A stretch of DNA of 64,000 nucleotides, from the NCBI RefSeq assembly GCF_024713945.1, contig NC_134677.1:5955001-6019000 (forward strand), written 5' to 3'. Below, piece by piece: positions 1 through 64,000 of the stretch. The translations under genes were made by a program, and so were the position numbers. Within the stretch, counting starts at the first letter, position 1, and each line of letters starts with the position of its first letter. The stretch comes from Dermatophagoides farinae (Eukaryota; Arthropoda; Arachnida; Sarcoptiformes; Pyroglyphidae). The notes under the pieces were generated by a model. The model searched no databases. It had not been told where the DNA came from and saw nothing but the letters and a program-made list of their open reading frames with translations.

Positions 1-857
1 TTCTTTTTTTTCATATATAATATATATCATCAGTATTTGTAGAAGGGACAAAAAATGGATAGCAAAGAATAACAGAATATTTGTTTGAGAAAAAAAAACA
101 AAAAAAAATAAGATTAATCGTTATTTATCGATTTAAAAGAAGTGAAAAGAATGCATGTATGCTCTTTGTATATGTGCGTGTGTGTGTGTGGGTGTGTTTG
201 TGTGCACAAATAATAGCGAAGCAAACAAAAAAAAAATAATCAAAAACAAAATTGTGATTCGCTGTTCCACGAACAATGATCATCAATGAAAATGATGATT
301 GATAATTTAAGGACATTCTAATGAAAATTTTAAAGAAAAATGCATCATCATCATGATCAACATCATCGTATGATCAGAACGGTGGTTGCATAATGATGGA
401 CAATTATTATAACAATGATATATGTAATTATTATAGAAAAGGACATCGTTGATTGGAACAATTGAAACAATAAATACATTATATAGTTTTGTTTTTTGTT
501 TCAAGTTGAACGTATTGAACGATCAAGGGCTATTTGATCATGGTGAAAGTGATGGGATTTGTATTGTAAATGTGCAAGGATGAGAAGATCGTGATATAAT
601 TGGACCGAATGATGATAATAACAATCATTTCAACGAGAAAGAAAAATTTCAATAAGCATTAAATGAAATTTATGTATATACCGTTTGATTAAAAGGTGTG
701 ATTTTATAACATTGATTAATATTGGAGGTGATAAACGACGAAGAGAGTGTGAAATGCTTTTTTTTTAGTATGTCCACCGTGTACCGTGTGTTGTAAAAGT
801 GGCTATGCTGTTTGAGGTGGTGTTGATCGAATTAGAAATAATTCCTATACAATGGAT
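1..857. other. non-coding flank downstream of the B55 gene
   Basis: AT-rich sequence with a GT-rich microsatellite near 177-205 and short poly-A/T runs. I find no convincing coding exon on either strand. The right end should hold the 3' UTR of the minus-strand B55 gene. Confidence 0.5.
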
Positions 858-2778
858 TTATTCTTTATCAAATGATTCACGAAAAAGATAAAGATTATTA
901 GTGGCAGCAACAGCGATGATATTTTCGTTCGGATGAAATGCTGTATGTAATATTTTACTAGTAAAATCCAAACTATCGACATGAATTTCATCTTTTTTCT
1001 TTTTGCCACCAGAATTAACCTGTCAAAAGAATGCAAATTAGTTTAATGATGAAATTATAAACATGGTAGAATGAATTACTTTTCTTTGTTTCAAAATGCT
1101 ATTCATTGTTGTACAATCTTTTGCTGCTTCAAACATGACTTCACGTTTTGTTTTTCGATTGAATACCTTAAAAAAGTTATTATAGGATCCTGTCATGATA
1201 TGACTGTTAAAAAATGAAACAAATAAAATAGGAAAAAATGCAAAATTTGAAAATTGATAACAACACTTACGTATCAGTGCCATCTATTGAGCATTCAAAT
1301 TTGTCAAATATATAATCGCTTTCGAATAGGCTACATAATTTTGAACGAAGATAATCATGAACATGATACGTTTCGAGTGGTTTGGTTTCCATGTTGATAT
1401 CCCAAACTTTTATTGACATATAATCACGTGAGATCAAATATCTGCCATTGTTGCTGAATTTGATTCCTGAAATGCTTGATATTATTTCAGAAAAGAAACT
1501 CGTATCTTCAGGTTCCTCGAAAACTGAATTGAATAAAATTTAAATAAACAAGAATCATCAATAAATAATATTTCATAATAGATGATGAATTTGAAATTTG
1601 AATTACACACTTTTTGCATGACGATCACAAAGTGCAGCTGCACGCATATCACAAAGACGCAGTATTCCTTTGCTGCTTGAATAAACAAAATAGTTACAAT
1701 GATGTGGATGGAATTCAGCCGCAGTGATAACTTCGGTAAGTTCTTCCATATTAACAGGTTTAATATCAACAATATCTATTATGAAGAAAAATAAAAATAT
1801 TTTTGAAAAGATTTAGGCTGGATATGATTAAACATACTGAAACTTTCATCATTGATTTCAATATTCCAAAGATTGATACGAAGATCATCCGCAGAAAGAT
1901 AAGTTTCTTGATCACTATTGACGGATATTGAATTTATCAAATATGTATGAGCGTTGGCAAATATTCGTCTTGGTGTGGGCTCAATCATTAATTTGCTTTG
2001 TACTACTTTTGGCACTCGTAACGATGTTACAGAATCAGGATCAATGATTCTCATCTGGCCATTATCATCTTTTAAATTAAAACCATCCACACGTTTATCT
2101 CGTTCGGCAATTTTCCATAATTTAATTGTTTTATCATTAGTACTAAGCAAAAAATTAGCAGCATTTTTTCTTTTAAGCCATCGGATTTTATTGATTTTTT
2201 CTTCAATTTCTAAACTTTTGAGATAATCGAATTCAGCTTCATGACTTTGAAATGTTGTATAAAAATTATATAATACGGAACGTTTATTATTTTCAACCTA
2301 ATTTTAGAGAAAAATAAGAAAAAATCAACACACTTGTAAAAAAAATTTTTTTAAAAATAATAATTACGAATGGATCACGTTGAAATATGACTACACGTCC
2401 ACCTTTATCTCCAGTCGCTAATAATTCTCCATCATGACTGAATTCGACACATGATATTATATCAGCTGTTTTTGAAAATATCTGGTTATAAGAGAAATTT
2501 TTAAAATTCTTCATATTCATACCTTCTGCAACTTCTTCATCGAGTGGACCTTTGATTTGTGAGAATGCCCATCGAATATCGTTATTCATAGAACTTGTTG
2601 ACAATTGTATTGATGAATTATTATTATGTTGATCATTTGATGAGAAAATCATAGATTGTTGTTGTTGTTGTGGATTTATTGTTGTTGATGAGGAATTATT
2701 ATTATTATTATTCAATGCTCCTTTTTGGGTTGACCCATTTTCATCTTCCATTATCATTGTCATCATATATGTTGACAA
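858..2778 (-). CDS. tws: PP2A regulatory subunit B, B55/PR55 family
   Basis: WD40 beta-propeller subunit that targets the protein phosphatase 2A core enzyme to substrates in mitosis and signalling. Seven exons read on the minus strand: 2778-2523, 2465-2368, 2297-1838, 1775-1611, 1523-1271, 1203-1080 and 1019-858. Family hallmarks in order are [20 protein letters not shown] then [10 protein letters not shown], a segment with [47 protein letters not shown], the EFHPHHCN blade, and a C-terminal blade with [20 protein letters not shown]. It is close to full length for B55. The first Met (MSTYMM) or the eleventh residue (MEDENG) could be the start; the N-terminus has Asn and Gln runs not typical of other B55 proteins. 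The first intron (2466-2522) is 57 bp, a multiple of three, and contains no stop. The symbol follows the Drosophila orthologue twins. Confidence 0.93.
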
Positions 2779-4370
2779 TTAAAAAAACTTTTCACCTTAA
2801 AAAAAATTTGGAAAATAAATTACTGAAAAATCTCGATTAAAATGATAATATTGGATAATGAATTTCAAAACGATAATTTTAAATAAGAGAAAAAATTCTA
2901 CACACACAACAAGTGAACTTCAAATCAATTTATGGATAAAATTGATTTGTAGCATGTCATTTTGTTGAATGATTTATTATTTAAACCAAGTAAAATTGTT
3001 TACAATATAACTGAATTAATTACTTATATATATAAATCAATTTCCTATGAAACAATTGATATGAAATCAGAAGAATTAACCGCTGTCCAATAAACAAAAA
3101 AAAATGACAGATAAATTATAAAAAACAAAGAAAATAATCAGAAAATTATTATTTCTTTTCCAAAATTCTTCAGCTCATTTTATAATAATAATCATGTTGT
3201 TAAATAAATATTTTTATGTGCTAATGATTCGAAGATGATTGAACACACACATATACAACACAAATTTTGATCAAAGACAAACACAAACCATAATAGTTAT
3301 ATATCGGTACAAACTAAAGTTGAATTATTAAATGTAATTGAATTGATTGATTCAGTGAAAAAAAAAACAAAATTTTGATACTAAGGATAGAAAAATAAAC
3401 ACAAGATGAACAAGCAAATGAAGAGAAAAGCCTAGCAGAATATTCATAAACCAAAATCGATAAAAAAAAGTATTAAAAAAAACTTATAAATATTCAATTT
3501 TTAAATACCGTTTTATTGTGTAGAAAAATATATTTATTAAAGTGAAAATGATGGTTAATAGTAAAGATTAAAGAAGATGATGATGATATTGAATGCAAAA
3601 GTGAAAACAAAACAAAACAAAACAAAAAAAAACAAAGGTGCACCTTGCTATTCTTGATTTTTTGTAGTAGATATTTTAACCGAAATATAAAATAGAAAAA
3701 TGAATTTTTAGATGAATGAATTGAATCAGAATGTGTGTATGTATCCGAGTATCTCTATTTCAACACATATATATAAAATATATAAATAGAGTATATAACA
3801 TAATATTAACAACAGTAATACTCGATTTTGTTTCTTTCATAAATCGGTGATGAATTTGAGTATCGGTACTCAAAGCGGCGGCTTGCCATGCATGCTATCC
3901 ACCGTGTGAAATATACACTGGAAAAAAAGGACCAACAACAACAACCAAAAAAAAAAGAAAAAAAAATTACTTCCAAAATGTGGATTGTATGTGTGTGTGT
4001 GTAAATTCACCACCACAATACGACCGCCATCCAATGGACTACGACACACACACACACACTACCGCATCAAACATGTACAAAATAAAGCCAAATCCAATGG
4101 TAAAATGGAATAAATATATAAAAGACAGGATCGATGCGTATATTATTCTCCATACACACGTATATATAATGAAAAAAAAGTGTCAATAATTTTTGTTTCT
4201 ATCAAGTCATCATCAGGCTGTTCATCGAACAACCATTCAAACTAATATATCACAATCTTTTATTTTATATATTTTAGACAATTATTTTTCAATTAAAAAC
4301 TCAATTTGTATTATAATATCTTTTTTTTATTACAGCAAAATCATCACTTCAATTAAATTAGACATTACCA
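2779..4370. other. intergenic, B55 upstream region
   Basis: About 1.6 kb of AT-rich sequence with A-runs, (CA)n stretches and ATG/CAT repeats. It should hold the 5' UTR and promoter of B55 (left) and the 3' end of the HEAT-repeat gene (right). Short open frames here are low-complexity and I do not support any as a gene. Confidence 0.5.
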
Positions 4371-5430
4371 TCATCCAGGTTCATTGCTTATTTGTTCCAA
4401 AAACAAACGAATAGTTAACAAAAGATTGTATAAATACCGTTTCTCAAACATGTTATTTTGTTTGTTTTCAATTTGATTATAACGAACGAGTAAAGCACCA
4501 ACAATTTTTCCCAAATTTGGAATTTTAAAAATATTCCTTGGATAATGTAATGTCAGATCGATGTAAATCGTGGATAATTTTTCCTCAACCATTATCCTTA
4601 ATTTATCTTTCTGATCCTTGTTTAGACATAAAAAAATCAAAGTTTCGAATGTTTTCTTACAATAAATCTCAGGACGGCAATGAGCCAATTTCTCTAGAAC
4701 ATCCAATGACAAAAGACGAAGTTCTTTTTCATGATCATTTATACAAAGATGACAAATCCTTTCGTTTAGGCTTTTATGGATAGAAGAATCTAGTAATTCT
4801 GAAGAACAATTTAACATTAATTGTGAAATTTCAATAAACAACCGCCTTATTGAATGATGTTCATCCGAAAAGCAATTTAAAAATGATTCCAAAATAAAAT
4901 GAGAAAATTCGGATGATTGATTAATTTTTGATAGAAATATGATGTTGATTGAATAATTTTTCAAAATTAGTAAGCTGAAAAAATAAAAATTATTACTTAT
5001 AAAAGATTTATATATAGATTACAAACCTGATAACAGACTTTAAAAGTAAAACAATGTGATATCGTTTGGCAACATTAGAATCAACAAGTTGATCTAGGAT
5101 TATTTTTGGACAATAATGAACAATTCCAGTAAAGAATCGCAAAAATTGAGTGGAATTCTTGAAATAATAGCTTTTACGATGGTTTTTAGCTCTGAATCGA
5201 AAAAATTTAAGCAAAAACTTGATCAAAACATTTTCTTTATTTGAATCCAATTTGGATAGTGATAATTTGAATAGTAAATTTCTCTGAAAATCATCCTATA
5301 AGTGATAAAAAAAAGAATTAAACGAATCCGATTAATTTTTTTTCACATGAAATATTACGTCACGTAAAGATTTTTCCGTTAAATAAAGATAATTTGTACA
5401 AAAGTTTTGTTTTGATGGAATTAAATTCAT
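4371..5430 (-). CDS. short HEAT-repeat protein, PDS5/condensin-like
   Basis: Predicted 314-residue alpha-helical repeat protein. Three exons on the minus strand: 5430-5359, 5295-5027 and 4974-4371; phases join cleanly (24 codons, then 269 and 604 nt). The middle and C-terminal parts show helical-repeat pairs, for example HHSIRRLFIEISQLMLNC, then ELRLLSLDVLEKLAHCRPEI and KLRIMVEEKLSTIYIDL, whose spacing recalls the HEAT repeats of cohesin-associated PDS5 (a helix, then a helix ending in a K/R-x-x-V-x-E-x-L-x-x-IY-type motif). Condensin CAP-G is the main alternative. Either family is normally around 1,000 residues or more, so this is a fragment-sized relative: a truncated paralogue, a fast-evolving protein or a gene with undetected exons. 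It begins about 200 bp downstream of the SMC1-like gene on the same strand, which fits a chromosome-structure role, but the family call is an inference. Confidence 0.5.
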
Positions 5431-5633
5431 TGATTTCGATTTTTTCAATCATAATATTGATGATGATGATGATGATGATGGTAAGACAGAATGAAAACGA
5501 AAATCGAATTTTATTAGAAAAAACTCTGTCAACACTAAAGGTTCATTAAGTTATAATAGAAAATTGAATTTTTTGTAATCCAGATTGAATAGTATTATAT
5601 AATAATAATGAAATCAAAATGAAAATTGAAAAG

Positions 5634-8600
5634 TTAATCATCATACTGACGAATGTCAAGTGAATAGGTTTTGCTGGTGGATGAGTGGACATTAATTTTC
5701 TACGGAATAAAAAATTTTTTAGTAATAAAATTGATTTACAATTCAGTTATAATTCACCTCTTTACACACACCAATAAGTGAATCAGCTTTATCAAACAAT
5801 TCAGGTTTCAATGAAATCAAAATAAATTGTGTATACGATGTTTTTGATTTCAAAAATGTCAATAGCTATAATGGAATTATAATGATGATGAAATAATGAA
5901 CATTTTTGATTCGGCAATACAAACCTTTCTGGTGTTTGCATTATCCAAAGAGGCATCAATCTCATCCATAATGAAAAATGATGGCATTTTTTCAAAGTAC
6001 AATGAAAACAAAAAAGCAAAAATAGCCATGATTTTCTCACCACCGCTCAAAGATGTAACTGGTTGAAAAGATTTTCCAGGAACGATACAATTGAAAAGAA
6101 CACCATTCAGGTAAGGTTCTTCATGATTTTCTGGTATCAGATACGATTGTGAGGATTCATTTTGCATTAGTTCTTTATAAAATTTATCTAAATTTTTAGA
6201 AACTTTTTGCAAAAAATCATTAAAAGTTGCTATTCGTTGTTGTTTGACATTTTCAAAGGGTTCTTTCAACAAAATTAGTTCATTTGAGATTTCATTGATT
6301 TCATTGTTGATTGACCGAATCCTTCGATGTAATTCAGATTTCCTGAAAATATAGAATCAAAATGAATTATCAGTAAAAATAAAAAATAAAATTAAAACAC
6401 TAACTTTGATGATAAAGATGATTCGGATGCTAAAGTCAATTTTTGAATTTCCGACTCTTTTGATAGAATGTCATTAGTAATTTTATGCTTCATTTCTACA
6501 TATTCATTATCGGTTTTCACTTTAATTTCAGGATACTTATCGAAATTCACATTGATCTGAGATTCACGATGATAAATGTCGTGGATAGTTAAGTTATGTG
6601 ATTCACCAAATATTTCTTCAAGAATATATAAATCTTGTTGTATGGGAATCGCGATACTTTCGTTGAATGATCTTTCGAAAATTTTATGTCTCTTGTTTGT
6701 TAGAGATTGAAGATCGAATTTTGATTTTACTATACTTTTGTTAGTTGATTCCAACATCTTTCGTGCCTTATTAATTTCTTTATTAAACTGTTGTAACTGT
6801 ATGGTGGTTTCTGTGAGGATTTCATTCAATTCTGTCGATCTCTTTCTTAGGTTATCATGAGATTTTTCATTTTTATCCAAACTTTTTCGAACAGAATTGA
6901 GAGTTTTCTGAGCTTTATCAAGTTTACGCAAATTTTCATGGATAATTTTTTTCCATTCATCCATTTCTTTATTAATCGATTTGTCTTGTTCAGTTTTAAT
7001 TTTTCCTTTCAAATTTTCCAAACGATTTTCGCAATCAGCCAAATATTCATCATCATACGAATTTAAATAAAGAGCTTCAAATTGTTTAACATTAGGAACA
7101 TTGTTCCTTGAAAGAAATTGCCCAAATACTTTTGTTTCTATACGATTAAAATGATGATCATAACGATCGATTGAATCAGATATCTCGCAAAGAGCAGAAT
7201 CAATTTGATAAAGTCTTTCGTTTAGCTCATTTATTTGTAAACGGATATCTTTGAGTTTCTTTTGATATTCATTTTTGAGCTTTGATTGTTTTTCTAGATG
7301 AGCATTGCAGCTGTAATACAAAAATAATTAAGCGATATGATTAAATAGATTTCTACTTACTCGAATAGTTGTGCATCAATTTCATTGAGTTCTTGGACAA
7401 TTACATCTTTTTTGTTTAAAATTTCCAAATAAGCTGCTTGTTGAGACTTTCTTTCCAACAATTCTTCCGAATATTCTTCATCTTTCCATATGGTTTTTAC
7501 CGTTCCAGTTTTTACAAACGAAATGCGACCATTAGAGTTGAACATTGTACCATCGATAGAAATGACATTGTGTCTGCAAGATAAATTCAATTGGAATGTG
7601 AGAGCTAGAATAAATGGGCATTCGATCGATAATAAATAATACAAACTTTTGGCCATCACCAAGATTATATGATACACGGGCAGCATCTTCACGTGTTTCA
7701 CACAAAAGTGTGTTACCCACAACAAATCTAATGGCTTTTTCAATTGTGGGATTTTTTCTGAAATCAATCAAATCATAGACTAAAGAAACATTAGGAATGG
7801 CAAGGTGACGAAGATTTTTGTTCAAAATTGGAGCTTTAATGATGTCCAATGCTAAAAAAGTTTCCGAATCAATGAATTGAGATTTTTCATTACGAAATAT
7901 CATTTCGACTGTTTTAAACGAATCAACAACGATTGCATTTGAATATTTTTTCATAATTATCGATAATGGTAATTGATATCTGAAAAGAAAAAATTCATTA
8001 ATAATGTTGCAATTGATAATAAAATATTAACTTTTTATTTGCAGGTATACACAAATCAGCGAGACGTCCACGAACATTTGGATAATTATCCATTAAATAT
8101 TTGAGAAATCGGTTCTTTTTGCTAGTTTCTTCTCTATTTTTTATACAAGTATATTTTTTAGCAATGTTTTTGTCATATGCTTCAATTTCACGTCCAAATT
8201 TATTGATTTGTGTTTTGATTTGCTCGATATTTTTCTGCAATTTTGTTTTTTCCTTTTTAAGTTGATGTTGTTTATCGGTGAATTTATGAATTTCCTTTCC
8301 TATTTCATTCAATTTTTCTTCATATTTTTCGCTGTTCAACAATGAATTCAGATGATCTTTTTTCAATTGAAATAATGTTTGTTGCTGTTTAAGATTACGA
8401 ACTTTGTTATCGGTATCGCCATGATCATGTTCGTATGGAGTGATTTCGATCATAAATATGTTTTTCAAACTACAAGAATGTGGAAATAATTATGAAACTA
8501 ACAGTATAAATTTATTGAAAAAAATACCGTTTATATTCGGCTATTATTTCTTGATCGATTTTTCGATTTTCAATCTGCATTCGATATTCACGAATTCCAT

Positions 8601-9769
8601 TTTCTAGCTTTTCGATTTCTTGCTGATATGTTTGCATCAAATTTTCATTCATTTTCTGTTCCAATAAAAGTTTATTCTTGCTATTCTGTGCATTCTTGAT
8701 CAATGTTTCAATACGGGCACATTCATCTTTAGCTTTTTGATATTCACATTTCAACTGGAATAAAACACTCAATTCATTTTCACGAATTTTTTTTTCAAGT
8801 TCGGTTCTTTCCTCTTTGATTTTGATCACGTCATGGGTGATGGTATTTTTTTCTTCCTCTAAACTTTCAAGTTGACGAGATGTTTCTTCGGCAACTTTAA
8901 TGTTTTTCTGCATAACTTGTTGCATTTTTTCCAATCCCATATGGACATAGTATAAATCGAGTAAAACTTGTTGAATTTTCAAAACATTGATTGTTTTTAT
9001 GAGTGAATTATTTTTTTGTGTTTCAGAATTGAGAAAATCGACAAATTTTTTTGACTGATAAAATTTTTGTTTCTCTTGAACCAACAGATTGAGTTCATTT
9101 TCTTTTCTCGAATATTGTGTCTAATTATACAAACATTGATTACAATAAATTAATTTATTATAATGAGATGAAAACACAAACCTTTAAATCTTCATATTCA
9201 GTTTTGAAGACTTGACTTCCAGATAATTCTTCGAGAATTTTAGTAAAATTTTTCGGATCTTCTTGAATAAATCGATCAATTTTTTCCTGAAAAATCAGAA
9301 AAGATTTATGGTTCGAATTGAATCCAAGTTTCAATAACCCATCGATGTAAACATTTTTCGCAACATTTTGATCATTAATGTAGTAAAGATATGATTTATT
9401 ACGGGCAATTGATCGTCGAAAAAATACGGATAAATTGGAATCTTGTTTCGATCTGAAACGTAATTCAACATAAACTTTTTGATTTGAATCATCATATGAA
9501 TAATCACTACTTTCATCACTTTGATAGTATGAGTCATTGGTCAAACTGGCTGCATTTCTAAGCCGTAACTTTTCATTTCTGACCAATAAAACAAAACTAA
9601 TGGCATCCATTAGATTCGATTTACCCGAACCATTTGGACCGATAATTACAGTCAAATCGGTGAATGGGCCAATAACATGTTCGCCACGATATGATTTAAA
9701 GTTGAAAATTTTCACCCCAATCAAATAGAATGGTCCATAATCACACCAAGAAAATTCGTCATCCATCAT
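5634..9769 (-). CDS. divergent SMC1-type cohesin ATPase
   Basis: Predicted 1,220 residues, almost the length of canonical SMC1 (about 1,230). Nine exons, minus strand: 9769-9182, 9120-8528, 8469-8032, 7979-7647, 7573-7361, 7310-6405, 6342-5925, 5865-5758, 5699-5634. The N-terminal head has Walker A GPNGSGKS (about residues 44-51) followed by the SMC1-typical NLMDAISFVL, and a Q-loop FLIFQEKID. Two long Lys/Glu-rich coiled coils flank a hinge starting VRGRLADLCIPANKK (about 526-540). The C-terminal head has EEPYLNGVLFNCIVPGK, signature LSGGEK (about 1122) and Walker B FFIMDEIDASLDN (about 1150), then ILISLK. All ATPase motifs look intact. Sequence elsewhere is far from normal SMC1, and the hinge strand DGTMFNSNGRISFVKTG lacks the near-invariant GG. 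Probably a second, fast-evolving SMC1 paralogue, unless it is this lineage's only SMC1. MM at the start; either Met could be used. Confidence 0.85.
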
Positions 9770-9997
9770 GATCAATATTACAAATGAATGAACGAAAACA
9801 AAGAACAAATGATGTTGAAAAAAAAGGAAGAGCGTAAAAAGAGAATGTGCTATATGCACCCAATGTAGGGTCTTGTCATGTTGAAATATTGTTTTTCAAA
9901 ACTGAATCGAAACCTTGGAAATAATAAATCATTAAATAAATAAAGATGAATCAAGTTTTTTATTTTGTTTCAAATAAAAATTATTATTCTAATTCGG

Positions 9998-11743
9998 TTA
10001 ATTAAAATCATGCCAATAGAATGGAAAGAATTTTTCTTTTAATTGACATTCGACAATTTCTTGTCCATCGAATTCATTGAAATGAACTTTATTTCGTCGG
10101 TAATCACAGGCTCGAATACGTATATTCATGGGAAATTCATTAACAAATGAATTGAGCATTGATCGTTCAACACTAGTCATTACTAGACTGGCCTGAAATA
10201 TTTTTATGGAATTTTCATTTTCATTCTCCATCCGTAATAGTTTGCGTGCATGAACAATACAAGATGCTAATGTAGTCTCGCCGATATCGATACATCCATC
10301 TAAATTAATAAATCGAAGATTTCGACATTTTTTTAACAATGAAGCAGCTTCATCATCTTTGATAAACTCATCACCACGTAATATTAATACTTGAAGACTT
10401 GAAATTAACGATGATAGATGTTCGATTGAATTTTTAGCGATAAAATGATTATGTACAGCTTCGAAATAAAATAAATCTGTACAAGTGCCAAGATTGCGTA
10501 ATGCTCGAGCATCAGTCAATTTATGCCGATGTCTTAGATTCAGAACTATTTGCATCAATCCTTTACAAGAACAGATTATTTCGTTTATGGAATTATCACT
10601 TATTCGTCCAACATGACGTAAACTCAATATTCTTAGGTGGATCAATCGAGCAATTGAACAAAATCCAGCATCGCTAAGACAGTCAAGACCAGCTTCATCA
10701 TAATAGGTGAATTCTTCGAAACTAATGTCCAGATGATTTAGATTGGAACATTTTGAAGTGATAGCAATCAATGATTGATCATTTATTCCACTGTTACATA
10801 ATATTTCAACCAAATTTGGCAAACAAGGTTGAACCATCTCAATCAATCGTTCGGGAGTTAATCGCCAACAATCCTGTAAGTTTAATCTTTTTAAATTTTT
10901 CACTGTAGAATGTCTCAAACAATGACCCGTTATTAGACAATTATTGCTGATATTTAGTGACTCTAGAATCGTGCAATTATCCAATATACAATGTAATGTT
11001 CGTTCATTGATATCACAGCCAGAAAGATTCAAATGCAATAGCCTAGACATTGTACCTAATTTTGCGATGAATTTTCCATTCAGACCGATTGAATTTTCCA
11101 AATTGATCGAAACTAATCGTGGAAGATGTTGTGAGATAAAATTAAATACTTCTTCATCCAGATGATAATAATGAAAACTTATTCGTGAAAGATGTGGACA
11201 ACGTATACAGTATCGATCAATTATTTCAGCCACATTACAACAATGTATAGAAACAAAACATGATGTTGGCTGAATCATTGTTTTCATCCATTTATCATGA
11301 TAATCAGTACCTTTATGTGACAATAATTGTTGATTATACTCCGGATATTCATTGTATTCATAAAATTCACAATGAAATGCTATTGATGGTACAAAGTAGA
11401 GACGAGCAAAATTTGGATTAACAAATACGATGCCTTCTAATTTTGGTGCTCGTCCTTTTATGTTTGTACGCCATATTTCTTCCCATTTTTCAAATGAAAC
11501 ATGTGTACATTGATTGCTGTTGATGAATGGCCATTTATTAAATCCGTTTCTATCCGAATCCATCCATGATGATGATGATGTTGTGCTTTGGATGGGAATT
11601 TTAATCGATGTGATAGAACTTTGTCCAATTCGATTGATCGATTTATCCACATTCAGATCATTTTTGTAATTGATCATCTGTTGTTTATTCGATGGTTGTA
11701 GATGAGTTTTCGATGCACGAAACATTCGGAATAAATCTTCCAT
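9998..11743 (-). CDS. intronless leucine-rich-repeat protein, AMN1/FBXL-type repeats
   Basis: Single-exon frame of 581 residues. From about residue 190 onward it carries repeated units of the cysteine-containing LRR type seen in F-box/LRR and AMN1 proteins, for example LLHLNLSGCDINERTLHCI, LESLNISNNCLITGHCL, NLKRLNLQDCWRLTPERLI and LRFINLDGCIDIGETTL. The first 100 residues are Ser/Asn-rich with no F-box that I can recognise, so a substrate-receptor role in a Cullin-RING ligase is only a possibility. No signal peptide or membrane segment is visible. It lacks introns whereas the neighbouring SMC1-like gene has eight. It lies upstream of that gene on the same strand with about 230 bp between stop and next start. 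I do not recognise a specific orthologue. Confidence 0.75.
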   Translation of the reverse strand: MEDLFRMFRASKTHLQPSNKQQMINYKNDLNVDKSINRIGQSSITSIKIPIQSTTSSSSWMDSDRNGFNKWPFINSNQCTHVSFEKWEEIWRTNIKGRAPKLEGIVFVNPNFARLYFVPSIAFHCEFYEYNEYPEYNQQLLSHKGTDYHDKWMKTMIQPTSCFVSIHCCNVAEIIDRYCIRCPHLSRISFHYYHLDEEVFNFISQHLPRLVSINLENSIGLNGKFIAKLGTMSRLLHLNLSGCDINERTLHCILDNCTILESLNISNNCLITGHCLRHSTVKNLKRLNLQDCWRLTPERLIEMVQPCLPNLVEILCNSGINDQSLIAITSKCSNLNHLDISFEEFTYYDEAGLDCLSDAGFCSIARLIHLRILSLRHVGRISDNSINEIICSCKGLMQIVLNLRHRHKLTDARALRNLGTCTDLFYFEAVHNHFIAKNSIEHLSSLISSLQVLILRGDEFIKDDEAASLLKKCRNLRFINLDGCIDIGETTLASCIVHARKLLRMENENENSIKIFQASLVMTSVERSMLNSFVNEFPMNIRIRACDYRRNKVHFNEFDGQEIVECQLKEKFFPFYWHDFN

Positions 11744-14700
11744 ATTTTGAAAAAAACCGAATAGTTAGCAACAAACAAACATTCATATTCGGATAATAAG
11801 AACATTTTTATATAATTTTCAAAACAATATAATTTAATTAAAAAACTAAATTATTTGGGAAAATCAATTGTTTTTTTTCAGACTCGAATAATAACAAAAA
11901 TGACAATTGAAAATGTTTATCTTCTCAACAACATATTTATATTGCGCATGTATCAAATACATGGTTTTTGGAATTAACAGTGATTCCTCAATTTATGATA
12001 ACTTTAGTTTACCAATAACCGCATACCACTGTATCAAACAATGAGAAAAAAATCTAATCCAAAAAGGGATTCCCGGGATTCTTTTATCGAAAATATCATC
12101 AATATAACTGGTATACTTTTGCTCTATTCAATAATGACCATTCGGCTAGCTTTTTAACCTTTTATTTATTGAAAAAAAAAATTTCAAACCCAAAAATAGG
12201 GTCCTAGCAAAAAAAAATATTTTTTTTTTTCATGTATATATTCAACATGCATGTGTCGACACCGTTGGACTTGTTATTTTACAAGCTCACTCACACTAAC
12301 ATAAACATTTACTTCTACTCTCGTTGTTGTTTCTCTCAATTTTTATTATACGCGCGTATATACGTATATTTTGATGACTGCGCCCGCTTGTATATGTGCT
12401 ATATATTATCTTATGATGATGCTGATGATAGAGGGACTCCTTCTCCATTTTATATATCTGGGTTCTATGAATATAATTTGTGTGTATGTGAGTGGTTTAT
12501 CCATATATCATTGAGATCAATGTTGTTGTTGTTGTTGTTTTTTTTTAGGATCCAATCATTTGTTGGAACTGTATATTGGATTCTAAAACTATTCTAAACT
12601 GAATCATTTATTCATCATCATTGCTGATTTTATGTTGATAGTAATGTATTGAATACTAAACTCTCATTTGTGTGAGTGAAACAGAAAGAGTGGGAGAGAA
12701 CGAAAGATCAAGAACAGAATACGAAATCCATCTGAGAAAAAAAAATTCATCCCCTCTTTCATCTCCTCCGCCTTTTTCAATCAACTCATCATCATCATCA
12801 TCAATTGATATTCATGAGTGAATGTTTGTTTCTTAACTAAAATATAATTTTTTTTCTCTTGAATGATATATATCCTTTTTAAAGGTGAAAATATTATTAT
12901 TATATGTATGAGTGTTGAATTTGTGTTTGTGCATATAGTGAGGAATCAAATTCCAATAGCAAATATAGTTTATTTTGTTTTCAATACATTGAAATGCCCC
13001 CCTACAATGAATTTTGAATCAATGTGCGTGAGCGTCTTCTATGATGATGAATTGATTAATATCCATAATTAACAATCTACCTTGTTTTTCTCGTTTTTTT
13101 TTTTGCTCATTTTGTTGCTCCATTCAGATTTTTTTTTCAGTTTGTGTTTGTTTTTGAAACAAATCCATATATATAAGATATATGTACCGTTCTTTATAGT
13201 TTGTGCATTTAAATGTTCAAGGATTCTTCTATATCTCTTGGTACATCAGGAATGATTCATCATACGGTATTTTATTATTTTATCTATAATTATATGATTA
13301 TTAATTTCGGTTTTATTTTTTTTCTCTTTCCTCATGTTCATCGAAAAATTTATTGAATTAATTACCAGAGAACAATTATCATCCAAAATGATGATTAAAA
13401 TTGTGTCTATAACAATGACCGTTATACGCGCTAAAAATGACGAACATTTTATCAATAGAAAAATACTACTACAAAATCTTGAAATCTGATTTTACAAAAA
13501 TCGTATGTCAAAATTTCTTTCATTCAAACAAACAAAAAAAAAATTCTCGATAATCAGTCAATCAACGACAATAATGTCCGGCAATATTTGATTCTAAATT
13601 TAAAATTGAAAATTCAAATCGACTAAATACGATAATAATCAATCTATGATCGATTCTCATTTGTTTTAAAATCTGATCAGGTCATCATCGAACAAATCAA
13701 GACAAACTGATAGAGTTAAACAAAGAAAAAAACGAAACATCATTCTTTATCTTCATAGTCTGTGAACAAAATTTCTCCAACAACAGTGAAAAAGATATAG
13801 TGATCACCAATCATCATAAATATAAGAGAAATTTTTTTTTGCATTTGCCCCCCGTTATAACATGTGACTTATATATGATGATGATGATGATGATGATGAT
13901 GATAGTTTTATTTGCCTAATCATCTTTGTGTATGTATTTTGATTGATAAATGTGCAAGAGATTTCGACAGTTTTTTTACGGTGTTTCTATGTGTACGCAA
14001 TAATAAAACTATAACAACAAAAATGACTACGAATAATTTGAATTTTCAATGATGATTGAATTAAAAAGAAAAAAATCGCGCCATTCATACAACATATAGA
14101 TATTACCTTTCAATACTGTCTAACAGGTTGGTATTAGTTTACAAACACACACACACACACAAATGACAAAAAATTTGTAAAATTCTCAAATAAAAATCAA
14201 AGAATCCGAATTAATTTGTTAGATAAAAAAAGATAATGAAAATAGAAAAAAAAACATTTTGTACACCTTGATATCTTTATTTGATTGAAAATCAAATGAT
14301 GTTAGTATTCACATTTTTACATTCATGCGCTTTATAATGCAGTGCATACTATAAGAATCTAATAGATCCTAGCTTGGACCACTGATGAAACTACTAAATA
14401 CATATTAATGTATGAAAAACACACACACACATTTATATATAACTCAAATTTATCCAAAAAAAAACCACCACCGTTAAGCTCTATATGATTATCTTTGGGC
14501 AACTCGATGAATTCTTTAGTGTATTTTTTTGTTTTGTTTTTATATAGCAAAACTAAAATGTTCATACAAGCAATTTTTATTTTAGCATCCCAACATAGAC
14601 TTATTAACAAATTCATATCAGGAGCCCTAGACGTCATTGTCGTCTTGTGTTTAATATTTGTATGGAGCAATAGGATGATGATGATGATGGTAAAAAGTGA

Positions 14701-15486
14701 GTTTCCATTGAACTTTTTTTCCAATCTTATTTGATTCGATTTTCGAGAAAAGCAGAATAATAAAAAAATAAATATATATATTTTTTCTCTTTTCGTTACA
14801 CATCATTGACAATGACAATATGTTTTCACACAAACACAAACATATAACAACACGGACATATTCGAATACAATTTGTGTGTATTTTTTTCCTTTATTAGTG
14901 CCAAACAAATATCTAATGTCATGTAAATTTTATTTTCATTTCTATTTGATATGACTATATATATATATACAGAATATATTTGGAACGAACGTTCATCATT
15001 CATCAATAACTATCATCGAAATTATACATTAAATGAAAGCAAAAAGAAAGCAAAAAAAAAATCATAATAAAATCATCGATTCATAAATTTCAAATATCCA
15101 TTTCATCTTTGACAAAAAATTTACTGTGATTTTTTCTTACCGGAATATTAACCATCATTTATCATTCACTCGGTACGAGAATAAAAATTCTTTGTTGACA
15201 TTAAGCATTGCAATCATTGTCGTCATCATTCATTTTGTTTTCATTGAGAAATCTCTGAACTCTTTTTCATTCTCGATTCACCTATATATACACAATCCTA
15301 GTCATATTACATTTGATCGATCATTAATGATTGTTACTTGTTGTTGAAGAATTTATCTTCGGGACCTAGAAAAAAAGACATCATTTGTTTTAATCACTAC
15401 AATCTTATATGAAAACCTGAGACATATTCAACATCATCGGTAACAACGATTTTATCAATCATCTAATTGACTAATCAACAACAAAC
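11744..15486. other. large intergenic region upstream of GSK3
   Basis: About 3.7 kb of AT-rich sequence with (ATG)n near 13875-13906, CA tracts near 14141-14161 and 14420, and T-runs. No coding exon is supported on either strand. It separates the minus-strand LRR gene from the plus-strand kinase gene, so it should hold both 5' UTRs and promoters. Confidence 0.5.
13875..13906. repeat. (ATG)n microsatellite
   Basis: About ten uninterrupted trinucleotide units, one of many ATG/CAT repeats in the window. The same trinucleotides encode the His, Asn, Ser or Asp runs seen in several proteins here. Confidence 0.9.
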
Positions 15487-18400
15487 ATGGATGCCAACAT
15501 GAATGAAGATAATCAAGATACGAATACATCGAGAATGATGAAATTTGATCCTGCCGTTTTGGTTGTAAGCCATATAAGAACAATAAGTAAGTTTTTACCA
15601 TTAGTTTTATATCATTTTTTCCATTATTCAGATATTCAAGATGATTTTACTAAAAGAGAAAAAAGAATAGAATATTAATTAATAGTTATAACATTTCTGT
15701 TTTTTTTTCTTTTTTTTTTGATAACGATGATGAATATGATGAACATACAATAATTATTAAATTGATGATGATGGCCTGTCATTCTCATCATCATCATCAT
15801 TATGACCTGATCAATTGTTATTTATGTGTATAGTAGTAATAATGATGGGACGTAAATTTCTCATAATCAATTTCAATAAAAAAGACATCTTCAATGAAAA
15901 TGATAAAGAGAGATTAATTGGTGATGTTAAAATTGTCCTTGGATATCGATCACCAATATACTGGTTATTAATAGTGTTACATCGAATGACGATGATCATC
16001 ATCATCATCATCATAATGACGAAATTGTCATATATGATAAATGATTTACTGTCAAAGATTATATGTGATAATTGTTAAAAAAAAATTATTTACTTGAAAT
16101 ACTGATAATGAAATTTACAACCAAAAATAGAAAGTTTGACACATTCATTTTTCATTCGTGTGCATGTTGTTATTTTTTTTTTGCGGCTCCTAAAAATTAA
16201 TTTATCCACTTGAATTGTTGTTAATTATAATAATAAAATAATAATAATATAATGATGGTGAAACAGCGATGCATCGTTTGTTGTTTTTAATAATCATAGT
16301 TTTTTTCTTTTTAAGATTTATCCATTTTATATGCAAAATTATGAAGAAAAAGTTTTCCTTTCAACAATTTTGACACCTTATCAACTTTTAGCCGGCTACT
16401 ATTTTTTTTCTACCAAAAGCTTTGTAGCATCAATATTTATTCATTTGGTAGCGATTGATTCCATTGAATTTATCCTTGTAAAAGTTTACTTTAATTCTAT
16501 TTGAAATTTTTCTTGTTGTTTTCATTACTTTTTCTTTTCAAGTGGGTAGTGAAATAATTCATGAATTAGTTTGAATATTTAGTTTTGTTTTTTTTTGATG
16601 AAAATTCTATTTTTCTGTTCTATTCTGTTTGATCATCGATTCAAAGTGTATTCTTTGATTTTATATGATTATGATGATGACAATGACAACCTATACAGTT
16701 CACTATCCACTGTCCATTCTAATGGTATACCAGAATTATTTTTTCCATTTCCATTTAGATTCGGTTAGAAATCGATTCTTTCTGTTCATCTTTATTTTGT
16801 TCTTTTTTATCGTTCATTAATTCATAATCGATGAATAAAAATAAGACAAAGAAAAAATTCTACTAATTGAGAATCATTTCTTCCAATATTCCTATTCTTA
16901 TAAATAATAATACTAATAATAGTAATTGTCTTTTCTACTTTTTGTTTATATTTTGTACCTTTTCCATATATATTTTATATTTTATATATATGATCATACA
17001 ATTCCCATTTCAGAGAATAAAGGCAAATTTTTATTTGGTACTTTTTAGCTTCTATCTTCTCTAACAGGCAAACAAACGTAAAGAAGAGAAGAAAAAAATG
17101 AACAGAAGTAGAAATTGGTTGTTAGGCAATCGATGATGATGATGATGATGATGATGATTGTCATGTTGGTGTGGATTGTGTCTATGCTTATGTGTTTGTG
17201 TTTGTGTGTGTTTGTTGCTCTCCGTCAACAAACAAGGAAAACTCCTGGATGAAGAAGCTACAGTACCAGAAAAAAGCCCATATATAAAAGCCTGAATGAA
17301 AAGAAAAAACAACGAAAAACCAGAATTATTGTTTTGCTTTTGTTTGATTTGATTGGTTGGTTGTTTGTTTGTTATTGACACATACATAAATCGAAAGAAA
17401 AAAATTTATTGATATGATCCAAGAATTCAAGTGATTGTTAGAAAATTTTTGTTTCTTTGATTTTTTTTTATTATCCTTTCATTGTTTTTTCTTGAAAAAT
17501 GGCGAATCGCCACGAATCAACGTCATCGTCAAAGCATTTATCATCATTTGATCGCTGTCAATATTCATTTTGGAATAAAATTTGTCAAACATTCACAAAT
17601 AATAAAAAAACATCATCACCACCATCATCATCATCATCGAATTCGAAAAATTTATCATTTGATGATGTTAAAAATAAAAATAAACAAATAATAAACGGAA
17701 ATAAAACAATTTCTGGAACAAAACAACCTTGTTTATCTATTAAACGAATTGGAGCACTAGCATCGTTCAATAATAATAATAATAATAATCATGATGATGA
17801 TGATTTTTCCTGTTGTCCAGTGAAAATTATTATAACTGGTCGGAATATGAATAAATTATTATAAAATTTAATTTGTTTTATTGATTTCTTCTATTGATTA
17901 TCAATAAATTTCATTGTTCTTTTCTTTATTTTTTATCAACAGCCAGAAATGGTGTCGAAATCAAAACCGTACAGGCATCAGTAGGAAAGAAAAATCAATA
18001 CTATACGAAAGATATTTCCTATACAAATGAAAAAATGATTGGAAATGGTTCATTTGGTGTTGTTTATCAAGCAACATTATTAGAAGAGAATGAAGTGGTT
18101 GCCATCAAACGCGTACTACAGGATCGACGTTTTAAAAATCGTGAATTAAGCATCATGGTCTCATTAGATCATTGCAATATTGTTAAATTAAAATATTTCT
18201 TTTATACACACAAAAATGTAAGTTTTTTTTAATTATGTGACTATTAAGCAAGATTATAATCATATTGTTCATCATAATAACTATATATATATAGCAACAG
18301 AAAGAAGACATATATTTGAATTTGGTATTAGAATTTATACCAGATACAGTTTCCAAAGTGGCCAGATATTATATGCGACAAGGAACAAAAATACCAATGA

Positions 18401-19862
18401 ATATGATCAAGCTTTATATGTATCAATTGTTTCGTGCATTGGCATATATACATTCATTGGGCATCTGTCATCGAGATATTAAACCACAAAATCTTCTGGT
18501 CAATCCAATGAATGGCGTTCTTAAGCTCTGTGATTTTGGGAGGTTAGCAATCTGATAATCTGTAAATTTTTATTTGTTAATCTGTTTTTATCTGTTGATT
18601 TCATCGAATTTGTAACTCTCACTTATGGCATACAGTGCAAAGCATTTAGTTCGAGGCGAAATGAATGTATCGTACATTTGTTCTCGATATTATCGAGCAC
18701 CAGAATTGATTTTTGGTGCCACTGATTATACAACAAAAATAGGTAAATTATATTCAGCCGAAATTTACAATGAAATTCTATACTCTCAATTTTTCCATTC
18801 ATCAGATATTTGGTCAGCTGGGTGTGTTTTCGCTGAACTATTACTTGGATATCCGATATTCTCAGGTGAATCGGGTGTCGATCAATTAGTTGAAATCATT
18901 AAAATACTCGGCACACCATCAAAAGATCAAATCAGGCGTATGAATAGAAATTATACAGAGTTTAAATTTCCGAAAATTACACCGAATCCTTGGGATCGGG
19001 TAAGTTCTTTTTTTTTAACATTGTTTTGCTTACCATTATAATCAAAAATGTCTTAGGTGTTTGGAGCTCGAACTCCTCCCGAAGTTATTGATCTTATCTC
19101 TAAGCTGCTTGATTATACGCCATTTTTACGTCTTGATCCATTGAAATGTTGTACGCATCGGTTCTTTGATGAATTAAGAATTCCCAATTACCGGTTACCA
19201 CAAGATCGAGAACCTCCACCATTGTTCAATTTCACTGAACAAGGTAACTTTACGATTCAAATTATTCTGTTTTAATTTGTTTTTTTTCCGGATTATCAGA
19301 GCTTAAAATAGCACCAGAATTGAATTCTATTCTCATACCACAACATCTACATTCACAATTTTCTGAATATATAATTGATAATACCAACAATCGTGACCTG
19401 ATCGATTCTACTACGAATGATCCAACTCCTTCAACATCTTCATCAGCTGTGGCTACTGTCGGTTGTGGAAGCGAAGCCGTAAGCAATGCATCTCAATCAT
19501 CCGAATTGAAAGCATCAACTTCATCGGTAGGCAGCAGCAACGGAGGTACAGGCGGTGGTGTTGTTGGCAATGTTCCTCAGCAATCTCACATGGCCGCATC
19601 ACCATCAAGTTCAGTTAGCTCAAATCCACGATTCTCATTATCATCGCCGAAGCAGCAGCAGCAAACATCATCCGAAGCTAGCCTGAAAACTGCTTTGAAT
19701 GATCCAAATGAATCGACGGTATCTTCATCAACCAATAATGTTCAATCGGTTTCTGGTGACAATAATGCTGGAAAATTGACCGACATTTCTAATGATCCAG
19801 TGACGACAACGACTGCAGCAACAGCTACGGCTCCAGCTGCCACAGTCAAAATTGAACAATGA
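15487..19862 (+). CDS. sgg: glycogen synthase kinase 3 (shaggy type)
   Basis: Ser/Thr kinase of the CMGC group acting in Wnt/beta-catenin, insulin and polarity signalling. Seven exons: 15487-15586, 17943-18217, 18295-18542 (or from 18301), 18636-18742, 18806-18999, 19057-19243, 19300-19862; 557 residues. Motifs in order: glycine loop [12 protein letters not shown], catalytic Lys in [10 protein letters not shown], priming-pocket [27 protein letters not shown], activation-loop Tyr in [38 protein letters not shown], and the C-lobe FFDELRIPN and [13 protein letters not shown]. After the kinase there is a Ser/Thr/Ala-rich tail of about 170 residues, longer than vertebrate GSK3-beta (420 total). 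The first exon ends at a strong GTAAGT donor in the right phase but has no RPRTTSFAE-type inhibitory segment. A second candidate first exon lies at 17499-17838. Confidence 0.93.
15587..17498. other. long first intron of GSK3
   Basis: AT-rich sequence with CAT/ATG repeats (near 15785 and 15990) and T-runs. Apart from the candidate alternative exon just beyond it, I see no coding sequence. Confidence 0.5.
17499..17838 (+). CDS. sgg: candidate alternative first coding exon of GSK3
   Basis: An open frame from ATG ([17 protein letters not shown]) running 340 nt to a possible donor at 17839. It leaves one base, the same phase as the exon at 15487-15586, so either could join the exon at 17943. It encodes about 113 residues rich in Ser, Asn and Asp with an Asn run. 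The donor (TG followed by GTCGGA) is weak, which lowers confidence. The KHLSSF segment loosely resembles the RPRTTSF inhibitory segment of GSK3, but the arginines at -3 and -5 needed for an AKT-type site are absent. Confidence 0.4.
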
Positions 19863-21803
19863 TTATCGAGTATAAGAATCTGATGTGCAAAAGTTTTTTT
19901 GCATAGTTACACCATTACTATCCTCATTATCATCCAAATTATCACAGCCTTCCATCATGACGAAAACACTCATTCATTGTGTTCGATCTATCAATAAAAA
20001 AAATGAATTATAGTTTTCATAGCTTTCAACAAATTCATGTAGACAAACACACATAAACGCCATTGTTCACTTCCTTACGCGAATCATCAAAAATCATCAT
20101 ATGCATGAAATTGCCAGGGCAACATTTATTTTCCACTTCCGGAAACCGATTCAAAATCTCATTTTTTTTCATGTGATACATAGGATTCGTTGTCATTACA
20201 TTACTATTATTTTAACTTTTTCAAAAACAATAAATCACGAAATGTCTACATCGATCGAATATCAATATCATCAATCATCGTTATCATCAATGATCTATTA
20301 TTGTTTTTGTTTAAATTCATTGTTTTCAACCTCCTCATCGACATTATTGATCTATTTTTCATTCAATCTTCATTTCTTGCCATATATATCTGATCCATAG
20401 GATCATTCAGTGGATAAATGTTAAAATCATCATTAGAAATTCAAAATGAATGTGAATGCAAGAAAATGAAATGGAAAAAAATTGAATAGCCATTCTGCTG
20501 AATTTTGTGTTCTGTTGTTTTCACTTCTTTTTTTTTGTCTCCATTATATCTCAGACCACAGACACCTCTTTTCACTTTTAACCGTCAGTCGTTTTTTTCA
20601 ATTTTTATTTAATTTGTGATTTTTTATCATTTCATCGTCAAAACACACACATATAAAAACAAACACACCAACACTTAATTCATATATATTGTATTTGTTT
20701 AACGATTTAATTGAAATTCATTGCGCATTACAAACAAAAAACAATTTGGCACAAAATGAATGAATATTCGATATACGTGTTTTTTTTTGTTTCTTTGTAG
20801 AAATATTATTCTTTCATCATTATCATTGTTGATTGATCATAATCGGCCATTTTCATTATCCCTGATTTGTTATCATCTTCATTTTAACACACACACACTC
20901 ACGCACATTCATTCATTCATTTTGAATTTCATATAAACGCAAAATCGACAGAATACCATTTTGATTGAAATTAACTGTTTTTTTTCAAAAACATTTTAAT
21001 ATTATTGATTATTAATTATTATTGATATTATTATAAATAGGTGAAAATATTAATAACACACCTTCCTTTCCTTTTCATTCACAAACACACACCCATACAC
21101 ACACAAACACATCCGCCTTTTGAAGAATTGATTGTTGAACCTTTCGCCAATTGATAATACCACAAAAAGAAATTAACTGATGATATTATATATATATTAT
21201 ATAAGTGAAAAATTTTATATCCAATTTGTGTGTCTGTGTGTGTGTGTTTGTTTATGTGTTTGTAGCTCTTTTTTCTTTTATTCATTTTATTTTTATTATT
21301 ATTATTTTGTTTGTTCATCCATTTTATTTTATCATTATGATTTCTTTATTTTTCATTTATATGCTTTTATTGTAACATAATTTCGCTCTATATAAATATT
21401 TATATATTATAAATAATATTTCTTCGGGAAAAAAAATGTCAGCAAAACACACCAACACAATAAACAAAGAAAAAAAAAGAACCAATCAATAGACAATGAA
21501 GGATATGCTTACACAAACACACAAAAATCCACGATATAATTAAACAGAAATTATTGATAAACACATTGATTATTATTAAATAATTATTACCAATTGTTCT
21601 TTCTTCACCATTCTCTTTCTCTCTCTCTATTTCTTTCTTTGTTATTTCATTCGATAAGAAAATTATCAAAAGAAAAAAAAATGACATAAATAATAAATTA
21701 AATTAATTTATTTAAAAAAAATTGCTTAAATTTTTTTTGAAAAAATAGTAAAATTTGAATTTTGCCCATTGTCATTTGCGTTTGATTTGACCATTGAAAA
21801 GTT
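19863..21803. other. GSK3 3' UTR and intergenic region
   Basis: About 1.9 kb with TG/CA microsatellites near 21070-21110 and 21228-21262 and a CT-rich tract near 21610-21630. No coding exon is supported. Confidence 0.5.
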
Positions 21804-22199
21804 TCATTCATTGATGGTCGATGCATAATTTTTGGCTATTGTAAATGATACAATATCAATATTAATATTATCATTTAATCGATCTTTGAGTATATCAACA
21901 TCACAATCCAAATCTTGTAGACGTGTGTTGCGAAAATTTTTAGAAATCGAAAACATCATTTGTTTTTTCATCGAATTATTTGTTTTCAAAGATTGTTCGA
22001 AACTTTTTTCAGATTTCGTTAACTTATTTTCCAAAGCGCAAATCATACCATCGAAAATTTTCTTCAAATTACGTTTTTCGCCAATAGTTAGCTTTTTTTT
22101 CGCAATCAGTTGCTCGAAATTCTTGATAGATTGTTCATATTCATCACGAGATTGTTCGGATTCTCCAATATTGATTTTCGGTTTGAAGGATTTTACCAT
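21804..22199 (-). CDS. small predicted coiled-coil protein, unrecognised
   Basis: Intronless frame of 131 residues, starting MVKSFKPKINIGESEQSRDE. It is Lys/Glu/Asn-rich with long predicted helices and heptad-like spacing (NFEQLIAKKKLTIGEKRNL, ALENKLTKSEKSFEQSL), and a C-terminal segment LDCDVDILKDRLNDNINIDI. There is no signal peptide or membrane segment. Composition is less repetitive than the spurious frames around it, and it sits on the same strand about 320 bp downstream of EMC5, compatible with a real compact gene. I do not recognise the family; small kinetochore, spindle or SNARE-like coiled-coil proteins are possible but nothing here decides it. Confidence 0.55.
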   Translation of the reverse strand: MVKSFKPKINIGESEQSRDEYEQSIKNFEQLIAKKKLTIGEKRNLKKIFDGMICALENKLTKSEKSFEQSLKTNNSMKKQMMFSISKNFRNTRLQDLDCDVDILKDRLNDNINIDIVSFTIAKNYASTINE

Positions 22200-22522
22200 G
22201 ATTTGTAGATTTATTTATTTTTTCGTTCGAAACAATTTTTAAATGTTTATTCAAAATATGTTCACTCGTACTTCAAAAGCGGGTAAAAAATTGAGCTTCG
22301 AACCTTTTCATGCTACCTTCATATATGACGAACCACAGCCAAAAATGTGATTCATCATCTTTTAAATTTTTATTTGAATAATACTTGAATTTTAAAAAAT
22401 AAATTTCAAATTATATGAAATTTATTGCATAAAGTTTATTTTATACATTGAATAGATTATAAATTGAATGAATGATATGATCGTACTAATAGTTATTAAT
22501 TGAAATGAAAGGTATAGGACAT
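22200..22522. other. gap between EMC5 and the coiled-coil gene
   Basis: 323 bp of AT-rich sequence that should contain the EMC5 3' UTR and the promoter of the small coiled-coil gene. A GGTTCGAA-like box near 22297-22304 on the minus strand does not form a tRNA arm. Confidence 0.5.
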
Positions 22523-22846
22523 TCATGACTGTTTGGATGTTAAAATTCGACCACGATGATTGAATGTAACCAAAGAAGGAGGTGTGGAAAACACGTGGCC
22601 ATAGCTTTTAGTCACGAAATCATCATTAGCAAAAATGACTTTGAAATTACAATAAATTGATACGACAGAATATAATGTTACCAAAAGACTAACGAATGCT
22701 TGAATCATAATATCCATGGGCAATGAACCTGAGAATTTTTGTTCCGAAACACGTAAATAGCTTCGATATTGAGCTGCAGAGAATGCAGCATGAAATAGTG
22801 AACATAGACCACATATTAGCATCAATTTGAAGAACATTTTGACCAA
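22523..22846 (-). CDS. EMC5: ER membrane protein complex subunit 5 (MMGT1)
   Basis: Small two-helix membrane protein of the ER membrane complex, which inserts tail-anchored and multi-pass proteins into the ER bilayer. Single exon, 107 residues. The first helix region LCSLFHAAFSAAQYRSYLRV matches the family core (HAAFSAAQHRSYMRL in human MMGT1), the second helix follows SLPMDIMIQAFVSLLVTLYS, and the C-terminal block LVTFNHRGRIL matches the conserved FNHRGR. The protein ends soon after that block, about 24 residues shorter than human (131). It is head-to-head with RABGGTB, 268 bp apart. Confidence 0.95.
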   Translation of the reverse strand: MVKMFFKLMLICGLCSLFHAAFSAAQYRSYLRVSEQKFSGSLPMDIMIQAFVSLLVTLYSVVSIYCNFKVIFANDDFVTKSYGHVFSTPPSLVTFNHRGRILTSKQS

Positions 22847-23114
22847 TGTTGGATAGAAATGATGAATTGATTGTAACGAAGAAAAATTATAAATCCAGCC
22901 AATATGATCAAGTAGACAATATGATCAAAAAAACACTTATAAACTAGTTACCACTGTGACACATTAGATGGCATTCTAATAGATTTTATGGGACTCATTG
23001 ATTATATATTTCTCAGATGTAGTTGATGTTTAATTTTAATAATAATATTTTTTCATTTTCATTGGAAAAAATTTCTTTCATAATCATTCTTAATTGAAAA
23101 TCATCCAATTAAAA
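22847..23114. promoter_or_regulatory. putative bidirectional promoter EMC5/RABGGTB
   Basis: 268 bp between the divergent start codons of EMC5 (minus) and RABGGTB (plus). Both 5' UTRs and promoters must lie here or overlap. No specific element was identified beyond AT-rich tracts. Confidence 0.5.
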
Positions 23115-24275
23115 ATGTTGATCCGTGATGTAGAATTGAAACATGATTCTCCAAAAGAATTTTTCTTCGATAAACATGTTAAATTTTTAAATAACTATGC
23201 TAAAAACAAAGATAATAGTTATGAACAAATCATGGTCGAATATCTAAAAATGAATGGAATCTATTGGACGATAACAGCACTTAAATTGGCCGATAGTTCC
23301 ATTGAAAACGGTATTTGTATTCACTAAATTTTCATTTGTTTTTTATCATAGCTATATATTAATACAGATGTCCGCCAAGAAATAATTGAACTGATACGTT
23401 CTTGTAAACATCCGAATGGAGGAATATCGGCAGCACCAAAACATGATCCTCATATTTTATACACTTTAAGTGCGATACAGATTTTAGTTTCTTTGGATGT
23501 TAATCTGGAATCATCAAATCCAGAAGAAAGCGTCATCGATGTGAATAAAACTGTTGAATTTGTTATGTCATTACAAAACGAAGATGGAAGTTTTAATGGT
23601 GACCATTGGGGTGAGGTTGATGTTCGATTTACATTCTGTTCGATTGCTTCCTTAGCTCTTCTCAAACGATTAGATGCTATCAATCTGGATCTAGCTATAG
23701 ATTTCGTCATGAAATGTTATAATCAAATTGATGGTGCTTTCGGCTGTCGCCCCAACAGCGAATCTCATTCTGGTCTTACTTATTGTTGTCTTGGCTCTTT
23801 ATCGATCGCTGGTCAATTACATCGAATTGATGCCGATAAATTAGGATGGTGGCTGGCTGAACGTCAACTACCTTCAGGTGGTTTAAATGGTCGTCCAGAA
23901 AAATTACCTGATCTATGTTATTCATGGTGGGTACTTTCATCCTTGGCAATCATTGGACGTCTTCATTGGATAAACAAACAAAAATTACTTTGTTTTATAA
24001 TGGCTTGTCAAGACACTGAGACCGGTGGCTTCTCCGATCGTCCAGGTAATATGGTCGATCCATTCCATACTCTTTTCGGTATTACCGGACTATCATTATT
24101 GGCGCATGAATATTTTGACAATTCAATTAGCGACCATGAACAAAATGACCAAGATGACTGTATCGACATTGAAAAATTAAGCAAAAAAATTCATAAAGTC
24201 AATCCAGTTTTTTGTATGCTAGATCAAACGATAAATAAGATGAGTATCCGGACTCAACGGCTTTCAATCATCTGA
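23115..24275 (+). CDS. RABGGTB: Rab geranylgeranyltransferase subunit beta
   Basis: Catalytic beta subunit of the enzyme that attaches geranylgeranyl groups to C-terminal cysteines of Rab GTPases presented by the Rab escort protein. Two exons, 23115-23310 and 23368-24275, 367 residues (human 331). The alpha-alpha barrel repeats are clear: [58 protein letters not shown] and [18 protein letters not shown]. Zinc ligands are visible as the Asp and Cys of PDLCYSWW and the His of DPFHTLFG. The C-terminal VNPVFCM motif is present. The extra length includes an acidic Asp/Gln insert before the C-terminus. The ATG at 23115 was chosen because it gives the expected N-terminus [16 protein letters not shown]. 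Confidence 0.95.
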
Positions 24276-24774
24276 AATATTCTATTATTGATGATAAAAA
24301 TAAATTGATCATGAAAGAAAAATAAATTTATTTTCTTATTTGTCCAGTTTCTATCATTTTTTTAATTAAAATCTAAAACTTATCGCACTAAAAGAAGGGC
24401 CACTTGTTCGACCAGAAAGATTACTTTGCATTTTGTCTTGTTATAAACTGAATACATTTGGGTTTTTACTGAATACATGTCTGGCGTGTTGTTAAAAATG
24501 CTTACCATGCACTAGATTGTACGCTTCTGATATGAACATTAAATCTTGTATCCGTGGCCGTGTTGTTATTTTTGTCCATTGACACTATTCATGCATTCGT
24601 TCATCATTCTTAACAATCAAATGATGTGATATGACTGATTCACGCACGAGGATTCACCTCGAATCCGTCATATGATTTTATGAATTTCATGTTTTTTTTT
24701 GTTTTTTCTTGACATGCATAACGAATAACCAAAAATATAACATTTAGAAAGAAATCAACATTAACACCAAGACA
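24276..24774. other. RABGGTB 3' end and carrier-gene promoter
   Basis: 499 bp between two plus-strand genes. Apart from the polyadenylation hexamers it holds moderately complex, less AT-rich sequence that probably includes the promoter and 5' UTR of the carnitine/acylcarnitine carrier gene. No open frame is supported. Confidence 0.5.
24321..24326 (+). terminator. AATAAA polyadenylation signal for RABGGTB
   Basis: Canonical hexamer about 45 bp after the stop codon; a second copy lies at 24299-24304. Confidence 0.6.
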
Positions 24775-25704
24775 ATGTCGGAGACTTCAAATGTGATTCA
24801 ATCTACAAATGCTAAGGCCAATTATTTAGCATCTTTAAAACAATTCATAGCCGGTGGTTTTGGCGGCGTTTGTCTTATTTTGGCTGGTCATCCAATGGAT
24901 ACTATTAAAGTTCGTATTCAAACAATGCCTACACCAAAACTGGATCAAGCACCACAATATAAAGGAATGCTTGATTGTATGAATAAAACCTTTCGACATG
25001 AAGGTTTTCGTGGTTTTTACCGTGGAATGTTGGCACCATTGATTGCAACCACACCTATCAATGCTGTATGTTTTTTTGGTTTTGGTTTGGGTGTCAGCCT
25101 ACAAAGTGATGGTTCACCAACCTCCGTTAATCAACTAACACCATTCCAAATGTATAAAGCCGGCATGCTTGCCGGAGCATTCACGGCCACAATAAATGCA
25201 CCGGCAGAACGTATCAAATGTTTGTTGCAAATAGAACAAGGTTCGAAAAGTGTTGCCAAATATAAAAGTTTCTGGGATTGTGTCAGTAAAGTGTATGCAA
25301 CCGGCGGAATACGTTCAATATTCACTGGATTAACGGCTACGTTCGCAAGAGATATCCCAGGAAGTGGAGCTTATTTTTTGGGATATGAATCTCTCAAAAG
25401 ACATGGTAATATTATATTCAACACCGAGAACGAAACTATTGTGACCTTATTATCGGGGGGATTTGCTGGTATATCATACTGGATTATAGCTATTCCGGCT
25501 GATGTCATAAAATCACGAATACAGACAGCACCTGAAGGCAAATATGATGGCTTTCGTGATGCTATCCGTTATCTATACGTAAGAAATGGGCTATTAGCAT
25601 TCTATAAAGGAGCAGCACCAGTTTTTTTTCGGGCTATTCCTGCCAATGCTGCATGTTTTTTCGGTTACGAGTACTCTCTTAAATTGTTAAATATGTTAAT
25701 TTAA
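24775..25704 (+). CDS. colt: mitochondrial carnitine/acylcarnitine carrier (SLC25A20 type)
   Basis: Inner-membrane antiporter exchanging acylcarnitines for carnitine to feed beta-oxidation. Intronless, 309 residues (human 301). Three tandem SLC25 repeats, each with its P-x-D/E-x-x-K/R signature: GHPMDTIKVRIQ, NAPAERIKCLLQIE and AIPADVIKSRIQTAPEGKY. Features close to the carnitine carrier include KQFIAGGFGGVCLILAGHPM, AVCFFGFGLG, GERIKCLLQI-like repeat 2, RDIPGSGAYFLGYE and the final FRAIPANAACFFGYE. Six membrane helices are expected. It is convergent with the unknown gene on the minus strand, with only 59 bp between stop codons. Symbol follows Drosophila congested-like trachea. Confidence 0.93.
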   Translation: MSETSNVIQSTNAKANYLASLKQFIAGGFGGVCLILAGHPMDTIKVRIQTMPTPKLDQAPQYKGMLDCMNKTFRHEGFRGFYRGMLAPLIATTPINAVCFFGFGLGVSLQSDGSPTSVNQLTPFQMYKAGMLAGAFTATINAPAERIKCLLQIEQGSKSVAKYKSFWDCVSKVYATGGIRSIFTGLTATFARDIPGSGAYFLGYESLKRHGNIIFNTENETIVTLLSGGFAGISYWIIAIPADVIKSRIQTAPEGKYDGFRDAIRYLYVRNGLLAFYKGAAPVFFRAIPANAACFFGYEYSLKLLNMLI

Positions 25705-25763
25705 TAAATTATAGACCATTGAACAAAATTGTACAGAATTTTATAAAAAAAATTCAAGAAAAG

Positions 25764-26615
25764 TTAAATAAAGCGACTAGAAGTTTTTGTGTCAGGATAT
25801 TGTCGGTGTAATTGTTTTAAATACTCAATACATGCCGGAGTTATTTCTTCGGCTAATTTGACCATTTGTTCATAATGCAATTGATATTTCTGTAATGATT
25901 GTTCTGATTTGACTGGTCCAAGTTTCTCGAGATGAGCCGAATCAATTGAAGAAGGACAATTAAGATAAAAACCTAAATCTCTAACAAATGACCGACAATT
26001 AAACAGTCCATCCGATGTAATTCGAAGTTTAATTTCACGATCTTGTCTGTCAAGGAATTCGATCGAATAACAATGCTTCAATCGAGGTGTATTTTCGCGA
26101 CATTGTCCATTAGAAATCGACTCTTCTTCATCAGATTCCATCACCTCTTCACGATCAACAGGTTGTTTCTCTTCATATAAATAACCAGGTCCGGTTTGTT
26201 CAATCACACCAATAAACTTTTGCAATGAATCATCAATGGAATCATCAGTGATGTATGAATGATCATGATATTTAATCAAAGGTGAACGGCTATAATGATC
26301 GATTGTCTGTCTGCCAAGAATTGCGGTTACAATCCATTCATGAAGCCAATATTTTTGTAATGCACGAACTTGTTTAGTGTAGTATCCGAATGCAAATATA
26401 CATAAGCCAGTTTGGAATAGTTCCGTATATCTTGGTATCGTTTGATAATAAATCATACCTTGCTTTAATGTACGTGTAGGGTCTTCGAAATAAAGGCTTA
26501 ATTTAATCCAATTAGCCAATTCTTTCTGGCTGATACCATGGTCTTTATATGCCGCTATAAATGCTCGTGTAAATATTTTCTTCGCAACACAACCAGTAAA
26601 TAAACTTGTGGCCAT
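25764..26615 (-). CDS. unrecognised 283-residue protein
   Basis: Intronless frame from a good-context start (AATAAATGGCC). The N-terminus MATSLFTGCVAKKIFTRAFI is short, basic and hydrophobic with no early acidic residues and could be a mitochondrial presequence or an amphipathic helix. The middle has aromatic-rich helices (QTGLCIFAFGYYTKQVRALQ, QKYWLHEWIVTAIL), then an acidic linker (residues about 150-175), and a C-terminal mixed segment with YSIEFLDRQDREIKLRITSD and a helical end EEITPACIEYLKQLHRQYP. Codon use and complexity look like a genuine protein. I do not recognise the family. It converges with the mitochondrial carrier gene; that neighbour says nothing certain about function. Confidence 0.65.
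   Translation of the reverse strand: MATSLFTGCVAKKIFTRAFIAAYKDHGISQKELANWIKLSLYFEDPTRTLKQGMIYYQTIPRYTELFQTGLCIFAFGYYTKQVRALQKYWLHEWIVTAILGRQTIDHYSRSPLIKYHDHSYITDDSIDDSLQKFIGVIEQTGPGYLYEEKQPVDREEVMESDEEESISNGQCRENTPRLKHCYSIEFLDRQDREIKLRITSDGLFNCRSFVRDLGFYLNCPSSIDSAHLEKLGPVKSEQSLQKYQLHYEQMVKLAEEITPACIEYLKQLHRQYPDTKTSSRFI
25767..25772 (+). terminator. AATAAA signal of the carrier gene inside the converging gene
   Basis: The first canonical hexamer after the carrier stop codon lies immediately beyond the stop codon of the minus-strand gene (25764-25766), so cleavage would fall within the opposite coding region. Confidence 0.5.
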
Positions 26616-29600
26616 TTATTGAAAAAATTGGAATTTTTTCTATCCAGAATCCTTCGCAATTTTATAATACATGCTCCAAATTGTAAACAAAAACAAATTA
26701 AAAGAATTTCAACATTAACGCCCTCGTGTGTTTCGTTTGATAGTTATGGAAAATTTGAATTTAGCAATCGAAACGACGACAATTTTAATGCCAAAAAAAA
26801 ATTATTGCCTTTAACTTTCATGGATGACAACAAAATGGAAAAACAAATTCCGACATGTATTCTCATTCAATAAATGAATGAATGACATGCATTTTATTGA
26901 TGCAATAATTATGATTTGTTATGTCTGCATTGAAAAAGTATTCACATTGAACAATTCAGACAAAAAAAAAACAAAATACAACGAAATGACCATTTTCAAA
27001 TGCGAGAATTTTGCCAATCATTTGTTTGGTTATTACTTCATCGAATTGCAATATTTGTTCATTTTCATTTTTTTCTTGTTCAACATCAATATTATTCATT
27101 ATAATCATTTTCAAAAGGCTAAATAACATTGATTCTCTATTTGTTTTTATAATTTGTTATTTGTTAGTTTTTCTTCGGTTTTCATACAAACAAATCAAAT
27201 AATCATTGTTTAGATGATAGTTTTTTAAGGAAAAATAGAAAAAACTGGTTCAAACCGCCTTTTTTTCTAATGTTAATGATCTACTGTTTGTTCAATAAAT
27301 TCATCGATAAGGATCAAAAATCAGCTTATTTTTTCAAATTTATTTATGTTAAATCCGAATGTTAATCCCTTGTGTGTGTGAGTGTGTGTGCATGAATTAA
27401 AAATTGATCGGATGATCTATGAAATGTTGAAGAAAAAACTTTATTATTTGTGACAAAAAACAAACATATTCAAATGAATAAAGTAAAAAATAAGTATTTT
27501 AAAAGTTCATGAAAAAGAAATGGCATTGACAATAATAACAATTCATTTTTGTCAATAATAGCGAGATCATTGATCGGTTTTTTGCCATCGGAAGAAGGTT
27601 TTTTTCACTCTGCACTTTCTCTCTCTCTCTCTTTTTCTTTCTATAATTGGCTCATCAATTTTTTAAATTGAAAAAATCCATAAATACTTTCATAGACAAA
27701 TTATTTTGCATGACAAAATCAATGCGGAAATATTTTTTTCGTCTATCGTTCCGTAGATAAATTTCGGATCGAATGATATTATATCTAGTAAATGCATCTT
27801 ATTACCAGTTTAATTATTGAGCAAAGAAAAAGCAAAAGATGGTTAAAACGATTAGATAAAAACATCATGATGTTTATTTTAAATCTTAATCAAAATATAT
27901 TTATACGTTGAGCATTGAATAATATAATTTCAAAATGATTTTTGATTCTTTAAATTGATTCATACTGTTACACGTTTAACCAATGTATATTATCATTTGG
28001 TTGCGCGTGTTTAAGATATCTTGTTACCCACGACTACGACGGCAGCAACAATAATAATCAATGGAAAGTACGATACAATTTTCATACTCTTTCCATTTTT
28101 TTTTGATTGATTAAATTAAAATCCGATTAATGCGTACAATCAATCGAATCAATTTGATTTGATTGATTTATTGAATCAAACAAATTTAGCCTCATAATGT
28201 CCAGTACTGTCAATTTATGGCAATGCATAATTTTAGTATATTTTTATTAATAAAAAAAAATGATCAAATCTATGTCATGCAGCACAATTATGTGTATTCA
28301 TTGATAATTATGGGCCTTGATTTATTAAGTTGAATTTATTTATTACAATCAAATCAATCAAAAATCGAAATTGATATCTTTATTAAGCGTTTTCAATATC
28401 GTAAAAAATAATTTTTTTTTGTTCATTTGATTTATCACACGGGAACATCATTATCCGCAAATAAAAGACACGAACATATACACAAACAAAGCAAAAACTT
28501 TCATTCGATTGAAATTCGCCTATTTTTTGCCCTGTTTTGAAGCCCATCAAAACGAAGAAAAATAAAAGGAAAAAATTTTGAAATTTCATAGGTAGATACG
28601 TACTTATTTATGTTTTTTTCATTCGTTCATTGATCGAGGACAATTTCAATGTAAATCGTTGGCGAATATTCATGAAAATGATTGCCAACCATACAATTAT
28701 TAGATCTGAATTTACATTATAAATGGAATTCCCTAATAAATAATTTTCTTCAAAAGTGCAATAATAGAATTCATTTGATTATTTTGTTTAATTTTCTTCC
28801 AATAGAATGATTTGAATAATCATTGTCAGCTTTCACCTTGGACAGGAATAATCGATCTAGGGAAAATCCAATGAAAGATCTATTAACATAGGTTTCATTA
28901 TTTTGTTTAGAAATTTTCTTTTCCATTTACATTTATCATTCAAATAAATTCATGGAATCTATTTCATCATAGAATATTGAATGTGCTTTATTATAATTTT
29001 AAATTAGATCGGATGAAATATTTCTAATTATTGAATTGGAAATTTCTGTTATTTTTACCGAAACAAATATAGCAACTAATTTCACAAGATTTATTCCCGT
29101 GTAAAAGATTATGGTCTATAAGGTGAGCTTTGTAATACTCGAAATGGTAACAAAAAAATTATTGCAATAATTTTTGTGAGAAAATCAATCATTGTAAATT
29201 CTTATGAATGAAAGAATGATTATTCCCGATGTTGTCAATCATTCACAATAATCATTGTTTCCTGGCAACAAATAATTGAACTAGAACAACTGATATTGGA
29301 TGTTGTCAACCAAAATATTTTCAAGCAACTTCGTTATTCGTATTAGAAGCGATTCATTGGAATGTTAACCTCGATATCCCATACTCGTTATAATTTTGCC
29401 AATGATGTATTTTCTTTTTCCTATTTTCTTCAATCATCATCATCATTACAATCGTCATCACGTTCTGCTTCGTCGAAGAATACATAAAATTGCTTGACGA
29501 CTACTGAATGATGCTAAAGATTTGTGTTGTCAGCTTCTACATTCATTGACGATGCCATCATATTTTGGCAAATCTTGTATATACCATCATGCTTCTTCTG

Positions 29601-29862
29601 ATGATGATGATGATGACGATGATGGTCGCATTGACTATGGTGTTGGCGATATGTTGATGTTGATTACTTTGGATTTTTTTTTCTCTTGCCCCTAAAGAGG
29701 CCGATAAAAAAAAATGTCTCTGGCATATATAAATTGGCATTGTGGCTCCAATGATATTCACATTTCCATAACCATTATTATTGTTGTTTTATTCAAAACG
29801 TAGGATTTGCTTTTCTTCTTGGATCTTTATTCTCGGAAGAAAGTATTTCTATTATTACACAA
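26616..29862. other. 3.2 kb intergenic region
   Basis: AT-rich with a TG tract near 27371-27390 and a CT tract near 27618-27632. A donor-like AAG/GTGAGC site occurs near 29118-29126 and could belong to a non-coding leader exon of the downstream secreted-peptide gene. No coding exon is supported. Confidence 0.45.
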
Positions 29863-30320
29863 ATGGAATCATTGCCAACTTCAAAGGTATAATCGGAAGT
29901 GTTCTATATAGCGACATTTTAAAATATTTTTTTTTTACTGTTTTTCTATCTAAATAGATGATTCGATTAGTTTATAAACGGATGTGTGTCATAATCATCA
30001 CCATCGTCATTATTTATAGTCAAATGCAACGTGTGATTGGTGCACCGATCGATTCATCAAATAATGAATCAATATCGGCGGAAGAATTGAAAGAAAGGAT
30101 TATCAATTCACAGCTTGAAGATAAATGTGAAATTGATCAACATCGAAAAGATCAATGCGAATTATGTGTACGTTTTTTATATGATCGAAGCGTCGGCTAT
30201 TTAGGCTGTTGTACTAATTACGATGGTATCTATAATTTTTGTGAAGATTTTCTCAACTATTCATACGAAGATCAACCAAAACATAAATCTTCTGCAGCTA
30301 AACGATTTCCCAGTAAATGA
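29863..30320 (+). CDS. small secreted cysteine-rich protein, possible prohormone
   Basis: Two exons: 29863-29886 (MESLPTSK) and 29958-30320; they join in phase 0 across a 71-bp GT-AG intron, giving 128 residues. Alternatively translation starts at the ATG that opens exon 2, giving 120. A hydrophobic stretch CVIIITIVIIYSQ followed by VIGAPIDSS looks like a signal peptide with cleavage near GA/PI. The secreted part has six cysteines spaced C-x8-C-x2-C-x13-CC-x9-C in DKCEIDQHRKDQCELCVRFL and GYLGCCTNYDGIYNFCEDFL, enough for three disulfides, and the end has a Lys-Arg pair (AAKRFPSK). The size, signal and compact cysteine core fit an arthropod neuropeptide or protein hormone, but I cannot match a named family and no amidation signal is present. 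Confidence 0.65.
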
Positions 30321-30649
30321 ATATTTCCTATCTTTTTTCTATCTCTAATTACAATAATAATAATCATATTATTCTTCGGTGATTATAATTATCAAAAACA
30401 ACAAAGTGATCAACTTGTTTCGCTGTTTACAAACCTCAACGTTTGCAGCTATCAAACATAAGCTTTCATTCTCCTTTTTTTGATAATATAGTGCTATGAA
30501 GAAGGCTAAATAATCTGCCGGAATAATAATTATTCGGGTAAAATTGAATTCATTGCAACATTTCGCCATATCTGTGATATTTTCTTGAGCAAATTCATAT
30601 TAAATTCTTGTGATTTATATAAATATTCTTTATCCAAACACGAGTGACA

Positions 30650-30681
<32 letters not shown>

Positions 30682-31068
30682 GACGATTTTTTTTGATTAA
30701 AATCATTTCATTTTTTGAATAAATACATTTCATGATTATTTTCAAATAAAGAACTAATGATTCAGGCATATTCATGTCTTTGTTATGTTTTCGGAGCAAA
30801 AAAAAGTGTTGAATGGTAATATTATATTGGTGAATCTTGCTTTAATCAGTCGATAAGTCAATCATCAAATCATGGTAATGAAAATTGCTTCACTTTTCGA
30901 CATAATCTGTTTTTTTGTAAGTGTTTATTTGTGGGTGTGTATATGTGCGTGTCCTCAAAAATTATTGATCGAATTTGATTAGAAATAAAGCAATCGATCT
31001 TTGCTGAGTCTAGGGAAAAATTCAAATTTTTGTTTTTTTCTCTTGTTTATTTGTTATGAAGGGTTCTT
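30321..31068. other. gap between two secreted-protein genes (convergent)
   Basis: AT-rich 750 bp holding the two 3' UTRs, with an ATT repeat near 30650-30668. A 66-residue minus frame at 30369-30569 lacks family features and is not supported. Confidence 0.5.
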
Positions 31069-31759
31069 TTATTGATATCTCAGTTTATTTTTACTACTAT
31101 ACCATTGATAGGAGTCTAAATCATTTTGTTTTTGTTGTTCATTATTATCGTCACTATCATCATATTCATCGACATATTTTAAGTTCACAGCTTTATTTGA
31201 TGCTACAAATTTAGATTGTCCCGTGATGCTACCGCTGGTACAGATACAATGCGATGATGGACAATTACCAAGTTGACAATTATCTTGGCACCAATCATCA
31301 GTTGCTGTTCGATAGACTGAATAACAATGAAAATATGGATGTTTTCTCGTTGCTAATGGCGAAGTATATTTTAGCGAATATTTATTATCATTTGCTTTTC
31401 CATATGAATCAGAAATATAATTCCAATAAGTATCAATACTATTTTCAGAATCATCATTGCTTTTTGATAAGGTGGATCTTTTCGTACGTCTATGAAGAAA
31501 AAAAAATTATACAAGTTTTTAAAAGTAACATGAACAATCTAAAATTTACACATGATGGATTAATGGATCGAAAATATGTCGAGGAACATAATGGATTGGT
31601 TCTCTACGGCGAGGCTCCAATTTGTGACTAACAACATATTAAATGATATTAAAATTAGTAAAAATTCTGTGTTGAAAAATTTTCTTACTAGATACGATCA
31701 GGCGAAAATTGAGAATGAACAATATTCAATGAGATAAACAAAAATAACACCAAAATCAT
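31069..31759 (-). CDS. secreted protein with C-terminal cysteine-rich motif
   Basis: A three-exon gene read from splice sites: 31759-31689, 31627-31550 and 31489-31069 (71, 78 and 421 nt, 166 residues; phases 2 and 2). Exon 1 encodes an ideal signal peptide, MILVLFLFISLNIVHSQ. Then follow a basic segment HKLEPRRREPIHYVPRH, a Lys-Arg site in VRTKRSTLSK, and a cysteine-rich block HCYSVYRTATDDWCQDNCQ continuing LGNCPSSHCICTSG, spaced C-x11-C-x3-C-x4-C-x4-C-x-C. The DDWC..NC....CP...C.C pattern recalls a small module I associate with the C-termini of some invertebrate secreted enzymes such as AA15-type copper oxidases; no enzyme domain is present here. The tail is acidic and Gln/Asn-rich. It starts about 130 bp downstream of XPO5 on the same strand. 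Confidence 0.65.
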
Positions 31760-31892
31760 ATTTTTTTAAAAAGAGTTTTATTTTATTATTACAAAATTCG
31801 AGTTGACAAATTAATAATCAACTATCAATGAAAAAAAAATCAATTTATAGATTTATGAAAAAAATTGAAAATAAAAAGGATATTCAATAAAT

Positions 31893-34800
31893 TCATAGCC
31901 ATGATAAGAATCCGGTGTTTATATCCTCACAGACATTATTATCTTTGTCGGTTTGCAACATGCCTAAACAAATAACATTTGGTTTTTTCATGGAATGTGT
32001 TGATGATAATTCTTCCAAGGATGTACTTTCGACAAGATTTCGTAGCATTTTTTGTGCTTTTTTAATTTGGCTTGCATTGTTATTTTTTTGTAAAAGACTA
32101 TTACTAAAACGATTCCATTCATTCAAATCGGATTTACAAATTTGGCTTAATTTACCATTAACTATTTCCGTTAGATTGTTTTTTATAACAATTTTTTCAT
32201 AGATAAGAAATAATAAATTAACCAAACGATTCAATATATCTGTATCACTTCGTTTGGTCAACATTATTGATTGCAATAAACGAATGGCTAGATCGAAAAA
32301 TGCTTGAATTGAATTGATCATTTGTCGCGATATGAGACTCTGAATCAATTTTTGATTAACATTACATATCTGAAGTTTCATATTACTGTTGGGCCATAAA
32401 AGACAACCCGTGACGGCCATAACTAAAGGCTTTGGATTTAGCGTCATAATGAACTTTGATAGGAGACCCTCTTCATTATATTTATCATTTTCGTCGTCAT
32501 TTATAATGGATTCTCTCATATTGTCATTCTCATTTATATCAAGTTCATCGTCTTTAGCTTGCTGGTGTTGTTGTTGTTGTTGTTGTTCAACATCGCCCAT
32601 TTCTTCATCTATCTCATTCGTTATAGATTCATTTTTTGTTATGTGGTCAATATTTTTTTGCTTTGAAAATATACTGTTCAAAAGTGCGACGAAATCAAAT
32701 GAAATACTGTTAATAGTGGCTTCTATAACGATTTCCAAATAATTTCTAGGATCATCTTTCACTGATATTGGCTTGATTTTCAAATGATTAGAAATTCTTG
32801 GATCTGAATTAGATGTGCAAATATTCTTTTCTTGTTGTAAAGCATTAAAATTTTCATCAAGTTTACAATACATAAATTCGATAAATTGAATCAACGTTTC
32901 GATGCACCCGCTTTTAGTAAGAAACTTTTCTATTCTCGGTGAAAAATTTGCCAAACATTGAAAATATGAACGAATCAAATCTCGATATACAAATAATGGC
33001 ATGAATTTCATATCTGAACAAATCAATGAATTATTTGTGGAGATAAAATCTTCTATAGCTGATTCTGATTCGGGACGAATAGTGTAGAAAAATAACATCA
33101 ATTCAAGTGCCGTATTAACAAGTATTATTGATTGTGAATATAGTATCCAAATTCGATGATGCATAAAATAACCAATGAGATCTGGTGATGGTGGATTTTG
33201 TCGATCCCATTGTTTCAACAATGTTCGATACTTATCCACTGGAAGCATCTTAGATTGATCAAAACAAATCATGAATATATAATGTGAAGGATATTCTCCA
33301 AATAAATATTGTTGATAAAAAGGATGACATAATTTATCAAGTAGATGTTGATTTTTTTCTTCATATACTGACCAAAGATGATGAATGGAAGCAATCACTT
33401 TACAAAACGGAGCAACCAATTGCATCATTACGGGCCATAAAATTTCATAACATCGAACAGTACTGATTCGTTTGAATAAACGTGTGAGTAAATTCGACAG
33501 GGCCGAAATTTTTACTAAAATCTTAGAATAATTTGATGGAAGGTGATTGACATTAAACTGTGGCTGTGTAGCTAAACCAAGATCGAGAAAAAATGTCTGT
33601 CCATTAGGTCCAAAATCGTATGTGATGATCCAATTGATTTTTGAAAGAAAGTCATCAATCAAAAAGCTACGTTGTTCTTCAATTGAAAGATGATTGCTCA
33701 ATATAAATAATCCTTCATAAAGGAAAAATGATTGAATCAATGATATTTTATCAGTGACAATCAATTCTTCAATATGTTGGCGCATCATCTTGAAATATGG
33801 AAGAAATAATGGCACACAATTTTTCGTTAGCTTAATGAACAAAGCATTCAAATGATTTTGAAGATCACCTATATTTGGATCATATTGTAGTTCTTTTGTT
33901 TTCACAGTCAATGTGAATATGATATCGATTAATTTTTGAATCAATTCAACTGAAAATTTTCCATAGAATGGTGAGAACGATGATAAACATGACAATAAAG
34001 AATTTAAACTCTGTATATCCAACTGGCCGCTGAGTCCAATTTCCAACATTCGTGAAAAATAAAATTCCAATAATTTTATTTGCTACATTCAGAATAAATG
34101 AATAAAAATAGTTTATGTTATAGAAAGAATGATTGATCAAAACTAACCTGTTGAGAAAAATTCTTTTTTAATATGAGCAATGGGCATAAAACAGCAGCAG
34201 TATTAAAAGAGTTTATGTTTGTGCTAACCGTTAAGACCTCTGGATCAAATGATTCAAGCGGAATGGGCCCGAATAAATCACTAAACATGGAAAAGCAAAA
34301 TGTTTGAGATATTTGAGGATAGTTTTGACATAGATTTCTAATAACTGTTAAAAATTTATTTTTATTTTCCCGAAAAATTTGCAAATAGCTTTCATAGGAA
34401 TCAAGATCACAGGAGTTTTTCAATTCAGGTTTCATCGATTCCGGCTTAGGTTCCAATTTTAAAAGTGCAATTGAGATTAACAATCTTATCGGAATAGTTG
34501 TTTCTAATTGAAAAGGAACCGGTAATATTGAGTTGTTTTTCAAATTTTCCATATCATTAATGTCTTGTTTGGAAGTTAATTGAGATTTTGAATACAAAAT
34601 CAAAAATTTAAGTAGAATTTCATCATAAATTATGTTGTCATAGGCGAGACAATCGAAAATGAAACACATAAATGTTGACCAAAATGATTTATTGTCATTG
34701 CAGCTTTTAACAATCGATTTATGTGTAGAATCTTGATTGATTAAATTCATGACACGACAAACTATTTCGATTGAGATATCCAACAATAGTAAGAAAACTT

Positions 34801-35809
34801 GGTTGAGTGAATCAATATTGGATTCAGATGACTTAATGAGATGGAAATAAGGATTCAATTGCGATATTAAAAAATGAGCAAATTTTGATTGGTCAATATC
34901 GAAAAAAATACCGTTCATCACTTCCATATCTTCGGGTCGTTTGATTGAACGTGTAATGATTGTTTGAATGCAGCGAAGTGATAGGATTTTTACTTGAGAT
35001 AGGAATGTATCTTCGAAATTCAGGTTAGACAAATTCGCTGTTAAAATGATTTTGATCAGAATGTTTTCGTTTAAAGGATACCAGTCTAGTAATGAATCAA
35101 GTACTTCAAGTGATTTCAAAATGATTTGTTTCCTGTATTCGATAGACATTTGATGTTCATTTTGAATGTTCATAATCAATAGATTTCGGCATAAAAATTC
35201 CAAAATGTTGTCTTTTTCACTGACCAAACTTTTTGTGATTTCTCTTCGTCGATTAGAATTATAGGGTAAAAACAATTTGGTAAGATAATCGGAAATGTTT
35301 AATATTGTATAAAGGCTGATTAATGAATGTTCTTGCGTTAATTTAGGTAAAAATTGGGGCCATCTATTTGGCCATTCTCGCATGAATATTTCAGTAATTA
35401 GCCGACTACAAGAATTTACAAACAAATTCGATGTTGAAAGATTAACTTTCATGGCTATATTTGATCGAAATTCAAATCTTGTTAAGCAAAATGTTTTGAT
35501 GTTTTCTCGCCGATCATGATCGAAATTATACCAATTGTTTTTGATAATTTCTTCTAAGATTTGATATCCATAAGTGACAAGACTTTCGATGCAAAATTCA
35601 TTGGTGATGATCATATCTTCTGATCTATTGACAATCAACATGGCAACATTCAAATACAGATCAGTTTTTGCATAGATATCGGAGGTTAATATATCATTTA
35701 AACGTGAATTTGCTTTAATTCTATCATCATTACTGGCATCAGGTTTCATGATTATTTGAATACAATTATCGATCTCTTCAACGATTCTGATTGCAGGATT
35801 AGAATTCAT
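31893..35809 (-). CDS. XPO5: exportin-5
   Basis: Karyopherin-beta that exports pre-microRNAs and other structured RNAs from the nucleus with RanGTP. Two exons, 35809-34148 and 34082-31893 (554 and 730 codons), 1,283 residues, slightly longer than human (1,204). The N-terminal importin-beta-like domain and early HEAT repeats are recognisable: YGYQILEEIIKNNWYNF, then SRLITEIFMREWPNRWPQFL (human REWPQHWPDML) and SNRRREITKSL. The second exon continues the HEAT solenoid, for example HNL-like helices in SFFLYEGLFILSNHL and the C-terminal LNPKPLVMAVTGCLLWPNS. An insert rich in Gln and acidic residues near the middle of exon 2 (about 32545-32625) accounts for part of the extra length. The exon junction is phase 0 within a run of Gln codons. 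Confidence 0.9.
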
Positions 35810-36157
35810 GATTTTCGATTAACAAGATTAAAAAAAAAATTTTTTTTTACTATGAATTTGATGATGAATTCTATATATTCTGACGGCAGAAAAATTTTAA
35901 TACCATTTCTGCAAACATGAGTTTGATTTTGACCAAATTCATACATTGAAAATAATTCAACTTAAATACAATTTCAAGTTTAATGAGTTTCAAATTAAGA
36001 ATTAAAATCAATGGGTTTTAACAATCGTAATATAAGTTGATCAAATTTTTTTTGAATCAAATGTAATTCAGTAGAGAGTTAGTATAGTTTGTCTTTTTAC
36101 AAGAAAAAATCAACAAAGTCTAAATATTCAAAATTTGGATTTGTAACAATTTGATTA
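35810..36157. other. gap between CHMP3 and XPO5
   Basis: 348 bp, AT-rich, holding the XPO5 promoter and the CHMP3 3' UTR. Nothing else is seen. Confidence 0.5.
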
Positions 36158-36869
36158 TTAATTTCGAAGCGCTTCAAGCCGTTGTCGCATCTTATCGATA
36201 TCTTCTTCCTCTTCTTCGGTTTTCTTTGGAGCAGTCTTTACGGATTCGGCAGGTAATGAATCAGATACTACTGATGGTGCTTTACCAAGTACACCGTCTG
36301 TGATTTCAAATAAAACTTTATCCACCTCTTCTTGGGCTTCCTCTTCCAATTCGTCATCGCCCAATGCATCTTCCATCGTTTCTTCCATCATTTCATCGAT
36401 AATACCAGCTTTCATCATTTCACGAGCTAGATCTTGCATAACACCAGAAATTTCAGAAATCTTGACGACATTTTGCATTGCACGCATTACATCGGTGGAT
36501 TTTTCTAAAGAATTAGCTACTCGTAATGTTGCCAATTGTTGTGTCATGTTCATCATGATTGAATTTAAATGCGCTTTAGATGTTTGCAAACGACTTATCT
36601 ATTAATAAAAATATTAAGAAACTGGAAACTGATAATCTTAAAAAACTAACCGCTTTACGAGCACCAACAATTTCTTTTGCAAAAACAACGCATACATCAC
36701 GATCACCACGTTTAGCTGCTTTCTTTAATTCGGCTTTAACTTTGGCCTCTTCACGTTGAATGGCCCGAATTTGTCGATCCAATAACATTTGTTGTTTTCG
36801 TAATTTGGAATTCCATTCACGAACCTGTTCTTTGGATGTTTGTTTTGGATCTTTACCGAATAGACCCAT
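36158..36869 (-). CDS. CHMP3: ESCRT-III subunit CHMP3 (VPS24)
   Basis: Core ESCRT-III component that polymerises on endosomal membranes with CHMP2 and CHMP4 for multivesicular-body sorting and scission. Two exons, 36869-36651 and 36598-36158, 219 residues (human 222). The N-terminal membrane-inserting MGLFGKDPKQ, basic helix 1 (SKLRKQQMLLDRQIRAIQRE), the helical hairpin with KRGDRDVCVVFAKEIVGARK, LATLRVANSLEKSTDVMRAM and the acidic C-terminal half EEEAQEEVDKVLFEITDGVL then GKAPSV are all in family order. The C-terminus DKMRQRLEALRN is a MIM1-type motif for VPS4/AMSH binding. Head-to-head with PSMG3. Confidence 0.96.
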
Positions 36870-37250
36870 GTTTATTGAATTTGATTAATTTTTCTGGTAA
36901 ATGAATGCAAAACAAAAAAAAATATTCTTGAAAAGAAAACGTTATATTTATCAATTTTTAGGATTAATTCATTAGTATCAAATTTAGATGATAATTCTTA
37001 TATATTATATATAATGTTTATGTATTCTTTCATCAAAATATAATGGAAAGAATTAGCTCAATTTTGAACACTGAATATTTACAGTAATGCAAAGAAATAC
37101 TTGCCAAGCCTACCTCTCTCTCTCTCGCCCTCTTACGACAACTACATTACAGTAAAGTTTTCGTAAATGTTTACGGGAAAACTCTTCAAGGATTCATCTT
37201 TCATCATAATAAAGTGCACGCCTGAATTTTTTTTTCTTAGAAATATCATA
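36870..37250. promoter_or_regulatory. putative shared promoter CHMP3/PSMG3
   Basis: 381 bp between divergent start codons, with a CT-repeat near 37113-37128. A TTCTTAG acceptor-like site sits 10 bp before the PSMG3 ATG, so PSMG3 may have a spliced 5' leader. Confidence 0.45.
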
Positions 37251-37628
37251 ATGAAGAATCATTATTGTCAAATAAAATTATCAGAAAATAGTCCAACCAT
37301 TACACTGGTTTACCTACCCAATCTTAATCTTTATGTGATAACCGATGCTAAAGGTTTTGGACAACATTGGATACGTGTGTCATATTGTCAGAAAGTTTAT
37401 GATACAAAATTATTACTTGGAATAGATGCCGATGATTATATGACATCGATTGCTCGTCATTTTGCCGAACCAATAATCAAATATAAATTATCGACCATTC
37501 AAGATCCATTAATAATGGTCAAAGAAATTGTATTAACTTTAAGTATTTCATTAAGAGATAAAGATCCTAAGCACATCAAAATGATTTGTGAAGAATTTGC
37601 GAAATATTTTCAAGAAAAACATGAATAA
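37251..37628 (+). CDS. PSMG3: proteasome assembly chaperone 3 homologue
   Basis: Predicted 125 residues (human PSMG3 122). This chaperone, with PSMG4, helps assemble the alpha ring of the 20S proteasome. The resemblance is structural rather than strong: an N-terminal strand NHYCQIKLSENSPTITLVYL, then YVITDAKGFGQHWIRVSY, TKLLLGIDADDYMTSIARHF (human TKVLLGQDEPLIHVFAKNL), and a final strand-helix LTLSISLRDKDPKHIKMICE (human LLAVAVKDKSMEGLKALRE). The Met at 37251 was preferred over the upstream Met at 37167 because it gives the family length. Single exon. Downstream gap to Rogdi is 370 bp. Confidence 0.65.
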   Translation: MKNHYCQIKLSENSPTITLVYLPNLNLYVITDAKGFGQHWIRVSYCQKVYDTKLLLGIDADDYMTSIARHFAEPIIKYKLSTIQDPLIMVKEIVLTLSISLRDKDPKHIKMICEEFAKYFQEKHE

Positions 37629-37997
37629 AATTGATTAATTTTTACTATTATAAATTGATATTTACTCATATTTTTTTTCTAAATTTGAAACCATACTGAA
37701 CCGGGAGTAAATGGATGTGTCATGAGTTTGTGCAATGTAAACTCATTCATACTAACACCGATATATCCTATAGATAGATAGCTATCTGGTTGGTTGTGTA
37801 ATATATGCTCAAATTTATTATATATACAATGAAACATGGCGTTATACACTTGTGGTATAATAATATCCATATTGGATAGTATTACTTACTAAGGAGTCAA
37901 ATGACCTAGAAATTATAATCAAAAACCTAATCAATATCAGTACTGTTAAATTCATCATTTTGAATCAAAAAAAAACATTGACAAAATTCATTGAAAA
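37629..37997. other. gap between PSMG3 and Rogdi
   Basis: 369 bp. A 63-residue minus-strand frame (37870-37679) is present with reasonable complexity but no recognisable family or splice context, so I leave it unannotated. Confidence 0.45.
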
Positions 37998-39403
37998 ATG
38001 GCCTCATTAATCAGCGATGAAATTATGACTTTGGTCAGCATTTTTCATTTGTTTTTTCTTGATAAAATAGTAATAATTTTCAAAATTTTCTCCAACAACA
38101 GAATGACGAATTTAAATGGTTATTACAAGAAGTGAATTGGATTATTAAACAAATTCATAATATAATTGTTGTAAGTCTGTCACTATTATAAAATTTATTC
38201 AACTTTTAATTGTTTTTTTTTGTTTGTAAACAAAACAAAGGAATGTAGCCGTCGATTTCCTGTCCCTATCGATGGTGTCGAAACAATGGTCAAAACGGAA
38301 AAATATATATTGGCTAGCATGAATAATGCCATGAATGATCAGATAAAAGTTTCGTGTACATTATGTGCCGATAATATTACACATGCGGTAATATCATTAA
38401 ATGTTTATATTATATTTTAAACACCAATGACAGAGAACATTCACTTGTTTATATTTGATGCAGGACATCAACATTCGTCTTCATAAACATCCTCAAGTTA
38501 ATCATCGTACTATCGTTCAAAACGATTGTCAATGGAAACTTCATCAGGTAATAATTATTATAATAAACTATTAATTTATATAATATGTAACGTACAAAAA
38601 TTTCAACCCTAAATTCAGATTTTGGATGCTTCAAATCATCTACGTTCAGCATTGAATATTTTAGATATGCCACCACTTCGATTTAATGATAACATCAAAA
38701 AATTTGATTTCAAAACTGCCGAAGAAGTTATAGAGGTGAAATAAATCTGAAATTTTATAGAAATTTTTTTACATAAAGAAATTTTGCAACAGCTAATCAA
38801 CAATATTATGGTTTGTTTGGATCGAGGCCGTAAAAGTCTAGTCGTACCCAAGAAAAGAAGTATAGAAGAATTACAACGAAGCTCAAATATGGTTAGTATA
38901 TCTATCAGTTAAATTGTAAAGATATATAATCATGATTAAATGATGTTTTTTTTTTCAATAGAAATCGCTTCAACCACCTCTACCTAATGATTTGGCAATA
39001 AGTTTTTACATTCAAGCCAATAAACTTATCTGCGCTGTATATCACATGTACAAAGATGGTTCAGGACAGAAAAAATTTGACATATCACAAGCTGAAATTT
39101 CGATTCCATGGCTTAATGAAGCACTAGTCTTATTTGCAAATGGTCTCCAATGTTGTCAACAATTAAAGGATAAAGTTCTGGTCTTTACTCAATACAAAGA
39201 TATGCAGGTGAAATGAATTTTGGAGAAAAAATATTTTGATTTATTATGATTATTCCTCATTTTATCATTATTCGTCATTGATTGCATGTTTGCTAATTGT
39301 TTTCTATTAAATTATTGTTTTTTTTTCTATTATGGTTGCAATAAAATAAATTTAATTACAGAAAAAAATTAAAGAATTGATTGATGATATGACATTGAGT
39401 TGA
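37998..39403 (+). CDS. rogdi: Rogdi (Rav2-like, RAVE complex)
   Basis: Homologue of Rogdi, the metazoan counterpart of yeast Rav2 that helps assemble the V-ATPase; human mutations cause Kohlschutter-Tonz syndrome. Eight exons: 37998-38033, 38102-38170, 38241-38387, 38464-38547, 38619-38735, 38793-38891, 38962-39207, 39362-39403; all junctions are phase 0 and total 279 residues (human 287). Matching blocks are DEFKWLLQEVNWIIKQIHNI, NDCQWKLHQILDASNHL (human DKQWKLQQIQDARNHV), FDFKTAEEVIELINNIMVCL, LPNDLAISFYIQANKLICAV and ISIPWLNEALVLFANGLQCC then QQLKDKVLVF (human [30 protein letters not shown]). The short introns of 55-155 bp are typical of the region. Confidence 0.95.
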
Positions 39404-39479
39404 AAATCAAGTCATAGGTTTTATGAAGAACTCAAATTTAGTCGCATTGTTTATATTATTTTCGAATGAAGAATCTCCG

Positions 39480-40388
39480 ATGGCCGTAAATTTTTCTAAT
39501 GATAATTTAGTGAAAATTACTTGCGATCAAGTTTCAAATGATGGCCATTGTATCGAAAATCTTATTTCAAATAATCCTGATATTTCACGAAACGGTTTTC
39601 TTGTCGAATATTACATTAGACCACCGGTTACCATCATAATTGATTTCATCAAATATTCTTTTGATTTGTTGTATTTGGAACTGGGATTGAGGCTAAGAGT
39701 TCATAAATCCAATGGCATTGAGATATATACGAAAAGATATTCAGATTACGTTCTGGTTGGCAGATATCGAGATCAGATACCAGATATTTTGACTGTTGTG
39801 AATGAAGGCTATCGACTAAGTAAGTTATTGCCATCACATGATAAAATCTATTCCAATGTTCATTATGTAAGCGGGAACAAATGGAAAAATTGTTGCGAAC
39901 TCAAGAGTATCAAAATTCGCATTTTTTCCAGTGAAAATTCATCTGTTCCTTGCCTTGGTTTCTTGAACCTATATGGAAAACCATTCGGGTTGAAAAAGAG
40001 TAATTTGGCCGAATTTTTAGCAACAATTCCACGATTTGATAACCAACCAAAACTTGAAAACGAAAATAAACGGCGATTAGATCCATCAGAATTGGAACAA
40101 TTTGCTCCGTTAGAATTCATGGATTCAATAACGAATGAAATTATGCGTACACCATATTTACTGCCTTCAAATAAAAACATTGATAAAACCACTTTGGATC
40201 GTTATTTGGATGGCAAAACACTTGAAGAATCAAAAGATCCATTTACTAACATTTCATTCAACGATACATATAAGCCACAAATCAATCATGAATTGAAATC
40301 ACGAATCGATCTTTTCATCAATACTGATGGTCAATCGGAGATTGAAAGACGACAAAATTTACGAAACAGATTATTAAACAATAGCTAA
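39480..40388 (+). CDS. UBOX5: U-box protein of the RNF37/UBOX5 type, lacking the C-terminal RING
   Basis: Predicted E3 ubiquitin ligase, 302 residues, intronless. The start MAVNFSNDNLVKITCDQVSN aligns with the N-terminus of UBOX5 (MVINL...CNKISADG), so I prefer it to the in-frame Met at 39423, which lies only 20 bp after the Rogdi stop. The N-terminal domain includes HCIENLISNN and GFLVEYYIRPPVTIIIDF (human GFRTEYFIKPPVYVTVSF). The U-box follows: PLEFMDSITNEIMRTPYLLP, then NKNIDKTTLDRYL and DPFTNISFNDTYKPQINHEL. Human UBOX5 is 541 residues with a RING finger at the C-terminus; this protein ends about 30 residues after the U-box and has no RING cysteines. The stop is clean and the next gene starts 80 bp on. 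Confidence 0.85.
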   Translation: MAVNFSNDNLVKITCDQVSNDGHCIENLISNNPDISRNGFLVEYYIRPPVTIIIDFIKYSFDLLYLELGLRLRVHKSNGIEIYTKRYSDYVLVGRYRDQIPDILTVVNEGYRLSKLLPSHDKIYSNVHYVSGNKWKNCCELKSIKIRIFSSENSSVPCLGFLNLYGKPFGLKKSNLAEFLATIPRFDNQPKLENENKRRLDPSELEQFAPLEFMDSITNEIMRTPYLLPSNKNIDKTTLDRYLDGKTLEESKDPFTNISFNDTYKPQINHELKSRIDLFINTDGQSEIERRQNLRNRLLNNS

Positions 40389-40468
40389 TTTCATTTCATT
40401 ATTATTAATAATTAAAACACTCTACTTATTCTATTATATGTTCTGTTCACATATTTTACTTATGCAAG

Positions 40469-42417
40469 ATGAAAAAATTCGGGCATCATTGGCATGAAAG
40501 CATATATCTATTTTTAGACTTTGTTGAGTGTTTAACATTTGATTCCGTAAAGAATGGCGTGCATATGAGTTTTTTTTATTTGCGTCCTTTAACCCAAAGA
40601 ATGTGGGCCGTTACTCAAGATGTATCATCAGCCGCTTTGGCGAATATTAAGGAATCGAATCATAACCAAAGTGTTCAATTCGCGCAATTTGTCTCGGTAA
40701 ATTTAATATATTTTGAATGGAATCTATGAATTGATCTAATTGTTGTTCTTATAAAGTCACTAGATCGATTACCTGATAAAATCGTTTTGAAAATATTCTC
40801 ATATTTGCCTCATCGTGAGATTGGTCGTGTGGCCAGAGTTTGTCGAAAATGGAGAATGATTGCTTGCGATTCACGATTATGGACTCATGTTTCACTTCGA
40901 CCTGAAGTTTCAGGATTACATGTGACTAGTTTGGAAACATTATTGGCATTAATTTCTATGCGTTTCGGGCCATCTTTACGATACATTGAATTACCTATCG
41001 AATTGATTACCCATACAGTTCTTCATGAATTGGCAAATAAGTGTGTCAATCTATCGAATATGTTATTGGATTTTTCAACAGCTATGCAATTGCACGATTT
41101 CAATGATTTACATTCATTTCCTACGAAATTACGCACAATGTGTATTTGTTTGTCTGAAGTTATTTTCATGGAAGGTTTTATGAGAAAAATTTATAATTTC
41201 ATCAATGGTTTAGAAGTTTTACATTTGATCGGCACTTATGAAAAGGCTGTTGAAGATGAAGAGGAAGAAATCTATGAAGTGGTCAACATTCATAAGCTCA
41301 AAAGTGCTATACCGAATTTACGCGTTGTGAATTTATTTGGCATCAATTTTGTTGATGATAGCCATGTTGAATCTTTGAGTAGCAATTGTATTCAGTTAGA
41401 ATGTTTAGCATTGAATTTTTGCGTCAAATTTACTGGCAGTGTATTGAAGACACTTTTCAATCGTTGTAAACGTTTGCGATGCCTATTGATGCAACATACA
41501 AGTAAGTCTAATAAACAAAAAAAAATCAGAAATAAACTTCATTTTATCCCGATTAATAGACCTTCAAGATGAACACATGATGAATGTGGAATGGGAAAAA
41601 ACATGCTTAGCAGAACTGGATATAACAGCCACTGAATTATCATCAGAATGTTTGATTAATGTACTTTGTCGAATACCATCGTTACGATATTTAAGCGCCG
41701 GTCAACAGGATTGTTTTACTGACGTTGTTCTCAAGGAATTCATGGAGAATGGCAATTCAAAATCATTAATTGTTCTTGATTTGGATCGCAATGAAAATCT
41801 TTCTGAAGAAATACTAATGAAATTTCTTAAAAATCAAGCTTCAAATCTACGTGGTCTTCAATTGTCTGGTATTCCACATTTGACTGAACAATTCTGGACT
41901 GCTATAATACCAGCATTAAAGAATATTCGGTTCGTACAAGTTATATTTTTGACAAACTGAATCTTATCTTATCATTATATGATTAGAATATTGGTCGTTG
42001 GAATGCCTGAAGGATGTTGTCAAAAAATACATCAAAAAATACATATTGATTCGTTGATTGATTCTATCGCTAATAATTGCGCTAATATAGAACGCTTGGA
42101 AATTCGTTGGGATCCAGAAACACTTCGTTTCTCTGATCGAAGTAATAAAGCTGTCGATTCGATACGATTAAAATGTCTGCGATTACGCTGCTGGTGTCTT
42201 AGTGACGGAAAATATTTCGAGATGGTAATTTTATATTATTTCATCGTTTAATCTATCATAATTATACAAAATATTAAAAATTCATCTTTTTTTTGTAAAA
42301 CAGGTTAAAAGTAATTTTGAACGTGCTGATAGAGCTACGGTGGTTCGTTCTACAACTAATTGTCGTGTTACATTAGTTTATTTGTTAAGCCATTACAGAG
42401 ATCTTATCTTCAATTGA
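40469..42417 (+). CDS. F-box/LRR protein, probable SCF substrate receptor
   Basis: Five exons: 40469-40696, 40757-41501, 41560-41929, 41987-42224, 42304-42417; total 564 residues. An N-terminal region of about 75 residues is followed by a clear F-box (LDRLPDKIVLKIFSYLPHRE, then IGRVARVCRKWRMIACDSRL) that would bind SKP1 in a Cullin-1 ligase. The rest is a degenerate leucine-rich-repeat array including LLALISMRFGPSLRYIELPI, HLIGTYEKAVEDEEEEIYEV (an acidic insert) and LECLALNFCVKFTGSVLKTL. The high complexity and smooth splicing suggest a conserved animal F-box protein; I do not assign a specific FBXL number. It lies 80 bp downstream of the U-box gene on the same strand. Confidence 0.88.
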
Positions 42418-45400
42418 TTTACGAAATGATTTACAGATTCCAGGTCCCTAAAGAAAAAAAATTTATCTGAATGATAAAACAATATTGATGATGACGATTA
42501 TCTATAATAATCATCACATTAATTTGTTCATTTGCCCTTAATCAAATTTTTTCTCTCTTTCAAATTTAATATTTCTTGTTTTTTGTTGTTTTTTTTGTCC
42601 AAATTCAACAAAACTAGATGATGATGATGACAATATCTGCATTATTGCAATGATTGATTTGAATTGTAAACTGTCGTTTGCCGAATATAATCTTAAACTG
42701 AACTAAATAAACTAAGATATGGATCATCACATAGATATCGATTTGATTAATTTTGATCTTTTAATAAAATGAAAAAAAAATCTCTTTTGGACTTTTTGAT
42801 ATGATTCGTTGATCAATATATGTCGCTTCTCTCATTCAACAGTTTTGTAATTAATTAATTAATTAATTAATTCAAAAACAAAAAATTAAAATTTCACAAC
42901 AGATTAAATGACACATAACCCATATGAAAAAAATGGCAAAGTTTAAAAGATAGAATACGAATTGAAATTGCAATTGAATTATTTTTTTTGTCGATTAAAA
43001 AATAATGGTGGTGAGTGTTTGTTATCATTGAACGATCATCCTGCCTCTGCATATGACATCTGTAATTTTTGCCATCATTTAGATTGGACGGTTTATTTTA
43101 TTCAATCTATTTACATGAAACTATTATTAATTTCAATGAAATTATCGTATACTACTATTTGAAAATAATATATACCAAACAAACTGCTAAAAAAAACAAT
43201 AATGTCTAACGGTTAATTAAGCGTCACTGAACTAACATGATAATTATTATATATTATTATCTCTTTGTAGTTCAATTGAATATTTTCATTAGATGATCAG
43301 TACACGGTTCAAACAATTTTATGGCCATGGATATGTGGGTATGAAAATGTCATCTGCCTATAGACACAACCACCATGATAATCTGATTTTCTCCAAAACT
43401 AAATGTCCGTTGAACAAAAAAAAAAAAAATATTCATTTGATTATTTTGATTATAAAAAAAATTAGTTTGAAAATTAATTTTTTTTCAAAATTATTTTCAG
43501 TATTCCATTCATTACCAGGATGAAATTTAACCACAGCGGAATTAAATTAACAACGTGAAAGATAAATGATGGTTAACAGTCTCATAAACGATGAACAACA
43601 ATTTGAATGAAATTTGACGATTCTTATCGATTTGTTGTATTTCGTTTTGCTCTGAATATGAATTGTGTATTTAATGAAATTATCCAACTAATCAATGATT
43701 CGAATCGTAATTTGTTGTTGCCTAGCTGCCCTTGGTAAAAATCATCATTGGCAACAGGTAGTGTTTACCAGAACACAAACAAGACAAGTGATATACTTGG
43801 CCAATATAAAACATACGAATATGTGAAACAAAACAGGTCTAGGTAGTTCATTCATTATTTCTATAGAGTTCCGTCAACAGGTAAAACAAGTCAATTTAAA
43901 TTCGAAAATTGTTAATATCCTAAATTCATAATTTGACTGGCCTTTTTGTGACCGTTCAATTAATGGTTGTATTGAAATGAAAAAAAAATTTTTTTATCGA
44001 TACATATATTGTCACACCCATTATTGCGTTCACAATAAGGCCTGATCAAATTCATTCGTACATTCATCGATTATATATCCGTGTTTACAAACAATCCTAA
44101 TATCTATTTTGATTTCTTGTTTTTTTTTATTGAAAAAAAATAATTACATTCTAATGATTTCATCTTATTACTATTCCAAATCAATAAAATAATTGTTGTT
44201 ACCACTTTTTTCCACTCTAGATCCATTAAAATATTGAAAATTTGTTGGATAAGTGAATCAAATAAAAATTGAATATATTTCACATCATTCTTTTCTGTCT
44301 TTCATGTTTGGAAAGAAAAATGTGGATAACACATATCTCAAAACGTTTACAACATAACTATAAAATCGCCCATTTTCCACTAAATTTCTTTTTTTTTATT
44401 TTGTGATAAATTTTCTAAATAAATTTTTATTTATTTTCAGAATGTCATAACAGCTGCTGCCATGATGAGTATGTTTTCGATCAATCAATCACAATATTAT
44501 CAATATATCGATTATATACCTTTAAATTGCAAATATAACGCGTCTTATACAAGAAAAAAAACGATTTTTATATGAGTACAACGAAACAATTTGTCCATAA
44601 ACAGAACAGATACGCTGACGTGTCTTTTGATTGAACCAGAAATTTATTTTCTCACTTAACAAATCATCTTTTTTCTTCGATGATTATGATGATGGCCATC
44701 ATCAAAAGATTTATCTTTCCAATGATTATGTTATTCATTCGATTATGTTTTTTTTTGATGTGATGATCATCATCAATCAATTGATTTATCAAAAAAAACA
44801 ACAGTTCCAGTTTCTTGTTTAAGTTTGCATACATATAACAAACATAGAAAAAAAAATATCAGACAGGGACAAATCAATTGGCAATATTTTTGGCGTGAAT
44901 GGAAAGACCAAAAAAAAACATTATCATCCATCAAACAAAAAACAAGACTTTGGATTCTACACAATGATGATGAATTGATGATTATTATTGGCGGCAGTTA
45001 TCATCATTCATATATTTGTGTGTAAATGTAAAGTGTTCTTTTTTTCTCGGTGATTGGAAACACTTAAAAGAAAAAATATTAGATTTATTGATATTTTTTC
45101 TATTAGAATTGATGAAATCGAACATATTTTGTTCCATGTGTGTGTGTGTGTGTGTGAGCTCGATATTCCAAATTCTACTTTTCAATTCTTTATAAAAATT
45201 ACTTTGTAGACATTTACATTGAAACAATTTTAAATTGTCCATTTCATCGATTGGATTTAAATATTGATTTTCTCTTTCCATATTTCTGTTTACTCCATGT
45301 CATTGATTATTAATCAATAAACAAGTAAGAAGATATGATTGGCATCATTGAATACACCGATGTCGATACAACCGGTGATGATGATGATGATCCGTTGATC

Positions 45401-46914
45401 CGATGTCCAAAAAAAAAAAAAATTTTTTTTTATTTGTCGTCAAGATGTTTGAGACAAGTGTGTAAGTTTTTTCACTAAATTATTTTCTCTGGTTTTGTTA
45501 TCTTATATATTTGTATATTTTTGGTGTTCTAGAAAATCTCTTATTTGTGTATGATGTGGTACTTTATAAAGTGCTCAATAGTAACCGATTAGCGGATTCA
45601 GAAAATAGAGAGAAAGAAAAACAGTGAAAATGATTATGATGATGGTGGTGGTGGAGACGACGTCGACGATGATGATGTTGATTATGATGATTATGATTAT
45701 GATGGTGATGGCGATGTGAATGGCAAATGCAGATGCGAATAGTGCTCCAGACTTAGTGGTGCCGCTAGGCAATCGTTATTTTTTTTTTGAAAATTCAATA
45801 ATAATGATGGTCGATGGCGACAAAAAAAAACTTGATCAGTTTAATTTTGTTTGCAATGTACAGATGTTTGTCGTTTCCATCATCAATATTCAATATCTCT
45901 GACCACACTTCATCACATCATAGATGATTCTTACTGATCATTCGACCATCATAATATTTTCATATATGTTGTTTATTCATCGATCAACAATAATCACTAC
46001 GTACCATTTTTTCCTTATTATCAAGTGTTTTCCAGCGTAATTTTGGGTAGCCAATATATACGATGATGTTTGAATAAATTAAATAATTCCGGTTAATGAT
46101 CATTCAAAATAATCGAAATTGATTGATCCATGTCTACTGTCATTCTATCCTGTTATATATCTATAATTAATCCATTATAATTATTAATAAGGATATTGAA
46201 ATGAAACTCGAGCGTTTCCATTTTCTCGTTTTTGTTATCGGCATTTCAACATAAGATCACCGGATCCTCAGCTTAATTTCATATATGATTGTTCTATTTA
46301 TGTTTTAAAAATTTTTCAAATCACTCTTTTCATTGAACAAGTCTGACGGCTGATATATAGTGATGATGGACAAAATAAGAGTGGAAATGATGATGAAAAG
46401 AGACGCCGATGATGGACAATTTTTTTTTCGCCCGGACATTGGAGTATATTTCGGGTCGAACTAATACTAACTTGATCGGGAAGTTTAACACCATCAATCC
46501 ATGGATTTTTTTCTGGCAAGTGTAGCAATGTGGACAAGTTTTTTTTCATAATTTTTTTTTCTTTCTTTCGAAATGTGATGACGACAACATGGAATACATT
46601 TTTTTACATTACGTAAGTATAATAAATTTTTATATATACAGACATTCTTTTGGAATATGAATGGAAATCGTATTCAAATCATCATCATCATCTTTTTGAG
46701 CATTGGTCTTCTAAGTAGTAGTGCCGCAGGTGATTAAATTTGAGAAAAAAACGGTAATTTACCTGCGCACGGCTACTTCATAGACCGAAATGCTTGTTTG
46801 ATACATCGAACTTTATATTATTTTTTAATTATTCATTAAAATTTTATTTTTTGCAATTATATTTTTTTTACTTTGTCAAATATATAATAAAATAACGTTT
46901 TTTTTCAAGATGTT
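42418..46914. other. 4.5 kb intergenic region
   Basis: AT-rich with a (TTAA)n tract at 42849-42872, a TG repeat near 45138-45156, and an ATG/GAT-rich block near 45630-45715 that opens an Asp-rich frame. Two short divergent frames near 46472-46549 (minus, ending at a GTTAGT donor) and 46657-46731 (plus, signal-peptide-like) could be first exons of unseen genes but I could not extend either. Otherwise nothing. Confidence 0.45.
42849..42872. repeat. (TTAA)n tetranucleotide repeat
   Basis: Six near-perfect units, self-complementary. Confidence 0.9.
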
Positions 46915-47755
46915 TTATTGTTTTTTCTTTTGCTTATTACCAATTTTCAATTGTTGTTGTTGTTGTTGCTGTTGAGACAATGGTTTTTTACCAAACATAT
47001 TGGCCATTACTTCAGATATTTCGGGCAATTCGGATCCTTGTAAATTTTGCAATTCCTAATGGATGGAAAAATTTCGATTTAATTTTTGATTAAAAATTTT
47101 CGATCTAAATTTGTATTACCCGTTGTGTTTCCAGATCTTGTGGATTGATAATTTTAGGAGCAATCATTATGAACAATAATGGCAATACCATCATTAATAC
47201 CATTGGATTGAAAATGAAATCGGTAATTTTCCAACTTTCACGAATTTGGAAATATTTAAATGGCGCTTTGGATTTAAATTTCAATGGATATAGTAATTGT
47301 ATGACTTCAGTAGTCTGTATATAATTGGTTTTTCGAGCTCGAATTTTTCCACGAGAATTCACATCCACACGGATAGAATCATAGAAATAATCGGCATTTG
47401 ATACTTCAACAACATATGAACCAGGAGGAATGTTAGTTATCTCGAAACTTCCATCCGATCTATTCATGTATTAAAAATTGATAAATAATTGAATGATTAT
47501 ATTAAAATTCATCAACAATTACTTGAGGAAGCCATAGTATTGTCCATAATTCACAATGACTTTGGTTCCAACTAAAAATTGCTCAGACGGACCAGAACCA
47601 TCTACATTATATACTTTTCCTTCAATTTTGTACAATTCATTAAGACTAGAAGGATTCGCAAATTCTTGTGAATTATCGAATGATTGACCAGAGACACTAT
47701 AAATAAAAGTAATTAGGAAACAAATAAAATTCGTCAACAATTTTTGAAGTCCCAT
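46915..47755 (-). CDS. EMC7: ER membrane protein complex subunit 7
   Basis: Luminal beta-sandwich subunit of the ER membrane complex with one transmembrane helix. Three exons, 47755-47523, 47459-47120 and 47055-46915 (233, 340, 141 nt), 237 residues (human 242). The Met at 47755 gives a signal peptide (QKLLTNFICFLITFIYSVSG). The luminal domain reads YKIEGKVYNVDGSGPSEQFL, then SDGSFEITNIPPGSYVVEV (human DGSFVVHDIPSGSYVVEV), YPLKFKSKAPFKYFQIRESW, then the membrane helix NPMVLMMVLPLLFIMIAPKI and the cytosolic tail with ELPEISEVMANMFG and a run of Gln and Lys. Head-to-head with UNC50, 168 bp apart. Confidence 0.95.
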
Positions 47756-47923
47756 GTTGAAATGATTGCAAATAATGATCATGTAAAAAAAATCTATAGA
47801 TGGAAAATTATCCTAATGTCTATTTTGAATCATATAGACTGCTCATGTTTAAATAGTAATTGAACACAACAATTCTTTGATGGATTTCGCTTTCGTTTTC
47901 CTAATTGAATCAAAAATAAAAAC
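47756..47923. promoter_or_regulatory. putative bidirectional promoter EMC7/UNC50
   Basis: 168 bp between divergent start codons, the shortest head-to-head gap in the window. Both transcripts must start here. Confidence 0.5.
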
Positions 47924-48842
47924 ATGGAAAGAACCGATTCTAGGGTGATAATTTTACCAGAATCATCTTCATGGCAGCGATCGGATAATTACATTTCGAG
48001 TAGTGATCGATATAATTTTGGTAATGCTTTTAAGAAATGTTCAAAATATTTTCATCGTTTGTTTCGAATGAATCATATGGATTTTGAGTTTGCCTTTTGG
48101 CAAATGGTTTATTTATTTTCGAACCCTAAAAAAGTGTATGTTCTTTGATTTATTATTTTTTTTAGGTATTACTATTTTTGTATCATTTATTTAAATAGTT
48201 ACAGAAACTTTCAGTATCGAAAACAAACCAAGAATCAATTTGCTCGTGATGATCCTGCCTTTTTAGTATTGCTTTCCATTTGGTTTATAATATCAGCCAC
48301 GGGTCTTTCATTGGTTCTTCATCTTCATTTTGTTGGTTTTATCAAATTTTTATTATGGGTTGTACTTGTCGATTGTATCCTTATCGGCATGATTGTCGCT
48401 TCGATTTTTTGGTTTATAACGAATTTTTTTCTGAAGAAAAAATCTAATCAAGATGTAGAATGGGGTTTTACTTTTGACGTTCACCTCAATGCCTTTTTCC
48501 CACCATTATTGATTCTTCACGTATTTCAATTGTTTTTTTACAATGGTAAGATTAATTCATTTTACGGATGATTATTAATTATATCAATTTATGATCTGAT
48601 TAGTTTTCATCAGTACCGATTCATTTTTGGCACGTTTATTTGGCAACACCCTGTTCATGATTGCTGTCACCTATTACTGTTATATTACATTTTTAGGATA
48701 CAGTTCATTATCATTTTTACAACATACTGAACGTATTCTTTATCCTCTGGTACCATTGTTTTTGTTTTATTTTATGGCAACATTGGCTGGTCATAATATT
48801 TGTCGCACTATAATGGATTTCTATCATTATCGAGTATATTGA
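47924..48842 (+). CDS. UNC50: UNC-50 homologue, Golgi/ER membrane protein
   Basis: Multi-pass inner-nuclear/Golgi membrane protein that in C. elegans is needed for trafficking of nicotinic acetylcholine receptors. Three exons, 47924-48135, 48199-48545, 48604-48842; 265 residues (human 259). Matching blocks are RLFRMNHMDFEFAFWQMVYL, VYRNFQYRKQTKNQFARDDP then AFLVLL, a TM region with SATGLSLVLHL, VEWGFTFDVHLNAFFPPLLI, HVFQLFFYN, then TFLGYSSLSFLQHTERILYP and the terminal FYHYRVY (human FYKYRVK). Five membrane segments are expected. The second junction uses the acceptor before TTTTCATC, which keeps the family frame. Tail-to-tail with EXOC1, 133 bp between stops. Confidence 0.95.
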
Positions 48843-48975
48843 AATTTTGTGATTTCTATTGTTTTGTATTTTATTGTAAAATATTTATTTAAATAATTAT
48901 TTTTATTACAATGGCAATATTTTTCATATTAAAATACATATAAATATAATTTTATGAATAACAAGAAAAATTCAA

Positions 48976-51732
48976 TCAATGTGTTTGTGCGATTTCTGAA
49001 AAAATATTCAAAACATGATCAATAGTAAACATAAGGCATATGTTGGATTCTGGATAACATTTTTTAATCATTTCTTGTATGTATTTATATTGGGTTATGA
49101 ATTCTTCTTGCATTGAACGCCAAATAACCTAAATATTAATAATGAAAAATAATTATGGACAAATCAATTCGATCATTAATGAAAAAATGCTCACCTGAAT
49201 CAATGTGCTTTCAGGATCGGATACATGTTTTTCCACACGACGATACATTTCTTCTAGTCCTTTTTTAATATCTTTGAGGTTACATTCTTTTATCACTTTA
49301 CGAAGTTCTTGTTTACTGAACGCTAATTGATAACCGATTTCTTCTTCTTTGATGCCTTGTTTAACTTTTTGTTGAACACCTTCGAAGAATATATTCAATT
49401 TTTCCAATGGACGACGGAAATTAATATTCACATATTCTTTCAATGCATTATTATAATAATCTTTTGCAACTTTTTTTTCATTATTTAAACAAGCAATCTT
49501 TAATGATGATAACATTATCTGAAGATAATGATAGTTTTCAATTTCAATTATCTGTGATGGTGTCTTATAAATTCGTTGATGTTCTTTTGCAATTCTTGAA
49601 ATTGAATGAAATATTTTCTCCAACAAAATACCATACCAACGATCAATATCGGTTCGACGTTGGCCATATTTGATAATGTTCTCGGTTTGTTTGGCAAAGT
49701 TTTCGAAACGTTTGACAAACGAGAGGACACCGATTTTCGTACGTTTCGGATCTTTGGCTTCTTCTATTTCTGTTTGTATTGATTGCATATAACGATCAAA
49801 ATTACGTTTGACCTGAATTAAAATATTTCCATAAGCTTTCGAAAGGAATGAACCGGCATCCTGAGCGTTAAGAACATGACTAGTCAATCGTACAAGAAAA
49901 TACATAGAATATAGTCCATCAATTTTGTCATAATGAGATATAAAACTGATGAATTCATTTTCAAATGATTTAAATAATTCAGCTAGAATACTGCGAAGTT
50001 TATCCTGTTTTTTCGATTGCATTGATTGTTCCGAAACACTTGAGCTATGATTTGAAACATCAGTTTCACTGGGACTACTTTTATTAGTCATAGTAGGCGT
50101 TGAAGGTATCGATATGTTCTGATTGTCGAGGTCAAAAAATTTATTGCAAAAATGTTGTTCAACAAGACAAACTGGATCAATACTTTTCAATAAGAATTCA
50201 ATGTATGAATCAAATTCTTCCCATTCAGAAAGACTAACTTCAGAACTACGTATGGAAACATTGTCGATAGTAGTTTCATTATTACTCGAAGATGCATATG
50301 ATCCACGCCGAAAATCAGTTTTTAGGTCATTTATAGCAAGACTTTTGCGTTTAGAAATTTCGCTTGATTGACCGATTCCTTTAGAATTATAAACATAACG
50401 ATCACGAAGATAATCGAAAAAGTATGAAAATTCTTTTTCGTAAACAATACTGAAAGTATTAGTATAGAAAACTATTAACGATGCATATGATTTTGGATCA
50501 AATACACGAATCCATTTGATAAATTCACCATATCCAAATAATTGATTATGAACTTTTGAATGTTCAGTCAATACTTGTTCATTACCTTTCATTACATTGC
50601 TTCGTTCTAGATATTCATTTGATAAATTGGTCATAATACTTCGAAACTGGTCCATTAATTTTTCCAAGAATTTCGATGCAATACCATTCAGATATCTTTT
50701 CTGTTCAGTAACGCCTTGCAGCGAATTCAATGTTGGTGATATTTCAAATTGGATTGCTTCTTGTAATCGCATTGCGGCCTCAATACATCGACCATAACTA
50801 GCGATAGAATTAAAATCATATTCTTTCAGCAGATATTCATCTTCTTTGGCAAAATCTAACTTGGTAACTAATTGTCCAAATTCATCAAGTAGACGTTTAT
50901 TATTATCGTTGTATGTTTGTACAATGGCTTCTTTCTTTTCAACTTTTTGAACTATATCACGAACATTTTTGAGCAAACTTTCATAATAGATAATCTTGTT
51001 TTCTAATCTAAATGTTTCATCGATCGTGTTCTGAAGAATGGTCATCAAGTCCATAACACGTTGTTCGGATGCCATAATATCCTGAATGTTCAGTGAATCC
51101 ATATTGGCCAAATCTCGAGATAATTTCTCGGTTAATGCTTCAGCATTGTTGATTGGATTTTCTACTTCTAATTGAAAAAGTCTTTCAAGATCGGCCTCTT
51201 CACGGTTGGTGAGTGCTTGATACGAATCATTCTCCTGATTCCAATCACCATTTTCAAGTTTTTCATTTGTAGAAATTTCTTCTAATTGATTAAATACCAA
51301 TGCAGATGCTGGCTGACCATTGGAAATGTTGATGAATTTGATATGAAAATAAGCTGGCACTTGATTGACGATCTGTTTGATAGATTGTAAGAATGATGAT
51401 TTTTCCTTCTGACTATTGGCAATCCATCGGAATTCTTGTTTATTTTTGAAACGTATCTCAAATTCGGGTTCATTGCTTTCATGTTTTGAATCAATCTGTT
51501 GTATTTCATCAAATTGCCAGATTTTATCTTTTTTGTATGATTGATCAGTTTTTTTAATTAGATATAAAAAATGTGTATTGATATTGTTGACAACGATGGC
51601 TAAAAAATAATTTGATTTACTTTTTTTCTTATTCGGTTTGTTTACAATAATCAAATATTTTAATCGTTCACTATTCAGCTGAAACAATTCTCTATTGATA
51701 ATTTGTTGTTGTTGTTGTTGTATCGATGTCAT
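48976..51732 (-). CDS. EXOC1: exocyst complex component 1 (SEC3)
   Basis: Subunit of the octameric exocyst that tethers secretory vesicles to the plasma membrane. Two exons, 51732-49195 and 49128-48976, 896 residues (human 894). The N-terminal PH-like domain that binds phosphoinositides and Rho GTPases is visible around residues 15-135 (ERLKYLIIVNKP, WQFDEIQQIDSK, FEIRFKNKQEFRWIANSQKE), then a coiled coil (residues about 170-290), and the CATCHR-type helical-rod body (YGRCIEAAMRLQEAIQFEIS, GLYSMYFLVRLTSHVLNAQD then AGSFLSKAYGNILIQVKRNF) to the C-terminus DHVLNIFSEIAQTH. A Ser-rich linker near 50030-50300 is probably disordered. A Gln run follows the start (MTSIQQQQQQ). The second exon was found from the strong GTGAGC donor. 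Confidence 0.93.
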
Positions 51733-52885
51733 TCTGTTTCGTTGTTTTTTACTTGAAACTGTTGATGAAATTGAATTCCTTTGTAATCAAAGATAATAAT
51801 AAATAAAATGATAATAATATAATAAATTCAATTCCAAATGCAGGATTCTGTTGAATAAGCAATAATGTTTACAAAATAAATACTCCCACGACAACATTGC
51901 CCATTACTGACATCTAATGCTTACATCATCAACTATTTTTTGATTTACATCATCAATTCAATATTATTATTTCCCATGTAAAAAAATTTGTTAATCCTAG
52001 TCAACATTCATTGCAATCATTATCATTATCGACCATAATTAATGTTATATGGACAAAACATTTGTCTTTATTTCATTAGCTGTCAAAATGGATAAGATGG
52101 ATGGATTTCCCGTTTGTTCTAAAATGATCAACAAGAATGTTTTAGTATAGCAATTTACAATTGTCAATATGTGTAATGTGTGTAATTTAAAACGACTATC
52201 AATGAAAATTTGTCACCATCACGTGTTCACCAGATGACAATGACGTTTTGAATTTTCATACAATTGTCTATATTTTGTTAGCCATACAAAAATTGGTGAC
52301 ATTTTTTCATTTATGTTGTCCCGTTTTTTCATTTAAGATCCATTCAAATGACAACTCCATATTGACATTATTTGGTGTGTAAGCTTTGGCCACCACCACC
52401 ACCATCATAACCACTACAATGGTAAAAGCGAAATATTGCCCGATAAAGCTTGGGCAGGGTCAATTTGTGGTGTGGATGCAGTGAACTTTCAAATGTCCTC
52501 CATTGGAACAACCATTAACGCTACGATGGTTCTTATTGATATGTCCACTATGGCCACCACCACTACGGTTTGGTTCTGAAGATAAACAAAAACATGGAGA
52601 GAAGCAAAGCTCATGAACCCTAAAACTCTTGTCCTTCAACTATGAACGCGCTCAGCACAAAACTCGCGAGACGATTGGTCGTTGAAGAAGTTTTTTTTTC
52701 ATTCAACTGTTTATTGTTCCAATACATATAAGCCATCTTTGTGTTTTGTTCGAATGTTTTACTGAAAAATTTGATTCACGTTTTTTTTGTTGTTTGGTGT
52801 TTGTATGTGCACTGTTTAATTATAATCATTTGGTGCCTAATGAACCTTTGAAATCTTCAACAGAAAAAAAAGAAAGTGAAAGAAA
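51733..52885. other. intergenic region between EXOC1 and otopetrin
   Basis: Head-to-head spacing of about 1.15 kb. The stretch 52370-52690 is notably more GC-rich and complex than its surroundings, is open in one frame on each strand, and contains a CTCGCGAG palindrome next to GATTGGT (reverse CCAAT box) near 52663-52682, which suggests the otopetrin promoter or a conserved element. Confidence 0.45.
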
Positions 52886-53193
52886 ATGTTTGAAAATTGG
52901 TGCCGTTCATGTACGGGTGAATCGTTGGAAATATCCCAAGAGATGCCCGAACAGAATGGAGGTGATTCAACCTTAATTGACAATGACACCGATGTGGCTA
53001 CGGCCATGATGTTACATTCACAACAATCCACCAATGATGATTCGATCATTGTCGAATTCAATAATGAAAAATTTGATTCAAATAATCATGGAATGACAAA
53101 GAAGAAAAAATCAGCAAAAACAACGAAAAACGATAATTTACAAATAAAAATGAAACAGGCTAAAATTGGCCAAGAGAAAAAACAATATGCAAG
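52886..53193 (+). CDS. candidate alternative first exon of otopetrin
   Basis: Open frame from ATG (MFENWCRSCTGESLEISQEM) to a strong donor AAG/GTAAGA at 53193/53194, leaving two bases. That phase matches the otopetrin exon at 55345 exactly (AG plus G gives Arg, then TAAFIVTS). It encodes about 102 residues, acidic in the first two thirds and Lys-rich at the end (TKKKKSAKTTK). An unrelated first exon at 54636-55093 ends in the same phase. I treat the two as alternative N-termini of one channel gene; an independent gene is less likely because no other downstream exon was found. Confidence 0.55.
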
Positions 53194-53873
53194 GTAAGAT
53201 ACAAAAAAAAAAAAAAATAAAACAAAATAAAAATTCGGCAATGCATCATTGCCTCGTCTTTGTTTTGTTGTCTACTTGGCTTTTGTTGAAACAATTTCTC
53301 TGTCATTCGATTCGATCTTTTTTGATTCGATTTATTAATTTATTTTTTGGGTTAAATATCCCGTATCAATTTCTACATTAATCAAATTAAAAATGACTAT
53401 ATATAATGTTGATTTGTTCAGCAACAAATGAATTATTTTTAATTCAAATTTCTAATCTGTCCAAGGCAAGAATTATTGTGCAAAAAAAAGGATTCAATGG
53501 CCTCGTACTTTTTTTCTATCTTTGAACATTGCTGTCACTTGTCAAAATAAAAAAAAAACCTTAATCATATGAGGCGAGTGTGTGTGTGTGTGTGTGTGTA
53601 TACGTTTATGTGATCTTCATTTCTGATACGAATGGCAAACGACAATAACTTGAACAAGATCAAGAAACATAGTTCATTGCATAGTTTATTTCTATTTATT
53701 TCTCATTAATTGAAAACTCATAATAATCTTATTATTATTATCATTTATGTTGTTTTGTTATGAAAAATTTAGAAACCGTAATATTCACGCCTAATATAAA
53801 GCTATTTATATGTTTTCTTGTTTATCTAAATAGGTCTATTCCGATCCATTCATGTATATCCGGTATGAATAAT

Positions 53874-53880
<7 letters not shown>

Positions 53881-53904
<24 letters not shown>
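53881..53904. repeat. (AG)n microsatellite
   Basis: Twelve uninterrupted dinucleotide units, extended imperfectly to the left. Confidence 0.9.
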
Positions 53905-54418
53905 TGTTAATGACGTTCACCATCATCATTGATATGATGATCGATATGACTTTGGCAAATTATTTATTCAAATAACTATTTACGCTTGATGTTTTTTTTA
54001 TTTTATTTTTGATGGAATTTATCACCATCAATTGATCATCATTGATGACTAATATTGGAGAAAATCTTATTATAACGTCATATATATAGTGTTTGTCGAT
54101 ACCGTAATCTACCTGACAAATGCCGAAGGCCATATTTTATGTGTTTAAGTGTAGTGAAATATGAAACAAGTATGATGAAAAAAAAACGGCAAACGGTTGC
54201 TACATTTCATTCACAAATCAAACAATAACAACAACAACAACAAATGAATGAATGAACGAACGAAAGGGAAAAATGAAACGAAAAATTTTATGAGAGAAAA
54301 AAAATGAAATGACATATACGAAAGGCAAAGGGAAGCCATTTTTATTTCTTCTCAAATAACAATGTAATTGCTTGAATAAAGTTGTTGTTTTTTTTTTTGG
54401 TTGTGGTTAAATAATTTG

Positions 54419-54458
54419 CACACACACACACACACATGTGTGTGTTTGTGTGTGTGTT
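54419..54458. repeat. CA tract followed by TG tract, inverted repeat
   Basis: About nine CA units are directly followed by a run of TG units with one TT interruption, so the segment can fold back on itself as a hairpin. Confidence 0.85.
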
Positions 54459-54635
54459 TACAATTAAGTGTTTCAGCCACTTTTAAGATCATTGTTCTAT
54501 ATTATCCACATGATGATGATGGCGATGATAAACAGATAAAATAGATGAAATTTGATTGAATTTTTTTTTCATCTCAATCATGTTCAATTCAATCAAATCA
54601 TTTGAATCGATTGGTGGTTAGATTTCCGGTTGAAT

Positions 54636-57600
54636 ATGTCGTCGTCAAAATTATTTTCATCGAATCGAAAAAATGAATCGAATACTAATAATAATCGTAA
54701 TCACCGAATTGAAAGATCAAGTGCTTCCAGTGAAACATCATTAATATCATCAATAACTAATTGTTCATCCGATAATTTGGGTTATCATAATCGTATTTAT
54801 AATGATAATAATCAAAGACATTCAAATGGTCATCATCATCATCATCATTATCAATTATCACATGATCAGAATCCAAATGAAATTCATCATTTACCACACC
54901 ACAATCACCATCGCCACCAACATCATTGTCAACATCATCATCATGATACGAATCCGAATCATGTTCACCATGATAATAATAATGGAACAAGGATCAATAA
55001 TAAAATCGATATGATGCTAACACGTTCCATTTCATCATTGATGCTTTCACAATCAGCCAGTAAAAATTCCGTTTATCTACCGAAAAATTCCAAGTGTGTT
55101 ATAAATTTTGTCTAATCGTTCATGATGATATGAGCAAAAATTTTTTTGATTATTATTAGTTTATCTATTTTAAAATTGGCTTAAAAATGAATTTATCGTT
55201 TTCATTTTTATTGTTCAAAAAAAAATTTTTTTTTTTTATACCAAAAATGCACCAAAAGATTGAAATCATTAAAATGAAACAGAACAAATTATATTACTAT
55301 ATATTAAATTCATATTTCCATTTCCTTTTTTTCTGCTTACACAGGACGGCTGCATTCATTGTAACCAGCTCGATTTATGGCCAATTATTGGTTGTCGTAT
55401 GCATCGCATTATTCACAGCCAAAATTGTTGCTCCAGTTCTGCCATTATGGTATTTTGAGGTATGTCGGTCTTTCATTGTTTTTTTTTCTTTTGACAAAAA
55501 TTATAGTTCACACACACACAGACGAAACATTGATTTTAGGCTTATGTTTCTTTCTTTCATTATTACATCGTTTTTGCATTCTAATTTAATTCCATTCTAT
55601 TTCGATTTTCGTTTCATTGTGGCGAAAATGATGGTCTAAGAACAAAGAATGATAATAATAATAAAATAAGTCTTGAACAAGGAATTCCCTAACGGAGAAA
55701 AAAATGACTGGCTACAATTGACAATACAGTAGTCAAAGGACTCAAATGGTGTAGAATTCTCAAGAGGATGTCTTTTTCTCTTTCTTTTTTTTCAATATTA
55801 TCCTTCATCATTTTTTTTTGTTTCTTCATTCTGTTTGGTTCCGTTTCAGCTCCGTGAAACTCTAATTTGCTAATGTTAATTAGCAGTATGTCGTTGCGTT
55901 ATGTTCATCACCATCATCATCAACAACAATATCATCATCATTAAAGAATATGTGTGTGTGCCTGGCTGCTTAAATCTGGTCTGTATTCATAGCACACACA
56001 CACACACACACACACAACCATAATCATATACCGAAACACTTTTTTCAAATTATCATCATTCTTCAAACAAAATTCTAATACTATAGTTCTATGCTTGATT
56101 CGAAGAATTTATCTTTCTCAATTAATTTTTTTGTTTTGTTTTTTTTTCATCTATTTGTTCATACAGGCATTCTACTTATATCTGTACGCGTTTAGCCTAT
56201 TGTTCCTGTTTTATGTTTATATCTACTTGCTCAATGATGTTCCTAAATTGGATACTTTTCGTACGTATATTGTTTTCTTGTTATTATTTTATAATATAAC
56301 TATAGATAGAATAGACAACATGGACAAAATTAAATACATACCACTAAACAAACAAGTTGATTAACTTCCTGTTTGGTCCTTTTTTTCCGTTTTTTATTTC
56401 TATTTTTTCTCTTTGATTTTATTCTCTGGCTGTCATTGTCATCGTCATTGGGCAAAATAAAATAGACATCAGGAATTATGAAGGAAAAAACCATAAAATC
56501 GGTGAAACCGATCGTTCGCATGCATCGATTTTTCTTCGTATCGGAAGCATCATATTTGGTCTTGGCGTTATGATTTATAATGGACTTGAATTTGGTGCAT
56601 ATTTTGAAATATCACCCGATTCTCCTTGCCATTCGATTCTATTAGGTAAGTGAATATTGGAAAAGGAGAAAAATTCAATGACATTATCTATCATCATTGA
56701 ATTTTGAAAAAAAATTATGAAAAAATACCGGAAATTCAATTTTCCATTTCATATTTGTTAACATGTTTTTTTTTTGCCAACCATCCATTCGAAATGAAAA
56801 GGAGTGAATCCAATCCTACAAGCAGCTTTCACATTTTCACAAATGTATTTCATATTCACATATTCACGTTTGATGATTAACAAATTCAAATTGATTGCTC
56901 GTATCGGTCTAATGCATTTGGTTGCTACAAATATATGCGTTTGGATTCGTACGTTAGGCAAAGAAGCATTACATGTAAGCATCAATGAAAGTGAAATTTA
57001 ATTCTGTAAAAAAATTTTCCTCTTTCATCAATTTTTTTTCTCGCCGTAGGAATTAAAAAGTAACTCTTCAAATTTGTCCTTACCTGAATCATCATCATCA
57101 TCATCATCTTTTTCAAATGATTTTACAACAAAAACAAAATCCAACGTAATGTCTACAAGTATTGGTAATATAACCGTAAACCATTTCAGCCATACGATAA
57201 ATTCTACATATTTTCAATGCCAAAATGAAAATGTTATGGGTTCGATTCTATTGAATGCCAGTCCTTATTTGTATCCATTTATTGTTGAATATTCGTTAAT
57301 TGCCGCTGCTTTTCTCTATATAATGTGGTCATCGATTGGCAAGAAATTTATGTTGTCATATGAAACCGATACAACTAATTCATCTACATCATGTCATCAT
57401 CATAACCATCAAATGCAAATAGACGATTTAAGTTCATCATCTCGTACATCTAGCTATCAGAATTTATCTGCATTATATAGCTGTCTTGGATCAAGTAAAG
57501 GTTTGTTACCTTAATTGAAAACCTTAATTAAATTTTTATTTGATTTGATTCGATTTCATTACAAACTCGTACGAACAAACACACAAGGAGAAAATCCATT

Positions 57601-60600
57601 ACTACTGTATATCAATGTGGAAAAAAAATTGTCATTGGTTCAGGTTTTTGATTTTTTTTGATTGGTCATTATAATCAACTTCACAAGTGTTCCGAATTCA
57701 ATTATTAACATTTTGTTTTTATCTATTATCTGCAATCGGCCTTTGTATCATTATGAAAGTCACTGTCTACTATCATCATCATCTTTATTATTATTATTAT
57801 AAAATAAGAACGATTAATTTCACACTACGTTATAATGTTAGTGTGTGTTTGTGACATTTATTACATTGTTTGACATTATTGTTAGCCAATACATTCATAT
57901 ATATGAAAAGAAAGAGAAGGAAAGATACAAACAATTTTCACGATGAAATTATCGATTAATTGGCTCACTTCACCAAAAATTTGATTCTATCTTATGTTGT
58001 TACCTAAAAGATTTTTTTTTTGTTGTTGTTTTCTATATATGTGTCTATTGGTACAACCTTCGATATCATTCTGACATCCTTTTTTTCTTTGAAGAAACAA
58101 TACGAATTGTAATGCCATGTTTTTTCAGACGATGAAATTTTTTTTTATTTCGTTCAGAACTTTGTTCATCAAGGGCAGCAAATGAAAAGCAACGAAAAAC
58201 AGAAAAAAAATGATAGGAATAATAAGTTAGTGTTTTCTGGATTTATGTTTCATGTTCTCAAACAATCTTTTTTTTTCTTTTTACTTTTGTTTTGTTTGCC
58301 CCCTTTATAAACAGTTTTTTTTTGTCCCCATTCTTTTCGTTGCCCAAAGTCACTTTTTTTGGAACACACACACACATTTTTTTTCTATTATTAATATGAA
58401 AAGTTCCATTAGTTTTCTATGTGGCAAATATTATTATTATAGAATATAAAACTCATGTTTTGTACATGACACGAAGACAAATCACTCTATTCCAGAAAAA
58501 AATATTATCCATCCTATGTGATATAATAATAATACTGGAATAAAAACGACCTACGACGACGATGATATTGCATGTTCCAATAAGTGAATGAGAGGAAAAA
58601 ATATCCTTAAAAAAAATAAAATAAACGGGGCGGCACATTACACACACTCATAGAACATGCACGCGAATTCTTACAAGAATATATCGTTTTTCCATACACT
58701 TTAAAAAGAGAGCGAGGGAAGAAAAAAAAAGCCAGTGAAAATTATTTGCTGATGATTTTCATTTTTTCTTTTCTCTCTCTCTCCATTTTACATTGGGCAT
58801 TTGCTAACGATATTTCTGGTCGTTTCATCGGTTGAATGCGTTTATTCAAAATTTTTTTTATTCTTTTTTTTTGCTATCGTTCTCAAGATTCTGGTACCTG
58901 ACATTTGTTATGTATGTTATGGCATCCCCTTTTCTCTGGTAAATGTGGAAGAAAAAACAAAGCAAAAATAAATGTGAGAGAGAGAGAAAGAAAAAGAAAA
59001 TGTCATTTGATGCATTGTCTTGTCATAATTTTTTTTTCTGTTTTCGGAATTCTTGATTTTTTGTCATATAATATTCGTTATATATAGAAAGATAGATAGA
59101 CACGATGTCATAAAGATTGGCTATTTGCTTGTTTGGCACTTATTTTTGACACATTTTTGTTTCACATATATATATTCGCTTTTCGTGTATTGATGAATGA
59201 GACATTCCAAAAATGAAAATATCTTCAGAATGCATCATAGATAGACCAAAAAAAAGCATCGAATATCGATAAACAACACACACGGGAAAAAATGTTTGCC
59301 ACACGTATACATTGAATTAGCTTTTTTTCTTTCTCGTTCTTCGTAATAATAATAATAATTTCTAATTCCATAGTGTAAAAAAATGAAATGTTTCTTCACA
59401 TTATTATTGGGTATAGAATCCATCAAATTGTTATGTGTTTTATGGTGTCATCTTATTTTTCTTTTTTTTCTTATATAGAATTTTCAACAATATATTTACT
59501 GTTGAAAATTTCTCACATTACCATCGTATACAACAGAATTTGAAAACTAATGATTCTTGTATTCTTGTTTTTTCTTTGTTCACAGGGCTATTTACTGGCT
59601 TTTTGTTTCTCGGTAAGTAGTGATAATCTTCTTATTATTTTCATGAAACATACACACACACACAAATATATAATTTAATCATTTTTATCTTATGAATAAC
59701 ATTGACATTCAGAATATTTGTGTGTGTATGTGTGTGTGTGTGAAGACATCATTATATGTATTGAAAACATTTTTAATTCTTATTTTTTTCACAAATTTTT
59801 TCCTCTTCTCATTTTTTTATATTATTATGTTAAATTATCGATTCCTGTAGCTATTTCGGTAACATCGCTTATCATATTTTTTGTATTGGTTCATCATCCA
59901 AATTATAACTTGATGGCATCATTGTTGAGCGACATTTCACATTCAATTCTTTTGATTCTAAGTAGCTTTGCTATTTTGATTGGCTTTTTCAAGATGCGTA
60001 ATTTGAAATTCTTGCCTGGTAAGTTCTTTCATCTCAATTTTTCTTTCGTTTTGTTGCGTTGAAATACGGTGTGTAACATTCGGTGTCGTATGTTTGCTTG
60101 ACTGAATGAATGAATTAATGAAAAGATGACGAACGGAATGTTGTCGACTCTTTTATTTATTATTATGTTAATTTTTTTTTCGTTTCTGACATTTTAATTT
60201 GAATGCAATGGCCTGAACAACAACAACAACAACAACAATAATAATAATAAAATGGCAATATGAAGCAATGAGAGATACGGCTGATGGGGGCTTACGTGAC
60301 TTGCTGTTAAGAATCGCTGCATTCGGCCTTTATGCCTATTCACTATTCGGAGTAATTGCAAGTTCATTTGAATTGAACTCACTTCAACACATTACCGTTT
60401 TGGTTACGAGCGTTTTGACTATCATTCAGGTAAATCACATACATACATTTTAATAGAATCTGATGTTTCTCTCGTTTTTCTCTACTTGAAACTAATTTTC
60501 AACAAAAACTTGGTGATTTGTGATGATGATAAAAATAAAATATTAAAAAATAGGTGACATTACAAACTTTGTTCATTTCCGATGTTGTTTGCCGAAAACG

Positions 60601-60877
60601 TACTGGCCAAAAGCAATCTGGACGACAACTAATTACATTTTTGCTTATAACAAACCTAACGCTTTGGATCGTTTATACATTTGTTATGCAAAAGTTGGAA
60701 GCATCACCAATTCAATTGAAAGTATTTGGATTCACCACATGGGCATTGATATTACGTATTACGTTACCGCTTTCAATATTTTATCGATTCCATTCTGCCA
60801 TTACATTTGCTGAAGTATGGAAAAATTCATATAAAACTTCCACATCATCATCAGTATCATCATCATCAACAAATTGA
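54636..60877 (+). CDS. otopetrin proton channel
   Basis: Proton-selective channel of the otopetrin family, used for acid sensing and pH control. Ten exons: 54636-55093, 55345-55459, 56167-56260, 56466-56645, 56802-56974, 57050-57500, 59586-59612, 59851-60018, 60266-60429, 60554-60877; 717 residues. The first exon encodes a cytosolic N-terminus very rich in His. Membrane segments then follow: IYGQLLVVVCIALFTAKIVA, LYLYAFSLLFLFYVYIYLL, HASIFLRIGSIIFGLGVMIY then NGLEFGAYFE, QAAFTFSQMYFIFTY, IARIGLMHLVATNICVWIRT then LGKEALHE (a family hallmark), PFIVEYSLIAAAFLYIMW, GFLFLVAISVTSLIIFFVLV, and five more ending in ITLPLSIFYRFHSAI. Twelve helices fit the family fold. A 27-nt exon (59586-59612) lies in the seventh helix. 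An alternative first exon is listed separately. Confidence 0.92.
55993..56016. repeat. (CA)n microsatellite
   Basis: Twelve uninterrupted CA units in the second intron after the otopetrin first exon. Confidence 0.9.
57501..59585. other. long otopetrin intron
   Basis: Intron of about 2.1 kb between the His/Ser-rich loop exon and the 27-nt exon. T-runs, CA tracts and an AG tract near 58977-58988 only; no nested gene is seen. Confidence 0.5.
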
Positions 60878-60928
60878 AAACCAAAGATCTCAAATTTGAT
60901 TCAAAATCAAATGAGAAAAAAAAATGAT

Positions 60929-60934
60929 AATAAA
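60929..60934 (+). terminator. AATAAA polyadenylation signal of otopetrin
   Basis: Canonical hexamer about 52 bp after the stop codon, followed by further AATAAA-like copies. Confidence 0.6.
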
Positions 60935-62375
60935 TAAACTAAAATAAAACTTTTTGTATTGATTATATTACCTACCTTCCTGTTGGATATCACATCGTAA
61001 CACATACATACAAAGATCAAATTATACCACTAACAACAACAACAACAACAACAACAAAAAAACACACATACATAAACACAGACATTCATTCATTTGGTCT
61101 CATTCATTCAATTATTAAACCAACCATATATAACGATGAAGTACATACCATGAATCAATTAATTTTTTTTTCACTCACTATAATCACAAACTCTGTCGCT
61201 ATCTATCACATAGTTTCATATAATATACCATCATACATTCTTGTTCAATATTGATTATATTGAACGAGCTCATTTTTTTTTTTTTGAATAAACATTATAA
61301 TGTAATCATTGTCGATCCAAATTGACTGTATATCTGTTTCTCTTTCTCTATCTATCAATTTAAGCAATCCAATACACAATGATATTGGGATATATTATAT
61401 TCGAGTAATTCATGGTAATTTATTTGGATTGATCAACGAAAGTTAGAGCGAGAGAGAGAGAGAGAGAAAGACTTATTTGAGGAACAATCAATTCTTGACT
61501 TCGCATATAACAACATTATTTCTGTGTATGAGTGTGTGGTAATAAAAGGCAACCGAAAAAATGGCAACGAACCGATAGCAATTGAAATTAACTTCTCATT
61601 TAATGACTTGAATCGATATTATTCATTTGAATTCTCATCTTTATTTTCTCTTTAGATTCATGTATTTTACTAGATTTTTCATTCATTGCGATGATTATTC
61701 CATTCGATTCTAGTTTTTTTTTTGTATATTCCAATCCTTCGTTTTTTTTTCTCAGCTTGCATCTTTGCCTTTCCGCATTTATTGCCACTGTTTTTGTCAT
61801 CATTTAATTCGATCCAAATCTTTTCACTTTCAGTTTTTTTTTATTTCAAATATATTTTAGCCGAACGGGTACACATAATAAATACAAATGAAATGTTAAA
61901 GAAAAAAAAATGTTCGTGTGTGCCCAGAATGTCAATAATCGACATGATCATCAAAAAAAGATAGACCGACATTGCAGCCAAAAAAAAAAAAAATAGTTAC
62001 CATTCATTCACACACACACACAGACAGATACACACGCATGCAACGAATAGATTTGACACAAATCAAATTGAGCATCGTTTGTATCTCATACTATTAAAAC
62101 ACATCGTATATATTAAACGAAATTAAAAACGGATACGACTTGTTTTATATATTATTATTGCTGTTGTCTTTTTTTTTCTACCACACTACCATAGTAATAA
62201 TAATCGTTCCATCAATTATGACAATTTATTTTTTTTTTTGTTTAGATATTTTTTTTCAAGTTTGTTTGATGATGAGAAAAAAAAGAAAGAAAATTCAAAC
62301 TTAACACGAAAATGGGATTTATAATCCATTTAATTAAGTATAATATATATTTCCAAGTGTAAACTGTTTTTTAAT

Positions 62376-62383
<8 letters not shown>

Positions 62384-62411
<28 letters not shown>
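62384..62411. repeat. (GA)n microsatellite
   Basis: About fourteen GA units; on the minus strand it opens a spurious Ser-Leu frame. Confidence 0.9.
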
Positions 62412-62414
<3 letters not shown>

Positions 62415-62884
62415 TTCTTATATCCAGATCGTTTATATTGTATTCGGATGCCATGGATGATAGAATGAAAAATCCAGACAAAAAAATCTTCGTTGGTTGA
62501 TCACATTGAATGAAAGAATAAAAAACATGATTATTATTAGAAAAATAAATTTTTTTCATTTTATTTTTTTTCTCCACATTTTCTCTTCTATTATATGATA
62601 ATAATAATAATGATAATAGTGACAATGAGCTATTATAACGTACAATTTTCAATTCGTTTCGGATTTGAAGTGAAAAAAAAATCACAATGATAACTGAATG
62701 CAATCGAAAAAAAAGTAATCGCTTTGTAAAATGTTACATTCAATATAGCTTGTCGTTTTCTTTTTCGTTGTTATTGTCTAATTCTTTGTCGATAATCAAA
62801 CATCAATGACGCCCTAAATTTGTGATTGAATACAAGCAAACGAAAGGGTCGACTTGTTGTTGTTAATGACAATAATAATAATAA

Positions 62885-64000
62885 TCATATGTGAGAGATT
62901 GGTAAAGAATGATTTGGTATTGGATGTAAATCAACGCTCAAAGCAGATGTTCGTGTCGAATCGGTCATTGTACCAGTACGGTATGGAAAATGGTATGACT
63001 TTTGTTGTTGTTGTATTTGTTGCTTGTCGCGTGTCAGTTCATCATTAATTATTTTCGTGGGATAATAGAAAGAGTTTTCCAATCTAGATTTAGCTGGTAG
63101 TTGATTCTGAACACCATCATCATCATCATTGTCTGTGTATTGTTGGTGTGAATAATGGTACTGTTGTTGATTTTGATAATATTGGCGTTGATATAAAAGA
63201 TGATGATGATGATGATTGCCTACAATGATAGGCTGACTAGAACTCGGTATAGTTGATGATGATGATGGTGATGATGTTGTTGATGATGATGATGAGGATT
63301 CAGTGGAACAACAGTTTCGGCAACAGCAGCAGGAGCTAAATCGACATTGTCGACATATGCAACAAAAAGGCAAACAACGTTTGTGCCTACGACAGATGAC
63401 AATCATCATTGTCATAATTAAGATAAGCATAGCGGTGTAAGTAAAAATGTTCACAACTGTTTTCATCGTTGAATTTAATTTTGAGCAAGATAAATCCGTT
63501 TCGGACAGTGTAATTAATTTTTTTCCATATAGATAGTTTGGAAAATAACATTTTACTTGGTCTTTCTGGGATTGACTTATCATATTGGAATGTTTTAAAT
63601 AGGCAATCAGCCAACTAAGCGAACAATTACATGCCAATGGATTCTGTTGTAGGTCAATGTAATGAAGGCGTTTTATATTGATTGTTTGCCAATCTAAAAA
63701 AGCTATCATATTGGATCGTAGTGATAGATATTCCAATGAATCATGTTGCTGTTCAAATGTACCGATCTCGATACGGCTTAATTTTTTATTATTCTCGATC
63801 ACTAGCCTGTTCAAATTAATATTGTCAATGAAGGCATCTTTTTCGATTTGACTTAATGGACACGATGATATGGTCAACGTTTGCAGATGTGTCAAATTTT
63901 TGAAGGCATTCCTTTTTAATACTGTAATCAGATTATTGCTCAAGTTTAGCGTTCTCAATGTGGTCACATAGCTGAAAGATTCCGTCGGAACATTGGCCAT
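62885..64000 (-). CDS. LRR single-pass membrane receptor, C-terminal part (truncated by window)
   Basis: The frame is open to the window edge, so the true start lies beyond 64000; 371 residues are visible. The ectodomain shows LRRs (LRTLNLSNNLITVLKRNAF, LQTLTISSCPLSQIEKDAF, LEYLSLRSNMIAFLDWQTI, LHYIDLQQNPL) and a typical LRR C-terminal cap (ACNCSLSWLIAYLKH ... VKCYFPNYLYGKKLITLSET then DLSC). No Ig or FN3 domain follows. A membrane helix (VNIFTYTAMLILIMTMMIVI) leads into a juxtamembrane block with twelve Cys in about 31 residues (CRRHKRCLPFCCICRQC, then CCCCRNCC), a likely palmitoylation site cluster. The cytosolic tail is Ser, Gln, His and Tyr-rich. This layout resembles arthropod LRR cell-adhesion or Toll-related receptors without a TIR domain; I cannot name an orthologue. 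Confidence 0.8.
   Translation of the reverse strand: MANVPTESFSYVTTLRTLNLSNNLITVLKRNAFKNLTHLQTLTISSCPLSQIEKDAFIDNINLNRLVIENNKKLSRIEIGTFEQQHDSLEYLSLRSNMIAFLDWQTINIKRLHYIDLQQNPLACNCSLSWLIAYLKHSNMISQSQKDQVKCYFPNYLYGKKLITLSETDLSCSKLNSTMKTVVNIFTYTAMLILIMTMMIVICRRHKRCLPFCCICRQCRFSSCCCCRNCCSTESSSSSSTTSSPSSSSTIPSSSQPIIVGNHHHHHLLYQRQYYQNQQQYHYSHQQYTDNDDDDGVQNQLPAKSRLENSFYYPTKIINDELTRDKQQIQQQQKSYHFPYRTGTMTDSTRTSALSVDLHPIPNHSLPISHI

Follow-up and report, generated by a model that had tools for sequence, protein, structure and literature searches.

Sister chromosomes are held together by a ring, and SMC1 forms one of its two halves. Whether the cohesin hinge serves as an entry gate for DNA is under debate, and laboratory mutants have been used to study its glycines and lumen lysines. 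The window analysed here, a stretch of DNA of 64 kb in total, contains an SMC1-type gene whose hinge has lost both the terminal glycine pair and most of these lysines. This raises the question of whether the gene is an extra SMC1 copy with an altered hinge, the only SMC1 of its lineage, or no working gene at all. Arthropod SMC1 duplicates and Smc5/6 hinges without the glycine pair are already known. A natural SMC1 with both the glycines and the lysines changed would show what a hinge can lose while the ATPase stays.

Gene model and family assignment

The SMC1-type gene lies on the minus strand (5634..9769) and runs from start to stop codon. Its spliced model has nine exons (9769-9182, 9120-8528, 8469-8032, 7979-7647, 7573-7361, 7310-6405, 6342-5925, 5865-5758 and 5699-5634) and encodes 1,220 residues. 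All eight introns are GT-AG and 50-73 bases long, and the spliced frame contained no internal stop or frameshift across the 1,220 codons. The G+C content was 0.41, 0.245 and 0.254 at the first, second and third codon positions and 0.216 in the introns; the composition by codon position is coding-like.

The initial annotation had proposed a full-length protein of 1,220 residues with intact ATPase motifs and SMC1-typical segments. Splicing 9769..5634 gave exactly the same length and coordinates, and all of the segments were found (GPNGSGKS, NLMDAISFVL, EEPYLNGVLFNC, LSGGEK and DEIDASLDN). In the spliced model, Walker A (GPNGSGKS, aa 44-51) is encoded at 9617..9640, the ABC signature LSGGEK (aa 1122-1127) at 6033..6050, and the Walker B and D-loop segment FFIMDEIDASLDN (aa 1146-1158), which includes DEIDASLDN, at 5940..5978, all on the minus strand. 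The protein thus has the complete set of catalytic motifs expected of an SMC1 (Walker A, signature, Walker B and D-loop). The Q-loop, located by MAFFT alignment with the human and yeast proteins, reads FQEKID (aa 160-165; 9275..9292, minus) where human has FQGAVE and the two yeasts have FQGDVE; the glutamine is retained and the glycine is replaced by glutamate. The segment EEPYLNGVLFNC (aa 1098-1109; 6087..6122, minus) resembles human EEPYLDGINYNC, and the S. cerevisiae counterpart is DEPFNAGIKYHA. A DNA search pattern encoding EEPYL[DN]G was matched once in the 64-kb window versus 0 times in 100 shuffles.

The full protein was compared with PDB chains by phmmer. Among the best 60 of 71 matches, human SMC1A came top with 366 bits over the full length, followed by S. 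pombe Smc1 (269 bits), and S. cerevisiae Smc1 (230 bits) stood beside head constructs of human SMC1A. The other SMC proteins reached at best 143 (SMC4), 86 (SMC2) and 80 bits (SMC3) among these 60, and neither Smc5 nor Smc6 was named in them. A search with the hinge only gave 92-96 bits for SMC1A, 52-60 for yeast Smc1, 21-37 for SMC4, at most 26 for SMC2 and at most 18 for SMC3. These pairwise scores, which are not a tree, place the protein nearer to SMC1 than to SMC2, SMC3 or SMC4. Pfam detected SMC_N (two stretches) and SMC_hinge (525-642) above cut-off, and together with the length of 1,220 residues this fits the one-chain architecture of head, coiled coil, hinge, coiled coil and head that is expected of an SMC1.

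Residue sharing in the C-head pointed in the same direction. Twenty-six residues were common to the protein encoded in the window (the window protein) and human and absent in S. cerevisiae, nine were common to the window protein and S. cerevisiae and absent in human, and 34 were common to human and S. cerevisiae and differed in the window protein. The search scores and the C-head residues therefore indicate an SMC1 of animal rather than fungal type, with accelerated change. The initial annotation's assignment of the 5634..9769 product to the SMC1 family is backed by the full-length and hinge-only match scores, and at the level of sequence it is firm.

Human SMC1A (PDB 7w1m, 6wg3 and, for the hinge, 2wd5) and fungal Smc1 (6yuf and 7ogt) are like the window protein in full-length architecture and hinge family. 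They share Walker A, LSGGEK, Walker B and the D-loop with it, and the EEPYL segment is common to the window protein and human. In contrast, the window protein differs from them in having FV instead of GG in the hinge, in having no lysine at the K650 and K661 positions, and in the change of the Q-loop from FQG to FQE. A degenerate SMC1 pattern scan aimed at stray eukaryotic SMC1 matched eight loci, six in prokaryote contigs and two in viral contigs. The tblastn search of the window protein against these eight gave no match at E 0.01 or better; the best had an E of 0.026 over 40 residues (L002, bacterial contig). Nothing was found in the related-locus search of viral contigs with the SMC1-type gene.

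Rate of divergence and copy number

The protein had been described as strongly divergent, which agreed with both its low identities to human SMC1A and its excess in relative-rate tests. Identities and rates were taken from MAFFT alignments of domain pieces, with the coiled coils and the S. pombe C-head left out. The comparison set was human SMC1A, S. pombe and S. cerevisiae, so that human SMC1A, which is possibly slow, was the sole animal reference; the sequence searches brought up no arthropod SMC1. In the N-head, the window protein was 34.7% identical to human, while human was 49.2% identical to S. pombe and 43.4% to S. cerevisiae. The corresponding values were 35.7%, 43.6% and 35.0% in the hinge; in the C-head they were 44.3% for window-human and 48.8% for human-S. 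cerevisiae, the only yeast compared there. Thus, in the N-head the window protein is farther from human SMC1A than either yeast is, and in the C-head it is farther than S. cerevisiae. In the hinge, S. pombe is nearer to human SMC1A than the window protein is, and S. cerevisiae is not. Over the three domains, the identity between the window protein and human was 38.1% (209/549). The window protein kept 48 of the 68 N-head residues and 24 of the 46 hinge residues that are identical in human and both yeasts.

Tajima-type counts with S. pombe as the outgroup (N-head and hinge) gave 82 residues unique to the window protein versus 26 unique to human (p = 7.1e-08), and those with S. cerevisiae as the outgroup (three domains) gave 97 versus 37 (p = 2.2e-07). 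Tests on single domains were weaker, with p from 4.9e-05 to 0.022, the latter for the N-head with the S. cerevisiae outgroup. One point speaks against acceleration: the hinge identity between human and S. cerevisiae is no higher than that between human and the window protein. Judged from these alignments, the SMC1-type gene evolves unusually fast.

Two neighbouring genes served as rate controls; they were picked after looking conserved and were compared with human only, without yeast counterparts. The PP2A B55 regulatory subunit (858-2766, minus, seven exons, with an Asn/Gln-rich N-terminal extension) was 72.1% identical to human (312/433), and RabGGTase beta (RabGGTB) was 68.9% identical (164/238). 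The controls show that not every gene in the window is fast, and they do not show that the SMC1-type gene is the only fast one. About 340 bases downstream of the SMC1-type gene lies a HEAT-like gene (4371-5295, minus) with at least two exons, whose start was not found. No Pfam family exceeded its cut-off in this gene and no PDB chain matched at E values up to 10, and on these grounds it was dropped as a candidate cohesin partner. Two long open frames at 31893-35818 (minus) matched Exportin-5 (30.3 bits) and Xpo1 (27.5 bits) just over the cut-off and are perhaps a single divergent exportin. The open frame at 25764-26615 (minus) scored 25.6 bits for TruB_N, just below the cut-off of 27.3, and is possibly a divergent pseudouridine synthase. 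The window also holds a leucine-rich-repeat frame related to F-box/LRR proteins (9998-11764, minus) and a separate F-box frame (40730-41572, plus).

We regard the 5634..9769 product as an intact, fast-evolving SMC1-type cohesin ATPase, and its sequence somewhat favours an additional SMC1 copy over a sole one. The accelerated rate agrees with a paralogue and falls short of proof. A lineage-wide fast rate, which counts against a paralogue, would be compatible with the divergent HEAT-like, exportin-like and TruB-like neighbours. Because some neighbours are also divergent, we lean towards an extra copy only slightly and treat a sole copy as a serious, though less probable, alternative.

SMC1B (SMC1-beta) is the meiotic SMC1 paralogue of vertebrates. 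By published description, it offers a parallel to the window protein, should that be a second SMC1, in its ATPase motifs: Walker A, Walker B, the signature and the D-loop are reported to be retained in zebrafish Smc1b, whose hinge shares 66.95% identity with that of human SMC1B (PMC8381726). SMC1 duplicates are also described in Daphnia pulex, as SMC1A and SMC1B (PMC2680839), and in three sawflies (PMC13239252); these independent arthropod duplications would be parallels to the present case if it is a second copy. The duplicated cohesin and condensin copies of sawflies tend to have longer branches, the exception described being the SMC1 copy of Tenthredo notha (PMC13239252). By analogy with vertebrate SMC1B and the arthropod duplicates, a specialised use, for example in the germline, might be guessed. 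If the gene is a second copy, the Daphnia and sawfly cases would be joined by a duplicated SMC1 whose hinge is unusual. Our literature search found no paper joining Dermatophagoides with cohesin or structural maintenance of chromosomes, and among the matches listed no title indicated a study of mite SMC1.

It is possible, if less probable than an extra copy, that the gene is the sole SMC1 of its lineage, with a fast-evolving cohesin, a hinge change common to mitotic and meiotic complexes, and compensating changes in SMC3. The retention of the full length, the ATPase motifs and the SMC1-typical head segments is consistent with this, as is the divergent look of some neighbouring genes. Holocentric chromosomes in Acariformes and inverted meiosis in mites are described in PMC7392213 and would also fit if the source is acariform; a link between these and the hinge change, like the mite origin a suggestion of the initial annotation, is speculation. 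However, two neighbours share 69-72% of their residues with human, sawfly SMC1 is reported to vary little (27.7% amino-acid variability; PMC13239252), and of the residues invariant from two yeasts to human the window protein has lost 20 of 68 N-head and 22 of 46 hinge positions. If the gene is the only copy, it raises doubt about the need for a canonical hinge interface. The strongest form of this reading is that, in holocentric animals (if these are acariform mites), all mitotic and meiotic cohesin uses this sole SMC1, with a hinge that lacks the glycine pair of one interface and two of the three lumen lysines. We consider it unlikely; if true, it would be a natural test of whether cohesion needs a canonical hinge gate.

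A decaying duplicate on its way to a pseudogene, with hinge changes caused by relaxed constraint, would explain the accelerated change and the loss of 22 of the 46 hinge residues shared by human and both yeasts, but it is improbable given 1,220 codons without stop or frameshift, GT-AG borders in 8 of 8 introns and complete catalytic motifs.

Hinge glycine motif and the predicted SMC3 interface

The hinge domain (aa about 525-672; 7510..8078, minus) was assigned from Pfam SMC_hinge (525-642) and the SMC1 hinge matches. Its coding DNA is spread over three exons and interrupted by introns 3 and 4. The glycine motif GTMFNSNGRISFV (aa 659-671; 7513..7551, minus) reads G-TMFNSN-G-RIS-FV, in which the first two glycines are correctly spaced and the terminal pair is Phe670-Val671. 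Aligned with the human, S. pombe and S. cerevisiae proteins, the sequence runs without a gap between the first motif glycine and F670-V671, and the motifs of all three (S. cerevisiae from chain 7ogt) end in GG. The SMC hinge motif GX6GX3GG, which is typical and not defining, therefore appears here as GX6GX3FV.

The initial annotation had read the segment NGRISFVKTG (from aa 665) as a hinge without its glycines. The terminal pair is indeed gone, while the other two of the motif's four glycines are still present and correctly spaced. Its placement of the change at the hinge dimer interface was sound, as the altered motif forms that interface: the eukaryotic motif GX6GX3GG is located on the two final strands of hinge subdomain II and contributes to the dimer interface (PMC5290277; also PMC12239626, PMC6505169), and mutated motif glycines can disrupt SMC hinge dimerisation in vitro (PMC5290277). 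Its view that these glycines are nearly invariant needs a caveat: PMC5290277 describes the Smc5 hinge as being without the motif, with a latch loop stabilising the Smc5 interface, and the Smc6 hinge as a partial match that keeps the first two glycines. The first two glycines are separated by the standard six residues in the window protein and by ten in Smc6. Smc5 and Smc6 are thus like the window protein in having a hinge without GG, yet the window protein is an SMC1 by sequence. Since the Smc5/6 hinge is described as functioning without these glycines, an SMC hinge can dispense with them (PMC5290277).

No GGNGG was present in any frame of the 60 bases starting at the hinge segment. With a hydrophobic-S/T/A-GG sequence as the criterion for a restored motif, GG was restored neither by the 110 splice pairs tried within exon 5 nor by the 26 alternative versions of intron 4. 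The two remaining frames of exon 5 have stops and lack the motif as well. A hidden splice or frameshift as the source of GG was rejected, as none of these 136 alternative splices and no other frame brought the motif back. An assembly, splicing or gene-model artefact is thus extremely improbable: GTTTGT at the GG site does match the donor start of 3 of the 8 introns in the gene, but besides the failed splices and frames, the residues flanking the site align to SMC1, and lysine losses and other changes accompany the loss of GG.

The sequence is best explained as a divergent cohesin ATPase of the SMC1 type that is functional, more likely a paralogue, and has a remodelled interface with SMC3. At the hinge the protein would pair with SMC3 or with a diverged SMC3 copy, as the SMC1 half of a cohesin-like ring; this contact would be either weaker than usual or reshaped to fit larger side chains. 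Through Phe-Val in the final strand of the interface, one of the two hinge contacts may be weakened or may become one packed by side chains; the latter would be analogous to the latch-stabilised Smc5 interface. The ATPase head cycle is expected to run as in an ordinary SMC1. By analogy with yeast work, the hinge changes would affect loading and the entrapment of DNA and not ATP hydrolysis.

Lumen lysines

Yeast Smc1 K554, K650 and K661 are described as hinge lumen residues (PMC6371919). We checked these positions as lysines in the 7ogt sequence and aligned them to the window protein. K554 is kept as Lys551 (7946..7948, minus), K650 is replaced by Asn653 (7567..7569, minus), and K661 by Ser664 (7534..7536, minus), so that one of the three highly conserved lumen lysines, which are typical and not defining of SMC1, is retained. 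In yeast, all three double Asp mutants of these lysines are reported to be viable, and the triple mutant to load at lethally low levels (PMC6371919). The pair K650D K661D, whose positions are the two changed in the window protein, is reported there to have no appreciable effect on genome association (PMC6371919).

The net charge of the hinge piece was +7 for the window protein, +9 for human, +5 for S. pombe and +1 for S. cerevisiae, in pieces of unequal length. The two losses would lower the local positive charge of the hinge lumen. Because the same-pair mutant has little effect in yeast and the charge stays positive, the lysine losses alone need not matter, and the change of the glycine pair is the stronger point and the likelier of the two to be functional. 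Further invariant hinge residues were lost, among them those at the positions now occupied by K550, Y552 and N554.
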